Origin: Aurantiacibacter odishensis
GTDB lineage: Bacteria > Pseudomonadota > Alphaproteobacteria > Sphingomonadales > Sphingomonadaceae
Direction of reading: 5' to 3'
NCBI RefSeq assembly: GCF_003605195.1
Contig: NZ_QYOS01000023.1
Location: forward strand, 124,001-188,000
DNA: 64,000 nt
The translations under genes and the position numbers were made by a program. The notes under the pieces were generated by a model that had not been told where the DNA came from, searched no databases, and was given only the letters and a program-made list of their open reading frames with translations. Position 1 is the first letter of the stretch, and the number at the start of each line of letters is the position of its first letter. This document shows, in pieces, positions 1 through 64,000 of this stretch.

Positions 1-1179
1 TCATAGGCCCAGCCTGCGCGCAGAAGCCGTGGGCAGCAGCACAACGGCCTGCCCGCGCCCGCTCATGCCGCCTGCCACCTCGCGGGCACGTTCACCCGCG
101 CCCCAGAAGGTGTCGAAGCGATTGGCCCCCTTGATCGCGCCGCCGGTATCCTGTGCCACCCACAGGCCGTCGGCTTCGTTACGGTCGAAATCGAGGAACA
201 CGGGCGCGCCGTAGGGCACGAAGTTCGGGTCCACCGCCACGGAATTCTCCGCCGTCACCGGCACGCCGATGGAGCCCAATGGCCCGGCACCGTCCAGCAC
301 GCGGAAGAAAACCCAGCTCTCGTTCTCGTGCATCAGCGCCGCGCCCGCCTCCGGGTTCTCGCGGATATATTGCATGATGCCCTGCATGGAGCCTGCGTAT
401 TGCCCCGGCCCGTCACCCAGCAGGCCGCGCTCGCGCATCAGGCCCCCGATGCCTGTGTACGCCTGCCCGTTCTGCCCGGCATAGCCGATACGCAGCACGT
501 CGCCCTCGGGGCTGATAAGCTGGCCGCTGCCCTGAATTTGGAGGAAGAAGAATTCCACCGGATCCGCCGCCCAGCCGATTTCGAGCCCGCGCCCCGCAAG
601 CGCGCCGTCCTCTATCTCTGCGCGGGTGTAATATTCCACGCAGCGTCCGTCCGGCAGGCGGCGGGAGAGCGGCGCGCGCCCCTCGCGTTCGCTTTCGGGC
701 ATATCCTCGCGCCAGCACCGCTCCAGGTCGTCTGGCACGCCATAGACCGGCACGTCGAAACCCGCGCGGCGCGTGCGAACGCCCGCAATCTGCGGTTCGA
801 AATAGCCGGTGGCGAAGCCCCGCCCGTTACCGACGACGACGGGGGTGAAGTTCTCGACAAAGAAACGGCGCGCATCGTTGCGGGGCCATGTCGCGGCGGC
901 GTCGCACGGGGCGGACCAGTCCTGCACCTGCGTCAGGCCGGAGAGGTCCTCGCGCTGCTGCGGCACGTGGCAACTGGCGACGAAGGCATCGAGCGCGTGG
1001 CTGGCATCGACGTCGCGAATGGGCAGGCTGGCCAGCGATGGCCCGGCAGACACGCCGAGGATCGCCGCGTTGGGGGCCACCGGCACCGGCTGCTCCCCCG
1101 CGTCTTCGGGAATGATGCGCGAACAACCTGCCAGCAGGGCAAGCACCGCGATGCAGGAAAGAAGGCGCGCCTGTTTCAC
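1..1179 (-). CDS. mltA: Membrane-bound lytic murein transglycosylase A
   Basis: Cleaves the glycan strands of peptidoglycan from the periplasmic face of the outer membrane, leaving 1,6-anhydromuramyl ends. From a GTG at 1179 the protein is about 392 residues. It begins MKQARLLSCIAVLALLAGC, a short basic n-region, hydrophobic core and LAGC lipobox, so it is a lipoprotein. An ATG at 1224 is possible but would overlap the upstream gene by 31 bp and add a charged stretch before the signal, so I prefer the GTG 14 bp after that gene's stop. The C-terminal 3D domain is clear: QDTGGAIKG followed by RFDTFWGAG, which holds the catalytic Asp of the family. The stop codon occupies bases 1-3, so the 3' end is complete. 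It is probably cotranscribed with the Tim44-like gene. Confidence 0.93.
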   Translation of the reverse strand: MKQARLLSCIAVLALLAGCSRIIPEDAGEQPVPVAPNAAILGVSAGPSLASLPIRDVDASHALDAFVASCHVPQQREDLSGLTQVQDWSAPCDAAATWPRNDARRFFVENFTPVVVGNGRGFATGYFEPQIAGVRTRRAGFDVPVYGVPDDLERCWREDMPESEREGRAPLSRRLPDGRCVEYYTRAEIEDGALAGRGLEIGWAADPVEFFFLQIQGSGQLISPEGDVLRIGYAGQNGQAYTGIGGLMRERGLLGDGPGQYAGSMQGIMQYIRENPEAGAALMHENESWVFFRVLDGAGPLGSIGVPVTAENSVAVDPNFVPYGAPVFLDFDRNEADGLWVAQDTGGAIKGANRFDTFWGAGERAREVAGGMSGRGQAVVLLPTASARRLGL

Positions 1180-1193
1180 GCGCCGGGCCGCTA

Positions 1194-1856
1194 TCAGCCC
1201 TGGTCGGTCTCGTCGAGGAGCCACTGCGGATCGTCGCTGCGAATGTCGCGGCTGAAGGTCCAGATGTCGCGGCTTTCAACGGCATCGTCCAGCGATCCGG
1301 CCACCAGGTTGCCGTCCTTGTCGTAGCTGACGCTGGCAATGTCGGACACGAAGCGCACGGCGATGCGGGCGATCTTGCCGTCCAGCTGGGCGGAATAGAC
1401 GGTCACGTCTTCCACCCGGATCAGGCGGTTGTCCATCTTGATCCCGGCCTCGTCACGCTCGTCGATCACCGCGGCGAAGCTTTCGTACACATCGTCGTCG
1501 CACAGTTCACGCAGCTCTTCCTTGTCGCCGCGCCAGAAGGCCTCCAGCACGATTTCATACGCCGAGCGGGCGCCTTCGAGGAAGCTGAGCAGCGCGAAGC
1601 TGCGGTCTGCAGTGGAGATCTCGCGCAGGCCGCGTTCGATCGCGGGCGGGAAACCGGCCAGGGCGCGCTCCGTCTGCGGGTTCTCTACATTGCCCTGCTG
1701 GGCCACGGGCCGCGGCTGCGACTGTTCGTCCCCCCGGTCAAACCGGTTGGTGGGGATAATCTCTTCTTCATGCTCTGCCCGCCGGCCAAGCACCGAATAG
1801 AGGCGCATGCCGAGAAAGGCGGCAATCATGGCGAGGATGACGATTTCTACAATCAC
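1194..1856 (-). CDS. Tim44-like domain protein, membrane anchored
   Basis: About 220 residues from a GTG at 1856, giving MIVEIVILAMIAAFLGMRLY, a single N-terminal membrane helix. A charged linker of about 50 residues and a C-terminal Tim44/TimA-like domain follow (roughly residues 75-215). That domain resembles the part of mitochondrial Tim44 that contacts membranes or preproteins. Longer in-frame starts upstream would place non-hydrophobic, low-complexity sequence before the helix, so I reject them. The gene sits head-to-head with secB and upstream of mltA, an arrangement common in Sphingomonadales. A role in inner-membrane protein handling is inferred from family and neighbourhood only. Confidence 0.85.
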   Translation of the reverse strand: MIVEIVILAMIAAFLGMRLYSVLGRRAEHEEEIIPTNRFDRGDEQSQPRPVAQQGNVENPQTERALAGFPPAIERGLREISTADRSFALLSFLEGARSAYEIVLEAFWRGDKEELRELCDDDVYESFAAVIDERDEAGIKMDNRLIRVEDVTVYSAQLDGKIARIAVRFVSDIASVSYDKDGNLVAGSLDDAVESRDIWTFSRDIRSDDPQWLLDETDQG

Positions 1857-2089
1857 GCAATTTTCCCATTCTGCCTGCGGAGTCTGCAAGCATCGCAAGC
1901 TGTATAACGCATTGTGGCCGAGATAGGCACCAATATCAAATGAACAACCGCGCCTTAAGGTACCCTGACGAGGGCACGGCACACCTCGTCCATCCCATTG
2001 CGGGCGGCGGCAAGGGGTGATAGGCGCGCGCGCAGTTTTCTCCCCGCGCGGATTCCACTGCGCGCACTATCAGTGAAAGACGAAAGATC

Positions 2090-2632
2090 ATGGCCGACGA
2101 AGGCGACGTCCTCAAGAACCTCGATCCCGCAGCTGCCCCGAACGGTGACGACAATGCACCCGTGGCCGGCATCATCTCGCAGTACGTGAAGGATCTCTCG
2201 GTCGAGAACCCCAACGCGCCCGCCGCCTATCGCTGGCAGGATGCGCCGAAGATGGACGTGCAGTTCAACATCGGTGCCCAGGCCGCGAGCGAGGACGTGA
2301 CTGAGGTGGAACTGAAGATCACCGTCACCGCCAAGGCGGAGGCAGGCACCGCCTACATCGTGGACCTCGCCTATTGCGGCCTCGTGGGCCTGCGCAACAT
2401 GAACGAGGCGCAGAGCCACGCCTTCATCTATGCAGAAGCCCCGCGCATCCTGTTCCCCTTCGCCCGCCGCGTGGTGTCGGATGCCATCCGCGATGCAGGC
2501 TTTGCCCCGCTGATGCTCGATCCCATCGACTTCAACGGCCTCTACATCCAGCGCATGCAGCAGAAGCGCGCCGAGGAAGGTCAGGGCGGCGCGGCTCCGG
2601 CAGCGAGCGCCCCTGCGGGCGGCGAAGGCTGA
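2090..2632 (+). CDS. secB: Protein-export chaperone SecB
   Basis: Cytosolic tetrameric chaperone that keeps preproteins unfolded and passes them to SecA. 180 residues, with the SecB core at about 25-150 (YVKDLSVENPNAP, a strand-rich region with KMDVQFNIGAQ, then AYCGLVGL and PFARRVVSDAIRDAGF). The tail is Gly/Ala-rich and low complexity, common in alphaproteobacterial SecB. The ATG lies at the start of a 230-bp divergent promoter region shared with the Tim44-like gene. The gene is followed 29 bp later by murJ. Confidence 0.96.
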   Translation: MADEGDVLKNLDPAAAPNGDDNAPVAGIISQYVKDLSVENPNAPAAYRWQDAPKMDVQFNIGAQAASEDVTEVELKITVTAKAEAGTAYIVDLAYCGLVGLRNMNEAQSHAFIYAEAPRILFPFARRVVSDAIRDAGFAPLMLDPIDFNGLYIQRMQQKRAEEGQGGAAPAASAPAGGEG

Positions 2633-2661
2633 GCCACTTTCAGAAGGCGGGCGGTTAGAAC

Positions 2662-4233
2662 ATGAGCCTGCTCAAGAACGTAGGGACGATCGGCTCGCTC
2701 ACCATGGTGAGCCGGGTGGCGGGCATGGCGCGCGAGATGATCTTCTCGCGCGTGCTCGGTGCGAATGGCGTGACCGACGCCTGGTTCCAGGCGTTCATCA
2801 TCCCCAACGTCTTCCGCCGCCTGTTCGCGGAAGGCGCGTTCTCGGCCGCTTTCGTGCCGATGTTCTCAAAGCGCCTGCACGGCGAGGGCGGCATCGACGA
2901 GGCGCGCAGCTTCTCGAACGACGTGCTCAGCGTGTTCCTGCCGGTGCTGATCGGCCTGTGCGCGGTGATGATGCTGGCAATGCCACTGGTCATCAGGGTG
3001 CTGGGCGGCGGGGAAAGCGACGCGGCGACTTTCGCGATGGAAGTCGACTTCGGGCGGATCATGTTCCCCTACATCGTGCTGGTCAGCCTGGTGACGCTGT
3101 TCACCGGCATGCTCAATTCGGTAAGCCGCTTCGCGCCGGGCGCCAGCTTCCCGATCATCCTCAACCTCGTCCTGATCGCCAGCCTGCTGGGCGGCGAATA
3201 CGCGATGAACACGATGGGCGCGACGCTGGTGGAGGTCGCCTATGCGCAGGCCTGGGCCGTAACGGCGGGCGGCGTGATCCAGCTCGCCTGGCTGTTCTAC
3301 TGGACCCGCGTCGAGGGCTTTCGACCGAAGCTGCTGTGGCCGCGCATCACGCCGGAGGTGAAGCGCCTGTCCATCATCGCCCTGCCCGCAGCGATCGGCG
3401 GCGGGGCCTACCAGATCAACACGCTGGTGCAGCTTTACTTCCTGAACCAGCTGGAAAGCGGCTCGGTCAGCTACATGAACTATGCCGACAGGCTGAACCA
3501 GCTGCCGCTGGGCATCATCGGCATTGCCCTGTCCACCGCCATTCTGCCGACGCTCTCCAAGTTCGTCGGCGCGAAGAACCGTGAGGGAACGGACCGCATC
3601 CAGTCCGACGCGATCGAACTCGCCATGCTGCTGACGATCCCCGCCGCCGTGGCGCTGGCGATCTGCGCCGTGCCGTTCGTGACCATGATCTTCCAGGGCG
3701 GACGCTTCGACGCAGCCGACGCTGCCATGACCGGCAACGTGCTCGCCGCGCTGGTGCTGGGCCTGCCCGCCTATGTGCTGGTGAAAGTGCTGGTGCCCAA
3801 TTTCTACGCCCGCTCTGACACGCGAACGCCGGTCTACGCCGCATTCATCTCGCTGTTCGTGTTCGTGGCGCTCAACGTTGCCTTCCTGACCGAATACGGC
3901 GTCGTCGGCGTGGCCTTTGCCAGCGTGATCGGCGCGTGGATCAACGTCGGCTTCCTCTACGCGGTACTTGTGAAGCGCGACTATTACGTCATTCCGCTGG
4001 CGCTGGTGGGCCGCATCGCGCGCCAGCTTGTCGCCGCCGCCGCCATGGGCGCTGCCTTGTGGTTCGCCCGTGACCTGCTAACCGGCTGGTTTGACGCCGG
4101 CCTGCTGGCACGACTGGGCGCACTGCTTGCGCTCGTGCTGTGCTCGGCCATCGTCTATTTCGGCGTCGCCTTCGCGGTCGGCGCCATCGATCGCCAGCGT
4201 ATCGCTGCACTTACGAAGAAAAGAGAGCCCTGA
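2662..4233 (+). CDS. murJ: Lipid II flippase MurJ (MviN)
   Basis: Flips undecaprenyl-linked peptidoglycan precursor across the inner membrane. 523 residues, typical length, starting MSLLKNVGTIGSLTMVSR, with the family signature GMAREMIFSRVLGANGVTDAW near residues 20-40 and about 14 hydrophobic segments through to the C-terminus. FRRLFAEGAFSAAFVPMF matches the conserved first-helix-pair region of MurJ. The stop overlaps the Shine-Dalgarno region of trpS, 5 bp upstream of the trpS ATG, so the two are probably one transcript. It is essential in most bacteria. Confidence 0.97.
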   Translation: MSLLKNVGTIGSLTMVSRVAGMAREMIFSRVLGANGVTDAWFQAFIIPNVFRRLFAEGAFSAAFVPMFSKRLHGEGGIDEARSFSNDVLSVFLPVLIGLCAVMMLAMPLVIRVLGGGESDAATFAMEVDFGRIMFPYIVLVSLVTLFTGMLNSVSRFAPGASFPIILNLVLIASLLGGEYAMNTMGATLVEVAYAQAWAVTAGGVIQLAWLFYWTRVEGFRPKLLWPRITPEVKRLSIIALPAAIGGGAYQINTLVQLYFLNQLESGSVSYMNYADRLNQLPLGIIGIALSTAILPTLSKFVGAKNREGTDRIQSDAIELAMLLTIPAAVALAICAVPFVTMIFQGGRFDAADAAMTGNVLAALVLGLPAYVLVKVLVPNFYARSDTRTPVYAAFISLFVFVALNVAFLTEYGVVGVAFASVIGAWINVGFLYAVLVKRDYYVIPLALVGRIARQLVAAAAMGAALWFARDLLTGWFDAGLLARLGALLALVLCSAIVYFGVAFAVGAIDRQRIAALTKKREP

Positions 4234-4238
4234 GTATC

Positions 4239-5255
4239 ATGATCGTCGTTTCGGGAATCCAGCCCACCGGGAACCTGCACCTTGGCAACTACCTCGGCGC
4301 AATCCGCAACTGGGTGAAGATGCAGGACGAGATGGACGGCGACTCAAGGTGCATGTTCTTCCTCGCTGATCTGCACGCGATCAGCATGCCGCACGACCCG
4401 GCGGAGCTGAAATCGAACACGCTGGAAATGGCCGCGGCGCTGGTGGCCTGCGGGATCGATCCGGCGCGCAGCGTGCTGTTCAACCAGGCCCAGGTGCCCG
4501 CCCATGCCGAGCTGCAATGGCTGCTGATGGGCACGGCCCGCATGGGCTGGCTGAACCGGATGACGCAGTGGAAGGACAAGGCCGGCAAGAACCGCGAGGG
4601 CCAGTCCGTCGCGCTGTTCGGCTACCCCGTCCTGCAAGCTGCCGACGTTCTGCTGTATCAGGCCACTCACGTGCCCGTGGGCGAGGACCAGAAGCAGCAC
4701 CTCGAACTGGCCCGCGACATCGCGCAGAAGTTCAACAACGATTTCGCTTCTGAAGAGAACCCGGTCTTCACTCTGCCCGAGCCGTTCATTCCGCCAAAGG
4801 CCGCGCGCATCATGAGCCTGCGCGATGGCTCCAAGAAGATGTCCAAGTCGGACGTTTCGGAAATGAGCCGGATCGAGCTGGCGGACGATGCCGACACCAT
4901 GGCGCAGAAGGTAAAGAAGGCGAAGACCGATCCCGAACCGCTGCCGAGCGAGATCGAGGGACTGGCCGAGCGGCCCGAAGCGCTGAACCTCGTCACCATC
5001 TACGCGGCGCTGGCGGAAACCACGCCGGAAGCCGTTCTGGCCGATCACGGCGGACAGGGCTTCGGCCAGTTCAAGCCCGCGCTGGCGGAAAAGATGGTCG
5101 AGGTCCTCGGCCCGATTCGCGATCGCTTCGTGGAGCTGAAGGAAGACCGTGAGGAACTGGATGCCATCCTTGCCCGCGGTGCAGCCAAGGCCCGCGAATT
5201 CAGCGCGCCGACCCTGGATGCAGCCTACGAGGCACTGGGGCTGGTGCGCGGCTAA
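4239..5255 (+). CDS. trpS: Tryptophanyl-tRNA synthetase
   Basis: Class I aminoacyl-tRNA synthetase that charges tRNA-Trp. 338 residues. The start MIVVSGIQPTGNLHLGNYLG is placed by the HIGH-equivalent motif TGNLHLGNY, which must lie near the N-terminus, and by an AAGAGAG Shine-Dalgarno sequence about 10 bp upstream inside the end of murJ. KMSKS is intact as KKMSKSDVS near residue 200. Longer in-frame starts upstream would run inside murJ and are rejected. The usual TrpS length is 330-350. Confidence 0.97.
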   Translation: MIVVSGIQPTGNLHLGNYLGAIRNWVKMQDEMDGDSRCMFFLADLHAISMPHDPAELKSNTLEMAAALVACGIDPARSVLFNQAQVPAHAELQWLLMGTARMGWLNRMTQWKDKAGKNREGQSVALFGYPVLQAADVLLYQATHVPVGEDQKQHLELARDIAQKFNNDFASEENPVFTLPEPFIPPKAARIMSLRDGSKKMSKSDVSEMSRIELADDADTMAQKVKKAKTDPEPLPSEIEGLAERPEALNLVTIYAALAETTPEAVLADHGGQGFGQFKPALAEKMVEVLGPIRDRFVELKEDREELDAILARGAAKAREFSAPTLDAAYEALGLVRG

Positions 5256-5420
5256 AACCCGCCATTTTTGGGCAATCTCACTGAATTTGCAGGGTTTTCC
5301 GCTGACGGCGGTTAAACCGCGGTTCACTCTGTCCTTGCTATTGCACCAATCATCGCAGAAATTCCTGCCCGCTGGAGCTGAGGAGCCTCGCGCGCAGCCA
5401 AGATGATTGAGAGAGTCGCC

Positions 5421-6149
5421 ATGATGAAATCCCTGTTCAACCTCAAAGGCGCCCGAAAGACGGCCAGGTGGGCGGCAGTGCCCGCCCTCGCGCTGGGCCT
5501 CGCCGCCTGCGCCACGCCGTTCCGCGCCGACGTGTCGCGCTTCGAAAGCCAGTTGCCTGCGCCGCAGGGCCAGAGCTTCTACGTGCTGGCCGACGATCCT
5601 GCCCTGGCAGGCGGCCTCGAATTCGCGCTCTACGCCGATCACGTCGAAGCCGAGATGGCAGAGCTTGGCTACGTCCAGGCCGCATCGCCCGAAGAGGCCA
5701 CCTTGCTGGTGCGCTTCGATTACGGTGTCGACCAGGGTCGCGAGCGCATTCGTTCCAGCGGCTTCGGCTACGGCTACCGCGATCCGTTCTACAGCCCGTG
5801 GCGCAGCTATGTCCGCCCCGTGGCGTTCCGCGACCGCGACGGCAATGTCCGTGTCGCCTACGTGCGTGACCGCGCATGGGGCTTCGGCTGGCACGATCCG
5901 TTCTTTGGCGGGCCGGATATCGACAGCTACACCGTTTATACCAGCGGCATCGACCTGAAGATCGACGACGCTTCGACAGGCGAGCGCCTGTTCGAAGGCA
6001 AGGCCGAAGCAGCCTCGCGCTCCGACCGGCTGCAGTATCTGGTGCCGAACCTGATCGAGGCGATGTTCACGGACTTCCCCGGCAACTCGGGCGAAACCGT
6101 GCGCATCTCCATCGCTCCGGAAGACCAGCCGGTGCGCGCCGAACGCTAA
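5421..6149 (+). CDS. DUF4136-type lipoprotein
   Basis: 243-residue predicted lipoprotein of unknown function. The start at 5421 is chosen because a GAGAGAG Shine-Dalgarno sequence lies 5-8 bp upstream; the ATG at 5403 lacks one. The signal ends LGLAAC, giving a lipidated Cys. The mature part has the DUF4136 pattern: an early FE/ALYADHVEAEMAELGY segment, then VRFDYGVD, a Tyr/Arg-rich middle (GYGYRDPFYSPWRSY) and the ending DFPGNSGET. The same ending occurs in the lipoprotein at 41458-42066, so the two look paralogous. A rho-independent terminator follows. Confidence 0.82.
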   Translation: MMKSLFNLKGARKTARWAAVPALALGLAACATPFRADVSRFESQLPAPQGQSFYVLADDPALAGGLEFALYADHVEAEMAELGYVQAASPEEATLLVRFDYGVDQGRERIRSSGFGYGYRDPFYSPWRSYVRPVAFRDRDGNVRVAYVRDRAWGFGWHDPFFGGPDIDSYTVYTSGIDLKIDDASTGERLFEGKAEAASRSDRLQYLVPNLIEAMFTDFPGNSGETVRISIAPEDQPVRAER

Positions 6150-6175
6150 GCGCAGCGACAGCATCAAACGGGGGA

Positions 6176-6206
6176 AGGCGGGGCCGCAAGGTTCCCGCCT
6201 TTTTCT
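6176..6206 (+). terminator. Rho-independent terminator after the DUF4136 lipoprotein
   Basis: AGGCGGG (6176-6182) pairs with CCCGCCT (6194-6200) around an 11-base loop and is followed directly by TTTTCTTT. It sits between convergent genes, and the T-run serves the plus-strand lipoprotein gene. Confidence 0.75.
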
Positions 6207-6216
6207 TTGCCGGTTG

Positions 6217-7230
6217 CTAGGCCCGCCGAACCGCCAGCGCGACGAGAGCAACGAAAATCGCCGCTTCCAGCGCCGAACTGGCGAGCAGGGTCGCGGGACC
6301 GAAGCGGTCCTCTCCCAGCCAGCGCCCCATCGTACCCACCTGCAAGCGGCTGTCGGCCACCGTCGCATCAAGCAAGGCGAGGCTGCCTGCCATCAGGCGT
6401 CCCCCGGCAAGCGCGACAAACGCGCCTCCGCCAGCGCCGAGCATCGCCGCGAGCGCGCTTCCGCACCAGCCCCGCAGACGGACAGCGACAGCGCAGCCAC
6501 CACCAGCCAATGCTCCGACTGCCGCGCCTTCCAGAAGTCCCGTAACGGGGCCGATCCCCACGCCCGCGAGCACGTTGAACAGGTCCAGCCCCACCAACCG
6601 CCCGACCGCGCCGATCACCAGCCCGCCGAATGCGCCGCCCGCTACCAGCATCACAGGCCGCATCCCGCCCAGCGCCGTGGCGAGGCCCATCCCGATGCCC
6701 ACGCCTGCTCCGCCCAGCACGCCCACGGCGACGCACAGCGCCAGCACGGTCAGCACCAAACCGCTTGCGTCGGTCGATCCGGCAGATAGCAGCATGGCAT
6801 AGAGCAGCCCGCCGCCCAGCCCGGCCAGCGCGCCGCCGATGGTGGCAGCAGCGGCAATCCGCCCGCCGTGTCCGAGACTAACGACACCGGCAGGCGCCTT
6901 TTCCGATTGGTCGCCCAATGTCCCCACGAAGCGGTAGCCGTGCTTTGGGACGGTGGCGATGTAGCGCGGCGAGGCGGCATCGTCGTCCAGTGCGCGGCGC
7001 AGGGTGCGGATGCACTGGGTCAGCGCCTCGTCCGTCACCGGAATGCCGCGCCAGACCTCGTCCATGAAGCGCTGCTTCGTCACCAGGTCACCACGCGCTT
7101 CCACCAGCATGGCCAGCGCGTCGAAATAGCGGCTGCCGATCTCCACCTCTTGCTCGCCGCGCAACAGGCGGCGATTCGTACGGTCGAGCGCGAAGCGGTC
7201 GAAGTGCAGGATAGCGGGATCGCTCGGCAT
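6217..7230 (-). CDS. Membrane-bound OmpR-type winged-helix regulator
   Basis: 337 residues. Residues about 5-105 form a winged-helix DNA-binding domain of the OmpR/CadC type (FDRFALDRTNRRLLRGEQEVEIG, then LTQCIRTLRRALDDD and YIATVPKHGYRFVG, the classic end of the wing). The rest is a string of Gly/Ala-rich hydrophobic segments, about six membrane helices, with no receiver domain. It is therefore a one-component, CadC/ToxR-like regulator that would act from the membrane. It diverges from the membrane protein at 7360, and a direct repeat with 11-bp spacing lies between them. The ligand is unknown. Confidence 0.8.
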   Translation of the reverse strand: MPSDPAILHFDRFALDRTNRRLLRGEQEVEIGSRYFDALAMLVEARGDLVTKQRFMDEVWRGIPVTDEALTQCIRTLRRALDDDAASPRYIATVPKHGYRFVGTLGDQSEKAPAGVVSLGHGGRIAAAATIGGALAGLGGGLLYAMLLSAGSTDASGLVLTVLALCVAVGVLGGAGVGIGMGLATALGGMRPVMLVAGGAFGGLVIGAVGRLVGLDLFNVLAGVGIGPVTGLLEGAAVGALAGGGCAVAVRLRGWCGSALAAMLGAGGGAFVALAGGRLMAGSLALLDATVADSRLQVGTMGRWLGEDRFGPATLLASSALEAAIFVALVALAVRRA

Positions 7231-7280
7231 CGTGGCCGCATTCCTAAGCCAGTGGCCGTGCCAGCGGAAGCTTTTCAGCC

Positions 7281-7299
7281 ATTGCTCACGAATTGCTCA
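7281..7299. promoter_or_regulatory. Candidate direct-repeat operator for the winged-helix regulator
   Basis: ATTGCTCA occurs at 7281-7288 and again at 7292-7299, exactly 11 bp apart, with a third partial copy GCTCA at 7304-7308. Tandem half-sites one helical turn apart on the same face are how OmpR/PhoB-fold dimers bind. The site lies in the 129-bp gap between the divergent regulator and membrane protein genes. Confidence 0.45.
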
Positions 7300-7359
7300 T
7301 GCCGCTCACCCTGGGGAAGACGCATGGTTGTGGCTCATTCAAACGCAGGAGAATCGAGC

Positions 7360-7911
7360 ATGACCGATACCATCGCCTTTCACCGCCGCCTTGCCGGGTG
7401 GCGCATCGCCGGGTGGAGCGCCGCCGCCGCGCTGCTGGCGCTGCCCGCCATTGCCATGCAGTTCACCGATGAAGTGGACTGGACCGCCGGTGACTTCGTC
7501 TTCGCGGGCCTGCTGCTGCTCGCCGCCGGGCTTGCGGCGGAGTTCGCGCTGAGAATGGCGCGCAGCTGGCTGGACCTGATCGGCCTCGGCCTGGCGATTG
7601 CGACCGCGTTCCTCACGGTGTGGAGCAACCTCGCCGTCGGCATCATCGGCGCCGAGCACGAGCCGATCAATCTCGGCTTCTTAGCCGTGCTGGCGTGCGG
7701 TCTGGTGGCCGCCGCCGCATTCGGTTTCCGGCGGGGCGCCATGTCCGCCATTGCCGGTGTCATGGCCGTAAGCCAGTTGGGGCTCGGACTCGCCGCCACG
7801 CAGGCCATGCCGGGTCACGCCGTCGAATGGGGCGTGCTGGTTTTGCTCGCCCTGTTGTGGCTCGGCGTCTCGCTGGCTTTGCGCCACGGCTCGCGCCAGC
7901 GTTCCTTGTGA
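7360..7911 (+). CDS. Hypothetical five-helix membrane protein
   Basis: 183 residues from the ATG at 7360, chosen for the AGGAGA Shine-Dalgarno sequence 7 bp upstream. Five hydrophobic segments are visible: about 20-38, 46-66, 70-90, 100-122 and 140-175. No conserved catalytic motif is seen and I do not recognise the family. It is divergent from the winged-helix membrane regulator across a gap carrying the candidate operator, so it is the likely target of that regulator. That link is inference from position. Confidence 0.72.
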   Translation: MTDTIAFHRRLAGWRIAGWSAAAALLALPAIAMQFTDEVDWTAGDFVFAGLLLLAAGLAAEFALRMARSWLDLIGLGLAIATAFLTVWSNLAVGIIGAEHEPINLGFLAVLACGLVAAAAFGFRRGAMSAIAGVMAVSQLGLGLAATQAMPGHAVEWGVLVLLALLWLGVSLALRHGSRQRSL

Positions 7912-7974
7912 ATTTCCCGCTTTCTTTCCGCACCTTGCGTGCGTAACATCACCGGGCAAATTATGGGGGTCGGG

Positions 7975-8850
7975 ATGGGGAAGTTCTGGATTCTTGCCGG
8001 GGTCTGCGCTGCGCTGGCCACCATCTCACCTCCCGCACAAGCGCAATCGCGCGTTCTCGCACCGATCGACGACTGGAACTGGGGCAAGACTGGCGAGTAT
8101 TGCGGCCTAGTGCGCAACTTTGGCGACGCCGGAAGCGCGGTGCGGATGGTGATCTATTCCTACGGGCCGCAGGGCAATTACCGGATCGTGCTGAGCGGTG
8201 CCGGTCTACCGCGCAACAACGATGCCGTGCAGCAGGGCCGCGCTGTCTTCGGCAATGCCGGGGACCTAGAGGACCTGCACGTCATTGTCGGCAAACGGGG
8301 CGACGATGGCGAGATTGCACTGCAGGCGAACAGGCGCAGCGGGCTGAGCCTAGCCCTCACATGGTCCGCCTCCGACCGTGAAACGGAAGTTACCATCCCG
8401 CTCGATCCGCTCGCCACAAGCTTCACGATCGCGGTTCCCCGGATGGAGCCGCTCACTCTGGAAATAGGTCCGATGCAATCGGCCCTCGCCGATCTGGCGA
8501 CATGCGAGAGCCAGTTGCTCGATGGCTGGGGCCTCGACATTGTCGATGAGGCTGAAGTTGCGACGCCCGCTTCCGTAACCAATCCGCTGCCCCTCATTCG
8601 CCAGCTTCGCCTGCCGCCCTCAATCGTCATCAATCGCCGCAGCCAGATTATCAATTTGCGCCTCGTTATCGACGATGATGGAGAGCTGACGGATTGCGCG
8701 CTGCAAGCTCCGAATTTCGGCGAAGACGTTGCCGAGGACATGTGCCGTACCCTTGCCCGGGAGGGCGAATTCACGCCCGCGCGCGGCCGCACGGGCGAGG
8801 CCGTGCCCAGCCTGCTGCGCGTGTCCTACATGATGATCATTTACGACTGA
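7975..8850 (+). CDS. Exported protein with TonB-C-like C-terminal domain
   Basis: About 291 residues. The ATG at 7975 is preferred (a G-run about 6 bp upstream); ATGs at 7963 and further upstream are possible. A signal peptide, FWILAGVCAALATISPPAQAQ, shown here only as its landmark, ends at AQA. The last ~90 residues (PSIVINRRSQIINLRLVI, then DGELTDCAL and FTPARGRTGEAVPSLL) resemble the C-terminal domain of TonB-like energy transducers, but there is no N-terminal membrane anchor or Pro-rich spacer. It is therefore probably a periplasmic relative, not a working TonB. It lies convergent to dut, 7 bp from its stop. Confidence 0.68.
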   Translation: MGKFWILAGVCAALATISPPAQAQSRVLAPIDDWNWGKTGEYCGLVRNFGDAGSAVRMVIYSYGPQGNYRIVLSGAGLPRNNDAVQQGRAVFGNAGDLEDLHVIVGKRGDDGEIALQANRRSGLSLALTWSASDRETEVTIPLDPLATSFTIAVPRMEPLTLEIGPMQSALADLATCESQLLDGWGLDIVDEAEVATPASVTNPLPLIRQLRLPPSIVINRRSQIINLRLVIDDDGELTDCALQAPNFGEDVAEDMCRTLAREGEFTPARGRTGEAVPSLLRVSYMMIIYD

Positions 8851-8857
8851 CCCGCGC

Positions 8858-9316
8858 CTAGAGCGCGCCGTGTCCGCCCGTGGAGCCGAAGCCGCCTTCG
8901 CCGCGCGCGGTGGCATCGAGGTCATCCACCTCTTCCCATGCCGCCAGCGTGACCGGGGCCAGCACCAGCTGCGCGATCCGGTCGCCGCGACGGATAGAAA
9001 AATTGTCGCCTGACAGATTGGCGAGGATGATCTTCAGCTCGCCGCGATAGTCGCTGTCTATGGTGCCGGGCGAATTGGGCACGGTGATGCCGTGCTTCAG
9101 TGCAAGGCCGGAGCGGGGCCGAACTTGGATTTCGTAGCCTTCGGGAATGGCGACCGAAAAGCCAGTCGCCACGGCCTGCCGCGCACCGGGGCGCAGGACC
9201 ACGTCCTCTGCCGAAACCACGTCCATGCCCGCGGCACCGGCGGTGGCATATGCAGGCAGGTCCAGCCCCTGCCCGTGAGGCAGGCGCTTCAGTTTCACAG
9301 GGATGTGCTCAGGCAT
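8858..9316 (-). CDS. dut: dUTP diphosphatase
   Basis: Hydrolyses dUTP to dUMP and PPi, keeping uracil out of DNA and feeding dTMP synthesis. 152 residues, the normal size of the trimeric enzyme. All five motifs are present in order: AGAAGMDV (I), RPRSGLALK (II), [11 protein letters not shown] (III), [11 protein letters not shown] (IV) and the C-terminal GEGGFGSTG (V) that closes over the active site. Its ATG overlaps the end of coaBC by 8 bp, so it is probably translationally coupled to it. Confidence 0.97.
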
Positions 9317-11051
9317 CGACGTTCAGTTTCTCGGCCACTTCCTGGATGAGCCTCGTTGCCACATCCTGCTTGGTCATCGGGTCCCAATGCTCGACCTTGC
9401 CTTCCTTGACGAGATGCACGGTGTTGTTGTCCCCACCCATGACATCGCCGGAAACGTCGTTCGCCACGATCCAGTCGACACCCTTGCTCTTGCGCTTCTT
9501 GCGGGCGTTGTCGACCACGTCGTTGGTTTCCGCCGCGAAGCCGATCAGCAGCTCGGGCCGCTTGGGATTGGCGGCAACGCTAGCGAGGATATCGGGATTC
9601 TCGGCCAGCACCAGCGCGGGCGGCGCGGCGCCGCGCTTCTTGATCTTGATGTCGTTGTATTCCTTCGTGCGCCAGTCGGCGACGGCAGCGGCCATGATGG
9701 CGGCATCCACCGGCAACGCCTCGCGCACGGCGCGCGCCATTTCCTCGGCGCTTTCCACATCGATCCGCTCCACGCCCAGCGGCGTGCGCAGGTGGACGGG
9801 GCCTGTCACCAGCGTCACCCGCGCACCGGCAGCAGCCGCCGCAGCGGCAATGGCAAAGCCCTGCTTGCCGCTGGAACGGTTGGCGAGATAGCGCACCGGG
9901 TCGATTGGCTCGTGCGTCGGCCCGGCGGTGACGAGCACGTGCTTGCCGTAGAGCGGGCGGTGCTCGATATCTTCCTCGAACCCCGGCTGTCCTGCCAGCG
10001 GATCGAAAGTGTCGATGGGGTCGAGTTCGGGCGACTGCACGTGCCCCGGCTCCAGCGGATTGACCGGCGCTGCGGCTTCCTCGCCCTCGAACGGCTGCGG
10101 CGCTTCCTGCCGCGCGTTCACCTCGTGGTTGATCGCCTCGCGGTCGGTCGGCGGAGCGGCCTTGGCCTTGCCCTTGGTCGCCATCAGGTGTTCGACGCCG
10201 GTATAGTCGGGCTCGTCCGGCAAGTCGGATCCTGCCCAGGCGACTTCGCCTTCCAGTTCCTCGTAACCCTCTTCCTCGCCATCGTAGGTGACTTCGTCGT
10301 CCTCGATCCGGCGCGGGGTGGAGCGCGGGATGATGCTGGCGAGCATTCCGGCAAGGCCGCCGGGCTTGTCGCTGCCGAAGTCGCTGTCGTCCTCGTAGTC
10401 TTCCTCTTCCGCACCCGCTTCCACGGCGCGCAGGTAATCCTCGATATCCTGCCCTACGATACCGGGATCGAGGCCCAGCATGTCGGCGATTTCCAGCCAG
10501 ACCATTTCCGGCTCGGGCAGTCGGCCGGGGCCGAATTCCCCGCAGGCCATCGCGCCCTCGTCCGGCGTCATCACTTGGACACCGCTCTGCCGCAGCATCT
10601 CGATGTTGCGCTGGGTGGCGGGATGCTCCCACATCTTCACGTTCATCGCGGGCACGGTGAGCACCGGCTTGTCGGTGGCGAGGATCAGCGTGGTCGCCAG
10701 ATCGTCGGCGATACCGGCGTTCATCTTGGCCATCAGGTCCGCCGTGGCGGGGCAGACCACCACGAGGTCCGCCTCGCGCGAAAGCTGGATGTGGCCGATC
10801 TCGGCCTCGTTCTTCAGATCCCACAAGGAGGTGTGGACCTGGTTGCCCGACAGCGCGGCCAGCGCCATGGGCGTGACGAATTGCGCCCCCCCGTTCGTCA
10901 GGACGCAGTTCGTCTCGCCCCCGCCCTTCGCAATCAGGCGGACGAGTTCGCACGACTTGTAGGCAGCGATACCGCCGCCCACCACAAGCAGGATTCTAGG
11001 ACTGGTCGACTGTCCCTCCTGTTCCAAAACATCAATCCGCTGCTCAAGCAT
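9309..11051 (-). CDS. coaBC: Bifunctional phosphopantothenoylcysteine decarboxylase / phosphopantothenate-cysteine ligase, long linker
   Basis: Catalyses two consecutive steps of coenzyme A synthesis. At 580 residues it is far longer than the usual ~400. The CoaC flavoprotein half is at about 17-195 ([10 protein letters not shown]; catalytic His88 in [15 protein letters not shown]; Cys170 in [11 protein letters not shown]). The CoaB half starts at about 369 ([28 protein letters not shown]). Between them, about 200-366, lies a ~165-residue acidic, Pro/Glu/Asp-rich, low-complexity insertion. Both catalytic halves look intact. The start at 11051 is moderately sure. The gene belongs to the conserved ubiE-ubiB-coaBC-dut set, here interrupted by the membrane gene at 11103. 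Confidence 0.94.
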
Positions 11052-11102
11052 CGGTTCTCAAGGCCCGCTAATAGTCCAAGCACGCCCTTTCGCAAATCTT
11101 GG

Positions 11103-12212
11103 TTAAGGTTGCCTTTCCTTTGCGCGACAAGCTTTTCCCAAAAGTTCGCCAAGCGCGCGCGGCGCGAAGGCGAGGCCCGCGACATAGGCGGGCAGGGTGA
11201 GTTGCACCCAGTAAAAATTCTCCGGGCGCGCGAACAGCGCCATCGCGCCGAAGAAACCGGCAAACCACAGCACGGCGAAGAGGCCCATGCGCCCGCCCAG
11301 TCCAAGCCAGCCGACAAATGGCAGGATTGCGAGCGGCGCGGCCAGCGCGGTGGGCAGCACCAGCAGCGGCGTGAGGCGGGAGAGCGCCATCAGCGGCAGG
11401 GCCAGCCCCGCCATCACGTCCCACCCCTGCGATGCCGGATCGCCCAAAGCGCGGCGCATTTCGACGTAGTGATAGTGCAGGCCCATCATGACGGCGAACA
11501 GCAGCAGCAGGCCGACCAGCGCGGCCACTTCGCGCCAGCGCCGCTCGAACACGGCAAAGGCCAGCCACAGCAGCACGAAGGCCACCGCCAGCTCGCGCAC
11601 GGCAACGGCCAGGGCCGCTGCCAGCAGACTGGGCCACCACCGCTGCGGCGAATACATGGCGAAAGCCAGCGTCAGCAGCAGCCCTGCCAGCAATTCGTGG
11701 ATCAGCCCCGCCTGCGGCACGGCCAGCGCCGCGCCGCCGACGGCGAGCAGCACCAGCGCGCCGATGCGCTCCGCCATCGGCATGGTGCCCGGCAGCTTCT
11801 GGTGCAGCATCAGCACGGAGCCGAGCAGCAGCACCGCGCCCAGCATCCTTACGCCGTCCACGCCGATGGAGCGGTGCAGCCACGCCAGCGTCGGCAGGCG
11901 CACGGTGACGAAGGGGCGCGTGGGATAGTTTCCGGCCCGCTGTTCTTCCATCGCGACGGCATAATAGGGTTCGCCCGCCGTCACGCGCTGCGAAATGCGG
12001 GCGTAAAGTGCGAGGTCGCCCTTAGAGGGGTCAGTCTCCTCGCTGACGCTTGCCTCGACTCTCGCGCTCTCGACCTCGTCCACCGGCGCTACCGCTATCG
12101 CGCTCCACGCCATCAGCGCGGTCAGTAGGGAGAGCAGGGCGATCGCACCCCAGCGCGGCAGGCGCGCCAGCGGGCGGCCGAGGCTTCCCCACCAAGTGAG
12201 CGGATTGGTCAT
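11103..12212 (-). CDS. Polytopic membrane protein, GT-C glycosyltransferase-like
   Basis: 369 residues with one N-terminal helix (about 20-42), a long extracytoplasmic loop (about 43-105) and roughly eight further helices. The loop holds KGDLALYARISQRVTAGEPYY and, shortly after, YPTRPFVTVRLPTLAWL. An acidic residue plus a Tyr/Arg-rich stretch in the first loop is the layout of GT-C fold enzymes that use polyprenyl-linked sugars. I see no exact family signature, so the enzymatic call is tentative. It lies between ubiB and coaBC, which are normally adjacent, so it looks like a lineage-specific insertion into a conserved operon. Confidence 0.62.
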   Translation of the reverse strand: MTNPLTWWGSLGRPLARLPRWGAIALLSLLTALMAWSAIAVAPVDEVESARVEASVSEETDPSKGDLALYARISQRVTAGEPYYAVAMEEQRAGNYPTRPFVTVRLPTLAWLHRSIGVDGVRMLGAVLLLGSVLMLHQKLPGTMPMAERIGALVLLAVGGAALAVPQAGLIHELLAGLLLTLAFAMYSPQRWWPSLLAAALAVAVRELAVAFVLLWLAFAVFERRWREVAALVGLLLLFAVMMGLHYHYVEMRRALGDPASQGWDVMAGLALPLMALSRLTPLLVLPTALAAPLAILPFVGWLGLGGRMGLFAVLWFAGFFGAMALFARPENFYWVQLTLPAYVAGLAFAPRALGELLGKACRAKERQP

Positions 12213-12273
12213 GCCAAGTGTCTGGACCGGGAATCGCCGGCGCTCAACTGCACCGCCGGGATTTCCCCAAGGC

Positions 12274-13842
12274 TTAGCCGATCAGGCCCGCCGCGATCAT
12301 GCCCCAGGTCGCCGCGCCGCCGATAGCGGCAGCCGCGAGATAGCCCAGCCAGCCGCGCTGCCCGGCCTCGGCCCGGCGGCGGCGGCGTTCCCACAACAGT
12401 TCGACCTCGGGCAGCGGCGGCGGTTCGGGCGCGCCGCCCTTGGCCGGGTAGCGATCCTCTATCCGGCGCACGAGATCGGGCAGGCGCAGCAGCGTCTCGA
12501 AATCGTTACGAATACGATCGGCGATGGCGGCTTCGGGGCCAAGCTCGTCGCGTATCCAGCTGCGCACATAGGGGGCGGAAACGTCCCACATGTTGATCTG
12601 CGGGTGAAGCTGGGTGGCAATGCCTTCCACCATCACCATGGTCTTTTGCAGCAGCAGCAGGTGCGGCTGCGTCTGCATGTCGAAATCGCGGGTGATGGCG
12701 AACAGCCCGTCGAGCATCTGACCCACCGACAGTTCGCTCACCGGCTTGCCGCGCATGGGTTCGCCAACGGCGCGCAGGGCGGTCGCGAATTCGTCCACCG
12801 AGTGATAGCTGGGCACATATTGCGCCTCGAAATGTATCTCGGCCACACGCTTGTAGTTGCCGGTGATGAGGCCGTAGAGGATTTCCGCCAGCCACTGCCG
12901 GGCGCGCCGGTCGATACGGCCCATGATGCCGAAATCGATGGCGACGATGGTGCCGTCGGCTTTCACGAACAGGTTGCCCTGGTGCATGTCGGCGTGGAAG
13001 AACCCGCCGCTGATCGCCTGCGTCAGGAACGCGAGCACCAGCCGCCGGGCGAGGTCGGGCAGGTCATGCCCGGCTTCGGCCAGTGCGGCCATGTTGCTGA
13101 TCTTGACGCCGTCGACCCATTCGATCGTCAGCACCCGGCCATTGGTGCGATCCCAGTCGATGGCGGGGATTTCGTAGCCGTGCACGCCGCGCATTTCGTC
13201 GGCGAGTTCGGAGGCGGAGGCGGCCTCGCGCCGGAAATCCAGCTCCGAATTGCTCCAGCGCTTGAAGTTGGCGATGGTGAGGCGCGGGCGCAGGCGCTTG
13301 GCCTCTCCGCCCATGGCCTCAAGGTGCGCCGCCGCCCATTCGTAGGTGGCAATGTCCTGTTCGAACTTCTCGCGGATGCCGGGGCGCAGCACCTTGATGG
13401 CGACGGTGCGCCCGTCGGTGGTGACGCCCTTGTGCACCTGCGCGATGGAGGCAGCGCCTACGGGCTCCGGATCGACTTCGACAAAGATGTCTTCAAGCGG
13501 CCGCTCGAAACTGTCCTCGATCTGCTTGCGGATCGCGGCGAAGGGCACGGGCGGCAGGCTGTCCTGCAGGCTGAGGAGGTTCTTCGCCGCCTCGTCGCCC
13601 ACAAGGTCGGGCCGGGTGGCCAGCGTCTGACCCAGCTTGATCGCCGCAGGGCCGATCTCGCGAAAGGCGCCGGCATAGTCGGGTTCGGCGGGCTGGATCG
13701 TCCCGAACCGGGCAATCCGGCACAGCCGCACGACGGGCGCAGGCGTGTTGGGATCGCGCTCGATACCGCGCAGCGCGCCGTGCCGTGCAAGGATGCGGCC
13801 CCATTTGAGGAGCCGCCAGATATGCGTCGAGGGGCGCGTCAC
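12274..13842 (-). CDS. ubiB: Ubiquinone biosynthesis kinase-like protein UbiB
   Basis: Atypical protein-kinase-like (ABC1/ADCK family) ATPase needed for ubiquinone synthesis. 522 residues, usual length. The KxGQ signature appears as AIKLGQTLATRPD, followed by the kinase-fold regions: VAIKVLRPG (the nucleotide-binding lysine), MHQGNLFVKADG and IAIDFGIMGRID (the DFG equivalent). Two C-terminal hydrophobic segments (WLGYLAAAAIGGAATWGM and what follows) anchor it in the membrane, as in E. coli UbiB. It starts 4 bp after the ubiE stop, so the two are coupled. Confidence 0.95.
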   Translation of the reverse strand: MTRPSTHIWRLLKWGRILARHGALRGIERDPNTPAPVVRLCRIARFGTIQPAEPDYAGAFREIGPAAIKLGQTLATRPDLVGDEAAKNLLSLQDSLPPVPFAAIRKQIEDSFERPLEDIFVEVDPEPVGAASIAQVHKGVTTDGRTVAIKVLRPGIREKFEQDIATYEWAAAHLEAMGGEAKRLRPRLTIANFKRWSNSELDFRREAASASELADEMRGVHGYEIPAIDWDRTNGRVLTIEWVDGVKISNMAALAEAGHDLPDLARRLVLAFLTQAISGGFFHADMHQGNLFVKADGTIVAIDFGIMGRIDRRARQWLAEILYGLITGNYKRVAEIHFEAQYVPSYHSVDEFATALRAVGEPMRGKPVSELSVGQMLDGLFAITRDFDMQTQPHLLLLQKTMVMVEGIATQLHPQINMWDVSAPYVRSWIRDELGPEAAIADRIRNDFETLLRLPDLVRRIEDRYPAKGGAPEPPPLPEVELLWERRRRRAEAGQRGWLGYLAAAAIGGAATWGMIAAGLIG

Positions 13843-13846
13843 TTCG

Positions 13847-14590
13847 TCAGGCTTTCCAGCCCGAATGGATGTTCACCGCGCCACCGAGAATCTTCTCTAC
13901 CCGCGTGCGCACGAAGCCTGCCTTGCGGATCATCGCCTCGAACTCGGGCGGCTTCGGAAAGCGGCGGATGGATTCGGCAAGGTAGCGATAACTCTCTTCG
14001 TCGTTGGCGATGGCCTTGCCGATCTTGGGCATCAGCTTGTGTGAATATAGATCGTAGACTTCCTTGAAGCCCGGCCATTCGGTGGTGCTGAATTCCATGC
14101 AGTAGAACCGCCCGCCGTATTTCAGCACGCGGTGCGCCTCTGCCAGCGCCTTGTCGATGTGGGTCACGTTCCGGATGCCGAAGACGATGGTGTAGGCATC
14201 GAACTGCTTGTCCGGGTAGGTGAGTGTCTCGGCGTTCTGGCACGACCACGAGAGGCCATCGATGCCGCGCTCCATCGCGCGCTCTATGCCGACGTCCAAC
14301 ATGTCCTGGTTAATGTCGGCCACCACCACTTCGGCGCCCCTGTTCGCCATGCGGAAGGCGATGTCGCCCGTGCCGCCTGCCATGTCGAGGATCGCCTCGC
14401 CCGGCTGCGGCTTCACGCGGCGCACGAACTGGTCCTTCCACAGCCGGTGCATCCCGCCCGACATGGCATCGTTCATGATGTCGTACTTGCGCGCGACATT
14501 TGAGAAGACCGCGCCCACGCGCTGGGTCTTCTCTTCCGGGGCGACATCTTCGTAACCGAAGGAGACGGTGTCGGGTTTTGGCTCGCTCAT
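13847..14590 (-). CDS. ubiE: Ubiquinone/menaquinone C-methyltransferase UbiE
   Basis: SAM-dependent methyltransferase of the quinone pathway. 247 residues from MSEPKPDTVSFGYEDV; an upstream in-frame ATG would only add a non-conserved leader. Signatures: VFSNVARKYDIMNDAMSGGMHRLWKD, given here by its landmarks KYDIMND and GGMHRLWK, then the SAM-binding DMAGGTGDIAF, and later FGIRNVTHIDKAL and EFSTTEWPGFKEVYDLYS. It is divergent from mutM across 56 bp. Confidence 0.96.
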   Translation of the reverse strand: MSEPKPDTVSFGYEDVAPEEKTQRVGAVFSNVARKYDIMNDAMSGGMHRLWKDQFVRRVKPQPGEAILDMAGGTGDIAFRMANRGAEVVVADINQDMLDVGIERAMERGIDGLSWSCQNAETLTYPDKQFDAYTIVFGIRNVTHIDKALAEAHRVLKYGGRFYCMEFSTTEWPGFKEVYDLYSHKLMPKIGKAIANDEESYRYLAESIRRFPKPPEFEAMIRKAGFVRTRVEKILGGAVNIHSGWKA

Positions 14591-14646
14591 GCCGGTGCAC
14601 TTAGGGGCAATTGCCCGCGGCGCAAAGGGTGTTAAAGGGCTGGGCC

Positions 14647-15462
14647 ATGCCGGAACTTCCCGAGGTAGAGACAACCGTACGCGGCCTGGCGCGCTTTCTC
14701 GATGGCGCGCGGATAGAGCGCGTGACGCTGGGGCGGCCAGACATGCGCTTCCCCTTCCCCGCCGGGCTCGGCCAATCGCTGACGGGTGCGCGTGTCCTCT
14801 CGCTCGGCAGGCGGGCCAAATACGGCCTAATAGATACCGACCGCGAACAGACGATGATCTTCCATCTGGGCATGAGCGGCCGCTGGCGAATTGATCCCGA
14901 GGAGCCGGACCGGCACGATCACCTCGTGCTGGAGACTGCCGACCACCGTTTCGCGCTCAACGACCCGCGCCGCTTCGGCTATGTCGACCTGGTGGAGACG
15001 GCGGCGCTGGATCGCTGGCCCGCATTCGCCGCGATGGGCCCGGAGCCACTGGGCGACGATCTGACGGTCGATCACCTGCGCGCCGCTATCAGGGGGCGCA
15101 AGCAGGCGATCAAGCTGCTGCTGCTCGATCAGCACGTGGTGGCGGGCCTTGGCAACATATACGTATGCGAGGCGTTGCACCGCGCAGGCATTCATCCGCG
15201 CAAGGCAGGCGGCCGCGTCTATCGCCCCGCGCTCGAAAAACTGGTGCCCGCGATCAAGCAGGTGCTGGCACAATCGATTCGCGACGGCGGCTCGACCCTG
15301 CGAGATTACGCTGCGCCATCGGGCGAACTCGGTTACTTCGCCACGCGCTTCCTCGTTTACGGGCGCGAGAGCGAGCCTTGCCTTTCCTGCGGCGAGGCCC
15401 ATATCAGGCGCATAACACAAGGCGGTCGAAGCACCTGGTTCTGTCCTGCTTGCCAGAAGTAG
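14647..15462 (+). CDS. mutM: Formamidopyrimidine-DNA glycosylase
   Basis: Excises 8-oxoguanine and formamidopyrimidines from oxidised DNA, with AP-lyase activity. 271 residues. The start is fixed by the catalytic N-terminus MPELPEVETTVRG (Pro after Met is the nucleophile, Glu next to it). The helix-two-turn-helix with GLGNIYVCEALHRAGIHP and the C-terminal zinc finger CLSCGEAHIRR ... FCPACQK are intact. It is part of the conserved block running into rpsT and dnaA. Confidence 0.97.
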   Translation: MPELPEVETTVRGLARFLDGARIERVTLGRPDMRFPFPAGLGQSLTGARVLSLGRRAKYGLIDTDREQTMIFHLGMSGRWRIDPEEPDRHDHLVLETADHRFALNDPRRFGYVDLVETAALDRWPAFAAMGPEPLGDDLTVDHLRAAIRGRKQAIKLLLLDQHVVAGLGNIYVCEALHRAGIHPRKAGGRVYRPALEKLVPAIKQVLAQSIRDGGSTLRDYAAPSGELGYFATRFLVYGRESEPCLSCGEAHIRRITQGGRSTWFCPACQK

Positions 15463-15470
15463 GAGAATCC

Positions 15471-15499
15471 TTGACCTTTCGGCTCGGACACACTAGTTG
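15471..15499 (+). promoter_or_regulatory. Candidate sigma-70 promoter of rpsT
   Basis: TTGACC (15471-15476), a 17-bp spacer and TAGTTG (15494-15499), placed about 85 bp upstream of the rpsT ATG. The -10 is weak by E. coli standards. The same layout, strong -35 with a poor TA-initial -10, recurs before rpoZ, rpmH, rpmJ and the gene at 58982. Confidence 0.4.
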
Positions 15500-15587
15500 C
15501 GCCGCTTTCCGGTGGGTCTACCACCGACTCAGCTTTACGTAGAACAGGATCAGACGGGCGGCGCCGCTGCTCGAAACAAGGACAGAC

Positions 15588-15848
15588 ATGGCCAACACGC
15601 TGCAAGCCAAGAAGCGCATCCGTCGCAACAACAAGCGCGCCGAAATCAACGGTGCCCGCAAGAGCCGCATCCGTGGCTTCATCAAGAAGGTCGAGACGGC
15701 CGTCACCGAAGGCGACAAGAAGGCCGCCGAGGATGCGCTGAAGGTTGCGCAGCCGGAAATCGCCAAGGGCGTTTCCAAGGGCGTGCTGCACAAGAACACT
15801 GCGGCTCGCAAGATGAGCCGTCTGAGCAAGCGCGTTTCGGCTCTCTGA
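15588..15848 (+). CDS. rpsT: 30S ribosomal protein S20
   Basis: Primary 16S rRNA-binding protein of the small subunit. 86 residues, the normal length, very basic, beginning [21 protein letters not shown] and rich in Lys/Arg/Ala helices. An AAGGA Shine-Dalgarno sequence lies just upstream. It sits between mutM and dnaA, a conserved alphaproteobacterial neighbourhood. Confidence 0.98.
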
Positions 15849-15852
15849 TTCG

Positions 15853-15952
15853 CTTTCGGGGCGACTCGATTCGCCCCGATCGAAAGGCTTTCAGCAGAAC
15901 GAAATCGGAACAGATTTCGATAGGGGCTGGCGGTAAATCCGCCGGCCCTTTT
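15853..15952 (+). terminator. Three hairpins ending in the rpsT terminator
   Basis: Three stem-loops follow rpsT. The first pairs GGGGCG with CGCCCC, extended by outer CTTTCG and CGAAAG arms (about 15853-15887). The second pairs GAAATC with GATTTC (about 15900-15918). The third is a strong terminator: GGGCTGGCGG (15924-15933), loop TAAAT, CCGCCGGCCC (15939-15948), then TTTT. Confidence 0.7.
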
Positions 15953-16382
15953 CGCATGTGCAAAAGAAGCCGCGAGGTCTTGCGGCTAAGTGTAGGGAAT
16001 CTCGCGATTCGCGAGACTGTCACAAAACTATCGTTATTTTTCAAATATATGAACGGAAGTCTGCGGCCTTGCGCGCTGTCAATGACCATTTTTTGAAATT
16101 ATTTGGGCGGGCAGTCTTGAGGTTCCCAAGCAGTCCTTCATAACAGTCTTCCGGCCGCGACGCATGCCGTCGCAGCCATCAACAAACGAGTTATCAACGG
16201 GGGCACCGGTGGGCGCAGCATGCGTTCACGGGACGGGGGTCGTTTTGCCTTCTGTTGGTAGCATTCACGCGACGTCGGGCAGGCCGGCATTCGTTCTTTT
16301 TTGGGGTTGGTAAAAGATGATCCGGATGGGACCGCACAGCGGGCGCGGCAACGCAGCGAAAAATGAGGATGCAGAAAAGAAT
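15953..16382. other. Intergenic region upstream of dnaA
   Basis: No gene is seen in this ~430-bp stretch. It is locally AT-rich (about 16020-16050 and 16088-16105). It holds a perfect palindrome TCTCGCG-ATT-CGCGAGA (16000-16016) with a GATTC (GANTC) site at its centre, and one GTTATCAAC motif near 16190-16200, one or two mismatches from a DnaA box. This is presumably the dnaA promoter and leader. With only one weak DnaA-box-like site I do not call it the origin. An in-frame ATG at 16317 could extend DnaA by 22 residues. Confidence 0.5.
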
Positions 16383-17786
16383 ATGGAAGAGCAGGAAGCG
16401 ATCGATCTCGCGGCGGACTGGGCTGACATCAGCCAGGGGCTGCGAAAGGATCTCGGGCACCAGCTCTTCACCCAGTGGATCAAGCCGATCCAGCTGGGCA
16501 AGCTGAACCACGAAACCGGCACGCTGGACCTGTTCCTGCCCACGCAGTTCTCCGCCGACTGGGTCGAGGACCGCTATCACGATCGTCTCTCGCTCGCATG
16601 GAAGATCGCCAGCAGCGACGTGCGCCACATTGCCATCAAGGTGCATCCCGGTCGCCGCAAGATCGCCGACCTTGACCTGCGCGGCCATGATGGTTTCGGC
16701 CATCGCGCCGCCAACGATGCCAGCCTGGCGATGGAATCGATCGGCGACGATGGCTTCACGGCCAGCGTGGGCCTTGATCCGTCGCAGACCTTCGTTTCCT
16801 TCGTCACCGGCAGCACCAACGTGCTGGCGAAGAACGCAGCGGAGCGCATGGCCAAGGCGGAAAAGCCGCAGTTCAGCCCGCTCTACCTGAAAGCCGCCAC
16901 CGGCCAGGGCAAGACGCACCTGCTACACGCCATCGGTCACGCCTACCTGCAGACGCACCCTCGGGCGCGCATCTTCTACTGCAGCGCCGAGCGGTTCATG
17001 GTGGAATTCGTCCAGGCGCTGAAAGCCAACGAGATGATGGAGTTCAAGTCTCGCCTGCGCGGGTTCGACCTGCTGCTGGTGGACGATATCCAGTTCATCA
17101 TCGGCAAGGCATCTGCGCAGGAAGAGCTGCTCTACACGATCGACGCACTGCTGGCCGAGGGCAAGCGGCTGGTCTTCGCCGCCGACCGCGCGCCGCAGGC
17201 GCTCGACGGCGTGGAACCGCGCCTCCTCTCGCGCCTGTCGATGGGCCTTGTTGCCGATATCCAGCCTGCCGACATCGAACTGCGCCGCGCGATTCTCGAG
17301 TCGAAGCTGACCAAGTTCGCCCCGCTCGAAGTGCCCGGCGACGTGATCGATTTCCTCGCCCGCACCGTGTCGCGCAACGTGCGTGAACTGGTGGGCGGCC
17401 TCAACAAGCTGATCGCCTATGCCCAGCTGACCGGGCAGGAAGTTTCGCTGCAACTGGCTGAGGAACAGCTTACCGATATCCTCTCGGCCAACCGCCGCCG
17501 TATCACCATCGACGAGATCCAGCGCACGGTCTGCCAGTTTTACCGTATCGACCGCGCCGAAATGTCCTCCAAGCGCCGCGCCCGCGCCGTCGTGCGTCCG
17601 CGCCAGGTGGCCATGTATCTCGCCAAGGTGCTGACCCCGCGCAGCTATCCCGAAATCGGCCGCAAGTTCGGGGGGCGCGATCATTCCACGGTGATCCACG
17701 CGGTGCGCCTGATCGAGGACCTGCGCCAGCGTGATGCCGACATGGACGGCGACGTACGCAGCCTGTTGCGGCAACTGGAGAGTTAG
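16383..17786 (+). CDS. dnaA: Chromosomal replication initiator DnaA
   Basis: AAA+ initiator that binds oriC and opens DNA. Domain I begins at DLAADWADISQGLRKDLGH. The AAA+ domain shows an unusual P-loop region, KAATGQGKTHLLHAIGHAY, with Walker B LLVDDIQFIIGK and sensor regions. Domain IV has the DnaA-box-binding helix-turn-helix FGGRDHSTVIHAVRLIE. From the ATG at 16383 it is 467 residues; a start at 16317 would give 489. I prefer 16383 because the conserved N-terminus starts right after it, but neither start has a strong Shine-Dalgarno sequence. A 97-bp structured repeat begins 11 bp after the stop. Confidence 0.96.
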   Translation: MEEQEAIDLAADWADISQGLRKDLGHQLFTQWIKPIQLGKLNHETGTLDLFLPTQFSADWVEDRYHDRLSLAWKIASSDVRHIAIKVHPGRRKIADLDLRGHDGFGHRAANDASLAMESIGDDGFTASVGLDPSQTFVSFVTGSTNVLAKNAAERMAKAEKPQFSPLYLKAATGQGKTHLLHAIGHAYLQTHPRARIFYCSAERFMVEFVQALKANEMMEFKSRLRGFDLLLVDDIQFIIGKASAQEELLYTIDALLAEGKRLVFAADRAPQALDGVEPRLLSRLSMGLVADIQPADIELRRAILESKLTKFAPLEVPGDVIDFLARTVSRNVRELVGGLNKLIAYAQLTGQEVSLQLAEEQLTDILSANRRRITIDEIQRTVCQFYRIDRAEMSSKRRARAVVRPRQVAMYLAKVLTPRSYPEIGRKFGGRDHSTVIHAVRLIEDLRQRDADMDGDVRSLLRQLES

Positions 17787-17796
17787 TTTGTCTCAT

Positions 17797-17893
17797 GAAC
17801 CCGCATCCGCGGGTTCGTCCTCGCTCGACGCGCAGCATAGCTGCGCCCGCTGCGGGCGGGCGTTCGCCCTTGCGGTCGGCTGATCGCCGACCG
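17797..17893 (+). repeat. 97-bp structured repeat, copy A (downstream of dnaA)
   Basis: Chain of hairpins: GAACCCGC/GCGGGTTC (17797-17816), the constant CGTCCTCGCT, GCGCAGC/GCTGCGC (17830-17846), the constant core GCTGCGCCCGCTGCGGGCGG, a small GGGCG/CGCCC hairpin, the constant CCTTGCGG, and a last stem CGGTCGGC/GCCGACCG (17873-17893). A second copy of identical length lies at 34175-34271 on the other strand. Both copies read in the same direction as the gene just upstream (dnaA, rpmH). More inverted repeats follow to about 18000: CGGTCGC/GCGACCG and GCGCGC/GCGCGC. There is no coding capacity and no T-run here. Confidence 0.8.
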
Positions 17894-18050
17894 GTTCACG
17901 CGCAATTGTGAAATTTGGCCGAAGTCTCGGTCGCCATCAGCGACCGACAGCGCGCGAATTGCGCGCCGCCCGGTAGGGCGAAAGCCAAGTGAGCGGACGC
18001 GAACGCCGGCGCTTGAGGCCGAAGCAAAAAGAGTCCAACAGGGCTGTCCA

Positions 18051-18836
18051 ATGAGCGACACCCCCCACCCCCTCTCCGAAGAACGGCTCGACCGCTTCGC
18101 GCGCCACATCGTGCTGCCCGAGATCGGCGGCGCGGGTCAGGCGGCGCTCTCTCGCGCCCATGTCGTGCTGGTGGGCCTGGGCGGGATCGGTGCACCGGCA
18201 CTGCAATACCTTGCGGGCGCCGGGATCGGGCAACTGACCCTGATCGACGACGACAAGGTCTCGGCCAGCAACCTCCAGCGTCAGACGATCTACACCACCC
18301 GCGATATCGGCCACGGCAAGGCTGTTTCCGCGCGGCGATGGCTCGCCAATTTCGACGAGAAGCTGACCGTCAGCATCCACGACCGGCGCATCACCCCGGA
18401 CAATGTCGGCGCGCTGGTCGAAGGCGCGGACCTCGTGCTGGACGGCACCGACAACTTCGCCACCCGCCTCGCCGTATCCGACGCCTGCGTTGCAGCAGGC
18501 GTGCCCCTGCTCTCCGCCGCCGTGGGCCGGTTCCAGGGCCAGGTCGGCGCCTTTGCCGGGCACCGGGCGGATCAGCCGTGCTACCGCTGCTTCGTGGGCG
18601 ATGCCTTCGATGCCGAGGATTGCGACACCTGCGCCGAGGACGGCGTGCTGGGCGCGATGGTCGGCTGGGTCGGCACTTTCGCCGCGATGCAGGCGATCCG
18701 CCTGCTGGTGAGCGGCAGCGGTGGAATGGGCGATCCGCAATATGGCAAGCTGCACCTGATGGACGGCCTCAAACCCGGAATGCGAACGCTCGCCATCGCC
18801 AAGGATCCGGCGTGCAACGCGTGCTCGGCGGTCTGA
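18051..18836 (+). CDS. ThiF/MoeB/HesA-family adenylyltransferase (E1-like)
   Basis: 261 residues. Adenylates the C-terminal Gly of a small sulfur carrier (MoaD or ThiS) as the first step of sulfur transfer for molybdopterin or thiamine. The Rossmann start VVLVGLGGIGAPALQYLAGAG, acidic strand end LIDDDKVSASNLQRQ, DGTDNFATR, and two zinc CxxC pairs (CYRC and CNAC near the C-terminus) are present. There is no C-terminal rhodanese domain, as in bacterial MoeB. No moaD or thiS neighbour is visible, so I cannot choose between MoeB and ThiF. Confidence 0.85.
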   Translation: MSDTPHPLSEERLDRFARHIVLPEIGGAGQAALSRAHVVLVGLGGIGAPALQYLAGAGIGQLTLIDDDKVSASNLQRQTIYTTRDIGHGKAVSARRWLANFDEKLTVSIHDRRITPDNVGALVEGADLVLDGTDNFATRLAVSDACVAAGVPLLSAAVGRFQGQVGAFAGHRADQPCYRCFVGDAFDAEDCDTCAEDGVLGAMVGWVGTFAAMQAIRLLVSGSGGMGDPQYGKLHLMDGLKPGMRTLAIAKDPACNACSAV

Positions 18837-18982
18837 TCCGCCAGACCTTATTTGACTCCGCGCCGCGATAGGCGAACATAACCATACCGAGGGGCGATCA
18901 ATACAAGTGGGTCGTATGGGTCGCTCGCCCTGATGGTCACGCGCGTCATGGTGGCGCGCGTGCGGACATACAGGGGAATACC

Positions 18983-19447
18983 ATGAAAAAACTGATGCTT
19001 GGCGGAATTGTCGCTGCACTTGCGCTTACGACCGTTTCGGCGCCCGCTTCTGCGCAACTTCGCGAATACGAGGACTACGAATATTCCGACTCGGTGGTGG
19101 AATTGACCACGGTGCGAGTCGATCCGGGCCAGATGGACACCTATCTCGAAGGTTTGCGGCAGACCTGGGTGGCCAGCAACGAGGTGGCGAAGCAAATGGG
19201 CCACGTCATCGATTACGGCATCTATGCCAACATGGCACCGGGCAGCGGCGACTTCCATTTGCTGCTGGTGATCGAGTTTCCCGGCGAAAACCTGCAACCC
19301 TCGCGCGAACGCTATGACGCGTTCATGGAAGCCTGGGGCGAAGCGAACATGGAGAATTCCAACCAGACGGTGCTCAACGTCTACAACGAGATCCGCGAGC
19401 TCCAAGGCGTCTACCTGACGCGCGAAATCATGATTAACATGGACTGA
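18983..19447 (+). CDS. Hypothetical exported protein
   Basis: 154 residues with a clean signal peptide (basic start MKKLM, hydrophobic core, cleavage at APASAQ). The mature part is acidic and aromatic, starting EYEDYEYSDSVVELTTVRV, with no recognisable catalytic motif. The predicted pattern VELTTVRVDPGQMDTYLEGL ... FHLLLVIEF looks like the beta-alpha-beta repeat of small dimeric ferredoxin-like-fold proteins. That is a guess from pattern only. The 5' leader holds a hairpin CACGCGC/GCGCGTG. The gene is convergent with the sirtuin gene. Confidence 0.7.
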   Translation: MKKLMLGGIVAALALTTVSAPASAQLREYEDYEYSDSVVELTTVRVDPGQMDTYLEGLRQTWVASNEVAKQMGHVIDYGIYANMAPGSGDFHLLLVIEFPGENLQPSRERYDAFMEAWGEANMENSNQTVLNVYNEIRELQGVYLTREIMINMD

Positions 19448-19484
19448 TCCCAGCGCCGCCGGGCCGTCTGGCGGCTCGGCGGCA

Positions 19485-20186
19485 TCAGCTTCGCAAAATC
19501 TCGTCCACCCACGCGGGCACCAGCTCGCTCGCCGTGCCCAGCCGGGTTTCATCGAAATTTCGGCTGCCGAGGCTTTCTTCCAGGTTCAGCTCCAGCGTGC
19601 GCGCGCCGTTCGCGCTGGCCTGCTGCACGAACCCGGCGGCAGGATAGACCGCGCCACTCGTGCCGATGGAGACGAACAGGTCCGCCGATGCCAGCGCATC
19701 GAAAATCTCGTCCATCCGGTAGGGCATCTCTCCGAACCACACGATATCGGGCCGCATGGCCACTTCGCCGCAGGCTGGACAGGCAGGGCCATCCCCCAGC
19801 GCCCCTTCCCAGCGATGGCGCGCGTCGCAGGCTTGGCACCATGCGGAGAGACCCTCGCCGTGCATGTGCAGCACGCGCCGCGCTCCGCCGCGCTCGTGCA
19901 GGTCGTCGATGTTCTGGGTGACGATCAGCAGCTCGCCCGCAAACTCGCGGTCCAACCGGCCCAGTGCCTCGTGCGCGGGGTTGGGAAAGGCCGCGCGGAT
20001 CTGCGCGCGCCGCTCGTCGTAGAATCGCTGCACCAGCGCCGGGTCGCGGGCAAAACCCTCGGGCGTTGCTACTTCCTCCACCGGGTGATCTTCCCACAGG
20101 CCGTCCTCGGCGCGGAAGGTCCTGAGGCCGCTTTCGGCCGATATTCCGGCGCCTGTCAGGATCACGATGTTGCGGATGGCTGTCAT
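19485..20186 (-). CDS. cobB: NAD-dependent protein deacylase (sirtuin, CobB type)
   Basis: Removes acetyl or succinyl groups from lysines using NAD+. 233 residues from MTAIRNIVILTGAGISAESG. NAD-binding GAGISAESGLRTFR, the catalytic-region QNIDDLHERGG and MHGEG (catalytic His), and a zinc site CQACD ... CPACG are all present. YDERRAQIR follows the Tyr/Arg pattern linked to desuccinylase activity in class III sirtuins, but I cannot prove specificity. The Met at 20186 is preferred over upstream ATGs, which only add hydrophobic residues. It is divergent from dapB across 35 bp. Confidence 0.93.
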   Translation of the reverse strand: MTAIRNIVILTGAGISAESGLRTFRAEDGLWEDHPVEEVATPEGFARDPALVQRFYDERRAQIRAAFPNPAHEALGRLDREFAGELLIVTQNIDDLHERGGARRVLHMHGEGLSAWCQACDARHRWEGALGDGPACPACGEVAMRPDIVWFGEMPYRMDEIFDALASADLFVSIGTSGAVYPAAGFVQQASANGARTLELNLEESLGSRNFDETRLGTASELVPAWVDEILRS

Positions 20187-20221
20187 GACGCGCATGAAGC
20201 ACACAACCAACAGGAGTATCA

Positions 20222-20953
20222 ATGGCACGTATCGGGATCATCGGCAGCGAGGGGCGCATGGGACAGGCCATCGCGCAGGTACTGGCGAGCGGAGAGCACG
20301 AGGGGTCGGGCGGGGTCGACAAGGGACAGAGCCCGGTCGAACTGGCGAAGGCGAGCGACGTGCTGGTCGATTTCTCCGCTCCCGTCGCACTGGCGGAGAA
20401 TCTTGCCGCCGCGCAGGGCGCGGGCATCCCCATGCTGATCGGCACCACCGGCCTGGGTGAGCGGGAGCATGGCGCGATCGACGCTGCCGCGCAGCACGTT
20501 CCTGTCCTGCAAACCGGCAACACTTCGCTCGGCGTCACGCTGCTCGCCCACCTCGTACACGAGGCCGCGGCGCGGCTGGGGCCGGACTGGGATATCGAGG
20601 TGCTGGAGATGCACCACCGCATGAAGGTGGACGCCCCCTCGGGTACCGCCCTCTTGCTCGGAGAAGCGGCGGCGGAGGCGCGCGGCATCGAGCTTGCCGA
20701 AAACTCCGAAAGCGGGCGCGACGGGCATACCGGCGAGCGGGCCGAGGGCGCGATCGGCTTTGCGGCGCTGCGCGGCGGCACCGTGGCGGGCGAGCACTCG
20801 GTGATCTTTGCGGGAGAGCAGGAACGCATCACGCTCAGCCATTCGGCGGAAAACCGCATGATCTTCGCGCGCGGCGCGGTGAAGGGCGCGGCCTGGCTGA
20901 TCGGCAAGCCGCCGGGGCGCTATTCGATGAAGGACGTTCTGGGGCTGGACTAG
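20222..20953 (+). CDS. dapB: 4-hydroxy-tetrahydrodipicolinate reductase
   Basis: Second dedicated step of lysine and diaminopimelate synthesis, using NAD(P)H. 243 residues. N-terminal Rossmann motif IGIIGSEGRMGQAI, and catalytic segment EMHHRMKVDAPSGTAL with the His-His and Lys expected for DapB. Terminal GRYSMKDVLGL is typical. A GGAG-type ribosome site precedes the ATG. dapE, a later step of the same pathway, is in the window at 26555. Confidence 0.96.
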   Translation: MARIGIIGSEGRMGQAIAQVLASGEHEGSGGVDKGQSPVELAKASDVLVDFSAPVALAENLAAAQGAGIPMLIGTTGLGEREHGAIDAAAQHVPVLQTGNTSLGVTLLAHLVHEAAARLGPDWDIEVLEMHHRMKVDAPSGTALLLGEAAAEARGIELAENSESGRDGHTGERAEGAIGFAALRGGTVAGEHSVIFAGEQERITLSHSAENRMIFARGAVKGAAWLIGKPPGRYSMKDVLGLD

Positions 20954-20977
20954 CAGCCCCGGTCGGGAGGGGAAAAC

Positions 20978-22135
20978 ATGACGGCAGGCACGGTAGCGAG
21001 CGAGACAAGGGCCTGGATCGACACCTTGAGCGCCGAGGATCTGGCGCTGGCGCGCGATTACACCACCGGCAACCACTGGCTGATCCTGGTCGGCCTGCTG
21101 GTTTCCGCAATCGCAACGTGGTTCATCGTGCGAAGCGGCGTGCTGGACAAGCTCGCCGCCCGGCTGGGCAAGCGGGGCTTTGCCCTGCGCACCTTTCTGA
21201 TCGCGGCGGTGTTCATCGTCATCGATACGCTGATCGTGCTGCCCTATTCCATCTACAGTGGCTGGTGGCGCGAGACGCAGTACGGCCGCACCAGCCAGCC
21301 GCTGGGCGATTACCTTGCGCAAAGCGGCATTTCGCTGGTGCTGACCGCACTGCTGGGCGGGCTGTTCCTGCTCGGCGTCTACTGGCTGATCCGCAGGACC
21401 GGGCGCTGGTGGTGGGCCTGGGGCGGCGCGCTGGTCGCATCGGGTGTCGCTTTCATGCTGCTCTTGAGCCCCGTGCTGATCGAGCCGCTGTTCAACCGCT
21501 ACGAACCCATTCCCGAAGGCGAGGTGCGCGATGCCGTGCTGGAGCTGGCGACAGAAGCCGGCGTGCCGGAAGACCGCGTATTCATGTTCGACGGGTCGCG
21601 CCAGTCGAACAATTTCACCGCCAACGTCTCGGGCGTCGGCAGCAATGCCCGCATCGCCATATCTGACGTGGCAATGGACGAGGCATCGCTGGACGAGGTG
21701 AAAGCCGTGACCGGACACGAGATCGGCCACTACGTGCTGGGTCACGTCTGGCGCACGATCATCGTCCTCAGCCTGCTGGCGGTCGCGGTCTTTTGGCTGA
21801 CCGCTCGGCTCTATCCGTGGTTTGCGCGAAAGTTCGGCACCGATGCGGACCTGTCGGACCCGCGCGGCCTGCCGGTGTTCACGTTCGTGCTGAGCCTGCT
21901 GCTCATCCTTGCCCAGCCGATCACCAACACCATGACGCGGGTGGGAGAGCGCGAGGCCGATACCTATTCGCTCACCCATGTCGGCCTGCCCGATGCCCTA
22001 TCCGGCGCGCTCATCAAGACCGCCGAATACCGCTATCCGTTGGCGGGGCCGGTGGAGGAGGCGCTGCTCTACACCCATCCCACGGTGGAGAACCGCATCC
22101 GCGCGGCGATGGAATGGAAGGCCGCCAACAGGTGA
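20978..22135 (+). CDS. Ste24-like M48 zinc metalloprotease
   Basis: 385-residue polytopic membrane protease resembling CAAX prenyl protease 1/Ste24. The zinc motif HEIGH sits in AVTGHEIGHYVLGH, with the third ligand region EREADTYS about 75 residues on. Several membrane helices lie before (about 28-47, 65-85, 100-122, 140-160) and between them. Bacteria do not prenylate proteins in the eukaryotic way, so the likely role is membrane protein quality control, as for HtpX-type M48 enzymes. It starts 24 bp after dapB and is probably in the same transcript. Confidence 0.88.
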   Translation: MTAGTVASETRAWIDTLSAEDLALARDYTTGNHWLILVGLLVSAIATWFIVRSGVLDKLAARLGKRGFALRTFLIAAVFIVIDTLIVLPYSIYSGWWRETQYGRTSQPLGDYLAQSGISLVLTALLGGLFLLGVYWLIRRTGRWWWAWGGALVASGVAFMLLLSPVLIEPLFNRYEPIPEGEVRDAVLELATEAGVPEDRVFMFDGSRQSNNFTANVSGVGSNARIAISDVAMDEASLDEVKAVTGHEIGHYVLGHVWRTIIVLSLLAVAVFWLTARLYPWFARKFGTDADLSDPRGLPVFTFVLSLLLILAQPITNTMTRVGEREADTYSLTHVGLPDALSGALIKTAEYRYPLAGPVEEALLYTHPTVENRIRAAMEWKAANR

Positions 22136-22228
22136 TCGATTGCCCAGCCTCCGCGTGGTGGGGGCGACAGGCGGCACAAACCGTGGCAGGATAGCCCTCA
22201 CCTTGCATGGACGAGTGGAAGGGGGACC

Positions 22229-23089
22229 ATGGGGGACTTGCGCAAGAAGCTGCACAATGAACTGTTCGTCGGCGCCCACCCTGACGGGCGGCTGACGATC
22301 ACGAACAAGCTACTGGTGCTGGTAATCCTGCTGGCCGTGGGGGCAGCCGCGCTGGCAACCGAGCCAACCCTCTCGCCGCGCTGGCACGATGCGCTGGTCA
22401 TGGCCGAGCTGGTGTTCGGCGTCGTCTTCCTGCTCGAATACCTCGCGCGCATCTATGCTGCGGCGGATCAGCCCGGCGAAGACGGCGCATGGAAGAAGCG
22501 GTGGCGTTTCATCCGGTCTCCGCTCGGCCTGATCGACCTTGTCGTGGTCGTCTCCACCCTGATGCCGCTGGTCACGGCCAATGCGGCCATGCTGCGCACG
22601 GTGCGCCTGCTGCGCGTCTTCGCGGTGATGAAGTTCGGGCGGTTCAGCAAGGCGTTGAAAGAGGTTTGGGGGGCAGTTTCGGACAGGGCGGACGATCTCA
22701 TCGTGACCATGGCGCTGGCGGGCGTACTGCTGCTGTTCGGCGCGACCGCGCTCTACCTGACGGAAGGCGAGCTCCAGCCCGAGGAGTTCGGCTCCATCCC
22801 GCGCGCGCTGTGGTGGTCGGTCATCACGCTCACCACGGTGGGCTATGGCGATGCCGCGCCCATCACGGCGCTCGGCAAGGTTTTCGCCTCCATGGTCGCG
22901 CTGTCGGGCATCGCGCTGGTGGCCATGCCGACGGGCATCATCGCCGCCGCCTTTTCCGAGGCCATGCAGCGCCGCCGCGACCAGCGGATCGAGGAGATGC
23001 GCCAGCACCTCGAACGGCTGGACGAAGTGGACGAAGCGGTGGAAGCGAAGCTTGCCGCGCTTGAACGCACGCGCAATCCGGGGCCATGA
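22229..23089 (+). CDS. Voltage-gated-type potassium channel
   Basis: 286 residues with six membrane helices. The fourth is a short arginine-bearing S4-like segment (LRTVRLLRVFAVMKFGRF). A pore loop with selectivity filter TTVGYGD precedes the last helix. The C-terminus (about 240-280) is charged and likely coiled coil, with no RCK or cyclic-nucleotide domain. It is comparable to compact prokaryotic Kv channels such as KvAP. The stop is 10 bp before nth. Confidence 0.9.
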   Translation: MGDLRKKLHNELFVGAHPDGRLTITNKLLVLVILLAVGAAALATEPTLSPRWHDALVMAELVFGVVFLLEYLARIYAAADQPGEDGAWKKRWRFIRSPLGLIDLVVVVSTLMPLVTANAAMLRTVRLLRVFAVMKFGRFSKALKEVWGAVSDRADDLIVTMALAGVLLLFGATALYLTEGELQPEEFGSIPRALWWSVITLTTVGYGDAAPITALGKVFASMVALSGIALVAMPTGIIAAAFSEAMQRRRDQRIEEMRQHLERLDEVDEAVEAKLAALERTRNPGP

Positions 23090-23099
23090 CCGCAGCCGC

Positions 23100-23750
23100 A
23101 TGACCAAGGACCAAATCTTCGAATTCTTCCGCCGTCTGGCGGAGGACAATCCCGAGCCGGAAACAGAGCTGGAATACGGCAACGCCTACCAGCTCGTCGT
23201 CGCCGTGGCGTTATCCGCGCAGGCGACCGACGTGGGCGTGAACAAGGCCACCCGCGCGCTGTTCGCCAAGGTGGAAACGCCCGAACAGATGCTGGAACTG
23301 GGCCTCGATGGACTGATCGAGCACATCAAGACCATCGGCCTGTTCAATTCCAAGGCGAAGAACGTCATAGCGCTCTCGCAACTGCTGGTGGACGAATACG
23401 ACAGCAACGTGCCCGATACCCGCGAAGACCTCGTCCGCCTGCCCGGCGTGGGGCGAAAGACGGCCAACGTGGTGCTCAACTGCTGGTTCAGGCAGGAAAC
23501 CTTCGCAGTCGACACCCATATCCTGCGCGTCGGCAATCGCACAGGCCTCGCCAAGGGCAAGACGCCGGAACAGGTCGAGGCCAAGCTGGAAAAGCGCGTG
23601 CCGCAACCCTTCCGCCTGCACGCCCATCACTGGCTGATCCTGCACGGGCGTTACGTGTGCAAGGCGCGCACGCCGGAATGCTGGCGCTGCAAGGTCGTGG
23701 ACCTGTGCAGCTACCGGAAGAAGGTACTGGAGAAGCCCAAGGGGCGATAG
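23100..23750 (+). CDS. nth: Endonuclease III
   Basis: DNA glycosylase/AP lyase that removes oxidised pyrimidines. 216 residues from the ATG at 23100. The HhH motif LPGVGRKTANVVLN with the catalytic Lys, AVDTHILRVGNR with the catalytic Asp, and the four-cysteine iron-sulfur loop with C-x6-C-x2-C-x5-C spacing (CKARTPECWRCKVVDLC) are all intact. A much longer in-frame reading upstream lies inside the channel gene and is rejected. Confidence 0.97.
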   Translation: MTKDQIFEFFRRLAEDNPEPETELEYGNAYQLVVAVALSAQATDVGVNKATRALFAKVETPEQMLELGLDGLIEHIKTIGLFNSKAKNVIALSQLLVDEYDSNVPDTREDLVRLPGVGRKTANVVLNCWFRQETFAVDTHILRVGNRTGLAKGKTPEQVEAKLEKRVPQPFRLHAHHWLILHGRYVCKARTPECWRCKVVDLCSYRKKVLEKPKGR

Positions 23751-23821
23751 GCGCGCAAATTTGATCTGGCGCATGGTCTCCGCCCCTCCCCCGCGCCATG
23801 AAAGGTCCGGGGAGGATTACC

Positions 23822-24592
23822 ATGGCAACACATCCGGCAAATGCGGCGCCGATCGTCGCTGACAAACTGACCGCCGCAGACCTGCGCGCGGCATTGTCCG
23901 CTGGCCTTCGAGATTTCCTGGCCTGCCCGCTCTATGGCCTTTTCTTCGGCGCGATCTACGTCGTGACGGGCCTGGCCGTTGCCTACGCCCTGTTCTGGCG
24001 TGGTGAAGCGGGCTGGCTGGTGCCCGTGACGGCAGGCTTTCCGCTGATCGCGCCCTTTGCGGCCGTCGGCCTTTATGAAGTCAGCCGCCGCCGCGAACTG
24101 GGCGAGCCTATTGGCTGGGGTTCGGTGTTTGGCGCGCTGCGCGGCCGCGGGGACGAGCAACTGCTGATGATGGGCGGTTTCGTTTTCGTCGCCTTCAGCT
24201 TCTGGGTGATCATCGCCCACGCCATCTTTTCCATCTTCATGGCCGAGAGCATGGGAGGGGAATCGCTAGCCGTCTTCCAGACGCAGGCGGGCCTGTGGAT
24301 GCTGGCGGTGGGGACGGCGGTCGGCGCACTGCTGGCCTGGGGCTTCTACTGCATCACCGTGATCAGCCTGCCGATGCTGGTGGACCGCGACGTCGATTTC
24401 ATCACCGCCATCATCGCCAGCATCCGCGTGGTACGCGCCAACACCGGCGTGATGCTCGCCTGGGCAATGATCATCGCAGCCAGCCTGTTCGCCGCGATGA
24501 TACCGCTGTTCATCGGCCTGCTGATCGTTCTGCCGGTGCTCGGCCATGCGACATGGCACCTTTACCGAAGGACGATCACGGCGTCGCCCTGA
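23822..24592 (+). CDS. DUF2189 family membrane protein
   Basis: 256 residues from the ATG at 23822, chosen for the GGGAGGA Shine-Dalgarno sequence about 6 bp upstream. About six membrane helices. The family pattern is visible: LRDFLACPLYGLFFGAIYV near the start, a central PFAAVGLYEVSRRRELGE, and the later DRDVDFITAIIASI. Function is unknown. It is followed by a small membrane protein on the same strand. Confidence 0.82.
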   Translation: MATHPANAAPIVADKLTAADLRAALSAGLRDFLACPLYGLFFGAIYVVTGLAVAYALFWRGEAGWLVPVTAGFPLIAPFAAVGLYEVSRRRELGEPIGWGSVFGALRGRGDEQLLMMGGFVFVAFSFWVIIAHAIFSIFMAESMGGESLAVFQTQAGLWMLAVGTAVGALLAWGFYCITVISLPMLVDRDVDFITAIIASIRVVRANTGVMLAWAMIIAASLFAAMIPLFIGLLIVLPVLGHATWHLYRRTITASP

Positions 24593-24695
24593 CCATTGCG
24601 CCCACGGGCGCTCTGGGAACAATGCCGGAACCCGAACGTTATCAGACCGTTAGCCGCAAACCGAAATGACGGCTCCGCCGTCGGAAGGTAGCATC

Positions 24696-24899
24696 ATGAC
24701 CGAGACCGGCCTCGTATCGTCACTCAATATCGTAACCCTTGTCGCAATCCTTGTGATTGCTGCGGGTCTCTTCCTCTATTTCTTGCGCAAGCGATCCAAT
24801 CGCCATCCCATGGACACGCCAGAGGGCAAGGAGGCGGAGGAAATGCGCCGTCAGGAAGCAGAGGAAGAGCGCAAGGAAGAAGGGCGACCGAAGATTTGA
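24696..24899 (+). CDS. Small single-pass membrane protein
   Basis: 67 residues from MTETGLVSSLNIVTL, with a GGAAGG Shine-Dalgarno sequence 7-8 bp upstream; an ATG at 24666 lacks one. One membrane helix (about 8-30) is followed by a highly charged Glu/Arg/Lys tail likely to be helical or coiled coil in the cytoplasm. I do not recognise a family. Confidence 0.6.
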   Translation: MTETGLVSSLNIVTLVAILVIAAGLFLYFLRKRSNRHPMDTPEGKEAEEMRRQEAEEERKEEGRPKI

Positions 24900-24914
24900 C
24901 CGACGCGGTGCGCG

Positions 24915-25313
24915 CTAGAGCGTCTCCGCCTCGCGCACGTAACCGAATTCTCCCGCGCCTTGCCAGTTGCGCCCATCTGGATAGCGTAGCTCCACTCCGG
25001 CGAGGTCGGCAGGCTCGGCCAGCAGCATGTTCACGCCCATCATGGTGTTGCCGTGCGCGGCGATGGCGCTTTCAGTCAGCACGAAATGGGTGGTGGCCCC
25101 GCAGTTGGTGCAGGAATGCACTTCCGCGGCTGGCCTGTTCTTGTCCGTTCGGCGATAGCCCTTCGTGGAACCCGTGACCTGCACCTGATCGGGGTGGAAA
25201 TAACTCCACCGCGCACCGGTCTTGGCGCACAGCGTGCAGTTGCAAGCGTGAACGAAGTCGGGCCTGTCCGACACGGTGATGCGAATATCGCCGCAAAGGC
25301 AATCCAGGGTCAA
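24915..25313 (-). CDS. GFA/CENP-V-type zinc-binding protein
   Basis: 132 residues of the GFA family, named after glutathione-dependent formaldehyde-activating enzyme. Zinc cysteines: CLCG at the N-terminus, CNCTLCAKTG about 20 residues on, and CTNCG in the middle, the standard three-cluster pattern. Most GFA proteins do not have proven formaldehyde activity, so no substrate is assigned. The start is a TTG at 25313, 9 bp after the upstream symporter's stop with a GGAA ribosome site, so it is probably the last gene of the GST-dapE-symporter operon. Confidence 0.85.
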   Translation of the reverse strand: MTLDCLCGDIRITVSDRPDFVHACNCTLCAKTGARWSYFHPDQVQVTGSTKGYRRTDKNRPAAEVHSCTNCGATTHFVLTESAIAAHGNTMMGVNMLLAEPADLAGVELRYPDGRNWQGAGEFGYVREAETL

Positions 25314-25322
25314 CGGTCGTTC

Positions 25323-26558
25323 CTACACATCGTCTGCACTGATCATTTCCTCGCGGTCGATATCATCGGTGAGGCTGGCGACCGTGGTTGCCACCGCCGC
25401 GTCACCCGAAACGTTGGTGGTGGTGCGCATCATGTCCATGATCCGGTCCACGCCTGCCACAAAAGCGATCGTTTCCAGCGGCACGCCGACCGCGCCGAAC
25501 ACCAGCGCCATCATGATAAGACCCGCACCCGGAATGCCCGCCGCGCCCACGGCGCCCAGCGTGCCAAGGATGGAAATCATGAAGTAGTCGCCCCACGACA
25601 GGTCCACCCCAAAGATCTGCGCGCCGAACAGGGTGGCGAGGCCTAGATACATGGCCGTGCCGTTCATGTTGATTGTCGCGCCCAGCGAAATCACGAAGCT
25701 GGCGACCGAGTTGCTGATGCCCAGGTTCCTCTCCGCACAGCGCAGGGTGACGGGCAGCGTGGCGTTGGAACTGGCAGTGGAATAGCTCACCGCGATGGCA
25801 TCCACGATGCCGCGGAAGAAATCGCGCACCGGCAGGCGGGCGATGAACTTGATCATGCCCGAATAGATGAGAAGGATGATGAGCAGGCAACCGAGGTAGT
25901 TCAGGAACACCAGCTTGCCGAGCGCGGCCAACGCCTCCAGCCCCAGCGTGCCTGCCACCCAGGCCATCAGCGCGAAAACGCCGAACGGGGTGAGTTCCAT
26001 TACCACCATCGTCACCTTCTGCATGACGATGGAGCCGCTATCGAAGACCTTGAGAACGGGTTCGCCCTGCTCCTTCGCCATCAGGATGCCGATACCCAGC
26101 AGCAGCGAGAAGATGATCAGCGGCAGCACGTTGACGTCCGCCATCACCTGCACCGGGCTTTGCGGCACCATGCCCAGCAGCATCTCGCGCCAGGTCGTCT
26201 CGTTGGGTTCGGGCACCGCGCCCATCTCGATGGAGGAGGTGTCCACCCCCGCTCCCGGCGCGATCACGGTGCCCAGGAACAGGCCCAGCCACACGGCCAT
26301 CTGCCCCGTCACCACGAACAGCAGCAGCGCGCGCCAGCCGATGCGGCCCAGCTTGCGGATGTCCCCGATGGAGGCGACGCCCGCCACCAGGCTGAAGAAG
26401 ATCAGCGGCACTACCAGCATCTTGATGAAGGCGACGAAGATATCGCCGATGATCTTGATGCTTTCCGCACCCGGCCCCCACATGCGCCCGGCGATGATGC
26501 CAAGGATCAGGGCAGCGATAACCCGCTGCCACAGCGGAATGGCAAGCCAGCGTTTCAT
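25323..26558 (-). CDS. Dicarboxylate/amino acid:cation symporter (DAACS)
   Basis: 411 residues, polytopic, of the GltP/DctA family (Na+- or H+-coupled uptake of dicarboxylates or acidic amino acids). Family signatures: KMLVVPLIFFSLVAGVA, a serine-rich reentrant loop (YSTASSNATLPVTL), and INMNGTAMYLG with the Asn-Met-Asn-Gly core. It overlaps the dapE stop by 4 bp (ATGA), which implies coupled translation. The substrate cannot be read from sequence. Confidence 0.9.
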   Translation of the reverse strand: MKRWLAIPLWQRVIAALILGIIAGRMWGPGAESIKIIGDIFVAFIKMLVVPLIFFSLVAGVASIGDIRKLGRIGWRALLLFVVTGQMAVWLGLFLGTVIAPGAGVDTSSIEMGAVPEPNETTWREMLLGMVPQSPVQVMADVNVLPLIIFSLLLGIGILMAKEQGEPVLKVFDSGSIVMQKVTMVVMELTPFGVFALMAWVAGTLGLEALAALGKLVFLNYLGCLLIILLIYSGMIKFIARLPVRDFFRGIVDAIAVSYSTASSNATLPVTLRCAERNLGISNSVASFVISLGATINMNGTAMYLGLATLFGAQIFGVDLSWGDYFMISILGTLGAVGAAGIPGAGLIMMALVFGAVGVPLETIAFVAGVDRIMDMMRTTTNVSGDAAVATTVASLTDDIDREEMISADDV

Positions 26559-27739
26559 GTAGGCGAATTCTCCTTGGTCGCCGGGACGGGGGCCGCAAGC
26601 GCGGCCGTTGCGACACGGCGGTAGATTGCCGTGAGCGTGGCGAGATCGTCAACCGCCACGGCCTCGTCGGTCTTGTGCATGGTTGCGTTGACGAGCCCGA
26701 ACTCGATCACCGGACACAGGTCCTTCAGGAACCGCGCGTCCGACGTGCCGCCGGTGGTGGACGGCTCGGGATCGATGCCCGTCTCCGCCTTTACCGCATC
26801 GGCAATCATCTGCGAGAACGCGCCGGGCGGCGTCAGGAACGGTTCGCCGCTGATCACGGGTCGCGCGGTGCCGCCGTGCTTTTCGGCAACGGCAATCACT
26901 TTCTCGGACAGCGAGGCGCCGGAATGCTGATCGTTGAAACGGATGGAGATGCGCGCCGTCGCCTTGCCGGGGATCACGTTGTGCGCGCGGTTGGGCACGT
27001 CGAATTCGGTAATCTCGAGATTGCTGGGCTGGAACCAGTCGGTGCCGGCGTCCAGCTCCAGCGCATCCAGCTCTGCCAGGATGGCGACCATCTTGGGCAT
27101 CGGGTTGTCGGCTAAATGCGGGTAGGCGACGTGGCCCTGCGTGCCCTCCACCTCCAGCCAGATGTTCACCGAACCCCGCCGCCCGATCTTCATCATGTCG
27201 CCCAGCCGGTTCACGCTCGTCGGCTCACCGACAAGGCACAGGTCCGGGATGTCGCCGCGTGTCCGCATCCGGTCGATCAGGGCGCGGGTGCCGTGCAGCG
27301 CCGGGCCTTCCTCGTCGCCGGTGATGACGAAGCTGAGCGTGCCCGCATCTGTCGGAATTTCGGCGACGGCGGCGACCATGCAGGCGATCGCGCCCTTCAT
27401 GTCCACCGCGCCGCGTCCGTAGAGCAGGTCGCCGCCCGGTTCGCTGCGGATTTCGGGGCCGAACGGCGCGCTCGACCACCCCTCGCCCGGCGGCACCACG
27501 TCGACGTGGCCCGCAAAGGCGAAGTGCGGCGATCCTGCCGGGCCGCGACGGATGGCAAACAGGTTCTCGACCGGCTCCTCGTCGCTGCCCTCCGGCCCTT
27601 CGCCGCGGGTAAAGCGGTCCACCTCGAAGCCGAGGCCAACGAGCATTTCCTCGAGCATGTCGAATACTGGCCCGCGCGCCGGCGTCACGCTTTCGCAGGC
27701 GATCAGGTGGCGGGCGTTGGCGAGCGGATCAGCACTCAC
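26555..27739 (-). CDS. dapE: Succinyl-diaminopimelate desuccinylase
   Basis: Zinc hydrolase of the lysine/DAP pathway. 394 residues from a GTG at 27739 that overlaps the upstream GST gene's TGA (GTGA); an earlier in-frame start would run into the GST gene. Metal and catalytic motifs: FAGHVDVVPPGE, YGRGAVDMKG, TGDEEGPALHGT and, near the end, TGGTSDARFL. The usual length is about 380. It is in a tight operon with the GST (upstream) and the symporter (downstream). Confidence 0.95.
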   Translation of the reverse strand: MSADPLANARHLIACESVTPARGPVFDMLEEMLVGLGFEVDRFTRGEGPEGSDEEPVENLFAIRRGPAGSPHFAFAGHVDVVPPGEGWSSAPFGPEIRSEPGGDLLYGRGAVDMKGAIACMVAAVAEIPTDAGTLSFVITGDEEGPALHGTRALIDRMRTRGDIPDLCLVGEPTSVNRLGDMMKIGRRGSVNIWLEVEGTQGHVAYPHLADNPMPKMVAILAELDALELDAGTDWFQPSNLEITEFDVPNRAHNVIPGKATARISIRFNDQHSGASLSEKVIAVAEKHGGTARPVISGEPFLTPPGAFSQMIADAVKAETGIDPEPSTTGGTSDARFLKDLCPVIEFGLVNATMHKTDEAVAVDDLATLTAIYRRVATAALAAPVPATKENSPT

Positions 27740-28401
27740 GATTGGCTGCCCACCTCGAACTGGGAAATCGTCCATTCCTCTGCCATTGCGGCCTCCACCC
27801 ATTGCTGCATCCAGTCATGCTCCCACAGCGCCTGCATGTAGGCCTGGGCGAAGCCGGGCACGCCGATGCCGTAGGTGATGAAGCGGCTGGCGATGGGCGC
27901 GTAGAAGATGTCCGCCGCGCTGAACGTCCCGAACAGGAACGGACCGCCCTTGCCGAAGCGGGCGCGCGCCTCTGCCCACAGGCCCAGGATACGCACGATG
28001 TTCGCCTTGCAATCGTCAGTCAGGTCCACCGCCACGCGGGCGCGGATGTTCATCGGGCAATTGCGCCTCAGCGGCAGGTAGGAGGAGTGCATCTCCGCCA
28101 CCATCGCCCGCGCCATGCCGCGCGCGGCGTCGTCCTTCGGCCAGAACCTGTCGCGGCCCACCTTGTCTGCCAGGTATTCGAGAATGGCGAGACTGTCCCA
28201 CACCACCACGTCACCATCCCACAGCACCGGCACCTTGCCAGCCGAGGGCTGGAATTCACCGCCCTGGGTCTTCATCGCCTGCCAGTCGTCACCGTCGATA
28301 TGGACAGTCAGCTCCTCGAACGAGAGGCCGCTCTGCTTCGCCGCCAACCAGCCGCGCAGCGACCAGCTGGAATAGTTCTTGTTACCGATGATCAGCTTCA
28401 T
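27736..28401 (-). CDS. Glutathione S-transferase family protein
   Basis: 221 residues. N-terminal thioredoxin-like domain, MKLIIGNKNYSSWSLRGWL, with a SSWS motif where the catalytic Ser/Cys lies, then GKVPVLWDGDVVVWDSLAILEYL with the cis-Pro and glutathione-binding segment. An all-helical C-terminal domain follows. It is first in the operon with dapE and the DAACS symporter. Substrate unknown. Confidence 0.87.
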   Translation of the reverse strand: MKLIIGNKNYSSWSLRGWLAAKQSGLSFEELTVHIDGDDWQAMKTQGGEFQPSAGKVPVLWDGDVVVWDSLAILEYLADKVGRDRFWPKDDAARGMARAMVAEMHSSYLPLRRNCPMNIRARVAVDLTDDCKANIVRILGLWAEARARFGKGGPFLFGTFSAADIFYAPIASRFITYGIGVPGFAQAYMQALWEHDWMQQWVEAAMAEEWTISQFEVGSQS

Positions 28402-28562
28402 AGGCGTTTGGTTTCCCTGTCTGATGCGGGGCCTACCGGTTCAGCCTGAAGCTGTCGAGCCTGAACGCCGCGCTTGCCCCGGCGAGATCGCGGCTGGCGC
28501 AAAATTCCAAATCAAAGGCTTTGTCTTGCCGGTTTGTTAACCATCCTCTGGCAGGAGGTTGA

Positions 28563-28631
28563 ATGCCGCAAACTGGATCGGCGCGACGAAAGGGCAGGAG
28601 TGGTCGAGAAGACCTCGAAAACCGGGCATAA
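28563..28631 (+). other. Shine-Dalgarno-led leader ORF, out of frame with the EAL gene
   Basis: A perfect AGGAGG (28553-28558) sits 4 bp before an ATG at 28563 that opens a 22-codon frame ending at 28631. The frame is offset from, and overlaps, the GTG start of the CHASE2-EAL gene at 28600. It could be an overlapping leader peptide, or the original start codon displaced by a one-base indel. The peptide is basic and shows no conserved features. Confidence 0.35.
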
Positions 28632-30918
28632 GGCCAAGTGGCTCGAACGGGTCCGCCACGTAGCGTGGGCGGGCCTGATCGCGCTGGTGCTGCACGTGCT
28701 TACCCTTTTCGTTCCACTCGACCAACTCGGTTGGACCATCCAGTCGCGTGCCGTTTCGGAGCCCGCTTCGGGCGATATCGTGTTCGTCGGCACCATGACG
28801 GATCTCTCCGACCCCGAAGAACCCTTCGGGCGTCGGCAGCTCGCCGATTTTGTCGACCGGCTCGATGCTGCCGGGGCGAAAGCGATCTACATCGACATCA
28901 CGTTCGAACAGGCCTCCGATCCGGCAACCGACCGCCGCCTGAACGAAAGCCTTCGCAACTTCTCGGGCGACAGCTTCATGAGCCTGCCGCTTCGTTCCGG
29001 GCTCGACGGAGAACTTCGCTTGGTCGGCAATGCGCCTGAAGTGGCAGAGGGAGTGGGCGAAGTCGCGGCAGATACGTGGATGAACATTGCCGGTTTTACC
29101 TGGGACATGCCTTACGAGGTTACATCCGGAGGCCGCACCCTTCCCAATCTCGCCGCCCATCTCGCCGGCGACACAAAGCCTGTCGGGACAAGGCATCCGG
29201 TCAGCTACGTATTTTCACGCAGCTCTATTCCGACATACCGCTTTGCTGATCTGCAAACGGCCAGTGCGGACCTTTCAGAGTTCGCCGGCAAATCCGTCGT
29301 CATAGGCGAAGCTGGTCTCGGACAGGCAGCGGGGCGCAACATTCCGGGGCATATCTCGGTTCCTGCATCAATTGTCTCGATCTACGGGGCGGAGACGCTG
29401 AAGGCAGGGTACACGCAATTCATAAACGGACTGCTGGTTCTGATAGCGACGTTCGCTGCCCTGCTGCTGACCAGCACCTTTACGAGGCAAGGGCTGCGCT
29501 ACGCGGCATACGCAATCATTGTCACCGCGATCCCGGCTGCTCTCATGGCAAGCGCCGTGGTGGCAGTCAGGATGAGCGTAGCCGATGCACTGGTGCTCCT
29601 GATCGTCTTTGGCGCTTACCGTGCGCGCACTTCCATGCGGCGCAAGCTGCGGCTTGTCGATCCGGATACGAACCTGCCGACTTTCGCCGCGCTGGAAGCC
29701 GAAAAGGACATCAGCGAGAACGTGCCGGCGATCATCGTTGCGAGAATCCATCGATTCGAAGAGGTGCGCCGCACCCTGCCTGTCGAACTGCATGCCGAAT
29801 ACACGCTGGCGATCACCGGCAGGCTGAGTGCGGCAACGCAGGAGGCCAAGATCTATATCGGCCAGGGTCACATGATCGCCTGGACGATGCACGAAAAAGA
29901 TCCGGCCCTTTTGCGCGAACACCTGGAGGGCCTGCGCGCATTGTTCGCCTCTCCGCTGAAGGTGAGTGATGAGCAGGTCGACGTAGGCATTACCTTTGGC
30001 ATCGATATCGCCCCCAGCCCCAATGTCGCGCGTCGCCTCGCTTCCGCGGTCGCTGTCGCAGAGAAGACCAACGAGACTTTCGAGCCGATCTGCATTGCAG
30101 ACTCCGCATCACAGGAAGACCTCATCTGGAACATCTCGCTACAGGCGCGGATCGATGCCGCGCTCAGCAACGGCGAGATCTACCTGGCTTTCCAGCCCAA
30201 GATCATGGTGCAGACGGGTGAGATCGTGGGAGCCGAAGCGCTGGTGCGCTGGAAAGATCCGGTGAAGGGTCACATCCCGCCCGACTTCTTCATCCGCCAG
30301 TGCGAGACGGCAGGCCGGATGAGCCAGCTCACCCGGTTCGTGCTGGAAGAAGCCTGCAAGGCTGGCAACGCCTTCGAGAAAGAGGGGCTGGTATTGCCGA
30401 TCGCCGTCAACATTTCGGCCACCCTGCTGCACGAGCGTTCGATTGTCTCAATGGTATCCGACGTGCTGGACCGGCACGCCTACGACCCGCGTCGCCTGAC
30501 GCTGGAAATCACCGAAACCTTCCGCATCTCCAACCTCGACCTCGCGGCCGAGATTCTCGGCGAATTGAAAGCACTGGGCGCGAAAATCTCGATGGACGAT
30601 TTCGGCGTCGGCGCTGCCAGCCTCGAAGCATTGCTGAAATTGCCCTTCTCCGAACTCAAGATCGACCGAATGTTCATTGCGCCGATGATCACTGATGCGA
30701 AGGCATTGGGGATCGTTAAGAACATCCTCCAGATGGGCCGCGATCTGCGAATCATCGTTGTTGCAGAGGGGGTTGAAGACGCCGGAACGTTAACCCTTTT
30801 GCGTGATTCCGGTTGCATCGTAGCCCAGGGATTTGCGATTTCCCGACCCGTCCGTTTCGAGAAAATCCTGCAATATCATAAGGCTAAGGAAATAGGCAGG
30901 TTAAAAAATATGGTTTAA
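28600..30918 (+). CDS. CHASE2 - degenerate GGDEF - EAL cyclic-di-GMP phosphodiesterase
   Basis: About 772 residues from a GTG at 28600 (AAGGG 5 bp upstream). Layout: short tail, helix at about 20-38, a periplasmic CHASE2 sensor to about 280, three helices to about 350, a GGDEF-like domain whose signature is replaced by YIGQGHM so it should not make c-di-GMP, then an EAL domain (about 510-765). The EAL residues are present: AEALVRW, VNISATLL, LEITETF, MDDFGVG, LKIDRMF, VAEGVED and AQGFAISRP, so phosphodiesterase activity is expected. Upstream in-frame TTG starts add only charged, non-conserved sequence. A tiny candidate gene follows at 30976. Confidence 0.88.
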   Translation: MVEKTSKTGHKAKWLERVRHVAWAGLIALVLHVLTLFVPLDQLGWTIQSRAVSEPASGDIVFVGTMTDLSDPEEPFGRRQLADFVDRLDAAGAKAIYIDITFEQASDPATDRRLNESLRNFSGDSFMSLPLRSGLDGELRLVGNAPEVAEGVGEVAADTWMNIAGFTWDMPYEVTSGGRTLPNLAAHLAGDTKPVGTRHPVSYVFSRSSIPTYRFADLQTASADLSEFAGKSVVIGEAGLGQAAGRNIPGHISVPASIVSIYGAETLKAGYTQFINGLLVLIATFAALLLTSTFTRQGLRYAAYAIIVTAIPAALMASAVVAVRMSVADALVLLIVFGAYRARTSMRRKLRLVDPDTNLPTFAALEAEKDISENVPAIIVARIHRFEEVRRTLPVELHAEYTLAITGRLSAATQEAKIYIGQGHMIAWTMHEKDPALLREHLEGLRALFASPLKVSDEQVDVGITFGIDIAPSPNVARRLASAVAVAEKTNETFEPICIADSASQEDLIWNISLQARIDAALSNGEIYLAFQPKIMVQTGEIVGAEALVRWKDPVKGHIPPDFFIRQCETAGRMSQLTRFVLEEACKAGNAFEKEGLVLPIAVNISATLLHERSIVSMVSDVLDRHAYDPRRLTLEITETFRISNLDLAAEILGELKALGAKISMDDFGVGAASLEALLKLPFSELKIDRMFIAPMITDAKALGIVKNILQMGRDLRIIVVAEGVEDAGTLTLLRDSGCIVAQGFAISRPVRFEKILQYHKAKEIGRLKNMV

Positions 30919-30975
30919 ACTTTACAAACATTGTTGGTTAATGCACGAATCACCTGACGCAACAGGAGATTTGTC

Positions 30976-31023
30976 ATGGGTCGTAGTATTTGGGACTGGC
31001 TCTTCGGCGGCCGCAGCGGCTAA
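30976..31023 (+). CDS. Candidate 15-residue microprotein
   Basis: ATG at 30976 encodes MGRSIWDWLFGGRSG and a TAA. An AGGAGA Shine-Dalgarno sequence lies 6 bp upstream (30964-30969), and a perfect terminator begins 21 bp after the stop. The peptide has a short aromatic, membrane-seeking middle (IWDWLFG) between basic ends. No plus-strand gene lies downstream, so it is not a leader peptide controlling one. Its translation is inferred, not shown. It could also be a chance ORF on an sRNA. Confidence 0.5.
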   Translation: MGRSIWDWLFGGRSG

Positions 31024-31044
31024 GCTGAAACCAGCATACAGAGT

Positions 31045-31074
31045 AAAAAAGGCGCCCTCGCGGCGCCTTTTTTT
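31045..31074. terminator. Bidirectional terminator between the microprotein and engB
   Basis: AAAAAA-GGCGCC (31051-31056), loop CTCGC, GGCGCC (31062-31067)-TTTTTTT. A-run and T-run flank the stem, so it can stop transcription from both the plus-strand microprotein and the minus-strand engB operon, which ends at 31104. Confidence 0.88.
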
Positions 31075-31103
31075 GTGTCTGCAATGCGAGGCGTAGTCGC
31101 TCG

Positions 31104-31745
31104 TCAGGCGCGGATATCGCTCAGGATGGCGGCGCGCAGTTCTTCCAGGCCCATGCCTTTCTCGGAACTCGTCGCGTGAATCTGCGGATAGGCCGCAGGA
31201 TGCTTGCGCGCCTCTGCTTCCACCTTGGCCCGCACCGTTTCCAGTTCGCTCGCCTTCACCTTGTCCGCCTTGGTCAGGACGATGCGATAGCCGACGGCCG
31301 CCTCGTCGAGCATGGTCATCATGTCGCGGTCGGTATCTTTCAGGCCGTGACGCGAGTCCACCAGCACCAGCGTACGCTTCAGCGGCACGCGTCCGCGCAG
31401 AAAAGTGCGGACCAGCTTGCGCCAATTCTCCACCACCTTCAGCGGCGCCTTGGCAAAGCCGTAGCCGGGCATGTCGACGAAGCGGAACTGCGTGGGATCA
31501 CCCACTTCGAAGAAGTTCAGTTCCTGCGTGCGCCCCGGCGTGACAGAGGTGCGCGCAATCGCCTTACGGCCCGTAAGCGCGTTGATCAGCGAGCTCTTGC
31601 CAACATTCGAACGCCCGGCAAAGGCGACCTCAGGGTAGTCCGGGTCGGGCAGGTGCTTCAATTGCGGCGCGGAGAGCAAGAACTCCACGCGGCCGGAAAA
31701 CAGCCTGCTCGCCTCTTTCGCCAGCTCTTCCTGTTCGGGCGTCAC
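31104..31745 (-). CDS. engB: Ribosome biogenesis GTPase EngB/YsxC
   Basis: Essential GTPase for assembly of the large ribosomal subunit and linked to cell division. 213 residues. G1 AFAGRSNVGKSSLINAL, G2/G3 region with DMPGYGFAKA, G4 LTKADKV and G5 near TSSEKG are intact. Its ATG overlaps the yidC stop by 4 bp. It is the last gene of the rpmH-rnpA-yidD-yidC-engB operon. Confidence 0.96.
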   Translation of the reverse strand: MTPEQEELAKEASRLFSGRVEFLLSAPQLKHLPDPDYPEVAFAGRSNVGKSSLINALTGRKAIARTSVTPGRTQELNFFEVGDPTQFRFVDMPGYGFAKAPLKVVENWRKLVRTFLRGRVPLKRTLVLVDSRHGLKDTDRDMMTMLDEAAVGYRIVLTKADKVKASELETVRAKVEAEARKHPAAYPQIHATSSEKGMGLEELRAAILSDIRA

Positions 31746-33493
31746 CCTTCTTCTGCCTTCTTGCGTTCGTGCTCGCGCTCCTTCGCCTCGCGCTCCTTCG
31801 CCATCTGCGCCTTCAGCTCCGGATTACGCGAGTAGAGATACCACTGCTGCGCCAGCGTGAGGATGTTGTTGCTGATCCAGTAGAGCAGCAGGCCGGCGGC
31901 GAACGGGGCCATCACGAACATCAGGATCCACGGCATCAGCATGAAGATCTGCTGCTGCATCGGGTCCATCGCGGCAGGGTTCAGCTTGAACTGCAGCCAC
32001 ATGGTGAAGCCGAGCAGTACCGCCAGTACGCCGATGGCGAGGAAGCCCGGAGGATCGAATGGCAGTAGTCCGAACAGGTTGAGGATCGTCGCGGGATCGG
32101 GCGCGGAAAGGTCGCGCAGCCAGCCGAAGAACGGCTCATGCCGCATCTCGATCGCCAGCAACAGCACCTTGTAGAGCGCGAAGAAGATGGGGATCTGCAC
32201 GAAGATCGGCAGGCAGCCTGCCAGCGGATTGACCTTCTCTTCCTTGTAGAGCTTCGCCATCTCCTGCTGCAGTTGCTGCTTGTCGTCCTTGTAGCGTTCC
32301 TGCAGCGCTTTCATCTTCGGCTGCACGGCGCGCATCTGCGCCATCGAGTGAAACTGCTTTTGCGCGATGGGAAACAGCAGCAGTCGGATGATCAGCGTGA
32401 GGCAGATGATCGCCACGCCGAAATTGCCGACCAGCCCGAACAGGAAGATCAGCACCTGCCACATCGGCCAGGCGATGAAGCGGAACCAGCCCCAGTCGAT
32501 GGCGAGGCCGAAGCGCTCGATCCCCTGGTCCTCGTACTGGTCCAGCACGGCGCTTTCCTTGGCCCCTGCAAACAGGCGCGTGGTGCGCGACACGGTCTCG
32601 CCCGCGGGCACGGTGACGGCGTCGTAGATCAGGTCGGCGCGGAAGGTGTCGGCACCGGTGGAGCGGAACGTGCCTTCAGCCGCGCTGGCATCGTCGGCCA
32701 CCAGTGCACTCATCCAGTAGATATCGGTAAAGCCCAGCCACTGCGTGCTGCCGCTGAGATTGACGGGCCCTTCCTCGGCCACTTCGTCATAATCCCAGTC
32801 GAAGTTCACACTCCCGTTGCCCTCGGCAATCGGGCCGGAGTGCACGGTGAAGGTGCTGGGGCTGGCATTAGCGCTGGTGCGGCTGACGAAGGCATAGGGA
32901 CGCAGCGCGATCGAGCCGTCGCCGGTGTTGGCGACGCTTTGCGTGACATCGAACATGTAGTGCTCGTCCACGCGGAAGGTCAGACGGAACTCCTGGCCCT
33001 GGCCGTTGTCCCAGGCGAGCGTGACGGGCGTTTCCTGCGTAAGCTGGCCACCTTCGACAACCTGCCAGGGGGTCTGCGCATCGGGCACCGAAACACCCTC
33101 ACCCACCCAGCCAAACTGGGCGAACTGCTGGATATCGGTGCCGCCCGGCGCGAACAGGCGAATCGGGCCGCTGTCTTCCTCCACTGTCTGGCGGTGGGTC
33201 TTGAGCGTGATGTCGTCCACCCGCGCACCGACGGGGTTGATCGAGCCAGCGATTTCCGGCGCATCGATGGCCACGCGGCCCGTCGTCGCCAGTTCGGTGT
33301 CGAGGTCGCGAACGATCGGCGCATCGGGCGTGATCTCGCCGTCCACGCGGGCTACCGGCGCATCCTCGCGGCTCGCCATGTTTGCGGGCGCTTCTTCCGG
33401 TTCCGGATAATAGGTCCGCATCACGAAATCGAAGCCGAACAGCAGGATCGCGCTCAGCACGACGGCGATGATAAGGTTACGCTGGTTGTCCAA
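31742..33493 (-). CDS. yidC: Membrane protein insertase YidC
   Basis: Inserts and folds inner-membrane proteins, alone or with SecYEG. 583 residues: an N-terminal helix (LIIAVVLSAILLFGFDFVM), a large periplasmic beta-rich domain (about 60-350), then five conserved C-terminal helices with the cytoplasmic hairpin KMKALQERYKDDKQQLQQEM and PLAGCLPIFVQIPIFFALY. The charged C-terminal tail may bind ribosomes. Size and layout are typical of Gram-negative YidC. It is coupled to engB. Confidence 0.97.
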   Translation of the reverse strand: MDNQRNLIIAVVLSAILLFGFDFVMRTYYPEPEEAPANMASREDAPVARVDGEITPDAPIVRDLDTELATTGRVAIDAPEIAGSINPVGARVDDITLKTHRQTVEEDSGPIRLFAPGGTDIQQFAQFGWVGEGVSVPDAQTPWQVVEGGQLTQETPVTLAWDNGQGQEFRLTFRVDEHYMFDVTQSVANTGDGSIALRPYAFVSRTSANASPSTFTVHSGPIAEGNGSVNFDWDYDEVAEEGPVNLSGSTQWLGFTDIYWMSALVADDASAAEGTFRSTGADTFRADLIYDAVTVPAGETVSRTTRLFAGAKESAVLDQYEDQGIERFGLAIDWGWFRFIAWPMWQVLIFLFGLVGNFGVAIICLTLIIRLLLFPIAQKQFHSMAQMRAVQPKMKALQERYKDDKQQLQQEMAKLYKEEKVNPLAGCLPIFVQIPIFFALYKVLLLAIEMRHEPFFGWLRDLSAPDPATILNLFGLLPFDPPGFLAIGVLAVLLGFTMWLQFKLNPAAMDPMQQQIFMLMPWILMFVMAPFAAGLLLYWISNNILTLAQQWYLYSRNPELKAQMAKEREAKEREHERKKAEEG

Positions 33494-33510
33494 GTGATTT
33501 TCCGTCGCGT

Positions 33511-33744
33511 CTAATCGTTGTGCGGCGCGCCGCGTTCAGGAACAGGATCGTGGCCATGTCCCCCCCAGGGTTGGCAGCGCAATATACGCTTGATGGCGAA
33601 CCATCCACCCCTGATTGCACCATGTTTCTCCAGCGCCTCTATCGCGTACTGGCTGCACGATGGCTGGAAGCGACAGGTGGGTGGCAGAATGCGGCTTGGG
33701 CCAAGCTGCCAACCGCGCGCAATCAGGATGAGAATGCGCTTCAT
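33511..33744 (-). CDS. yidD: Membrane protein insertion efficiency factor YidD
   Basis: 77 residues, the normal size. The family signature CRFQPSCSQYAIEALEKHG is followed by IKRILRCQPWGGHGHDPVP. It aids YidC-dependent insertion. Its start overlaps the end of rnpA by 4 bp, and it precedes yidC by 17 bp, the standard order. Confidence 0.96.
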   Translation of the reverse strand: MKRILILIARGWQLGPSRILPPTCRFQPSCSQYAIEALEKHGAIRGGWFAIKRILRCQPWGGHGHDPVPERGAPHND

Positions 33745-34121
33745 CGCGGCTTCTGCTTATTGCCGCGGCGTGGGCGGCGGGCCGGATCGCCCTTCCCTTC
33801 GCGTGCGGCTTCAAGGGCATAGCCGAGTTCCACGCCCATCTGCGCGAAATCGCGCTCGACCCCGCCCTCGCGTCCGATCAGCACGTGATCGTGATCGGGC
33901 AGGCCGTGTTCGGGCAAGGCAGCGCGCAGCAATTCGCGGAAACGGCGCTTCATCCGGTTGCGCACAACGGCATTGCCGATCTTCTTGGTGACGGTGATGC
34001 CGTAGCGAACACCCTGCCCTTCATTCGGGCGCGTCAACAGCACGAAACCGGGCCGCGCATTGCGCAGCCCCCGATTCGCCGCGAGAAAATCCGCGCGTCT
34101 GGTGAGGACGGAAATCGTCAT
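33741..34121 (-). CDS. rnpA: Ribonuclease P protein component
   Basis: Protein subunit of RNase P, which matures the 5' end of tRNAs. 126 residues, basic. The signature RNRMKRRFRELLR and the central groove motif RYGITVTKKIGNAVVRN are present. Unlike many operons, about 160 bp separate it from rpmH, and that gap holds copy B of the 97-bp structured repeat. No good Shine-Dalgarno sequence is seen before the ATG. Confidence 0.95.
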   Translation of the reverse strand: MTISVLTRRADFLAANRGLRNARPGFVLLTRPNEGQGVRYGITVTKKIGNAVVRNRMKRRFRELLRAALPEHGLPDHDHVLIGREGGVERDFAQMGVELGYALEAAREGKGDPARRPRRGNKQKPR

Positions 34122-34174
34122 GGTGTATTAGATAGGGATAACACCCGCCCCCGGGAAGATGGCAGGCACGAAAA

Positions 34175-34271
34175 CGGGCTCCGAAAGGAGCCCGCAAGGC
34201 CAAATGGCCGCCCGCAGCGGGCGCAGCTTGCCTGCGCGCCTAGCGAGGACGCTCGCCCGGAGGGGCGAGCG
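34175..34271 (-). repeat. 97-bp structured repeat, copy B (between rpmH and rnpA)
   Basis: Read on the minus strand it has CGCTCGCCC/GGGCGAGCG, the constant CGTCCTCGCT, GCGCAG/CTGCGC, the 20-base core identical to copy A, a GGCC/GGCC hairpin, CCTTGCGG, and a final CGGGCTCC/GGAGCCCG stem followed by GTTTT, which looks like a terminator. The first and last stems share no sequence with copy A yet pair fully, and total length is the same 97 bp. It lies 9 bp after the rpmH stop and inside the rpmH-rnpA transcript. Confidence 0.8.
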
Positions 34272-34280
34272 GAGAGCGAA

Positions 34281-34415
34281 TCAAGCAGACAGCTTCTTGC
34301 GACCGCGACGACGGCGGTTGCGCAGCACCTTGCGGCCACCCGGGGTAGCCTTGCGGGCGAAGAAACCGTGGCGACGGGCACGCACGAGGTTGCTCGGCTG
34401 GAAAGTGCGCTTCAT
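34281..34415 (-). CDS. rpmH: 50S ribosomal protein L34
   Basis: 44 residues, beginning [23 protein letters not shown] by its landmarks MKRTFQPS and RRHGFFAR, ending [10 protein letters not shown]. This is the very basic, unmistakable L34 sequence. It is first in the operon with rnpA, yidD, yidC and engB. A hairpin with a T-run lies in its leader at 34441-34468. Confidence 0.97.
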
Positions 34416-34440
34416 GGTACAAACCTTCAAAAGTCAGAAC

Positions 34441-34468
34441 AAAAAGGGCCGCCAATCGAGAGGCGGCC
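34441..34468 (-). terminator. Terminator-like hairpin in the rpmH leader
   Basis: On the minus strand GGCCGCC, an 8-base loop, GGCGGCC, then CTTTTTG. It ends about 25 bp before the rpmH ATG, with no minus-strand gene upstream for it to terminate (the next gene, comM-like, is divergent). It may be an attenuator of the L34/RNase P/YidC operon. Confidence 0.55.
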
Positions 34469-34482
34469 TCACATGGAGCGCG

Positions 34483-34511
34483 CGCTTACTGAAGGACCGG
34501 CACCGAGTCAA
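34483..34511 (-). promoter_or_regulatory. Candidate promoter of rpmH
   Basis: On the minus strand TTGACT (34511-34506), 17 bp, TAAGCG (34488-34483). It would start transcription near 34476 and give a leader of about 60 nt that contains the terminator-like hairpin. The -10 is weak. Confidence 0.35.
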
Positions 34512-34678
34512 GGTTCGCAAGCGGGACATGAGCCTTGCCCGTTACCGCCCATTGGCAGCCTCATAGCCTGCTCCGCTGAAATTTCACCAGAGGAAGATAT
34601 TGCCAACGGGTTCGCACCCTGCGCCTCTCGACATGGCGGCCAAGCGCGCTATCACGTTCTGAAATTGGGGGTTTTCAC

Positions 34679-36175
34679 GTGGTCGCTTTAGTACAGACGG
34701 TTGCCTACCTTGGCCTCGACGCGCGCAAGGTGGAAGTGCAGTGTCAGCTTGCGGCCGGGATGCCGCGCTTCACCGTGGTCGGTCTGCCGGACAAGGCCGT
34801 GGCCGAAAGCAGGGAGCGGGTGCAGTCCGCGCTTGCCGCCATGGGCCTGTCGCTGCCGCCCAAGCGGATCACCATCAACCTCTCGCCTGCGGACCTGCCG
34901 AAAGAGGGCAGCCATTACGACTTGCCCATCGCGCTCGCGCTGCTGGGTGCAATGGGCGTGGTGGATGCAGAGGAACTCAGCGAGTGGCTGGCCGTGGGCG
35001 AGCTGGCTCTCGATGGCCGCGTTGTCGCCTCGCCCGGCGTGCTGCTGGCCGCGCTCCACGCCAGCGAGAGCGATCTCGGCCTGATCTGCCCGGCGACGCA
35101 AGGTCCGGAGGCGCGCTGGGCCAGCGGCGTGCGCGTGTGCGCCGCGCCCAACCTGGTGGACCTGCTGGCGCATCTTTCGGGCAAGACGCAGTTGCCACAG
35201 CCGCAGCCTGGCGAAGTGGATGACGATCACCACGGGCCGGACCTGAAACAGGTGAAAGGCCAGGAAACCGCGAAGCGCGCGCTGGAGATCGCCGCGGCAG
35301 GCGGTCACAATCTCTTGATGAATGGCCCACCCGGTGCGGGCAAGAGCCTGCTCGCAAGCTGCCTGCCGGGCATTCTGCCGCCGCTCTCTCCGCCCGAAGC
35401 GCTGGAAGTCAGCATGGTGCAATCGGTGGCGGGCCTGCTGGAGGGCGGGCGCATCAGCCGCACCCGTCCCTTCCGCGCGCCACACCAGTCGGCCAGCATG
35501 GCAGCGCTGACGGGCGGCGGCTTGCGCGTGCGCCCCGGCGAAGTGAGCCTCGCGCACCTCGGCGTACTGTTCCTCGACGAACTGCCCGAATTCCAGCGCG
35601 CCGTGCTCGATTCGCTGCGCCAGCCGCTGGAGACCGGAAAGGTGGACGTGGCGCGCGCGAATGCCCACGTCGCGTACCCGGCGCGGGTGCAACTGGTGGC
35701 GGCGATGAACCCGTGCCGCTGCGGACATCTGGGCGATCCCGCGCTGGCGTGCAGCCGTGCACCGAAATGCGCGGTGGATTACCAGTCCAAGGTTTCCGGC
35801 CCAATGCTCGACCGGATCGACCTGCACGTGGAGGTCGATCCCGTAAGCGCCGCCGATCTTGCCCTGCCCCCGCCTGCCGAGGGCAGCGCAGAAGTCGCCT
35901 CCCGCGTCGCCGCAGCGCGCGCGGTGCAGGTGGCGCGCGGCGTGCGGTCCAACGCCGAACTGGAAGGCGAGGCGCTGGAGAACTACGCCCGCCCCGACGA
36001 GGCGGGCAGAACGCTGCTGATGCAGGCGGCGGAGAGGATGCGCCTGTCCGCCCGCGCCTATACCCGGATGCTGCGCGTGGCGCGCACCATTGCGGACCTT
36101 GCAGGGGCACGTGAGGTGGGGCGCATCCACGTGGCGGAAGCGCTCAGCTACCGCAGGCAGGCACCACGCGCATAA
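34679..36175 (+). CDS. comM: YifB/ComM-family Mg-chelatase-like ATPase
   Basis: 498 residues. The N-terminal YifB domain begins VALVQTVAYLGLDARKVEVQ, a few residues quoted, and contains FTVVGLPDKAVAESRERV and INLSPADLPKEG. It is followed by a Mg-chelatase AAA+ domain with Walker A GPPGAGKSLLASCLPGILPP (start of motif), Walker B LFLDELPEF, and a C-terminal Mg-chelatase-2 domain. In Vibrio and Haemophilus, ComM is a hexameric helicase that helps branch migration in natural transformation. No other competence gene is visible here. Starts with a GTG. Confidence 0.93.
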   Translation: MVALVQTVAYLGLDARKVEVQCQLAAGMPRFTVVGLPDKAVAESRERVQSALAAMGLSLPPKRITINLSPADLPKEGSHYDLPIALALLGAMGVVDAEELSEWLAVGELALDGRVVASPGVLLAALHASESDLGLICPATQGPEARWASGVRVCAAPNLVDLLAHLSGKTQLPQPQPGEVDDDHHGPDLKQVKGQETAKRALEIAAAGGHNLLMNGPPGAGKSLLASCLPGILPPLSPPEALEVSMVQSVAGLLEGGRISRTRPFRAPHQSASMAALTGGGLRVRPGEVSLAHLGVLFLDELPEFQRAVLDSLRQPLETGKVDVARANAHVAYPARVQLVAAMNPCRCGHLGDPALACSRAPKCAVDYQSKVSGPMLDRIDLHVEVDPVSAADLALPPPAEGSAEVASRVAAARAVQVARGVRSNAELEGEALENYARPDEAGRTLLMQAAERMRLSARAYTRMLRVARTIADLAGAREVGRIHVAEALSYRRQAPRA

Positions 36176-36219
36176 GGCAAGGCTTGCACCTGCCGCTGTG
36201 AACGGCAAAGGCGCGGCGC

Positions 36220-36783
36220 ATGATCGCTGTCCTCATACTTGCCCTGGCCCTCGCCATGGATGCCTTCGCCGTCGCGCTGGTGCGCGGTGCGGCTGGTCCG
36301 CACTCGGGCTGGCGGGCGCTGGAGACGGGCCTTGCCTTCGGCGTCGCGCAAGGGGTGATGCCACTGGTCGGCTGGGGGCTTGGTGCGCTGTTCGCCGGTT
36401 GGCTTGAGGCCGTCGATCACTGGGTGGCATTCGTCCTGCTCTCGTTCCTCGGCTACCGCATGATCCGCGAAGGGCTTGATCCGGATGACGCGGAAGATGC
36501 AGCGGAGATCTCGGGCAGGTCGCATTTCGCAGCCTTGCTCGTTGCCGCCGTTGCCACGTCCATCGATGCCGCTGCTGCCGGTCTCACGCTCGACCTGTTC
36601 GGCCCGCCGGTCCTGCTGTCGTGCCTCGTGATCGGCCTTGTCACGCTGGCCCTGTGCGCCCCTGCCTACTGGTTTGCCGCCCGCATCGGGCCGGCGCTGG
36701 GCAAGAAGGCGGAGATTGTCGGCGGCGCGGTGCTCATCGGCCTCGGCGTGAAAATCCTCGCCGATCACACCGGATGGCTTTGA
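36220..36783 (+). CDS. mntP: MntP-like manganese efflux pump
   Basis: 187 residues, six membrane helices. The two duplicated halves each carry a conserved Asp motif: AMDAFAVALVRGA near residue 13 and ATSIDAAAAGLTL near residue 112, the MntP pattern. The second is somewhat degenerate compared with the common SIDALAVG, so specificity for Mn2+ is probable but not certain. No mntP (yybP-ykoY) riboswitch is seen in the short 44-bp leader. It is followed by an MgtC-like gene. Confidence 0.82.
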   Translation: MIAVLILALALAMDAFAVALVRGAAGPHSGWRALETGLAFGVAQGVMPLVGWGLGALFAGWLEAVDHWVAFVLLSFLGYRMIREGLDPDDAEDAAEISGRSHFAALLVAAVATSIDAAAAGLTLDLFGPPVLLSCLVIGLVTLALCAPAYWFAARIGPALGKKAEIVGGAVLIGLGVKILADHTGWL

Positions 36784-36818
36784 GAGAAACCTTCGCACGC
36801 GCCGGTCATTGATGCCGC

Positions 36819-37307
36819 ATGAGTGAATTTGGCGGCCCCGACACCCTCACCTGGACACAGGTCTTCGTTCGCCTGGCAGCGGCTGCTCTGCTGCCGTTCC
36901 TGATCGGGCTGGAGCGATTCCTGCGCAAGAAGCCGATCGACTTTCGGCCCTTCGTCATCATCGCCGTCGGCGCAGCGGGGCTGGTGATGGCCTCTATCGA
37001 ACTGCTGCACTCCACCGCCGATCCGCAGTCGCGCATCGACCCGACGCGCGTGGTGGAAGGCGTGATTACCGGCATCGGCTTCCTGGGTGCAGGGGCCATG
37101 TTCCGGCAGGGGAACTTCGTGCAGGGCGCAGGCTCCGCAGCCTCGATCTGGACGGCTGGCGCGATCGGCCTTGCCTGTGGCATGGGCGAGGTCTGGCTGG
37201 GCGCGATCATGGCGGCGCTGGTGCTGTTGCTGCTGATCGCCAGCGGCCCGTTCACGGCCAAGTGGGACTCGACTTCGCTGGATGAAGGTGCCGGGGAAAG
37301 CGATTGA
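36819..37307 (+). CDS. MgtC/SapB-family membrane protein
   Basis: 162 residues, about four helices. The family signature is present: RLAAAALLPFLIGLERFLRKKP at the N-terminus and VVEGVITGIGFLGAGAMFRQG in the middle, followed by AASIWTAGAIGLACG. It lacks the C-terminal ACT-like domain of Salmonella MgtC. The MgtC family is linked to Mg2+ limitation, pH and F1Fo ATPase control. The role here is unknown. Confidence 0.86.
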   Translation: MSEFGGPDTLTWTQVFVRLAAAALLPFLIGLERFLRKKPIDFRPFVIIAVGAAGLVMASIELLHSTADPQSRIDPTRVVEGVITGIGFLGAGAMFRQGNFVQGAGSAASIWTAGAIGLACGMGEVWLGAIMAALVLLLLIASGPFTAKWDSTSLDEGAGESD

Positions 37308-37385
37308 CGAGCCTCGCGTCGCGGCGCACCTTGTGATGCCGTAAGGCGGCGCGACAGGGGGTGCCGCTCGCACAGGGAGGGGCCG

Positions 37386-38057
37386 ATGGACCTGTTCGAC
37401 GCTGCAATCCTGCTCCACGCCGGGGCGGTGGTCTACGTGATCGCATTCCTTTTCCGCGACGAGGCGCTGATCCGGGGCTTCTCCGTGCTCGGGACGCTGC
37501 TCTACATGGGATACTATTTCTGGTACCCGCCCGAGCCGCTGTGGGACCCGATCATCACCAGCACGATCTTCCTCGCCGCCAACGTGGTGGTGATCTTCAT
37601 GATCCTGCTGGAGCGGACGACCTTCCAGATGAGCGACGACGAGAAGCGCCTGTTCGCCGGCTTCGACACGCTGACGCCGGGCGAATTCCGCAGGCTGCTG
37701 AAACTGGCGGAATGGCACGATTCCGACGGAAGCCAGGTGCTCACCGAAGCGGGCAAGAAACCGGAGAAGCTTCACTACGTCCTCGATGGCGACGTGCTGA
37801 TCGAGAAGGACGGCACGACCTTCCCGATGAGCGAGGGACGTTTCATCGGAGAGATCGGCTATGTACTGGGCGAAGCGGCGACAGGCACCGTGCGCGCGCC
37901 GGAAGGGACGCGCTATGTCTCCTGGAACGTGGCCGACCTCACGCGCCTCTCGCACAGGAAGCCCGCTATCGGTATCGCCCTATCTGCGCTGCTGGGAGAG
38001 GACCTTGCGCGCAAACTGGCCACCAGCGTACACGCCAGCGCCGTGGCGGCCACCTGA
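37386..38057 (+). CDS. Popeye-domain-like membrane protein
   Basis: 223 residues: three N-terminal helices (about 6-22, 30-47, 55-77) and then a single jelly-roll domain of the cyclic-nucleotide-binding superfamily (about 85-210). LFAGFDTLTPGEFRRLLKLAEW leads into the domain. It lacks the usual CAP-type phosphate-binding cassette RxS/TA; the segment FIGEIGYVLGEAATGTVRA stands in its place. Three helices plus such a domain is the architecture of Popeye (POPDC) proteins, which bind cAMP in animals. Bacterial homologues exist but are little studied. Nucleotide binding is inferred. Confidence 0.7.
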   Translation: MDLFDAAILLHAGAVVYVIAFLFRDEALIRGFSVLGTLLYMGYYFWYPPEPLWDPIITSTIFLAANVVVIFMILLERTTFQMSDDEKRLFAGFDTLTPGEFRRLLKLAEWHDSDGSQVLTEAGKKPEKLHYVLDGDVLIEKDGTTFPMSEGRFIGEIGYVLGEAATGTVRAPEGTRYVSWNVADLTRLSHRKPAIGIALSALLGEDLARKLATSVHASAVAAT

Positions 38058-38060
38058 CCG

Positions 38061-38336
38061 TCAATCGGATTGCGCCACGAACCAGTCCGCATAGGGCGTG
38101 TTCCTGGCGAGGTGCCGGTTGAAGTCGGGCGCGCCGTCGTTCCACCACACGGGGCCGCGTTCGCCCAATTCTTCCTTGGCCGCCTGCACCCTGTCGCGGG
38201 CCTTGCGCAAAGCAGTGTTGTCACCCTTTGCATCGCGGACGGCGCGGCGTGCGTCCATCAATTCGTCGACAAGCGCCTGCCGCTTCTGTTCGGGCAATGC
38301 GGGATTGCTGGCGCGCCACAATCGCCCGCGCACCAC
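38061..38336 (-). CDS. Hypothetical cytosolic protein, possibly CTG-started
   Basis: At least 91 residues from a GTG at 38336. The in-frame sequence upstream encodes SAPPLKTPDGRYIV, which runs smoothly into VRGRLWRASNPALPEQ. A CTG at 38378 overlaps the HxlR stop as CTGA, exactly where an ATGA coupling would be expected, so the real start may be that CTG (about 105 residues). The protein is charged and helical (ALVDELMDARRAVRDAKGDN) and ends WFVAQSD. I know such proteins only as conserved hypotheticals. Confidence 0.65.
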   Translation of the reverse strand: MVRGRLWRASNPALPEQKRQALVDELMDARRAVRDAKGDNTALRKARDRVQAAKEELGERGPVWWNDGAPDFNRHLARNTPYADWFVAQSD

Positions 38337-38374
38337 GATGTAGCGGCCATCCGGCGTCTTGAGAGGCGGTGCGC

Positions 38375-38896
38375 TCAGCAGGAACCTTCGGGTTCGTCAG
38401 GAAAGCCGCTCTTGACGTAGGCACCGTCGTGGCGGTCCACCGGCTGGCCGATCTTGTCGGGCGTCTGCCAGCCGAGTTCGTGCCAGCTCAGTTCGCGGCC
38501 GTCCTTTGCGCGGATCGTGATCGGCTGCACGGGCTGGCCGTCGCGGCAGTCCACCAGCACGAGGTTGGGCGTGATATCCTCGACGTATCGCTCCCCCCAC
38601 TGGCGCAGCGCCAGCATGGCGGGCAGCAGGCCGAGGCCCTTCTCCGTCAGGCGGTATTCGATCTTGCGCCGATCCGCCTCGCACGGGGTTCGCACGAGAA
38701 CGCCGTTCTCCACCAGCTTGGCCAGCCTGTTCGACAGGATATTGCGGGCAATGCCCAGTTCCTGCGAGAACTCCTCGAAATGGCAGAGGCCGTTGAAAGC
38801 CGCGCGAAGGATAAGGAACGACCAGCGTTCTCCCATCACTTCAAGAGCATGCGGCAGGCCGCAACCCATTTCTCTCAGCGGTTCTCTGATGCCCAT
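38375..38896 (-). CDS. HxlR-family transcriptional regulator
   Basis: 173 residues from MGIREPLREMGCGLPHALEVMGERW, landmarks only. The HxlR-type winged helix is clear: a Cys in MGCGLPHAL, GERWSFLILRAAFNG, FEEFSQELGIARNILSNRLAKL, and the wing VRTPCEADRRKIEYRLTEKG. The extra C-terminal ~60 residues (about 112-173) are longer than minimal HxlR proteins. Cys near the N-terminus can be redox- or electrophile-sensing in this family. It is divergent from the exported protein at 39051, with two dyads between them. Confidence 0.88.
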   Translation of the reverse strand: MGIREPLREMGCGLPHALEVMGERWSFLILRAAFNGLCHFEEFSQELGIARNILSNRLAKLVENGVLVRTPCEADRRKIEYRLTEKGLGLLPAMLALRQWGERYVEDITPNLVLVDCRDGQPVQPITIRAKDGRELSWHELGWQTPDKIGQPVDRHDGAYVKSGFPDEPEGSC

Positions 38897-38977
38897 TAAG
38901 AATCCTGTAGTCCCTTGCGTGTCGTACAGCGAAACGCGGGAATGCCAAAATATTTGCGAGAAGGGTTGCGTTATGAA

Positions 38978-39013
38978 ACCTAGGCATCTAGGTGGCGATT
39001 TGCAACTAGTTGC
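38978..39013. promoter_or_regulatory. Two CTAG-containing dyads, candidate HxlR operators
   Basis: ACCTAG-GCAT-CTAGGT (38978-38993) and the perfect palindrome GCAACTAGTTGC (39002-39013) lie in the divergent gap between the HxlR gene and the exported protein. HxlR dimers bind such inverted repeats at their own promoters. Confidence 0.4.
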
Positions 39014-39050
39014 TGATCGAAACGCATATTCTCTCGATAGGAGCCATGCA

Positions 39051-39362
39051 ATGACCCGTCTCGTTTCCTCGGCGATGCTCGCCGCCCTCGCCGTATCCGC
39101 CACGCTGACCCCTGCCTCGATCCAAGCGCGCACGGGCGCCTCGTTCTACACTGTGGGACTGGCCCAGCCTGCCAGCGATGACGAGGTTATTGCAGGCGGA
39201 GTGCTGTTCCGCTGCGAAGGCACCACCTGCACGGCCCCGCGCAGCCGCGACCGGGACCTGCGCGTTTGCAGCGAACTGCGTCGCGAAGTGGGCACCATCG
39301 CCAGCTTCAATGCGGGTGGCACGATGCTTTCCGATCAGCACCTCGCGCGGTGCAACGGCTGA
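39051..39362 (+). CDS. Small exported protein with three cysteines
   Basis: 103 residues from the ATG at 39051 (AGGAG 7 bp upstream). The signal peptide ends near ASIQARTG. The mature part has FRCEGTTCTAPRSRDRDLRVCSEL by landmarks FRCEGTTC and RVCSEL, and a tail ending ARCNG, so cysteines probably pair in the periplasm. It resembles a family of small exported proteins frequent in Caulobacter and sphingomonads, with unknown function. Likely controlled by the divergent HxlR regulator. Confidence 0.72.
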   Translation: MTRLVSSAMLAALAVSATLTPASIQARTGASFYTVGLAQPASDDEVIAGGVLFRCEGTTCTAPRSRDRDLRVCSELRREVGTIASFNAGGTMLSDQHLARCNG

Positions 39363-39405
39363 CACCTTCTCCGCCCGCTCTCTCCATCAGGGCGGATACT
39401 CAGCA

Positions 39406-39438
39406 AGGCCTCGGCAGGCGACTGCCGGGGCCTTTTTC
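39406..39438 (+). terminator. Terminator after the small exported protein
   Basis: AGGCCTCGGCAG (39406-39417), loop GCGA, CTGCCGGGGCCT (39422-39433, one G-U pair), then TTTTC. It abuts the end of the convergent HAD gene. A second small hairpin CCGCCC/GGGCGG precedes it. Confidence 0.8.
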
Positions 39439-40064
39439 TATCGCGGTGGCAAGAGGTTCAGCGCCGATAGTTCGGCTTCCAGACCGTCCGCCCCTGTGAA
39501 CACATGGCCGTGCCAGCCGCGCGCCTTTGCGGCGGCGATGTTCTCGGGCTTGTCGTCGATGAAGAACAGGTTCGATGGCGGCAGCCCGAAGCGATCCTCG
39601 GCAATCGCGTAGATCGCGGGATCGGGCTTGGCGACATTCTCGTGGCCGGAAACGACGATATTGCGAAACCCCCCGAACACGGGCTGGTTCGCGATGAATT
39701 CGGGCCAGAAATCGGCGCCGAAATTGCTGAGGCCGAACAGCGGCACGCCCGCCGCTTTCAGCCGCACGATGATATCCAGCGTGCCGGGAATGTGCTCGGG
39801 ATAGGTTTCGGCAAAGCGCGTGGCATAGGCCTCGATCAGCGCGGCGTGCTCGGGAAAGCGGGCGATCCGCTCGGGCACCATTTCGGACAGCGGACGGCCC
39901 TCGTCCTGCTGGTGGTGCCACTGCTCTGTCACGACATTGGCGAGGAACCAGTCCAGTTCCGCCGGATCGTCGATCAGCTTGGCGAAAAGATAGCGCAGGT
40001 CCCAGCGAATGATGACGCGCCCAATGTCGAAAACGACGGCAGTAGGTTTGTTTGTGTCAGACAT
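39438..40064 (-). CDS. HAD-superfamily hydrolase (YihX-like)
   Basis: 208 residues. Motif I is VVFDIGRVIIRWD (Asp nucleophile; the second Asp is replaced by Gly, as in the YihX subgroup, whose motif is FDLGNVI). Motif II is FGLSNFG, motif III lies around KPDPAIYAIA, and motif IV is FFIDDKPENI. The YihX subgroup contains sugar-phosphate phosphatases such as alpha-D-glucose-1-phosphate phosphatase. Substrate not assigned here. Confidence 0.88.
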   Translation of the reverse strand: MSDTNKPTAVVFDIGRVIIRWDLRYLFAKLIDDPAELDWFLANVVTEQWHHQQDEGRPLSEMVPERIARFPEHAALIEAYATRFAETYPEHIPGTLDIIVRLKAAGVPLFGLSNFGADFWPEFIANQPVFGGFRNIVVSGHENVAKPDPAIYAIAEDRFGLPPSNLFFIDDKPENIAAAKARGWHGHVFTGADGLEAELSALNLLPPR

Positions 40065-40066
40065 GC

Positions 40067-40097
40067 AAAAAGCCCCCGTGGTGGCGGGGGCTTTGCA
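40067..40097 (-). terminator. Terminator of rpmJ
   Basis: On the minus strand AGCCCCC, an 8-base loop, GGGGGCT and a run of five T. It lies between the rpmJ stop (40134) and the HAD gene start (40064). Confidence 0.8.
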
Positions 40098-40133
40098 AAA
40101 GACCGGTGCCGCGTTGCAGCGGCACGGCGTTCA

Positions 40134-40259
40134 TCAGCCCTGGCGGGCCTTGAAGCGACGGTTGGTCTTGTTGATCACGTAGGTGCGACCGCGACGACGA
40201 ATCACGCGGCAATCGCGATGGCGGTTCTTCAGCGACTTGAGGCTGTTGCGGATCTTCAT
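40134..40259 (-). CDS. rpmJ: 50S ribosomal protein L36
   Basis: 41 residues, [20 protein letters not shown] to start, ending [12 protein letters not shown]. This is the long, zinc-ligand-poor type of L36 found in alphaproteobacteria: only one Cys remains, where the zinc form has three Cys and a His. Transcribed from a short region after galE. Confidence 0.96.
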
Positions 40260-40272
40260 TGGTCTGTTCCCG

Positions 40273-40307
40273 AAAAATAATCGGCACCGGAGATAGCCCC
40301 CGATGCC
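40273..40307 (-). terminator. Hairpin plus T-run between galE and rpmJ
   Basis: On the minus strand GGCATCGG, a 9-base loop, CCGGTGCC (one G-U pair), GA, then TTATTTTT. It could terminate galE. A candidate promoter (TTGACT at 40364-40359, 16 bp, TTATCC at 40342-40337) lies upstream of it, so it would also be in the rpmJ leader, as in rpmH. Confidence 0.6.
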
Positions 40308-40365
40308 GGAAATTCAATGCTGACAAGTTGGCGCGCGGATAATCCGGGCCTTGCCTCGAGTCAAC

Positions 40366-41367
40366 CTATTCCCGTATCTCGTCCAGCTTGCGCTCCCATG
40401 CCAGCGCGTGGGTAACGATCTGATCGAGGTCGGCATATTGCGGCTGCCACGGCAGCGTCGCCATGATGCGCGAGGGATCGGAGACGAGCGAATCGGGATC
40501 GCCCGCGCGGCGCGGGCCGAGCACGCGGTTGATCTTGCGGTTCGTCACCCGGTCCACCGCGTCCAGCACTTCCAGCACCGAAAAGCCGCGACCGTAACCG
40601 CAGTTCATCGTCAGGCTCCGCTCGGGCTGCTCGATCAACGCCTCCAGCGCCAGCACGTGCGCGGCTGCAAGGTCGCTGACGTGAATGTAGTCGCGCACAC
40701 CCGTGCCATCGGGCGTATCGTAGTCGGTGCCGAACACGCCGACGCTCTCCCGCTTGCCCAGCGCGGCTTCCACCGCGACCTTGATGAGGTGCGTTGCGCC
40801 CGCCGTGGACTGTCCGGTGCGGGCCTGCGGATCGGCGCCCGCGACGTTGAAATATCGCAGGGCGCAATAGTTGAGGCCGTGCGCTGCCGCCGTGTCCGCC
40901 AGCATCTGCTCCGTCATCAGTTTCGACCAGCCGTAGGGATTGATCGGCTGCTTCGGCGTATCCTCGGTGACGGGCGAAACTTCGGGAATGCCGTAGGTCG
41001 CCGCCGTGGAAGAGAAGATCATGTGCGGCACGCCTGCTGTCACGATGGCCTCGATCAGGGCGCGGCTCTTTACCGTGTTGTTCCCGTAATACTTGAGCGG
41101 GCTCTCCACACTCTCGGGCACCACCACGCTGCCGGCGAAATGCATGACAGCGCGGGTTCCCTGCTCGGCAAAGATGCGCGCCAGCAGTTCCGCGTTCGCG
41201 ATGTCGCCTTCGTAGAAGGGCACGTCGTCCGGCACGGCAAAGCGGAAGCCGGTCACGAGATTGTCGATCACCGCCACCGGCCAGCCTGCATCGCGCAGGG
41301 CGAGGACTGCGTGGCTGCCGATATAACCGGCACCGCCGGTGACGAGAACGGGGACTTTGTTGGCCAT
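40366..41367 (-). CDS. galE: UDP-glucose 4-epimerase
   Basis: Interconverts UDP-glucose and UDP-galactose for polysaccharide synthesis. 333 residues from MANKVPVLVTGGAGYIGSHA. NAD-binding TGGAGYIG, Ser/Thr of FSSTAATYG, catalytic YGWSKLMTEQM (Tyr-x3-Lys), and RYFNVAGADP are as in GalE. Sequence upstream of this start is a non-conserved reading through the intergenic region. UDP-GlcNAc activity cannot be excluded. Confidence 0.95.
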   Translation of the reverse strand: MANKVPVLVTGGAGYIGSHAVLALRDAGWPVAVIDNLVTGFRFAVPDDVPFYEGDIANAELLARIFAEQGTRAVMHFAGSVVVPESVESPLKYYGNNTVKSRALIEAIVTAGVPHMIFSSTAATYGIPEVSPVTEDTPKQPINPYGWSKLMTEQMLADTAAAHGLNYCALRYFNVAGADPQARTGQSTAGATHLIKVAVEAALGKRESVGVFGTDYDTPDGTGVRDYIHVSDLAAAHVLALEALIEQPERSLTMNCGYGRGFSVLEVLDAVDRVTNRKINRVLGPRRAGDPDSLVSDPSRIMATLPWQPQYADLDQIVTHALAWERKLDEIRE

Positions 41368-41457
41368 CGCCGCGCGGTTAGCACGTTTGCGTGAAACGAC
41401 AATAAACCTTGCGCCAGCTTGTAGGCACCTTTTGCCGGGCCTAAGCGTTGATGCACC

Positions 41458-42066
41458 ATGAGAAAGCCCGCCCCCCTCCTGTCCACCCTGGCACTGGCCG
41501 CAGCCGCCGCCCTGATGGGCGGATGCACGACACCGGCCTATGTCTCGCCTGTGGAAGTCACCCGGTTCGTGGGTGACGAGCCTGCGTTCCTTGCCCAAGG
41601 CACGGTGCAGATCACGCCAGCATCCGGCATCGATCCCGGCAGCATAGAATACGGCCTCTACGAAGATGCCGTGCGCTTGCAGTTGGAAGATCTTGGATAT
41701 CGCGTGGTGATGGTGAACGGCGCGCAGGTCGCGCAGGTTTCGCTGGACCAGTACGTGGTCGACGAAGGGCACCGCCGCGGCCCTGTGGACGTCGGCGTTG
41801 GCGGATCGACCGGCACCTACGGCTCCGGCGTGGGCCTTGGCGTCGGCATCAACCTTGGCGGACAGCCGGCAGAGCGCGTGGTGCGCGAACTGGCTGTGAC
41901 GATCCGCGAGAGGGGCGGCGCACAGAACCTATGGGAAGGACGCGCCAGCATGATCGCCACCACCAACAGCGATTATGCCGCCGATGCGGCCGCCGCGCCA
42001 CGTATGGCCGATGCGCTGTTCGCGGGCTTTCCCGGAAATTCGGGCGAAACAATCGAGGTAGAATGA
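41458..42066 (+). CDS. DUF4136-like lipoprotein (paralogue of 5421)
   Basis: 202 residues. The signal peptide ends LMGGC, a lipobox, so lipidation is expected. The mature part has [20 protein letters not shown], a Gly-rich stretch ([18 protein letters not shown]) and the ending [12 protein letters not shown], the same closing motif as the lipoprotein at 5421-6149. Function unknown. It overlaps the carboxypeptidase start by 4 bp (ATGA), so these two are coupled. Confidence 0.78.
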
Positions 42067-43202
42067 CCCACAACGATATCGTGATCGACGCCGCTTTCGA
42101 CAGCGGCAACATTGAAGTCGTCTCCATCGACGGCGCCACCGCGCACCTGCGCATCCCCAAGGACCGCAACAGCGAATTCGCGCAGTGGTTCCACTTCCGC
42201 GTATCCGGCGCAGCCGGACGGGAACTGGTGCTGAAAATCGATCAGCTGGCCGACAGCGCCTATCCCGAAGGCTGGCCCGGCTACAACGCTTGCGTCTCGG
42301 AAGACCGCGCCTACTGGGGCCGCACCGAAAACTCTTACGACAAGAACGCGGGCAACGGCACGCTCACCATCCGATACGTGCCTGCGAACGATGTCGCATG
42401 GTTTGCCTATTTCGCGCCGTATTCGATGGAACGGCACAACGACCTCGTCTCCGAGGCCGCGTCCATGCCCGGCGTCGACTATCGCCGCCTTGGCGAGACG
42501 CTGGACGGGCGCACCATCGATTGCCTGGAAATGGGCGAAGGCGACAAGCAGGTGTGGTTCTACGCCCGGCAGCACCCCGGCGAATCGATGGCCGAGTGGT
42601 GGATGGAAGGCGCACTCGAAGTGCTCACCGACCCCGCCGACGTCGTGGGCCGTGCGCTGCGCCAGAAGTGCCGCCTGCATGTGGTGCCCAACTGCAACCC
42701 GGATGGCTCCTTCCGTGGCCACCTGCGGACCAACGCCAATGGCGTGAATCTCAACCGCGAATGGGCCGATCCCAGCGCCGAGCGATCTCCGGAAGTCCTC
42801 GCTATTCGCAATGCGATGGACGAAAGCGGCGTCGACTTCGCGATGGATGTGCACGGGGACGAGGCGATTGCCGCCGTGTTCCTCGCAGGGTTCGAGGGCA
42901 TCCCCTCGTGGACCGACGATCATGGCGAGCGCATGTATCGCTACCAGCGCATCCTCGACCGGCGCACGCCCGATTTCCAGACGAAGAAGGGCTACCCCAA
43001 GTCCGCACCCGGCAAGGCCAACCTGACGATCAGCACCAACCAGGTCGCCGAGCGTTACGGTGCTTGCGCGATGACGCTGGAAATGCCGTTCAAGGATAAC
43101 GACGACTGGCCCGATCCAGATCAGGGCTGGAGCCCGGAACGCTGCAAGCTGCTGGCACGCGAATGCCTTGCCGCACTGGTGGAATGGCTGGACGAGGACT
43201 GA
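42063..43202 (+). CDS. M14-family zinc carboxypeptidase (cytosolic CCP-like)
   Basis: 379 residues from the ATG at 42063. An N-terminal beta-rich domain (about 1-125, with [16 protein letters not shown]) of the cytosolic carboxypeptidase N-domain type precedes the catalytic domain. Zinc ligands: [13 protein letters not shown] (His-x-x-Glu) and [11 protein letters not shown] (His). [20 protein letters not shown], by landmarks NPDG and NLNREW, gives the substrate Asn/Arg residues, and TLEMPFKD holds the catalytic Glu. Relatives are the deglutamylases of eukaryotes; bacterial substrates are largely unknown. No signal peptide. Confidence 0.9.
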
Positions 43203-43206
43203 ACCC

Positions 43207-43869
43207 CTACGGCTGCACCACCACCCAGCGCAGCGCCGCGCTGCCGGATTCGCCGCGCAGGTAGCTGGTCGCACTCCACAGCGTCCAGGGACGACCGCCG
43301 TAATCGGGCTGCACGAAATCGCGTTCCAGCCACAGGTTGCGCTCGATGCGCGTGGCGATGCCGTGTTCGGCCTCGAACTCGGCGCTGATCTTCAGCACCA
43401 CGGGTTGTCCGGCGTGGCCTTCGACCTGGTTGATGAACGTGGTCAGCTCGCTCTCCAGACCCGCCTCTACGATCGGGTCTCCGCACTCGCTCGCCAGCTT
43501 GGAAAGCGCGATGGCAGGAGGCAGCATCTCGGGATCTCGCGGCACGATGGTAACAAAGTTGGCCGCCTGCCGCCCAGCCGGGACGCACGGATCGTAGGTA
43601 TGGACAACGCCGTGCGGCAGGCCCGCATCGGTCACGGCGGCGAGATTGCGCGGGAACATGGCATCGCGTCCCTCGCTGCCCTGACTGGCCTCGATATAGA
43701 CAAAGTCGGCACCCGTCGCGCGCAGGGCGTTGAAATCCACCGCGCCGTCTTCAGCGCCGATCAGCGCGCCCTGCATCGGAAATTCCGCGCGGCTGGGCTG
43801 CCAGCCCGACGCGCGGAACCACAGCACCGCCGCCAGCCCGACGAGGGCCAGCAACAGCAGCACTTCCAC
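43207..43869 (-). CDS. GH25-type lysozyme-like protein, membrane anchored
   Basis: 220 residues from a GTG at 43869. One N-terminal helix (VLLLLALVGLAAVLWF) anchors the protein, followed by a GH25-like barrel: GAEDGAVDFNALRATGADFVYIEAS by landmarks VDFNALRATG and FVYIEASQG, and later VVLKIS and YGGRPWTLWSAT. The usual DVS...DW start of GH25 is altered to GAEDGAVDF, so activity is uncertain. Upstream in frame the DNA encodes KKKKSVLRFW, a plausible cytoplasmic basic anchor, but no ATG/GTG/TTG precedes it before a stop. The start may therefore be unusual. Confidence 0.75.
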   Translation of the reverse strand: MEVLLLLALVGLAAVLWFRASGWQPSRAEFPMQGALIGAEDGAVDFNALRATGADFVYIEASQGSEGRDAMFPRNLAAVTDAGLPHGVVHTYDPCVPAGRQAANFVTIVPRDPEMLPPAIALSKLASECGDPIVEAGLESELTTFINQVEGHAGQPVVLKISAEFEAEHGIATRIERNLWLERDFVQPDYGGRPWTLWSATSYLRGESGSAALRWVVVQP

Positions 43870-43944
43870 CCAGAAGCGGAGGACGGATTTCTTCTTTTTG
43901 CCGATGGTGCGAGCCGATTGTCAGTGTGAAAGGGAGTAGGTGTT

Positions 43945-44436
43945 TCAGGCCTTGATATGCAGGACGCAGATCAGGGTGAAAAGCCGCCGCGCGGTTTCGA
44001 AATCGGTTTCCACCTTGCCTTCCAGCGCATCCAGCAGGTGCCGCGTGCCGCGATCGTGGATGCCCCGCCGGGCCATGTCGATGGTCTCGATCTCCTGCGC
44101 AGAGGCGCGGCGCAGCGCCTTGTAGTAGCTGTCGCAGATGGCGAAGTAATCGCGGATCGCGCGGCGCATCCGGGCCATGCCAAGCCCGATGGTGCCCGCC
44201 TCGGTCCCGGCGGCATCCTTCAGGTGCCAGGCCAGCATCCCCTCGACCACTTCGAGGTGCACGCGCCACGGCCCCTCGTGGCCGTTGCCGGTTGCGCGCA
44301 CGGGCTTGAAGAAATTGTCTTCCACCAGGTCGCGCAGCGCCACTTCGCGCTCTTTCTCGATATCTTCGCTGCGCGCGAGCACGGTCGCCTCGTCCAGCGT
44401 GATTTCCTCGATACGGTTGGCAGTTTCCTGGTCCAT
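43945..44436 (-). CDS. UPF0262 family protein
   Basis: 163 residues from the ATG at 44436. The family pattern is IEEITLDEATVLARSEDIEKERE near the start, then ALRDLVEDNFFKP, HLKDAAG, LGMARMRRAIRDYFAICDSYY and RRGIHDRGTRHLLDALEGK by landmarks. It is conserved in alphaproteobacteria, with no known function. It is divergent from dnaB. Confidence 0.9.
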   Translation of the reverse strand: MDQETANRIEEITLDEATVLARSEDIEKEREVALRDLVEDNFFKPVRATGNGHEGPWRVHLEVVEGMLAWHLKDAAGTEAGTIGLGMARMRRAIRDYFAICDSYYKALRRASAQEIETIDMARRGIHDRGTRHLLDALEGKVETDFETARRLFTLICVLHIKA

Positions 44437-44584
44437 GTGCGGTGCCCTCCTGCCCCAGCCGCGCTTCGCGTTCAATTGCCAATCTGGGGCCGAGAATATT
44501 TCTCCCCGCAATCCACAAGCCGGAACGATAAAGTTTACCGTCGACCATCTTGCGATCATCCTCGCACACGCGCATCAGAACGCC

Positions 44585-46105
44585 ATGTCCGACGAAGACC
44601 TCCTGATCCGCTCCGCCACCAAGACCGAAACCAGCAGCCAGCAGGGCCGCAGCCTGCCTGCCAACCTGGAGGCGGAGGCCGCGTTCCTCGGCGCCGTGCT
44701 GATCGATAACCGCGTGCTGGAGGAACTGCCCGTCGAACTGCGCCCGGCGCACTTTTTCGCGCCCATCCACGGCCGCATCTACGAACGCATCGTGACGCTG
44801 GTGGACCGGCAGATGGTGGTGACGCCGGTAACGTTGAAGCCCTATTTCGACGGTGACGAGGCGCTGTCCGAACTGGGCGGCACCGGGTATCTCGCGCAAC
44901 TCACCGCCGACGGACAGGGCCTGCTCGCCCCGCGCGAACTGGCGCAGCAGATCTACGACCTTGCCCTGTTACGCGAGCTTGTCGGCGTAGGGCGCGAACT
45001 GGTGGAGGGCGCGCTCGACACCTCCGAGGAAGTCGAGCCGCAGCGCCAGATCGAGAACGCCGAGAAGCGTCTGTTCGAAGTGTCCGAAGGGGCCACCAGC
45101 GAGAAGGCGGGCGTCGCCTTCCGCAGCGCCTCGATGGAGGCGATCCGCCTTGTCGAAGTCGCCATGCAATCTGGCGGCAAGCTGTCGGGCAAGACAACCG
45201 GCCTCGATTCGATCGACAACAAGACCGCCGGCCTGCACAATTCCGACCTCGTCATCCTCGCCGGGCGTCCCGGCATGGGCAAGTCCTCGCTGGCGATGAA
45301 CATTGCCTTTAACTGCGCGGAGGAACACCTGCGCTACATGCGCGACGGCGGCCCGCACAACTACGGCGCGCCCGCTGCCTTCTTCAGCCTGGAAATGAGC
45401 AGTGACCAGCTGGCAACGCGTATCCTGGCAGAGCAGGCGGAGATTTCCTCCGAGGCGCTGCGTTCCGGCAGCCTGAAGCGCGACGAGTTCCAGAAGCTGT
45501 CCTACGCCGCGCAGAAGCTGGCCGAACTGCCGCTCTACATCGACGATACGCCCGCGCTTTCCATCTCCGCCCTGCGCACCCGCGCGCGGCGGCTGAAGCG
45601 GCGGCACGACATCGGTCTGATCGTGGTCGACTATCTGCAACTGCTGCAAGGCTCGGGCCGCGCCAGCGACAACCGCGTGAACGAGATTTCCGAGATCAGC
45701 CGCGGCCTGAAGACGTTGGCGAAGGAATTACAGGTGCCGGTGATCGCGCTCTCGCAGCTCAGCCGTGCGGTGGAGCAGCGCGAGGACAAGCGCCCGATGC
45801 TCTCCGACCTGCGCGAATCGGGCTCCATCGAGCAGGACGCCGACATGGTCTGGTTCATCTACCGTGCCGACTACTACCACGAGGCGCTGCGCCCCGACAT
45901 GCCGACGGAGACCAGCTCCGAAGGCGACAAGGAAAAGTACCGCGTCTGGGAAGACCGCTATCTTGAGCTGCGCAACAAGGCGACGCTGATCGTTGCCAAG
46001 CAGCGTCACGGCTCCACCGGCAACGTGCCACTGCTGTTCCAGAGCGAATTCACCAAGTTCACCTCGCCCAACATGAAGGACTATTCGGACTACGGGTTCG
46101 AATAG
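44585..46105 (+). CDS. dnaB: Replicative DNA helicase DnaB
   Basis: Hexameric 5'-3' helicase of the replication fork. 506 residues from MSDEDLLIRSATKTETSS. N-terminal domain with NLEAEAAFLGAVLIDN, then the RecA-like domain: Walker A LAGRPGMGKSSLAMN, FSLEMSSDQLATRIL, Walker B LIVVDYLQLLQG and the C-terminal FAKQRHG-like motif VAKQRHGSTGNV. No intein is present. The Shine-Dalgarno sequence is weak. It is followed 6 bp later by a TetR gene. Confidence 0.97.
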   Translation: MSDEDLLIRSATKTETSSQQGRSLPANLEAEAAFLGAVLIDNRVLEELPVELRPAHFFAPIHGRIYERIVTLVDRQMVVTPVTLKPYFDGDEALSELGGTGYLAQLTADGQGLLAPRELAQQIYDLALLRELVGVGRELVEGALDTSEEVEPQRQIENAEKRLFEVSEGATSEKAGVAFRSASMEAIRLVEVAMQSGGKLSGKTTGLDSIDNKTAGLHNSDLVILAGRPGMGKSSLAMNIAFNCAEEHLRYMRDGGPHNYGAPAAFFSLEMSSDQLATRILAEQAEISSEALRSGSLKRDEFQKLSYAAQKLAELPLYIDDTPALSISALRTRARRLKRRHDIGLIVVDYLQLLQGSGRASDNRVNEISEISRGLKTLAKELQVPVIALSQLSRAVEQREDKRPMLSDLRESGSIEQDADMVWFIYRADYYHEALRPDMPTETSSEGDKEKYRVWEDRYLELRNKATLIVAKQRHGSTGNVPLLFQSEFTKFTSPNMKDYSDYGFE

Positions 46106-46111
46106 GAAGGC

Positions 46112-46783
46112 ATGGCCGGATCCAGCGCAAAAGAGCAGCCGACAGCAACTGATGGCCGCACCAAGGTTGGCCAGAAGCGCCGGGCAGAGACGCGCGCGAA
46201 GATCATCGCCGCCGCTTTCGATATCTTCGGGGAGGAAAACGGCCTTTTCGCCCGCATCGAGGACGTGGCCGATAAGGCGGGGGTTACCCGCGCCACGTTT
46301 TACAACCACTTCGCCAGCATGGTGGAGCTGCGCGAGGCGCTGACCAGCGAGGTGACACATGACTTCCTCGTCGCTGTCGCACAGACCGTCGCCAAGCTGC
46401 CCGATTCGCGAGAGCAGTGCACGGTTGCCGTGCGCTATTACCTTCGCCGGGCGCAGAAGGACCGGCGCTGGGCATGGTCCATGCTGAACATGAGCGCATC
46501 GGGCGAGATCTTCGGAGGCGAGACTTTCCGCCAGGCCATGCGCACGATCTGCGACGGGGTGGAGAACGGCGACCTGCCCATCCCCTCGGCAGAGCTGGGC
46601 CGCGATATCCTGCTGGGCGCCACTCTGGCAGCCATGGGCTCCATCGTGAAGCGCCAGATGCCGGACAATTATCCCGAAAGCGTGGCCGGTTACATCCTGT
46701 GCGGCCTCGGCGTCGATCGCGACACCGCCCGCGCCATCGCGCATCGTCCGCTGCCCGAACTGGACGACGCACCTCCCGCCTAG
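46112..46783 (+). CDS. TetR-family transcriptional regulator
   Basis: 223 residues. An AGGAAGG ribosome site overlaps the end of dnaB. N-terminal helix-turn-helix at about 25-70: RRAETRAKIIAAAFDIFGEE, RIEDVADKAGVTRATFYNHF. The C-terminal ligand domain is helical, with VRYYLRRAQKDRRWAW. It lies directly upstream of the cytochrome c / flavoprotein / SDR cluster, and a 25-bp dyad over that promoter is the likely operator. Inducer presumably a phenolic compound, by inference. Confidence 0.88.
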   Translation: MAGSSAKEQPTATDGRTKVGQKRRAETRAKIIAAAFDIFGEENGLFARIEDVADKAGVTRATFYNHFASMVELREALTSEVTHDFLVAVAQTVAKLPDSREQCTVAVRYYLRRAQKDRRWAWSMLNMSASGEIFGGETFRQAMRTICDGVENGDLPIPSAELGRDILLGATLAAMGSIVKRQMPDNYPESVAGYILCGLGVDRDTARAIAHRPLPELDDAPPA

Positions 46784-46788
46784 CGTAT

Positions 46789-46813
46789 TGCAATTGACAT
46801 TTTGTCCATTGCA
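46789..46813. promoter_or_regulatory. 25-bp dyad operator over the -35 box of the cytochrome/flavoprotein cluster
   Basis: TGCAATTGACA (46789-46799), TTT, TGTCCATTGCA (46803-46813): 10 of 11 arm positions pair. The left arm contains a perfect -35 TTGACA (46794-46799), with a poor -10 TAACAC 16 bp on. A TetR dimer bound here would block RNA polymerase. It lies 6 bp after the TetR gene's stop. Confidence 0.65.
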
Positions 46814-46866
46814 TTTAACACTCGATCCCGACGACGGCGACAAACGCCGCAAAAGGGAGAGGGACG

Positions 46867-47220
46867 ATGCATCCCAGACGAGGCCGCCTGCTGGCGGGCC
46901 TGACCGGAGCCACCCTGCTGTCAGGGGTCGGCATGGCGACAGGTTTTTCGATGAGCGCCTCGGCGCAGGCGACCTACGAGATCGAGCCGCGCGCGCCGGA
47001 GTATCTCTACGCCCGCACCTGCGGCTACTGCCACGGCCACAACATCGCCCCGATCATCCGCGGGCGGGCGCTGCCGCCTGCCGTCACCGCCGCCATCGTG
47101 CGTTCCGGCATGGGCGCGATGCCTGCCTTCAAGCCCACCGAAATCACCGATGCCGAATTGCAGGCTCTGGCCGAATGGCTCGCGCAGTCTGAGGCCGATC
47201 CCGAGGAGCACGGCGGATGA
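46867..47220 (+). CDS. Periplasmic c-type cytochrome subunit
   Basis: 117 residues with a signal peptide ending near SASAQA. One haem site CGYCH (Cys52, Cys55, His56), and the sixth ligand probably Met85 in GMGAMPAFKP, typical of small class I cytochromes. It ends 4 bp into the start of the flavoprotein gene, i.e. the two are translationally coupled. That pairing is the organisation of p-cresol methylhydroxylase (PchC with PchF), so it is probably the electron acceptor subunit. Confidence 0.88.
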   Translation: MHPRRGRLLAGLTGATLLSGVGMATGFSMSASAQATYEIEPRAPEYLYARTCGYCHGHNIAPIIRGRALPPAVTAAIVRSGMGAMPAFKPTEITDAELQALAEWLAQSEADPEEHGG

Positions 47221-48833
47221 GCAACGGATTCTCCCGCCGCGAGGTCATGGCGATCGGCGGCGCTGTCGCCAGCACGGCGGCGATGACGCCGCTCGCCCGC
47301 GCCCGCATGATGCCGCAGGACATGGACCGCGACGTGTTTGCAGGCGTCGTGCGCGAACTGCGCGCCATCGTCGGCGACGAATGGGTCTTCGCCGACGAGG
47401 CGAGCACGATCTCCTATCGCAAGAGCGGCATTCCCGATCTTCGCGGAGAGCACGTGCCATCGGGCGCGGTGGCCCCCGCCAACGTGGAGCAGGTGCAGGC
47501 CATCCTCGCTCTCGCCAACCGCTATCGCCTGCCGCTGTGGCCGATCTCCACCGGCAAGAACATGGGCTACGGCATGGCCACGCCTGCATCTTCCGGCCAG
47601 ATGATCCTCGACCTGAAGCGGATGAACCGCATCCTCGATTTCGATGCCGAACTTGGCACAATCCTCGTCGAGCCGGGCGTCACCTACCAGCAGATCCACG
47701 ACTACATCGAGGACAACGACCTGCCCTATTGGGTGGACGTGCCCACGGTTGGCCCGATCGTCTCGATGATGGGCAACACGCTGGAACGCGGCGTCGGCTA
47801 CACGCCCTACGGCGATCATTTCTTCATGCAGTGCGGCATGGAAGTGGTGCTGGCCGATGGCACGATCCTGAAAACCGGCATGGGCTCCATCGAGAACGGG
47901 AACACCTGGCAGGCGTTCAAGTGGGGCTACGGCCCCTACCTCGACGGCATTTTCACCCAGTCGAACTTCGGCATCGTGACCAAGCTGGGCATGTGGCTGA
48001 TGCCCAGGCCGCCGGCCTACAAGCCCTTCATGGTGCGATCGCCCAACGTGGAGGACGTGGCGGCGATTACCGACACCATCCGCCCGTTCCGCATGAACAA
48101 CCTCATCCCCAACGGCGTGCTGATCATGGGCGCGCTCTACCAGATGAGCATGTTCAACCGCCGGGCAGACCTGTGGGACGGCGAAGGCGTCATCCCGCTG
48201 GACGTGATCCAGCGCCACGCCCGCGCCAACGATATCGGCATGTGGAACACCTTCTACGCGCTTTACGGCACGGACGAGATCATCGCCGCCATCGAACCGA
48301 TCCTGACAACGGCGTTCGAGGCGACGGGCGCCGACGTGCTGACCGAGGCCGAGATGGGCGGCAATCCCTATTTCGAGCACAACAAGACGCTGATGCGCGG
48401 CGGCATGACGCTGGAGGAAAAGGGCCTCGTGCGCTGGTGGGGCCGCAGCGGCGGCGCAGTCGCCTTCGCGCCCGTGGCCCCGGCAAAGGGCGGCGAGACC
48501 ATCGGGCAGACCCAGCTGGCGACCGAGATCATGAACAAGTGGGGATTCGACTATGCTCCGGCCTACGCCGTGGGCGGACGCGAATTGCACCACATCATCT
48601 TCCTGATGTTCGACAAGGGCGACGACGAGCATTCCCGCAAGGCGGAGCAGTGCATGGAGGAGATGATCACCCGCTTCGGCGAACGCGGCTGGGCGGCCTA
48701 TCGCTCCAGCGTGTCCACCATGGACCTGGTGGCCGACCAGTACGGCGCCGCCAACCGCGAGGTGAACGCCCGCATCAAGCAGGCGCTCGACCCCAATCAC
48801 ATCATCGCACCGGGCAAGCAGGGTATCGCCTGA
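47217..48833 (+). CDS. VAO/PCMH-family flavoprotein, Tat-exported
   Basis: 538 residues. The N-terminus SRREVMAIGGAVASTAA is Tat-like, so the enzyme should fold with FAD before export. FAD-binding domain: VPSGAVAPANVEQVQAILALANRY by landmarks, PISTGKNMGYG, and VDVPTVGPIVSMMGNTLERG. The C-terminal cap ends DPNHIIAPGKQGI, the usual PCMH/VAO ending. Family members oxidise para-substituted phenols (p-cresol, vanillyl alcohol, eugenol). The Cyt-c partner argues for a PCMH- or eugenol-hydroxylase-type dehydrogenase rather than an oxidase. I could not place the FAD-linking residue. Substrate is unassigned. Confidence 0.88.
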   Translation: MSNGFSRREVMAIGGAVASTAAMTPLARARMMPQDMDRDVFAGVVRELRAIVGDEWVFADEASTISYRKSGIPDLRGEHVPSGAVAPANVEQVQAILALANRYRLPLWPISTGKNMGYGMATPASSGQMILDLKRMNRILDFDAELGTILVEPGVTYQQIHDYIEDNDLPYWVDVPTVGPIVSMMGNTLERGVGYTPYGDHFFMQCGMEVVLADGTILKTGMGSIENGNTWQAFKWGYGPYLDGIFTQSNFGIVTKLGMWLMPRPPAYKPFMVRSPNVEDVAAITDTIRPFRMNNLIPNGVLIMGALYQMSMFNRRADLWDGEGVIPLDVIQRHARANDIGMWNTFYALYGTDEIIAAIEPILTTAFEATGADVLTEAEMGGNPYFEHNKTLMRGGMTLEEKGLVRWWGRSGGAVAFAPVAPAKGGETIGQTQLATEIMNKWGFDYAPAYAVGGRELHHIIFLMFDKGDDEHSRKAEQCMEEMITRFGERGWAAYRSSVSTMDLVADQYGAANREVNARIKQALDPNHIIAPGKQGIA

Positions 48834-48907
48834 CCGGTGCATGGCCGGCCCCGCGCTCCCTCACGCAGCGGGACCGGCCTCTCCCTTGATCTCGAAGAGG
48901 CAGGACC

Positions 48908-49672
48908 ATGAACGACGCGAGCCATAATTTCAGCGGCAAGGTGGCGCTTGTGACCGGCGGGGCCACCGGCATTGGACGCGCGAGTTGCGTCGCATTTGCC
49001 GACCGCGGCGCAAAGGTGATGATCGGCGACATCGACGAGCGCGCCGAGGAAACCGTCGCCATCATCCACCAGTCGGGCGGCGAGGCCGACTTCATCAGGA
49101 CCGACGTGCGCGACAAAGCCGCCATCGATGCGCTGGTGGCGGGTACCATCAAGCGCTTCGGCGGGATGGACATGGCTTTCAACAATGCCGGCATCCTTCC
49201 CGCGCAAAGGCCCATCCACGAGGTGACGGAAGAGGAACTGGACCTTGCCATCGATGTCGATTTCAAGGGCGTGTTCTATGCCATGCAGGCGCAAATCCGC
49301 CATTTCCTGTGGGTCGGCGGCGGGGCCATCGTCAACACCGCATCAGTAGGTGCGTTGATCGCGGACCCGAATATGAGCGTATACTGCGCGATGAAGCACG
49401 CGGTATCCGGCCTGACGAAGGCGGCCGCTGTCGAATACGCACGGCAAGGCATCCGCGTGAACTGCGTTGCCCCCGGCTTCGTGCGCACGCCGATGACGCA
49501 GCACTGGGCGGACAGCAAGGATTTCACCGACATGTTCTTCCAGCACAACGTATCGGGCCGCTACGCCCAGCCGGAGGAAATTGCCGGAACCGTGCTGCAC
49601 CTGTGCAGCGATGCGGCAAGCTTCGTGAACGGCGCGACCTGGACCATCGACGGCGGCCAGACCGCGCACTGA
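48908..49672 (+). CDS. Short-chain dehydrogenase/reductase
   Basis: 254 residues. NAD(P) motif VTGGATGIGRASC, DIDE acidic residue after the second strand (NAD+ preference), FNNAGILP, catalytic Ser in NTASVGAL and Tyr-x3-Lys in YCAMKHAVSG. It sits downstream of the flavocytochrome genes (75 bp) with its own GAGG ribosome site. It could oxidise the benzylic or allylic alcohol made by the flavoprotein; this is inferred from neighbourhood. Confidence 0.87.
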   Translation: MNDASHNFSGKVALVTGGATGIGRASCVAFADRGAKVMIGDIDERAEETVAIIHQSGGEADFIRTDVRDKAAIDALVAGTIKRFGGMDMAFNNAGILPAQRPIHEVTEEELDLAIDVDFKGVFYAMQAQIRHFLWVGGGAIVNTASVGALIADPNMSVYCAMKHAVSGLTKAAAVEYARQGIRVNCVAPGFVRTPMTQHWADSKDFTDMFFQHNVSGRYAQPEEIAGTVLHLCSDAASFVNGATWTIDGGQTAH

Positions 49673-49676
49673 GTGG

Positions 49677-50840
49677 CTAGAGACCGAGGTTCAGCTTCCG
49701 GCTGACGGTGTAGTCCACCACCGATACGAGGAACCAACTCGCCCACCACTTCGCCCGCGTCCACGGCGTGGCGCGCGCATCGTGAACCTCGCGCGTCACC
49801 TGTTCGCTGGCCGCAAAGTGATCCTGAATGAAGCTGCGCATGGTATCGGCCAGCGCTGCGTCCTCGATCCGCAGCACGATCTCCAGATTCACGTAGAGGC
49901 TGCGCATGTCGAAGTTGGCGCTGCCCATGTAGACGGCATCGTCCAGCACGATCAGCTTCGTGTGCAGCTTGCAGGGCTGGAATTCGTAGATGTTCGCGCC
50001 CGCTTCCAGCAGCTTGTTGTGCAGCGCGCGGCTGGCGCCGATGGTGGCACCGTTGTCGCTCTTGCCTGCCAGCAGCAGGTTGGTCTTACCCTTGCGCGCG
50101 ATCTGCCGGATTCGCTTGCGAAGGCGGCGGCTGGGCGAGAAATAGGCCATCATCATGTCCAGCCTGTCGCCCTCCTCCAGGTCCTGCGATACGCGCCGCG
50201 CCCAGCTTGAAAGGCGGCGCGACGGCCCACCGATCAGCAGTTGCACCGGCCCCTCTCCCGCATCCCAGTTGCGCACGCGGTGGCGGATGTCGCGGAACTG
50301 CGCCTTTTCGTTGCTCGCCCATTCGACCAGTTCGACGTACCACTGCGAGACCTGCAGCACGGCGTCGCCTTCCATGCGGAAGCCCAGGTCGTTCCAGCCG
50401 TTTTCTTCGGGCGGGGCGAAGTAATCGTCCTCAACGTTGAAGCCGCCCAGCATCGCCACCTTGTCATCCGCCACCAGGATCTTCTGGTGGTTGCGAATGA
50501 GGGCGCGCTGGCTCCAGCGGGCCATGAAGGTGTAGAACTTACCGCCTGCCTCGGTCATCTCGGCAAAGAACGTCTCGTCCACCTGGGCGCCGAACCCATC
50601 GACGATCAGCGTGACGTCGACCCCGCGCACGGCGGCTTCCACCAGCGCATCGCGCACCTCGCTGCCGATTTCGTCCCTGGCGAAGATGTAGAAGGCGACC
50701 TTCAGGCTCTCGCGCGCCTCCCGGATGATCTCCAGCATGGCGGCGCGGCGATCCTTGCCCGCCGGGAAGAAAGTGAATGACAGGCTCTGGGCCTCTGCCG
50801 AAAACGGCTCGGGGTCACGATAGCCTTGCACGCTGTCCAT
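49677..50840 (-). CDS. Phospholipase D-family protein (cardiolipin synthase-like)
   Basis: 387 residues with two HKD motifs: RNHQKILVADDKVAMLGG and LHTKLIVLDDAVYMGSANFD (truncated by landmarks). The usual N-terminal membrane helices of ClsA are absent, as in ClsB- or ClsC-type enzymes, so it may be a peripheral cardiolipin synthase or another phosphatidyltransferase. GGPSRRLSSW and FSPSRRLRKRIR are further conserved parts. It is convergent with the SDR gene (5 bp apart). Confidence 0.87.
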   Translation of the reverse strand: MDSVQGYRDPEPFSAEAQSLSFTFFPAGKDRRAAMLEIIREARESLKVAFYIFARDEIGSEVRDALVEAAVRGVDVTLIVDGFGAQVDETFFAEMTEAGGKFYTFMARWSQRALIRNHQKILVADDKVAMLGGFNVEDDYFAPPEENGWNDLGFRMEGDAVLQVSQWYVELVEWASNEKAQFRDIRHRVRNWDAGEGPVQLLIGGPSRRLSSWARRVSQDLEEGDRLDMMMAYFSPSRRLRKRIRQIARKGKTNLLLAGKSDNGATIGASRALHNKLLEAGANIYEFQPCKLHTKLIVLDDAVYMGSANFDMRSLYVNLEIVLRIEDAALADTMRSFIQDHFAASEQVTREVHDARATPWTRAKWWASWFLVSVVDYTVSRKLNLGL

Positions 50841-50876
50841 CTTCGCCTGTTAGCACGGCCCGCGCCGAGGGAAACC

Positions 50877-50905
50877 TTGACGAAAGCGTTCTGCCCGCCT
50901 AACTG
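50877..50905 (+). promoter_or_regulatory. Candidate promoter of rpoZ
   Basis: TTGACG (50877-50882), 17 bp, TAACTG (50900-50905), ending 38 bp before the rpoZ ATG. It fits the pattern seen before rpsT. Confidence 0.42.
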
Positions 50906-50943
50906 GCTCACTTTCCGACAACACCAATTCAATCGGAGTGCCC

Positions 50944-51288
50944 ATGGCGCGCGTTACAGTCGAAGATTGCGTCGACAAGATTCCCAACCGTTTCGATCTC
51001 GTCCTGCTGGCTGCCCAGCGTGCGCGCGAGATTTCCGGCGGCGCGGAAATGACGGTCGATCGCGACCGTGACAAGAACCCTGTCGTCGCCCTGCGCGAGA
51101 TCGCGGAGCAGACCGTGAAGCCCAAGCACTTGCAGGAATCGCTGGTCCAGTCGCTGCAGCGCGTCCTTCCGGACGAAGAAGACGAAGCCGATGAAATCGG
51201 TTCGCTGAGCCAGTCTGCCGAAGCCATGCGCCTCTCGGCTGCGGCACCGACGCGGTCCACCTCCATCGGATCCGACTACGACGGCTGA
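50944..51288 (+). CDS. rpoZ: RNA polymerase omega subunit
   Basis: 114 residues from [17 protein letters not shown], with GGAG 6 bp upstream. The conserved omega helix region includes [13 protein letters not shown] and [11 protein letters not shown]. The acidic C-terminal extension ([11 protein letters not shown]) is normal for alphaproteobacterial omega. The start at 50944 is preferred to 50938, since it gives the standard N-terminus. It helps assemble beta' and takes part in ppGpp binding. Confidence 0.96.
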
Positions 51289-51317
51289 TCGCCTCGCAGT
51301 TCGCAAGTAACAAAAAG

Positions 51318-51348
51318 GCCGCACCCCCAGGGTGCGGCCTTCTTGCTT
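51318..51348. terminator. Terminator between rpoZ and the DUF3072 gene
   Basis: AAAAA, GGCCGCACCC (51318-51327), a 3-base loop, GGGTGCGGCC (51331-51340), then TTCTTGCTTTT. It suits both convergent genes, the A-run serving the minus strand. Confidence 0.8.
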
Positions 51349-51366
51349 TTGGTCTCGGCCAGAGTG

Positions 51367-51600
51367 CTACTGCCCGCGCCCGGTCGCAGCCTGCAATTCG
51401 TCGATCTTCTGCGAGGCGTCGGCCTTGCTGAGTTCAGGGTCATAGGCCTCGGGCGTGCCCGCTTCCTCGCACAAGGTCTTGAGGTAACTGGCTTGTGCGC
51501 CGGTCATAGCTTCATCGCCCGTGGTCCAATTCTCGGGCTTCTTTTCGGCGTTCGAGACGGGATCGGCCTTCGGGTGCCGGGTGGGTGTCGGGGCAGTCAT
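51367..51600 (-). CDS. DUF3072 domain protein
   Basis: 77 residues: a Pro/Lys-rich disordered start, then the DUF3072 core NWTTGDEAMTGAQASYLKTLCEEAGTP, by landmarks, and LSKADASQKIDEL, an alternating hydrophobic pattern forming short helices. This family is frequent as a small single-domain protein in proteobacteria and actinobacteria with unknown role. A purine-rich AGGAGAA ribosome site precedes the ATG. Confidence 0.85.
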   Translation of the reverse strand: MTAPTPTRHPKADPVSNAEKKPENWTTGDEAMTGAQASYLKTLCEEAGTPEAYDPELSKADASQKIDELQAATGRGQ

Positions 51601-51709
51601 ACTTGAGTTCTCCTTTGTCTGTTCAACGCCCTTTGATCTCTATTTGTTCCGTCTCGACTGGACAGATGGCAGCGGTTAGGTTGCGGCGCGGAGCATAGGG
51701 GGGACGCCG

Positions 51710-52897
51710 GTGAGCGACATTTTCGATAGCGTCGGCACGGCGACCGAAGGCGGACTGCTTTCGCGTGCCCTGGAACCCGATTCCGGTGCAAAGTCGCCGC
51801 ATCCGCATCAGCCGGAACGGTGCCTCAATTGCGATACCGTGCTTACGGGTGCCTACTGTCACGCCTGCGGGCAGCAGGGGCATCTTCATCGCACCATCGG
51901 CGCGTTCATGCACGACCTGCTTCACGGCGCGCTGCATTTCGAAGGTAAGCTGTGGCACACTCTTCCCCTGCTGGTATTCCGGCCCGGCCGGCTGACGCGT
52001 CGCTATATCGAGGGGCAGCGCGCCCGCTTCGTCTCGCCGATGGCGCTGTTCCTGTTCGGCGTCTTCCTGATGTTCGCCGTCTTCCAGATGGTGGGACTGA
52101 CCGCGCCGACCGACCTTTCCAACGACGCGGTTCTGGAAGAAACGCTGGGCGAGGCCCGCGGGGCCGCGAATGCGGAAATCGCGACAATCGAGGAGCAACT
52201 CGCAAGCGCCGACCTGTCGGAGCAGGAGCGAACCGAGGCCCAGGAGCGGCTGGCTTTCCTGCGCGAATATCTGGCGGACGACCCTTCGGCCGATCAATCC
52301 GCCATGCGATCCTTCGCCGAGGGTTTCATCGAGGGGGCGAGCGGCACAGAAACGCAGGAGCCGGGCGCACCGGGCAACCCAGCCCCTGCCGATACCACGC
52401 CGGCCGAAAACGTCGCCGAGCCCGTGGTACGGGCCGACCTGTCGGACCTGGAGACGGGCGAGACGGGTATCGCCTTCATCGATTCGGCGGTTGCGAAATG
52501 GTCCGACAATCCCGGCCTGATGCTCTACAAGTTGCAGGCCAACGCCTACAAGTTCAGCTGGATGCTGATCCCGATCTCGATCCCCTTCGTGTGGCTGCTG
52601 TTCGCCTGGAAGCGGCGCTTCAAGGCCTACGACCACGCGATCTTCATCACCTATTCGCTCAGCTTCGTGACGCTGCTGTTCATCACCGTCTCGATCCTCG
52701 GTGCGATCGGCGTAGCCAGCTGGATACCGACAGCGATGGCGCTGCTCATCCCGCCGATCCACCTCTACAAGCAGATTCGCTACACCTATGACCTCTCGCG
52801 ATTCTCGGCGTTCTGGCGGTTGCTGGTGCTGAGCGCGTTCATCTGGATCGTCGTCGGTCTTTTCATCCAGCTGTTGCTGGTCCTTGGCGCTTTCTGA
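51710..52897 (+). CDS. DUF3667 zinc-ribbon membrane protein
   Basis: 395 residues from a GTG (AGGGGGG 7 bp upstream). N-terminal zinc ribbon C38-x2-C41 ... C50-x2-C53, then TIGAFMHDLLHGALHFEGKLWHTLPLL by landmarks HDLLHGALHF and FRPGRLTRRYIEGQRARF, which is the DUF3667 signature. Four or five membrane helices follow, separated by a long acidic, Pro/Ala-rich soluble linker (about 140-255). The function of the family is unknown. No obvious operon partner. Confidence 0.86.
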   Translation: MSDIFDSVGTATEGGLLSRALEPDSGAKSPHPHQPERCLNCDTVLTGAYCHACGQQGHLHRTIGAFMHDLLHGALHFEGKLWHTLPLLVFRPGRLTRRYIEGQRARFVSPMALFLFGVFLMFAVFQMVGLTAPTDLSNDAVLEETLGEARGAANAEIATIEEQLASADLSEQERTEAQERLAFLREYLADDPSADQSAMRSFAEGFIEGASGTETQEPGAPGNPAPADTTPAENVAEPVVRADLSDLETGETGIAFIDSAVAKWSDNPGLMLYKLQANAYKFSWMLIPISIPFVWLLFAWKRRFKAYDHAIFITYSLSFVTLLFITVSILGAIGVASWIPTAMALLIPPIHLYKQIRYTYDLSRFSAFWRLLVLSAFIWIVVGLFIQLLLVLGAF

Positions 52898-52976
52898 CGC
52901 CGACAATGAAAGAGAGCGGCGCATCGCTGCCCCGCCCTCGTGCTTGTCTCTTCAAAGTCAGGAACAGCAGCCGCCG

Positions 52977-53255
52977 CTAGTCGGTGCCGTCGAGCTCACC
53001 GTCGCCTGGGTCCGCATCGCGGGCGTCGGCCTCGGCCAGATCATCGCTCAGTTCCGCAGCGCCTTCGCTCAGTTCGTCGGCCGCAACGATCGCACCTTCG
53101 CGCAGTTCATTGCCGATCACCTCGGCATTGGCCTCGGCATCGGCTGCGGCCCGCTCGGCCATGGCTTCTGCATTGCTCTCGGTGCTTTCGGAGCAGGCTC
53201 CGGCAAGTAGCAGGGCGGGGGCAGCAAAGACTGAAACGACAAGCAGGCGGTGCAT
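52977..53255 (-). CDS. Small Ala/Glu-rich lipoprotein
   Basis: 92 residues from MHRLLVVSVFAAPALLLAGAC, a lipoprotein signal with LAGAC. A GAGGGAG ribosome site lies 6-7 bp upstream. The mature protein is an acidic, Ala-rich repetitive helix (NAEAMAERAAADAEANAE..., then DELSEGAAELSDDL), likely a coiled coil in the periplasm. Sequence further upstream in the same frame is rejected as non-coding. Function unknown. Confidence 0.7.
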   Translation of the reverse strand: MHRLLVVSVFAAPALLLAGACSESTESNAEAMAERAAADAEANAEVIGNELREGAIVAADELSEGAAELSDDLAEADARDADPGDGELDGTD

Positions 53256-53319
53256 GGCAGGACTCCCTCGTTGAGCCCTACCAACGCACGAAAGCCGCAA
53301 CCGGCTCCCGCGACTGGCC

Positions 53320-55272
<1,953 letters not shown>

Positions 55273-55366
55273 GTAAGATCGCGTCCTTTCAGGCCTTCAA
55301 TGTAGGCTTTGCGGGGTGAATGACAAGATAACGGCTTTGGGCGGTATTCGCCAGTGATGCGCCGTA

Positions 55367-56563
55367 TCAGCGGGTGCGCCCGCGCGCGAAGATCAGCTGC
55401 TCGGAAAGGTCTGCCCCCTGCTGGCCCGTCACCTGGAACAACGCTTCCATATCGCGGTCGCCCCGCGCGCGCTCAGCCAGATCAGCGGGAAGGTTCTGCC
55501 CACCGGCGATCCGCGCCACGCTGCGCAGCGCCGTCTCGCGCGCGCCAGCGATCACGATCAGCACCCCGCCGTTCTCGTCGGTGATCCGCGCGAGGAAGCC
55601 GTAATCGCGGTATGTGACGGGCGCGGACAGCCGCCGGAATTCCTCGCTCACGAACGTGCGGTTGGTCGCGGTATCGCTCAGCTCGTCGTATGAGCCGCCG
55701 ATGCGGAGCATGGAGCCGCCGAATACGGGCCTTTCCAACAGGCCCATCCCGCTCAGCAGGCCAAGGTAGACGATGTCGTTTTCGCGCAGCATGTCGGCGC
55801 GCAGATCGGATGCGGCGACGATGCGCACCTCCCGATCGTCCGCGCCGATTGCGGGCATGATCTCCTGCAGCGCGTAGGCGGTGGAGAAAGGCAGGTAGGT
55901 GAGCCCCACATCCTCGGCAAAGCCATAGCGATCGGGCTCGGCATCCTGCAATGCGGCCAGATCCTGCTCGCTGTCGATACGAAAATCGCGGATCAGGCGG
56001 CCCCGGTCGGGCTCCACCGGATCGATTTCGCCGTACATGTAGTAATCGCCTAGCACCAGCAGCACGGGCCGGTCCGATGCGGCCAGCGGATCCCACATCG
56101 CGTTGGGCGGCCCGGGCCGCTGCGCCCAGAAATACAATGCGGCGGCGGCAGTGATCGCGAGAAGTAGGGCGGCAGTGGAGTAGGCGAATGCGCGAGGCCG
56201 CAGCGCTCCGTGACGGCGTTTCGGTGGCGGTTGCGTCCCCGCTTCCAGGCCTTCCAGTCGCAAGGCATAGGTGCCGCTCGGGAGCACGATATGCGCGCCG
56301 TTCTCGCCCGCCCCGTTCGCGGCGTAGAAATCCTCAAGCTTCTTGCGCAGGCGGTGAATATAGACGCGCACCGTCGCATCGTCGGCATCGCTGCTTTCCT
56401 GGCCGAAGACCTTGCGCGCCAGTTCGTCCTGCGTTGCGCTTTCGGCATCGGGACCACGCGCGGCGAGGTAGTCGAACAGCTCGCGCACGCGCCCGCTCTC
56501 GCCGGAAACCCCGGCAGCGCGCAGGCGGGCTATTTCGCCTTCGAATAGCGGTGTAACGTCCAT
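55367..56563 (-). CDS. Membrane winged-helix regulator, ToxR-like
   Basis: 398 residues. N-terminal wHTH of OmpR type (about 1-105: VRELFDYLAARG, VFGQ..., VRVYIHRLRKKLEDF, LPSGTYALRLEG), one helix (about 125-147), and a large extracytoplasmic domain (about 155-398) with VLLVLGDYYMYG, DREVRIVAASDLRADML and VLIVIAGARETALR, perhaps a small-molecule-binding alpha/beta fold. It is divergent from a TonB receptor. Its start codon overlaps a direct repeat that is probably its own operator. The signal is unknown. Confidence 0.78.
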   Translation of the reverse strand: MDVTPLFEGEIARLRAAGVSGESGRVRELFDYLAARGPDAESATQDELARKVFGQESSDADDATVRVYIHRLRKKLEDFYAANGAGENGAHIVLPSGTYALRLEGLEAGTQPPPKRRHGALRPRAFAYSTAALLLAITAAAALYFWAQRPGPPNAMWDPLAASDRPVLLVLGDYYMYGEIDPVEPDRGRLIRDFRIDSEQDLAALQDAEPDRYGFAEDVGLTYLPFSTAYALQEIMPAIGADDREVRIVAASDLRADMLRENDIVYLGLLSGMGLLERPVFGGSMLRIGGSYDELSDTATNRTFVSEEFRRLSAPVTYRDYGFLARITDENGGVLIVIAGARETALRSVARIAGGQNLPADLAERARGDRDMEALFQVTGQQGADLSEQLIFARGRTR

Positions 56564-56570
56564 GTAACGT
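56552..56570. promoter_or_regulatory. TGTAACGT direct repeat over the regulator start codon
   Basis: TGTAACGT at 56552-56559 and again at 56563-56570, exactly 11 bp apart, with weaker copies beyond (TTTACGTG at 56586-56593). It lies between the winged-helix regulator and the TonB receptor gene. Tandem half-sites one turn apart are typical of OmpR-fold dimers. Confidence 0.5.
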
Positions 56571-56654
56571 GCCGATTACCGTAATTTACGTGGTGAGGCG
56601 AGAAGGGATGCGCCAGCCGTCTGATTGACTTTGACCAACCAGAAAACGGACCGG

Positions 56655-58772
56655 ATGAAAACCCTTTATCGTACAAGCCTGCTCGCTTCCGCCAGCGCCA
56701 TGCTGTCAGCCTCCCCCGCCCTGGCGAATGAGAAAGGCGAGCAGCCCGCAGAGCGCGAGGCCACCGCCGCCGACATCGCCGCCGCGCAGGCCAATCCGGA
56801 CGACACCAATGTCGTGCGCAACTCCCGGACGGGCGACATCATCTACGTCTACGGTCGCGGGGAACGGCGCATCGGCGTTGCTGGGGCCGCCAGCGAAGGC
56901 GGCGTGGCAGGCGCAGATATCGAAATCCGCCCGCTGCTGCGTCCCGGCGAACTGCTGGAAGCAACGCCGGGCCTGATCGCTACCCAGCACTCGGGCGGCG
57001 GCAAGGCCAACCAGTTCTTCCTGCGCGGGTTCAATCTCGATCACGGCACGGACTATTCGGTCTACGTCGACGACATGCCGGTGAATTTCCGCACCCATGG
57101 GCACGGCCAGGGCTATCTCGACGTGAACGGCCTGATCCCCGAAACAGTCGCACGGGTAGATTACCGCAAGGGCCCCTACCGCGCCGACGCCGGCGATTTC
57201 TCATTCGTCGGCAGTTCGCAGATCACGACGCACGATCGCCTGCAACCCTTCGCCAGCGCGGAAGTGGGCAGTTACGATTACTACCGCTTCGTCGCCGGTG
57301 GGTCGGCGCGCGTTGGCGAAGGCGACCTGCTGGTGGCGGGGCAGGCCAAGTTCAACAACGGCCCGTGGGAACTGGCCGAGGATTTCGAAGGCTATTCGGC
57401 CTTCGTCAAGTTCAGCCAGCCGGTGGGCGCGGGCGACCTCTCGCTGTCCTACCGCATGTTCGACGCAAGCTGGGCACCGACCGAGCAGATCCCCGAGCGC
57501 GCCCCCGATACGGCATTCTGCGAAGACCGATTCTGCGCCATCGACGAGACCTTGCGCGGCGAGACCGAGCGGCACGTATTCACCGCCAACTACCTGTCCG
57601 ACGACTGGCGCGTCACCGCCTACGCCCAGCATTACGACTGGGAACTGCTTTCCAACTTCACCTACTTCCTCGAAGATCCGGTAAACGGCGACCAGTTGCG
57701 CCAGTACGATGATCGCTGGACCTTCGGCGGTCGCATCGAACGCACCGCGCAGCTTTCCGATCGCTTCAGCCTGCGCCTCGGCGCGGAAGGTCGCTACGAC
57801 GATATCGGCGAGGTCGGGCTGGACGAGACGATCGACGGCGCAACCGAATTCACTGTCGGCGCCTTTGCCGTGCAGGAGGCATCGCTCGGCCTCTATGCCG
57901 AGGCGATCTGGCGGCCCGTCGACCGGCTGATGGTGATCGCGGGCCTGCGCGGCGACTGGTACGATTTCGAGGCCGAGGCGCTGCGCGGCGCGCTCAGCTG
58001 GACCAACGACGCCGGCGACGAGACCTTCGCGCCCAAGATCGGTGTGAACTACGAAGTGGCGGACGGCCTGGCGCTCTATGCCAACTACGGCGAGGGTTTC
58101 CATTCCAATGACGCGCGCGGCGTGACCAACCCGGTCGATCCGGTGCCCGGCCTGGTGGACGGTCATTTCGAGGAACTGGGCCTGCGCTTCGAGCGCGACG
58201 GTCTGATCTTCACCGGCGTCTACTGGTGGAGCAGCATCGACAGCGAACTGATCTACGTCGGCGATGCCGGAACCGTGGAACCCAACGATGGCAGCGAGCG
58301 CAACGGCTACGAACTCACCGCCTTCTACAAGCCCAACAACTGGCTGGCGATCGACGCGGTGTGGACCGGCACGACCTCGCGCTATGTCGATGTGCCTGCG
58401 GGGCAGGACTACATCCCCGGCGCGCTGGAGAATTCGGGCGAGCTGGGCGTTTCTGTCGCCTTCCCCGAATGGAATGCCGCCGCCCGTGTGCGTTATCTCG
58501 GCCCTGCCGCGCAGATCGAGGACAATTCGGTCCGCAGCGATTCCACCACGCTGGTGAACCTGCGCGCCGCCTGGACCCCGCAGAAAATCGAAGTGCTGCG
58601 CGGCTGGGAAGTGCACGCCGAACTGCTCAACGTCTTCGATTCGAAGGACAACGACATCACCTATTTCTACGCCACTCGCCTGCCCGGCGAACCGGCGGAA
58701 GGCATCGAGAGCATTGTCAGCCGCATCGTCGAACCGCGCCAGTTGCGCGTCGGCGTGACCAGGCGGTTCTGA
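56655..58772 (+). CDS. TonB-dependent receptor
   Basis: 705 residues from MKTLYRTSLLASASAM, with a signal ending near SPALA. A TonB box-like DIIYVYGRGE precedes the plug domain (PGELLEATPGLIATQHSGGGKANQFFLRGFN by landmarks PGELLEATPG and FFLRGFNLDHGTDY), which carries the motif THGHGQGYLDVNGLIPE. The rest is a 22-strand-like barrel ending in the aromatic terminal strand LRVGVTRRF. Substrate unknown. An earlier TTG start would only lengthen the signal. Likely controlled by the divergent winged-helix regulator. Confidence 0.93.
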   Translation: MKTLYRTSLLASASAMLSASPALANEKGEQPAEREATAADIAAAQANPDDTNVVRNSRTGDIIYVYGRGERRIGVAGAASEGGVAGADIEIRPLLRPGELLEATPGLIATQHSGGGKANQFFLRGFNLDHGTDYSVYVDDMPVNFRTHGHGQGYLDVNGLIPETVARVDYRKGPYRADAGDFSFVGSSQITTHDRLQPFASAEVGSYDYYRFVAGGSARVGEGDLLVAGQAKFNNGPWELAEDFEGYSAFVKFSQPVGAGDLSLSYRMFDASWAPTEQIPERAPDTAFCEDRFCAIDETLRGETERHVFTANYLSDDWRVTAYAQHYDWELLSNFTYFLEDPVNGDQLRQYDDRWTFGGRIERTAQLSDRFSLRLGAEGRYDDIGEVGLDETIDGATEFTVGAFAVQEASLGLYAEAIWRPVDRLMVIAGLRGDWYDFEAEALRGALSWTNDAGDETFAPKIGVNYEVADGLALYANYGEGFHSNDARGVTNPVDPVPGLVDGHFEELGLRFERDGLIFTGVYWWSSIDSELIYVGDAGTVEPNDGSERNGYELTAFYKPNNWLAIDAVWTGTTSRYVDVPAGQDYIPGALENSGELGVSVAFPEWNAAARVRYLGPAAQIEDNSVRSDSTTLVNLRAAWTPQKIEVLRGWEVHAELLNVFDSKDNDITYFYATRLPGEPAEGIESIVSRIVEPRQLRVGVTRRF

Positions 58773-58783
58773 CCGAATCCCCC

Positions 58784-58864
58784 CGGTGGCAGGCGCATTG
58801 CGGGCGCCTGCCACCGATCAAGAGCCCCGCCTGCATGCATGGTGCAGGCGGGGCTTTTTCTTTC
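58784..58864 (+). terminator. Two-hairpin terminator after the TonB receptor
   Basis: First a 13-bp perfect stem, CGGTGGCAGGCGC / GCGCCTGCCACCG (58784-58816), then AGCCCCGCCTGCA / TGCAGGCGGGGCT (58823-58855) followed by TTTTCTTTC. The second is a strong rho-independent terminator. Confidence 0.85.
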
Positions 58865-58912
58865 AACTTTTCGAGGGCTTTGCTCGACGTAGGTCAAGCG
58901 ACCTATGCCTTT

Positions 58913-58961
58913 TGTAAAGCAACCTTGACTTCAAGCGATGCAATGTCTAGTGTCCTTTACA
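58913..58961 (+). promoter_or_regulatory. Promoter flanked by a TGTAAAG inverted repeat
   Basis: TTGACT (58925-58930), 17 bp, TAGTGT (58948-58953) form a candidate promoter 30 bp before the ATG at 58982. TGTAAAG (58913-58919) and CTTTACA (58955-58961) flank it as inverted half-sites 42 bp apart, four helical turns. A dyad TAGGT/ACCTA lies just upstream (58890-58905). Confidence 0.45.
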
Positions 58962-58981
58962 TAAATTCAAAGGAGCTTGAC

Positions 58982-59164
58982 ATGAAAAACACTACCAAGG
59001 CAATTTGCTGGGCAAGCGCGATGCTTGTGATCGCTGCCATGTCGGCCTTCGGCTGGATCGCCGAGGACGTGTCGACAACGCTTCTGATCGTGTTCCCGAT
59101 TCTCGCGGTCACCACACTCTCCAACCGCGGCTGCTCGCTTGTTCGACGCGGGGAAATGCGGTGA
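58982..59164 (+). CDS. Small two-helix membrane protein
   Basis: 60 residues from the ATG at 58982, AAGGAG 6 bp upstream. Two hydrophobic segments (about 8-25 and 32-47), ending in a basic tail RGEMR. No family recognised. The stop overlaps the GTG start of the next gene (GTGA). It is the first of three coupled genes, the last of which is an XRE regulator. Confidence 0.72.
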   Translation: MKNTTKAICWASAMLVIAAMSAFGWIAEDVSTTLLIVFPILAVTTLSNRGCSLVRRGEMR

Positions 59165-59586
59165 TCGGCGACCTCAAGAAAAAGCCTGAGGTCAGGCGCT
59201 ACCTGCTACGTATTGTCGTCGCGATGGTGATCTATCTCGGCTCGCTCTACGGGGCGGAAGTGCTGATCGAGGATGGCGGCCTCAGCGGCTGGCCCGCCTA
59301 TCTGCTCACGGCCCTGCCCGGCGTGGCCTTCGCCTCGGTCTTCTGGATATTTGCCCGACTGATCATAGAGGAGCGCGACGAATTCCTGCGCCTGCTCTAC
59401 GTGCGCCAGGTCATGGTGGCGACCGGCCTTACCCTGACGGCGGCGGCGGTCTGGGGCTTTTTCGAAACCTACCTGCCGGTGCCGCACATCGCCGCGTTCT
59501 GGTGGCCGACCCTGTGGTTCTTCGGGATCGGCGTGGGCGCGATCTACAACAAGATCACGATGGGCACGGCCGGAGAATGCCGGTGA
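59161..59586 (+). CDS. Four-helix membrane protein
   Basis: 141 residues from a GTG at 59161. Four membrane segments (about 14-33, 45-65, 82-103, 112-130), with basic LKKKPEVRRYLLR at the start and a charged loop LIIEERDEFLRLLYVRQV between helices 2 and 3. No motif recognised. It overlaps the downstream XRE gene by 4 bp. Likely one functional set with its neighbours. Confidence 0.75.
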   Translation: MIGDLKKKPEVRRYLLRIVVAMVIYLGSLYGAEVLIEDGGLSGWPAYLLTALPGVAFASVFWIFARLIIEERDEFLRLLYVRQVMVATGLTLTAAAVWGFFETYLPVPHIAAFWWPTLWFFGIGVGAIYNKITMGTAGECR

Positions 59587-59774
59587 AGAACCGCCTGCGC
59601 GTGCTGCGCGCCGAGCGCGAGTGGAGCCAGAACGACCTTGCCGAGCGGCTGGATGTCAGCCGCCAGAGCGTGAACGCCATCGAGACCGGTAAGTACGATC
59701 CCAGCCTGCCGCTGGCCTTCCGCATCGCCGACGTCTTCGGCCTGACGATCGAGGAGATATTCCTTCGAAATTGA
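59583..59774 (+). CDS. XRE-type helix-turn-helix regulator (YozG-like)
   Basis: 63 residues from a GTG that overlaps the previous stop. The domain fills the protein: LRVLRAEREWSQNDLAERLDVSRQSVNAIETGKYDPSL by landmarks WSQNDLAERL and VSRQSVNAIETG. The same short helix-turn-helix is often coupled to DUF2178-like membrane genes in bacteria. Likely autoregulates the operon through the TGTAAAG sites, an inference. Confidence 0.85.
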   Translation: MKNRLRVLRAEREWSQNDLAERLDVSRQSVNAIETGKYDPSLPLAFRIADVFGLTIEEIFLRN

Positions 59775-59816
59775 ACACCGGGCGGGCAACCTTGCACGGC
59801 CGCCCGCCCGCGCTCA

Positions 59817-61034
59817 TCACTCGCTCATGCCGGTCATCACGAAACGCTGAACGCGGCGCCCCGTGCTGACCTCGGTGGTGTAGACGTTGCCCATCGAATC
59901 CACGTCCACGCTGTGCAGCCAGATGAACTGGCCGGGATAGCGCCCGTTGCGGCCGAACCAGCCGACGATCTCGTGCCCTTCGCGCAGCAGGATCCACACG
60001 CGGCCGTTCATCATGTCGGCGATGTAGACGTACTTGCCGTCCGGGCTGAACGCCACGTCGGACGCGGTGCGGGTGCCGCCGGTTTCCTCTGCGATCACGA
60101 TATCCTCTACGAATTCGACCCCGTCAGCGGTCTCGCGGAAGACCTGCACGCGGTTGTTGCGACGGTCGCAGACGTAGATCGTGCTGTCCGGCCCGCGGGT
60201 CACGCAGTGGACGATATCGCCAAAGCTGTCGCTTTCAGGGTTCGCGCCGCCATCGCCGGTGCTGCTGGCCTGCGACTGGTCGAATTCGCCGTCGCGCGTG
60301 CCGCCGCCCGGCTGCGTGCCGTAGGCGCCCCACAGGTGTTCGAACGCGAGGTCGTCCGCGCCGAATTCGATGATCCGCTTGTTGATGTAGCCATCGGCCA
60401 CCAGCACGCTTTCCCCGTCGTAGTGAATGTCCGCCGGGTTGCCGAGATACTCCTGCGAGAGGTTGCCGTCGGTCTGCTGGCGGGTGCCGATCTGGCGAAT
60501 GAATTCGCCGTCGGTGGTGAAGTTCAGCACCACGTGATCGCCGCCGCCGTTGCCGCCGATCCAGACGTTGAGGTCATCGTCGACGTAGAGTCCGTGGACG
60601 TTGGCCGGCCACTGCTCGTCACCCACCTCGACAGCGTCGCGCCCCTCGCCTTCCATCGTGCTTTCGCCCGGAGCAAGGTCCGTGCCGCCCCAGCTGCGCA
60701 GCAGGTTGCCCTCCTGATCGAACTGGAGGACGTGCGGCGGGGCATTGCAGCAGGCGATGCTCTGCCCGTTGTCCGCGCCTGTCTCGCTGAAATCGAGTGA
60801 ATTGGGGCGGTTAAGCACCCAGATGTTGTCGTTCTTGTCCACCGCTAGGCCGGGTGCCTGGCCCAGGATCAGGTTGTCGGGCAATTCAGGCCAGCTCGCG
60901 TCCACCGCGAACATAGGCATCGGCACGTTTCCGTTGACGTGCTCTGCCTCCACTTCCAGCAGCGTATCCGCTAGGGCCGGGCCGCTCATTACAAGGGCGG
61001 TACCAAGCGCCGCAGTGCTTACCAGTTTACGCAT
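59817..61034 (-). CDS. Exported beta-propeller (NHL/PAL-like) protein
   Basis: 405 residues from the ATG at 61034 (AAGGAG 9 bp upstream). The ATG at 61043 abuts the ribosome site and is unlikely. The signal ends MSGPALAD. The mature part has six repeats of the NHL type, e.g. LAVDKNDNIWVLNRP, VHGLYVDDDLNVWIGG, PADIHYDGESVLVADGYINKRI by landmarks, VAFSPDGKYVYIAD and HSVDVDSMGNVYTTE. This fold includes peptidyl-alpha-hydroxyglycine lyase and SMP30-like lactonases. Zn or Ca ligands cannot be assigned by eye. It is last in the operon with the aminotransferase and the exporter. Confidence 0.82.
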   Translation of the reverse strand: MRKLVSTAALGTALVMSGPALADTLLEVEAEHVNGNVPMPMFAVDASWPELPDNLILGQAPGLAVDKNDNIWVLNRPNSLDFSETGADNGQSIACCNAPPHVLQFDQEGNLLRSWGGTDLAPGESTMEGEGRDAVEVGDEQWPANVHGLYVDDDLNVWIGGNGGGDHVVLNFTTDGEFIRQIGTRQQTDGNLSQEYLGNPADIHYDGESVLVADGYINKRIIEFGADDLAFEHLWGAYGTQPGGGTRDGEFDQSQASSTGDGGANPESDSFGDIVHCVTRGPDSTIYVCDRRNNRVQVFRETADGVEFVEDIVIAEETGGTRTASDVAFSPDGKYVYIADMMNGRVWILLREGHEIVGWFGRNGRYPGQFIWLHSVDVDSMGNVYTTEVSTGRRVQRFVMTGMSE

Positions 61035-61049
61035 CCAGTCCATCTCCTT

Positions 61050-62180
61050 TTAAGCGGGCCCAAGGCCGTCGATCACTTCGGGCAGGGCTGCGGCGTAGCG
61101 CGCCACGTCCTCCAGCCTCCCCGTGCTCACTCGCGAATATTGCCGCCACTCACCGTAAGCCGGGCGGATGATGATGCCGCGTGAGCGCATGGCGCTGGCC
61201 ACCGCGTCTGCATCGGGCACCTCGATATAGACGAAGTTGGTCTGGCTCGGCAGCACAGTCAATCCGCTGCGCATGGCCGCATCCACGATCATTTCGCGCC
61301 CTTCCAGGATGGCCGCGCGGCTGGCATCGAGGAAGCCTTTGTCGTCGTAACTCGCGATGGCAGCGGCAAGGCCGCAGGTATTTCCGCCGAAGCTCATCAT
61401 GTGGCTGCGGATGCGCGCGGCGTTTTCCTCACTGGTGAGTGCATAGCCCACGCGCATTCCCGCCATGCCGTAGATCTTGGAGAATGTGCGGCACACGATC
61501 ACGTCATGCCCCTCGCGCACCATGTCCACCACGCTGTTGCCTGCCGGATCGTCCGCCAGTTCGTTGTACGCCTCGTCCACCAGCAGTGTGGCCGCGGGCG
61601 TGACGCGGGCGGCGAGTTGCCGCAGCGCGCCCGCTTCCACCAGCATCCCGGTGGGGTTGTTGGGATTGCATACCTGCACCAGCGAGACACTGTCGTCGAA
61701 GGCTGCACCCATTGCGGCAACGTCCACGTTCATGTCACCCGCCAGCGGCACCCGGATCGCCCGCGCACCCTGATGTTCGCCGTATTGCACGGTGGTATCC
61801 CAGAACAGGCCGGGGCACAGGATCGCGCCGTCGCGGCCCCAGGCGATGGCGATGGCGGAAAGGATCTCGGTGGAGCCCGCGCCGATCACCACTTGCGACG
61901 GGCTGAGCGAATGGCGCTCCGCAATCATTTCGTGCAGTACGCGCAGGCCGCGGTCGGCGTAGTAGCAACCCTTGGTCGCCGCTTCGGATGCCGCTCTCAC
62001 CGCGCTGGGCGCGGGGCCATAGGGGTTCTCGTTGCGGGCCAGCATGGCGATGCCATCGCCGGGGCCGAAATTGCTCGCGACAGAAACAATGGGGTCTGCC
62101 TGCCCCAGTGCCGGGAAGGCGGCGGCCATGCCTGCTGCTGCGGCGCCTCCGCCAAGGAAAGTCCTGCGTGCAATGTCCAT
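61050..62180 (-). CDS. Tat-signal PLP-dependent aminotransferase (HisC-like)
   Basis: 376 residues of fold-type I aminotransferase. PLP-binding Lys235 in RTFSKIYGMAGMRVGY, NPNNPTG (Asn176 region), LLVDEAY (Asp202), SMMSFGG-like turn, and the carboxylate Arg near YSRVSTGR, as in histidinol-phosphate aminotransferase. Unusually, the N-terminus is MDIARRTFLGGGAAAAGMAA, a twin-arginine signal ending near PALGQAD, so the enzyme should be exported folded with its PLP. It is unlikely to be the biosynthetic HisC. It lies in an operon with the NHL protein and the TauE/SafE exporter. Confidence 0.86.
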   Translation of the reverse strand: MDIARRTFLGGGAAAAGMAAAFPALGQADPIVSVASNFGPGDGIAMLARNENPYGPAPSAVRAASEAATKGCYYADRGLRVLHEMIAERHSLSPSQVVIGAGSTEILSAIAIAWGRDGAILCPGLFWDTTVQYGEHQGARAIRVPLAGDMNVDVAAMGAAFDDSVSLVQVCNPNNPTGMLVEAGALRQLAARVTPAATLLVDEAYNELADDPAGNSVVDMVREGHDVIVCRTFSKIYGMAGMRVGYALTSEENAARIRSHMMSFGGNTCGLAAAIASYDDKGFLDASRAAILEGREMIVDAAMRSGLTVLPSQTNFVYIEVPDADAVASAMRSRGIIIRPAYGEWRQYSRVSTGRLEDVARYAAALPEVIDGLGPA

Positions 62181-62202
62181 CGCTGTTACCCCTTTTTTCC
62201 GC

Positions 62203-63021
62203 TCACGAATTGAAGATCATCGTCGCTCCGACAAAGATGAGATAAATTCCGAACACCCGGCGCAGCAGCGCGGGAGACAGCTTGTGCGCCACCGCCACGC
62301 CCAGAGGCGCTACAGCCACGCTGGTGACGATCACGGCCAGCGCGGCGGGCAGGTTGACATAGCCCAGCGAGCCCCACGGCAGACCGATCTCGTCCGCGCC
62401 GATCACCATGAAGCCGATCGAGGCCGGTACTGCGATGATCGCGCCCATGCCGCTGGCCGTGCCGATGGCGCGGTGGATGCTGATGCCGCAAATCGTCATC
62501 GTCATGGTGGTGATGGTGCCGCCACCGATGCCGAGCAAGCTGGACAGCAGGCCAAGGCCGCCGGCGAGCCCTGCCCGCGTCACGCCGCCCGGCATGGCGC
62601 TGGCCAGCTGCCGGTCGTGCACGCGAGGGCTGAGGAAATGGACGGCGAAGCCGAGCACACCGATGCCGAAAATCAGCGCGAGCGTGGAGGAACTGACAAG
62701 GTCGGCGATCCACGCGCCCAGCACGGTGCCGCCCACCACCCACGGCGCCCAGCTTTTGAGCACTCCGGTATCCACGGCCCCGCGCAGAGCATGGCTGCGC
62801 ACGGAGCGCAGCGAGGTGAAGATGATGGTAGCAAGGCTTGTGCCAACGGCCACGTGCGTCAACTGGTCCGGGGCGGTGCCCAGCAGGGGCAAGATGAGGA
62901 TGAGCGCTGGCACGACAACGAAGCCACCGCCGATGCCGAACAGACCGCCCGCAAATCCCGCAGCCGCCCCTGCCGCCAGCAGGGCGAGAAAGGGGAGGAA
63001 CAGGGCAGAGTCAACGTTCAC
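62203..63021 (-). CDS. TauE/SafE-family sulfite exporter-like permease
   Basis: About 272 residues from a GTG at 63021, giving MNVDSALFLPFLALLAAG; an ATG at 63051 adds ten non-conserved residues. Eight helices. The family marks are GGLFGIGGGFVVVPALI in the first half and GLLSSLLGIGGGTITTMTM in the second, i.e. the internal duplication of the TSUP fold. Members export sulfite, sulfoacetate or other small organosulfur anions. No sulfur metabolism gene lies nearby, so the substrate is open. First gene of the minus-strand operon. Confidence 0.85.
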   Translation of the reverse strand: MNVDSALFLPFLALLAAGAAAGFAGGLFGIGGGFVVVPALILILPLLGTAPDQLTHVAVGTSLATIIFTSLRSVRSHALRGAVDTGVLKSWAPWVVGGTVLGAWIADLVSSSTLALIFGIGVLGFAVHFLSPRVHDRQLASAMPGGVTRAGLAGGLGLLSSLLGIGGGTITTMTMTICGISIHRAIGTASGMGAIIAVPASIGFMVIGADEIGLPWGSLGYVNLPAALAVIVTSVAVAPLGVAVAHKLSPALLRRVFGIYLIFVGATMIFNS

Positions 63022-63173
63022 GGCGTCAAACCCTACGTTGCAACGCAACATTGGGCGAGAGGCTTTTTGCAGGGCTGGTCTTTGTGCCGTAAGTGTCTAA
63101 CAGGGCGCAAAGAGAGGTTCGCAGTCCGACGTGGTTAATATTTATCAAGAATTTTCAGTTTATGCCTGGTGCC

Positions 63174-64000
63174 ATGTTCGAGTCGAGAATTGACCTGCCG
63201 ATGATGCTGCCAACGCGTATCGTCGAGAAAGTGTGGGGCCGCGAGTCCCTGCCTGCACCGTTTCGCGCGCCCGAAGGTGCGCGCGTGGGCGAAATCTGGT
63301 TCGAACCGCCGCCCGCCATGTCGCAACTGCTGGTGAAGTACCTTTTCACGAGCGACAAGCTGTCAGTGCAGTGCCATCCCGATGCCGCGCAGGCGCGCGA
63401 AGCAGGCCTGGGCGAGACGGGCAAGGACGAATGCTGGGTGGTCATCGCCGCCGAACCCGGTGCCAGCCTCGGCATCGGCTTCGACCGCCATCTGGACCCC
63501 AAGGCCATGCGCGAGGCCGCTCGCGACGGGTCTATCGAGCACCTGATGCAGTGGTACGAGGTGCAGGCGGGCGACGTGTTCTACATTCCCGCCAACACCG
63601 TCCACGCCATCGGCTCTGGCTGTTCGATCATCGAAGTGCAGCAGAACACCGACATTACCTACCGCCTTTACGATTATGGCCGCCCGCGCGAGTTGCACCT
63701 GGAGGCCGGAATGGCGGTGGCGGACGGCTCGCCTTACGATACTTCGCTGCACCAGCGCCTGCCGGACAGCGGCAGCGCCACGCTGGTGGACGGACCTTTC
63801 TTCCGCCTCGACTGGGTGGACGGCGTGCCGGACGATGGCCTGCTCTACACCTATGCCGAGCCGCTGCTTGTGCTGCCGCTGGCCGGAGAAGTGCTGGTAT
63901 CGGGCAGCGAGGTGGTGAAGCCGGGCGAATGCGCGCTGGCACCCGATCTCGCCAGCGTCACTTTTGCCCCGCAGGGCAAGGCGCTGGTGACAGCGCCCTG
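63174..64000 (+). CDS. manA: Class I mannose-6-phosphate isomerase, 3' end cut by window
   Basis: The open frame runs from an ATG at 63174 (an ATG at 63162 is in frame) to the end of the window without a stop, so it is partial, at least 275 residues. Zinc sites of the cupin fold are clear: SVQCHPDAAQAR, EECW-like DECWVVIA, and FYIPANTVHAIGSG with the second His. The Pro-Lys-Trp signature of classic ManA is here WGRES, as in short bacterial ManA forms. It supplies mannose-6-phosphate or fructose-6-phosphate for polysaccharides, and galE is in the window. Neither start has a clear Shine-Dalgarno sequence. Confidence 0.86.
   Translation, partial: MFESRIDLPMMLPTRIVEKVWGRESLPAPFRAPEGARVGEIWFEPPPAMSQLLVKYLFTSDKLSVQCHPDAAQAREAGLGETGKDECWVVIAAEPGASLGIGFDRHLDPKAMREAARDGSIEHLMQWYEVQAGDVFYIPANTVHAIGSGCSIIEVQQNTDITYRLYDYGRPRELHLEAGMAVADGSPYDTSLHQRLPDSGSATLVDGPFFRLDWVDGVPDDGLLYTYAEPLLVLPLAGEVLVSGSEVVKPGECALAPDLASVTFAPQGKALVTAP

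Follow-up and report, generated by a model that had tools for sequence, protein, structure and literature searches.

Paired palindromic DNA repeats behind stop codons in Aurantiacibacter and its relatives: a probably mobile, REP/BIME-like family

Several families of small palindromic repeats have been described that resemble the elements analyzed here. According to the passages of Di Nocera et al. (2013, PMC3733652) on which we draw, CGTC- and GTAG-tagged REPs are palindromic, dispersed sequences that lie beside gene 3' ends, between convergent or codirectional genes; in S. wittichii, most REPs between convergent genes are located less than 20 bp from the gene 3' ends. These REPs often form inverted dimers, with heterodimers preferred in some families, and have variable, complementary stems, and mixed REP pairs have been suggested to escape hairpin nucleases. 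The same passages state that CGTC families predominate in alphaproteobacteria and have no dedicated transposase, and they treat as an open question how palindromic repeats that lack a transposase, the CGTC type included, spread in alphaproteobacteria. REPINs and BIMEs, as presented in the excerpts used of PMC3116915, PMC2817692, and PMC8266576, are inverted pairs of hairpins that are thought to be mobilized as folded single-stranded DNA and that are associated with RAYT (TnpA-REP) transposases. Bacterial MITEs, such as ERIC, RUP, and NEMIS, are also named in the consulted parts of PMC3733652.

The window, i.e., the whole stretch of 64,000 nucleotides of Aurantiacibacter odishensis that was analyzed, contains two 97-nt copies of a structured repeat, at 17797 to 17893 (+ strand; copy A) and 34175 to 34271 (- strand; copy B), as the initial annotation had reported. 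It had also described constant blocks common to both copies (CGTCCTCGCT, GCGCAG, GCTGCGCCCGCTGCGGGCGG, and CCTTGCGG) and first and last hairpins that are fully paired in each copy with arms that differ between A and B, and both descriptions are accurate; the first-hairpin arms are GAACCCGC/GCGGGTTC and CGCTCGCCC/GGGCGAGCG. We consider, with a probability of roughly 0.72, that the copies represent a family of non-autonomous, mobile, REP/BIME-like palindromic DNA repeats of Erythrobacteraceae. The features of the two sites are as follows.

16317 to 17786, + strand: dnaA, whose stop codon adjoins copy A (TIGR00362, 481.5 bits; cut-off, 343.9)
17787 to 17796, + strand: T-rich end (TTTGTCTCAT) of copy A, separating the first hairpin from the dnaA stop codon (17784 to 17786)
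17797 to 17816, + strand: first, variable hairpin of copy A with an ATCC loop, starting 10 nt past the dnaA stop codon
17817 to 17893, + strand: class-1 core of copy A (GTCCTCGCT, H2, H3, H4, CTTGCGG) and last hairpin H5
17928 to 18031, - strand: diverged, inverted class-3 partner half of copy A (class-3 entry L001:1564-1692:-)
18051 to 18836, + strand: ThiF/MoeB-like adenylyltransferase gene past the copy A pair (family matches below curated cut-offs)
34175 to 34250, - strand: copy B from its class-1 core to the last hairpin, H5, then TTTTCG
34251 to 34270, - strand: first, variable hairpin of copy B with a CTCC loop, starting 10 nt past the rpmH stop codon
34271 to 34280, - strand: T-rich end (TTCGCTCTCC) of copy B, separating the first hairpin from the rpmH stop codon (34281 to 34283)
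34281 to 34415, - strand: reading frame whose stop codon adjoins copy B and which we take to be rpmH, encoding ribosomal protein L34

The initial annotation lacked two of these features: the T-rich tract that separates the stop codon from the first hairpin and, at copy A, the inverted class-3 partner. The partner has a T-rich tract at its 18031 end, CTCAAGCGCCGG from 18017, and an H5-like hairpin at 17928 to 17946, and it lacks a fully paired variable hairpin. No partner half for copy B was seen in the host genome; a class-2 partner is present at the rpmH site of the relative G003. With up to three mismatches, the 20-base core occurs twice in the window, versus 0.19 occurrences expected, and two occurrences were reached in 1 of 100 shuffles. 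The fold z-scores of copy A were -3.01 on the named strand and -4.02 on the opposite strand, and those of copy B were -4.05 and -4.69, respectively. Since the opposite strand gave the stronger score for both copies, the named strand is not singled out by folding.

Pattern searches of the host genome resulted, after reading of the matches, in 15 full and 2 truncated copies. At up to three mismatches, the core was found at 27 places, versus 9 for the reversed control, and a second, 18-nt pattern at 22 places, versus 25 for its control; as the latter pattern was no commoner than its control, only near-exact places were counted. A covariance model comprising five helices and 117 positions was built from 15 copies of the host genome, in which it then gave 30 matches at 23 places, one match overlapping another on the opposite strand. 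The model matched all 37 genomes of the genus (host included), with 2 to 51 matches per genome, and within the host's family at least 115 of 298 genomes and at least 52 of 96 genera, which are lower bounds because 12 candidates were scored per genome. Among 24 genomes from other families of the order, two contained one marginal match each (E values of 5.6e-4 and 9.5e-5), and a class-wide draw of 289 genomes gave four with E values of ≤1e-5, three within the host's family and a fourth that was marginal at 5.7e-6. The claim of a dispersed structured family, as opposed to a chance GC-rich region, is thus borne out by 30 matches in the host genome and by matches in all 37 genomes of the genus, and the covariance search of host and related genomes proposed as a check produced many matches, mostly intergenic and just downstream of genes.

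A scan of a genome collection for the 18-nt block retrieved at least 113 stretches. Among the 80 matches listed, the named genera were chiefly Aurantiacibacter and Erythrobacter, with Qipengyuania occurring twice and Altererythrobacter once; further records among them were Sphingomonadaceae and alphaproteobacterial bins, and single records of Cohnella, Haloferax, and Zwartia are compatible with chance, given about 15 exact matches expected by our own estimate. Among those listed, the window was best matched by the genome of an uncultured member of the Sphingomonadaceae, at 87% over 3.3 kb, and by Aurantiacibacter sediminis. Two stretches labeled Gammaproteobacteria MAG Ww125 (L196 and L253) also carry the 18-nt block, possibly by binning contamination. 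At blastn sensitivity, copy B as a query had no match in plasmid and phage records. The whole window had 0 matches in Rfam at the gathering score, and at E values of ≤5 there were only weak ones, the best being sX5 (E value of 0.029; 19.6 bits versus 50 needed). Our literature searches found no paper that describes the 97-nt repeat family; the earlier statement that no described family is known agrees with both results. A survey from 2017 reportedly lists 224 candidate RNAs.

Three classes of modules were told apart by reading the flanks. Class 1 is the type of copies A and B, class 2 is marked by GTCCTCGGTGCTATTCGCT and GGCACCTGCGGGCG, and class 3 is marked by CCTCAAGCGCCGG and TTGGCTT and has a 5' part unlike those of the other two. 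An outward T-rich tract is present in all three classes, and the H4-CTTGCGG-H5 part is common to most modules. Class-1 and class-2 modules measure ~105 to 125 nt and are composed, in this order, of (i) an outward end near TTTGTTTT(T/G)C, (ii) a variable hairpin whose pairing is almost perfect and whose loop is NTCC, (iii) a class-specific core, (iv) a GSSC-NTTC-GSSC hairpin, and (v) CTTGCGG followed by a second variable hairpin. Among 113 copies there were at most 71 types of first hairpin, a few of which were misframed and a few common to many loci. In G003, foreign inverted-repeat stretches lie within the helix 2 loop or near helix 3, as if inserted (L176, L182, and L192).

Modules occur singly or in inverted pairs. 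In the first set of loci, 48 of the 51 cases of neighboring halves up to 330 bp apart were inverted with their tails outward, and 3 had both halves on one strand. The first hairpins of the 48 inverted pairs are 211 to 255 bp apart, and 47 of the pairs are of mixed class (24 of classes 1 and 2, 17 of classes 1 and 3, and 6 of classes 2 and 3), the remaining one joining two class-2 modules. The same-class share expected from the class counts is 39%, counts that are biased because the loci were collected via class 1. Mixed classes were also found in 38 of 39 pairs of a second set, which consists of the 80 listed of at least 113 stretches and may share species with the first. There, 40 of 79 class-1 halves had a partner (26 of class 2 and 12 of class 3, the remaining two being the halves of a single class-1 pair), and none was detected for the other 39. 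For 28 halves, the first hairpins of both partners were known, and in 2 of these they were identical. The loci examined also included two long tail-out pairs with space for a gene.

The position of the repeats relative to genes was analyzed using gene ends called by a codon-bias method of our own, which overlooks small genes, rpmH among them. The 121 halves in this count, obtained with looser detection and class labels than those of the pair count, comprise 50 between convergent genes, 27 in sense and 24 in antisense in codirectional gaps, 10 in gaps that look divergent (including that of copy B, since rpmH is overlooked), 5 inside called genes (some of these halves look falsely detected), and 5 at edges. 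In 61 of 77 halves, a distance of -5 to 20 nt separates the first hairpin, or the start of a class-3 half, from the stop codon of the nearest upstream gene in sense, and in 19 this distance is exactly 10 nt; the corresponding numbers for the second set were 60 and 20 of 77. A distance of 10 nt is the commonest in both sets and is also that of copy A from dnaA and of copy B from rpmH. The stop codons preceding the halves were TGA (34), TAG (27), and TAA (16). Distal halves mostly carry the T-tract without a preceding stop codon, indicating that the stop codon is not part of the repeat. At the repeat-bearing loci, which were chosen for holding the repeat, 279 genes without a repeat revealed no comparable peak in hairpin spacing: a perfect 8-bp hairpin was present within 60 nt of the stop codon in 29 of them, at 5 to 14 nt in 9.

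So sharp a spacing is more than avoidance of genes needs, and a function could underlie it. One rival explanation is a functional 3'-end RNA element, whose hairpin 10 nt past the stop codon would protect the mRNA 3' end or terminate transcription and whose classes would be interchangeable. It is an unlikely explanation in our view. The 10-nt value and the 50 halves between convergent genes favor it, and the count of such hairpins behind repeat-less genes (29 of 279) speaks against it. The dnaA flank bears on it in both directions. Among 28 genomes with a readable 3' flank, four carried a copy by model and patterns, namely, a class 1 and 3 pair like that of copy A in G013, a single class-1 module in G010, and class-3 modules in G007 and G005, and the 24 without a copy speak against this explanation. 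In G029 and G030, however, the flank contains a plain hairpin 9 nt past the stop codon and no repeat, as if an ordinary hairpin served the same slot; the dnaA pair occupies the place of this plain-hairpin spacer and is therefore not a simple split of it. Another inverted repeat, of the GAGCCTGTCGAAGG type, is found in the dnaA 3' region of three relatives (L135, L136, and L137).

Termination in particular is at odds with the arrangement of the T residues. The T-tract precedes the first hairpin, which is the wrong side for a terminator, and four or more T residues in the 6 nt past H5 were found in only 13 of 117 copies, copy B among them; the repeats are thus not a terminator family as a whole. 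A terminator scan requiring 5 T residues in 8 detected no terminator-like site in either copy region. The last hairpin of copy B is followed by TTTTCG, and G013, G011, and G003 retain it, followed by TTTTCG or TTTTTG, an observation in favor of a 3'-end element; although the scan did not call it, this hairpin is the strongest candidate for a transcript end that has been co-opted. Of the three possibilities initially raised, a transcript-end element, a small RNA, or a REP-like repeat, it is the last that is supported, and an end-of-transcript role may apply to single copies.

The initial annotation had interpreted changed bases with kept pairing as selection on RNA structure, and the mismatches in the stems do not support this. 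G-U pairs are tolerated in RNA, yet in the stems of the 117 copies other than helix 2 they were as frequent as A-C mismatches (45 versus 48; 18 and 19 in helix 1, 17 and 10 in helix 3, 3 and 0 in helix 4, and 7 and 19 in helix 5), and the first hairpins of the second set contained 2 G-U versus 9 A-C in 848 pairs. Helix 2, with 65 G-U versus 2 A-C, is the exception that an RNA element would lead one to expect; one pair supplies 48 of the 65, and at least in copy A an alternative register gives seven Watson-Crick pairs. In our own reading, the register that the model assigns to helix 2 may explain the excess. Cells changed on both sides numbered 53, versus a shuffle mean of 18, and exceeded all 500 shuffles, which is expected under the RNA and DNA readings alike; pairs changed on both sides numbered 11, versus 9.4, a value reached by 103 of 500 shuffles. 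We therefore rejected covariation as a proof of RNA selection on the G-U and A-C counts. First-hairpin variants recur at different loci, and those at orthologous sites are changed at two positions simultaneously, with compensation. The mismatch counts and hairpin variants fit DNA-level pairing and exchange of whole hairpins better than slow RNA compensation. The family is a warning that compensated stems alone do not prove a functional RNA.

To assess presence at orthologous sites, 13 loci of the host were searched in three close relatives (G013, G011, and G003), and 30 of 36 matches gave loci that were read. One site (L064) is empty in all three relatives. Two others are empty in G013 and G011 and occupied in G003, by a class 2 and 1 pair (L054) or by a class-1 copy in opposite orientation (L067), and at a further one (L061) no recognizable copy exists in G013 and G011. 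The L061 site of G003 holds a lone T-tract with one hairpin (L172, + strand, near 1443), possibly a relic half. An opposite-orientation class-1 copy is present in G013 at L057, and another class or first hairpin was found at the orthologous sites of L053, L060, and L070. All three relatives read hold a copy at the rpmH and L060 sites, and both relatives read for L070 hold one there; at L060 and L070, the first hairpins or the partner class differ. Being occupied in every relative read, these three sites look stable. Downstream of the class-2 copy at L072 is a stretch that looks like an SRP RNA gene.

Empty sites and T-rich outward ends on both halves might also indicate a classical MITE derived from an insertion sequence with a DDE transposase. 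Such an element would have TTTGTTTT as its terminal inverted repeats and would prefer short targets containing TA that, in genomes rich in GC, often coincide with stop codons. At L064, the empty site TTTTCTAGTCCC compares with flanks of CTAA and CTAT, i.e., a duplication of about 3 nt (CTA), and at L067 about 7 nt (TGGCTGA) are duplicated. Beyond these two loci, inspection by eye revealed no duplication, and a consistent one was not established; the ends are short and variable, half of the class-1 halves (39 of 79) have no detected partner, and just two long tail-out pairs in the loci examined have space for a gene. We thus regard a classical MITE as improbable. The codirectional gene junction at L067, next to a gene that is presumably hisH-like, is occupied in opposite orientations in two species (L067 and L188), with the 7-nt duplication in one. 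A family of trans-acting small RNA genes, to which conserved blocks, CTCC loops, and stable folds might point, is scarcely credible in view of the fixed position behind unrelated genes, the opposite strand that folds at least equally well, the patchy presence, and a promoter scan for sigma-70-like sites that found none in either copy region.

The reading as mobile, palindromic DNA repeats is directly supported by dispersal, patchy presence at orthologous sites, adjacency to stop codons, the near-absence of same-class pairs, and kept pairing with changing arms. We infer a mechanism in which an enzyme acting in trans would recognize the folded single strand and not the arm sequence, so that the hairpin arms could vary as long as pairing stays. 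Same-class pairs would form long perfect palindromes and be purged, as by DNA-hairpin nucleases, and insertions would persist at gene ends because nothing is broken there. A small number of copies, for instance copy B past rpmH, may since act as transcript ends. A RAYT/IS200 transposase was considered as the mobilizer and rejected: the Y1 transposase family PF01797, the one mobilizer family looked for, is absent from the host genome and from 34 of 37 genomes of the genus. The three genomes that contain it all carry the repeat, and the search control was positive in 5 of 14 genomes. This result weighs against the mobile-repeat reading, as do the lack of a consistent target duplication, the sites that look stable, the dnaA pair in the place of a plain-hairpin spacer, the sharp 10-nt spacing, and the G-U excess in helix 2. 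It is rather doubtful that the family is a stop-homing mobile repeat of which a strand is recognized by shape, arms are exchanged whole, two unlike classes are obligatory, and movement proceeds without a known REP transposase. The 10-nt stop spacing, the pairing of unlike modules, the changing yet paired hairpins, and the filled and empty sites in pairs of species provide testable facts.

As far as the cited parts of the literature describe these systems, the family shares features with each of them. Like the ERIC, RUP, and NEMIS MITEs, it falls within 70 to 300 bp, is noncoding and gene adjacent, folds strongly, and has inverted ends, its T-rich outward ends near TTTGTTTT(T/G)C being present on both halves; unlike them, it has interchangeable modules, and no parent insertion sequence or regular target duplication was found. 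The hairpin followed by a T-run that defines an intrinsic terminator is seen in the above-mentioned 13 copies and not in the family as a whole. With REPINs and BIMEs it has in common the inverted pairs of hairpins, whereas the host genome lacks the RAYT-type Y1 transposase of the REPIN/RAYT system. It resembles the CGTC REPs, as portrayed in the text of PMC3733652 used here, in placement, inverted pairing, and preference for heterodimers, with inversion in 48 of 51 cases of neighboring halves and a distance of -5 to 20 nt from a stop codon in 61 of 77 halves. In those accounts, CGTC- and GTAG-tagged REPs are single hairpins of 20 to 40 bp, whereas the halves described here are ~105 to 125 nt long with five hairpins, and the units match the five-helix model of 117 positions end to end. 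Judged against the description given in that text, the CGTC tag, the stem starting with AT, and the CCA-like tail also differ: here, the first hairpin is followed by the letters CGTC, most stems start with G, and a T-tract with a final C forms the outer end on the other side. The three module classes, each pairing almost solely with another class, are a further difference from CGTC REPs as depicted there. The nearest described kind is the REP dimer, that of the CGTC type in particular, but because size, module structure, and tail differ and neither the host genome nor most relatives have a RAYT-type gene, we do not class the family as a CGTC REP.
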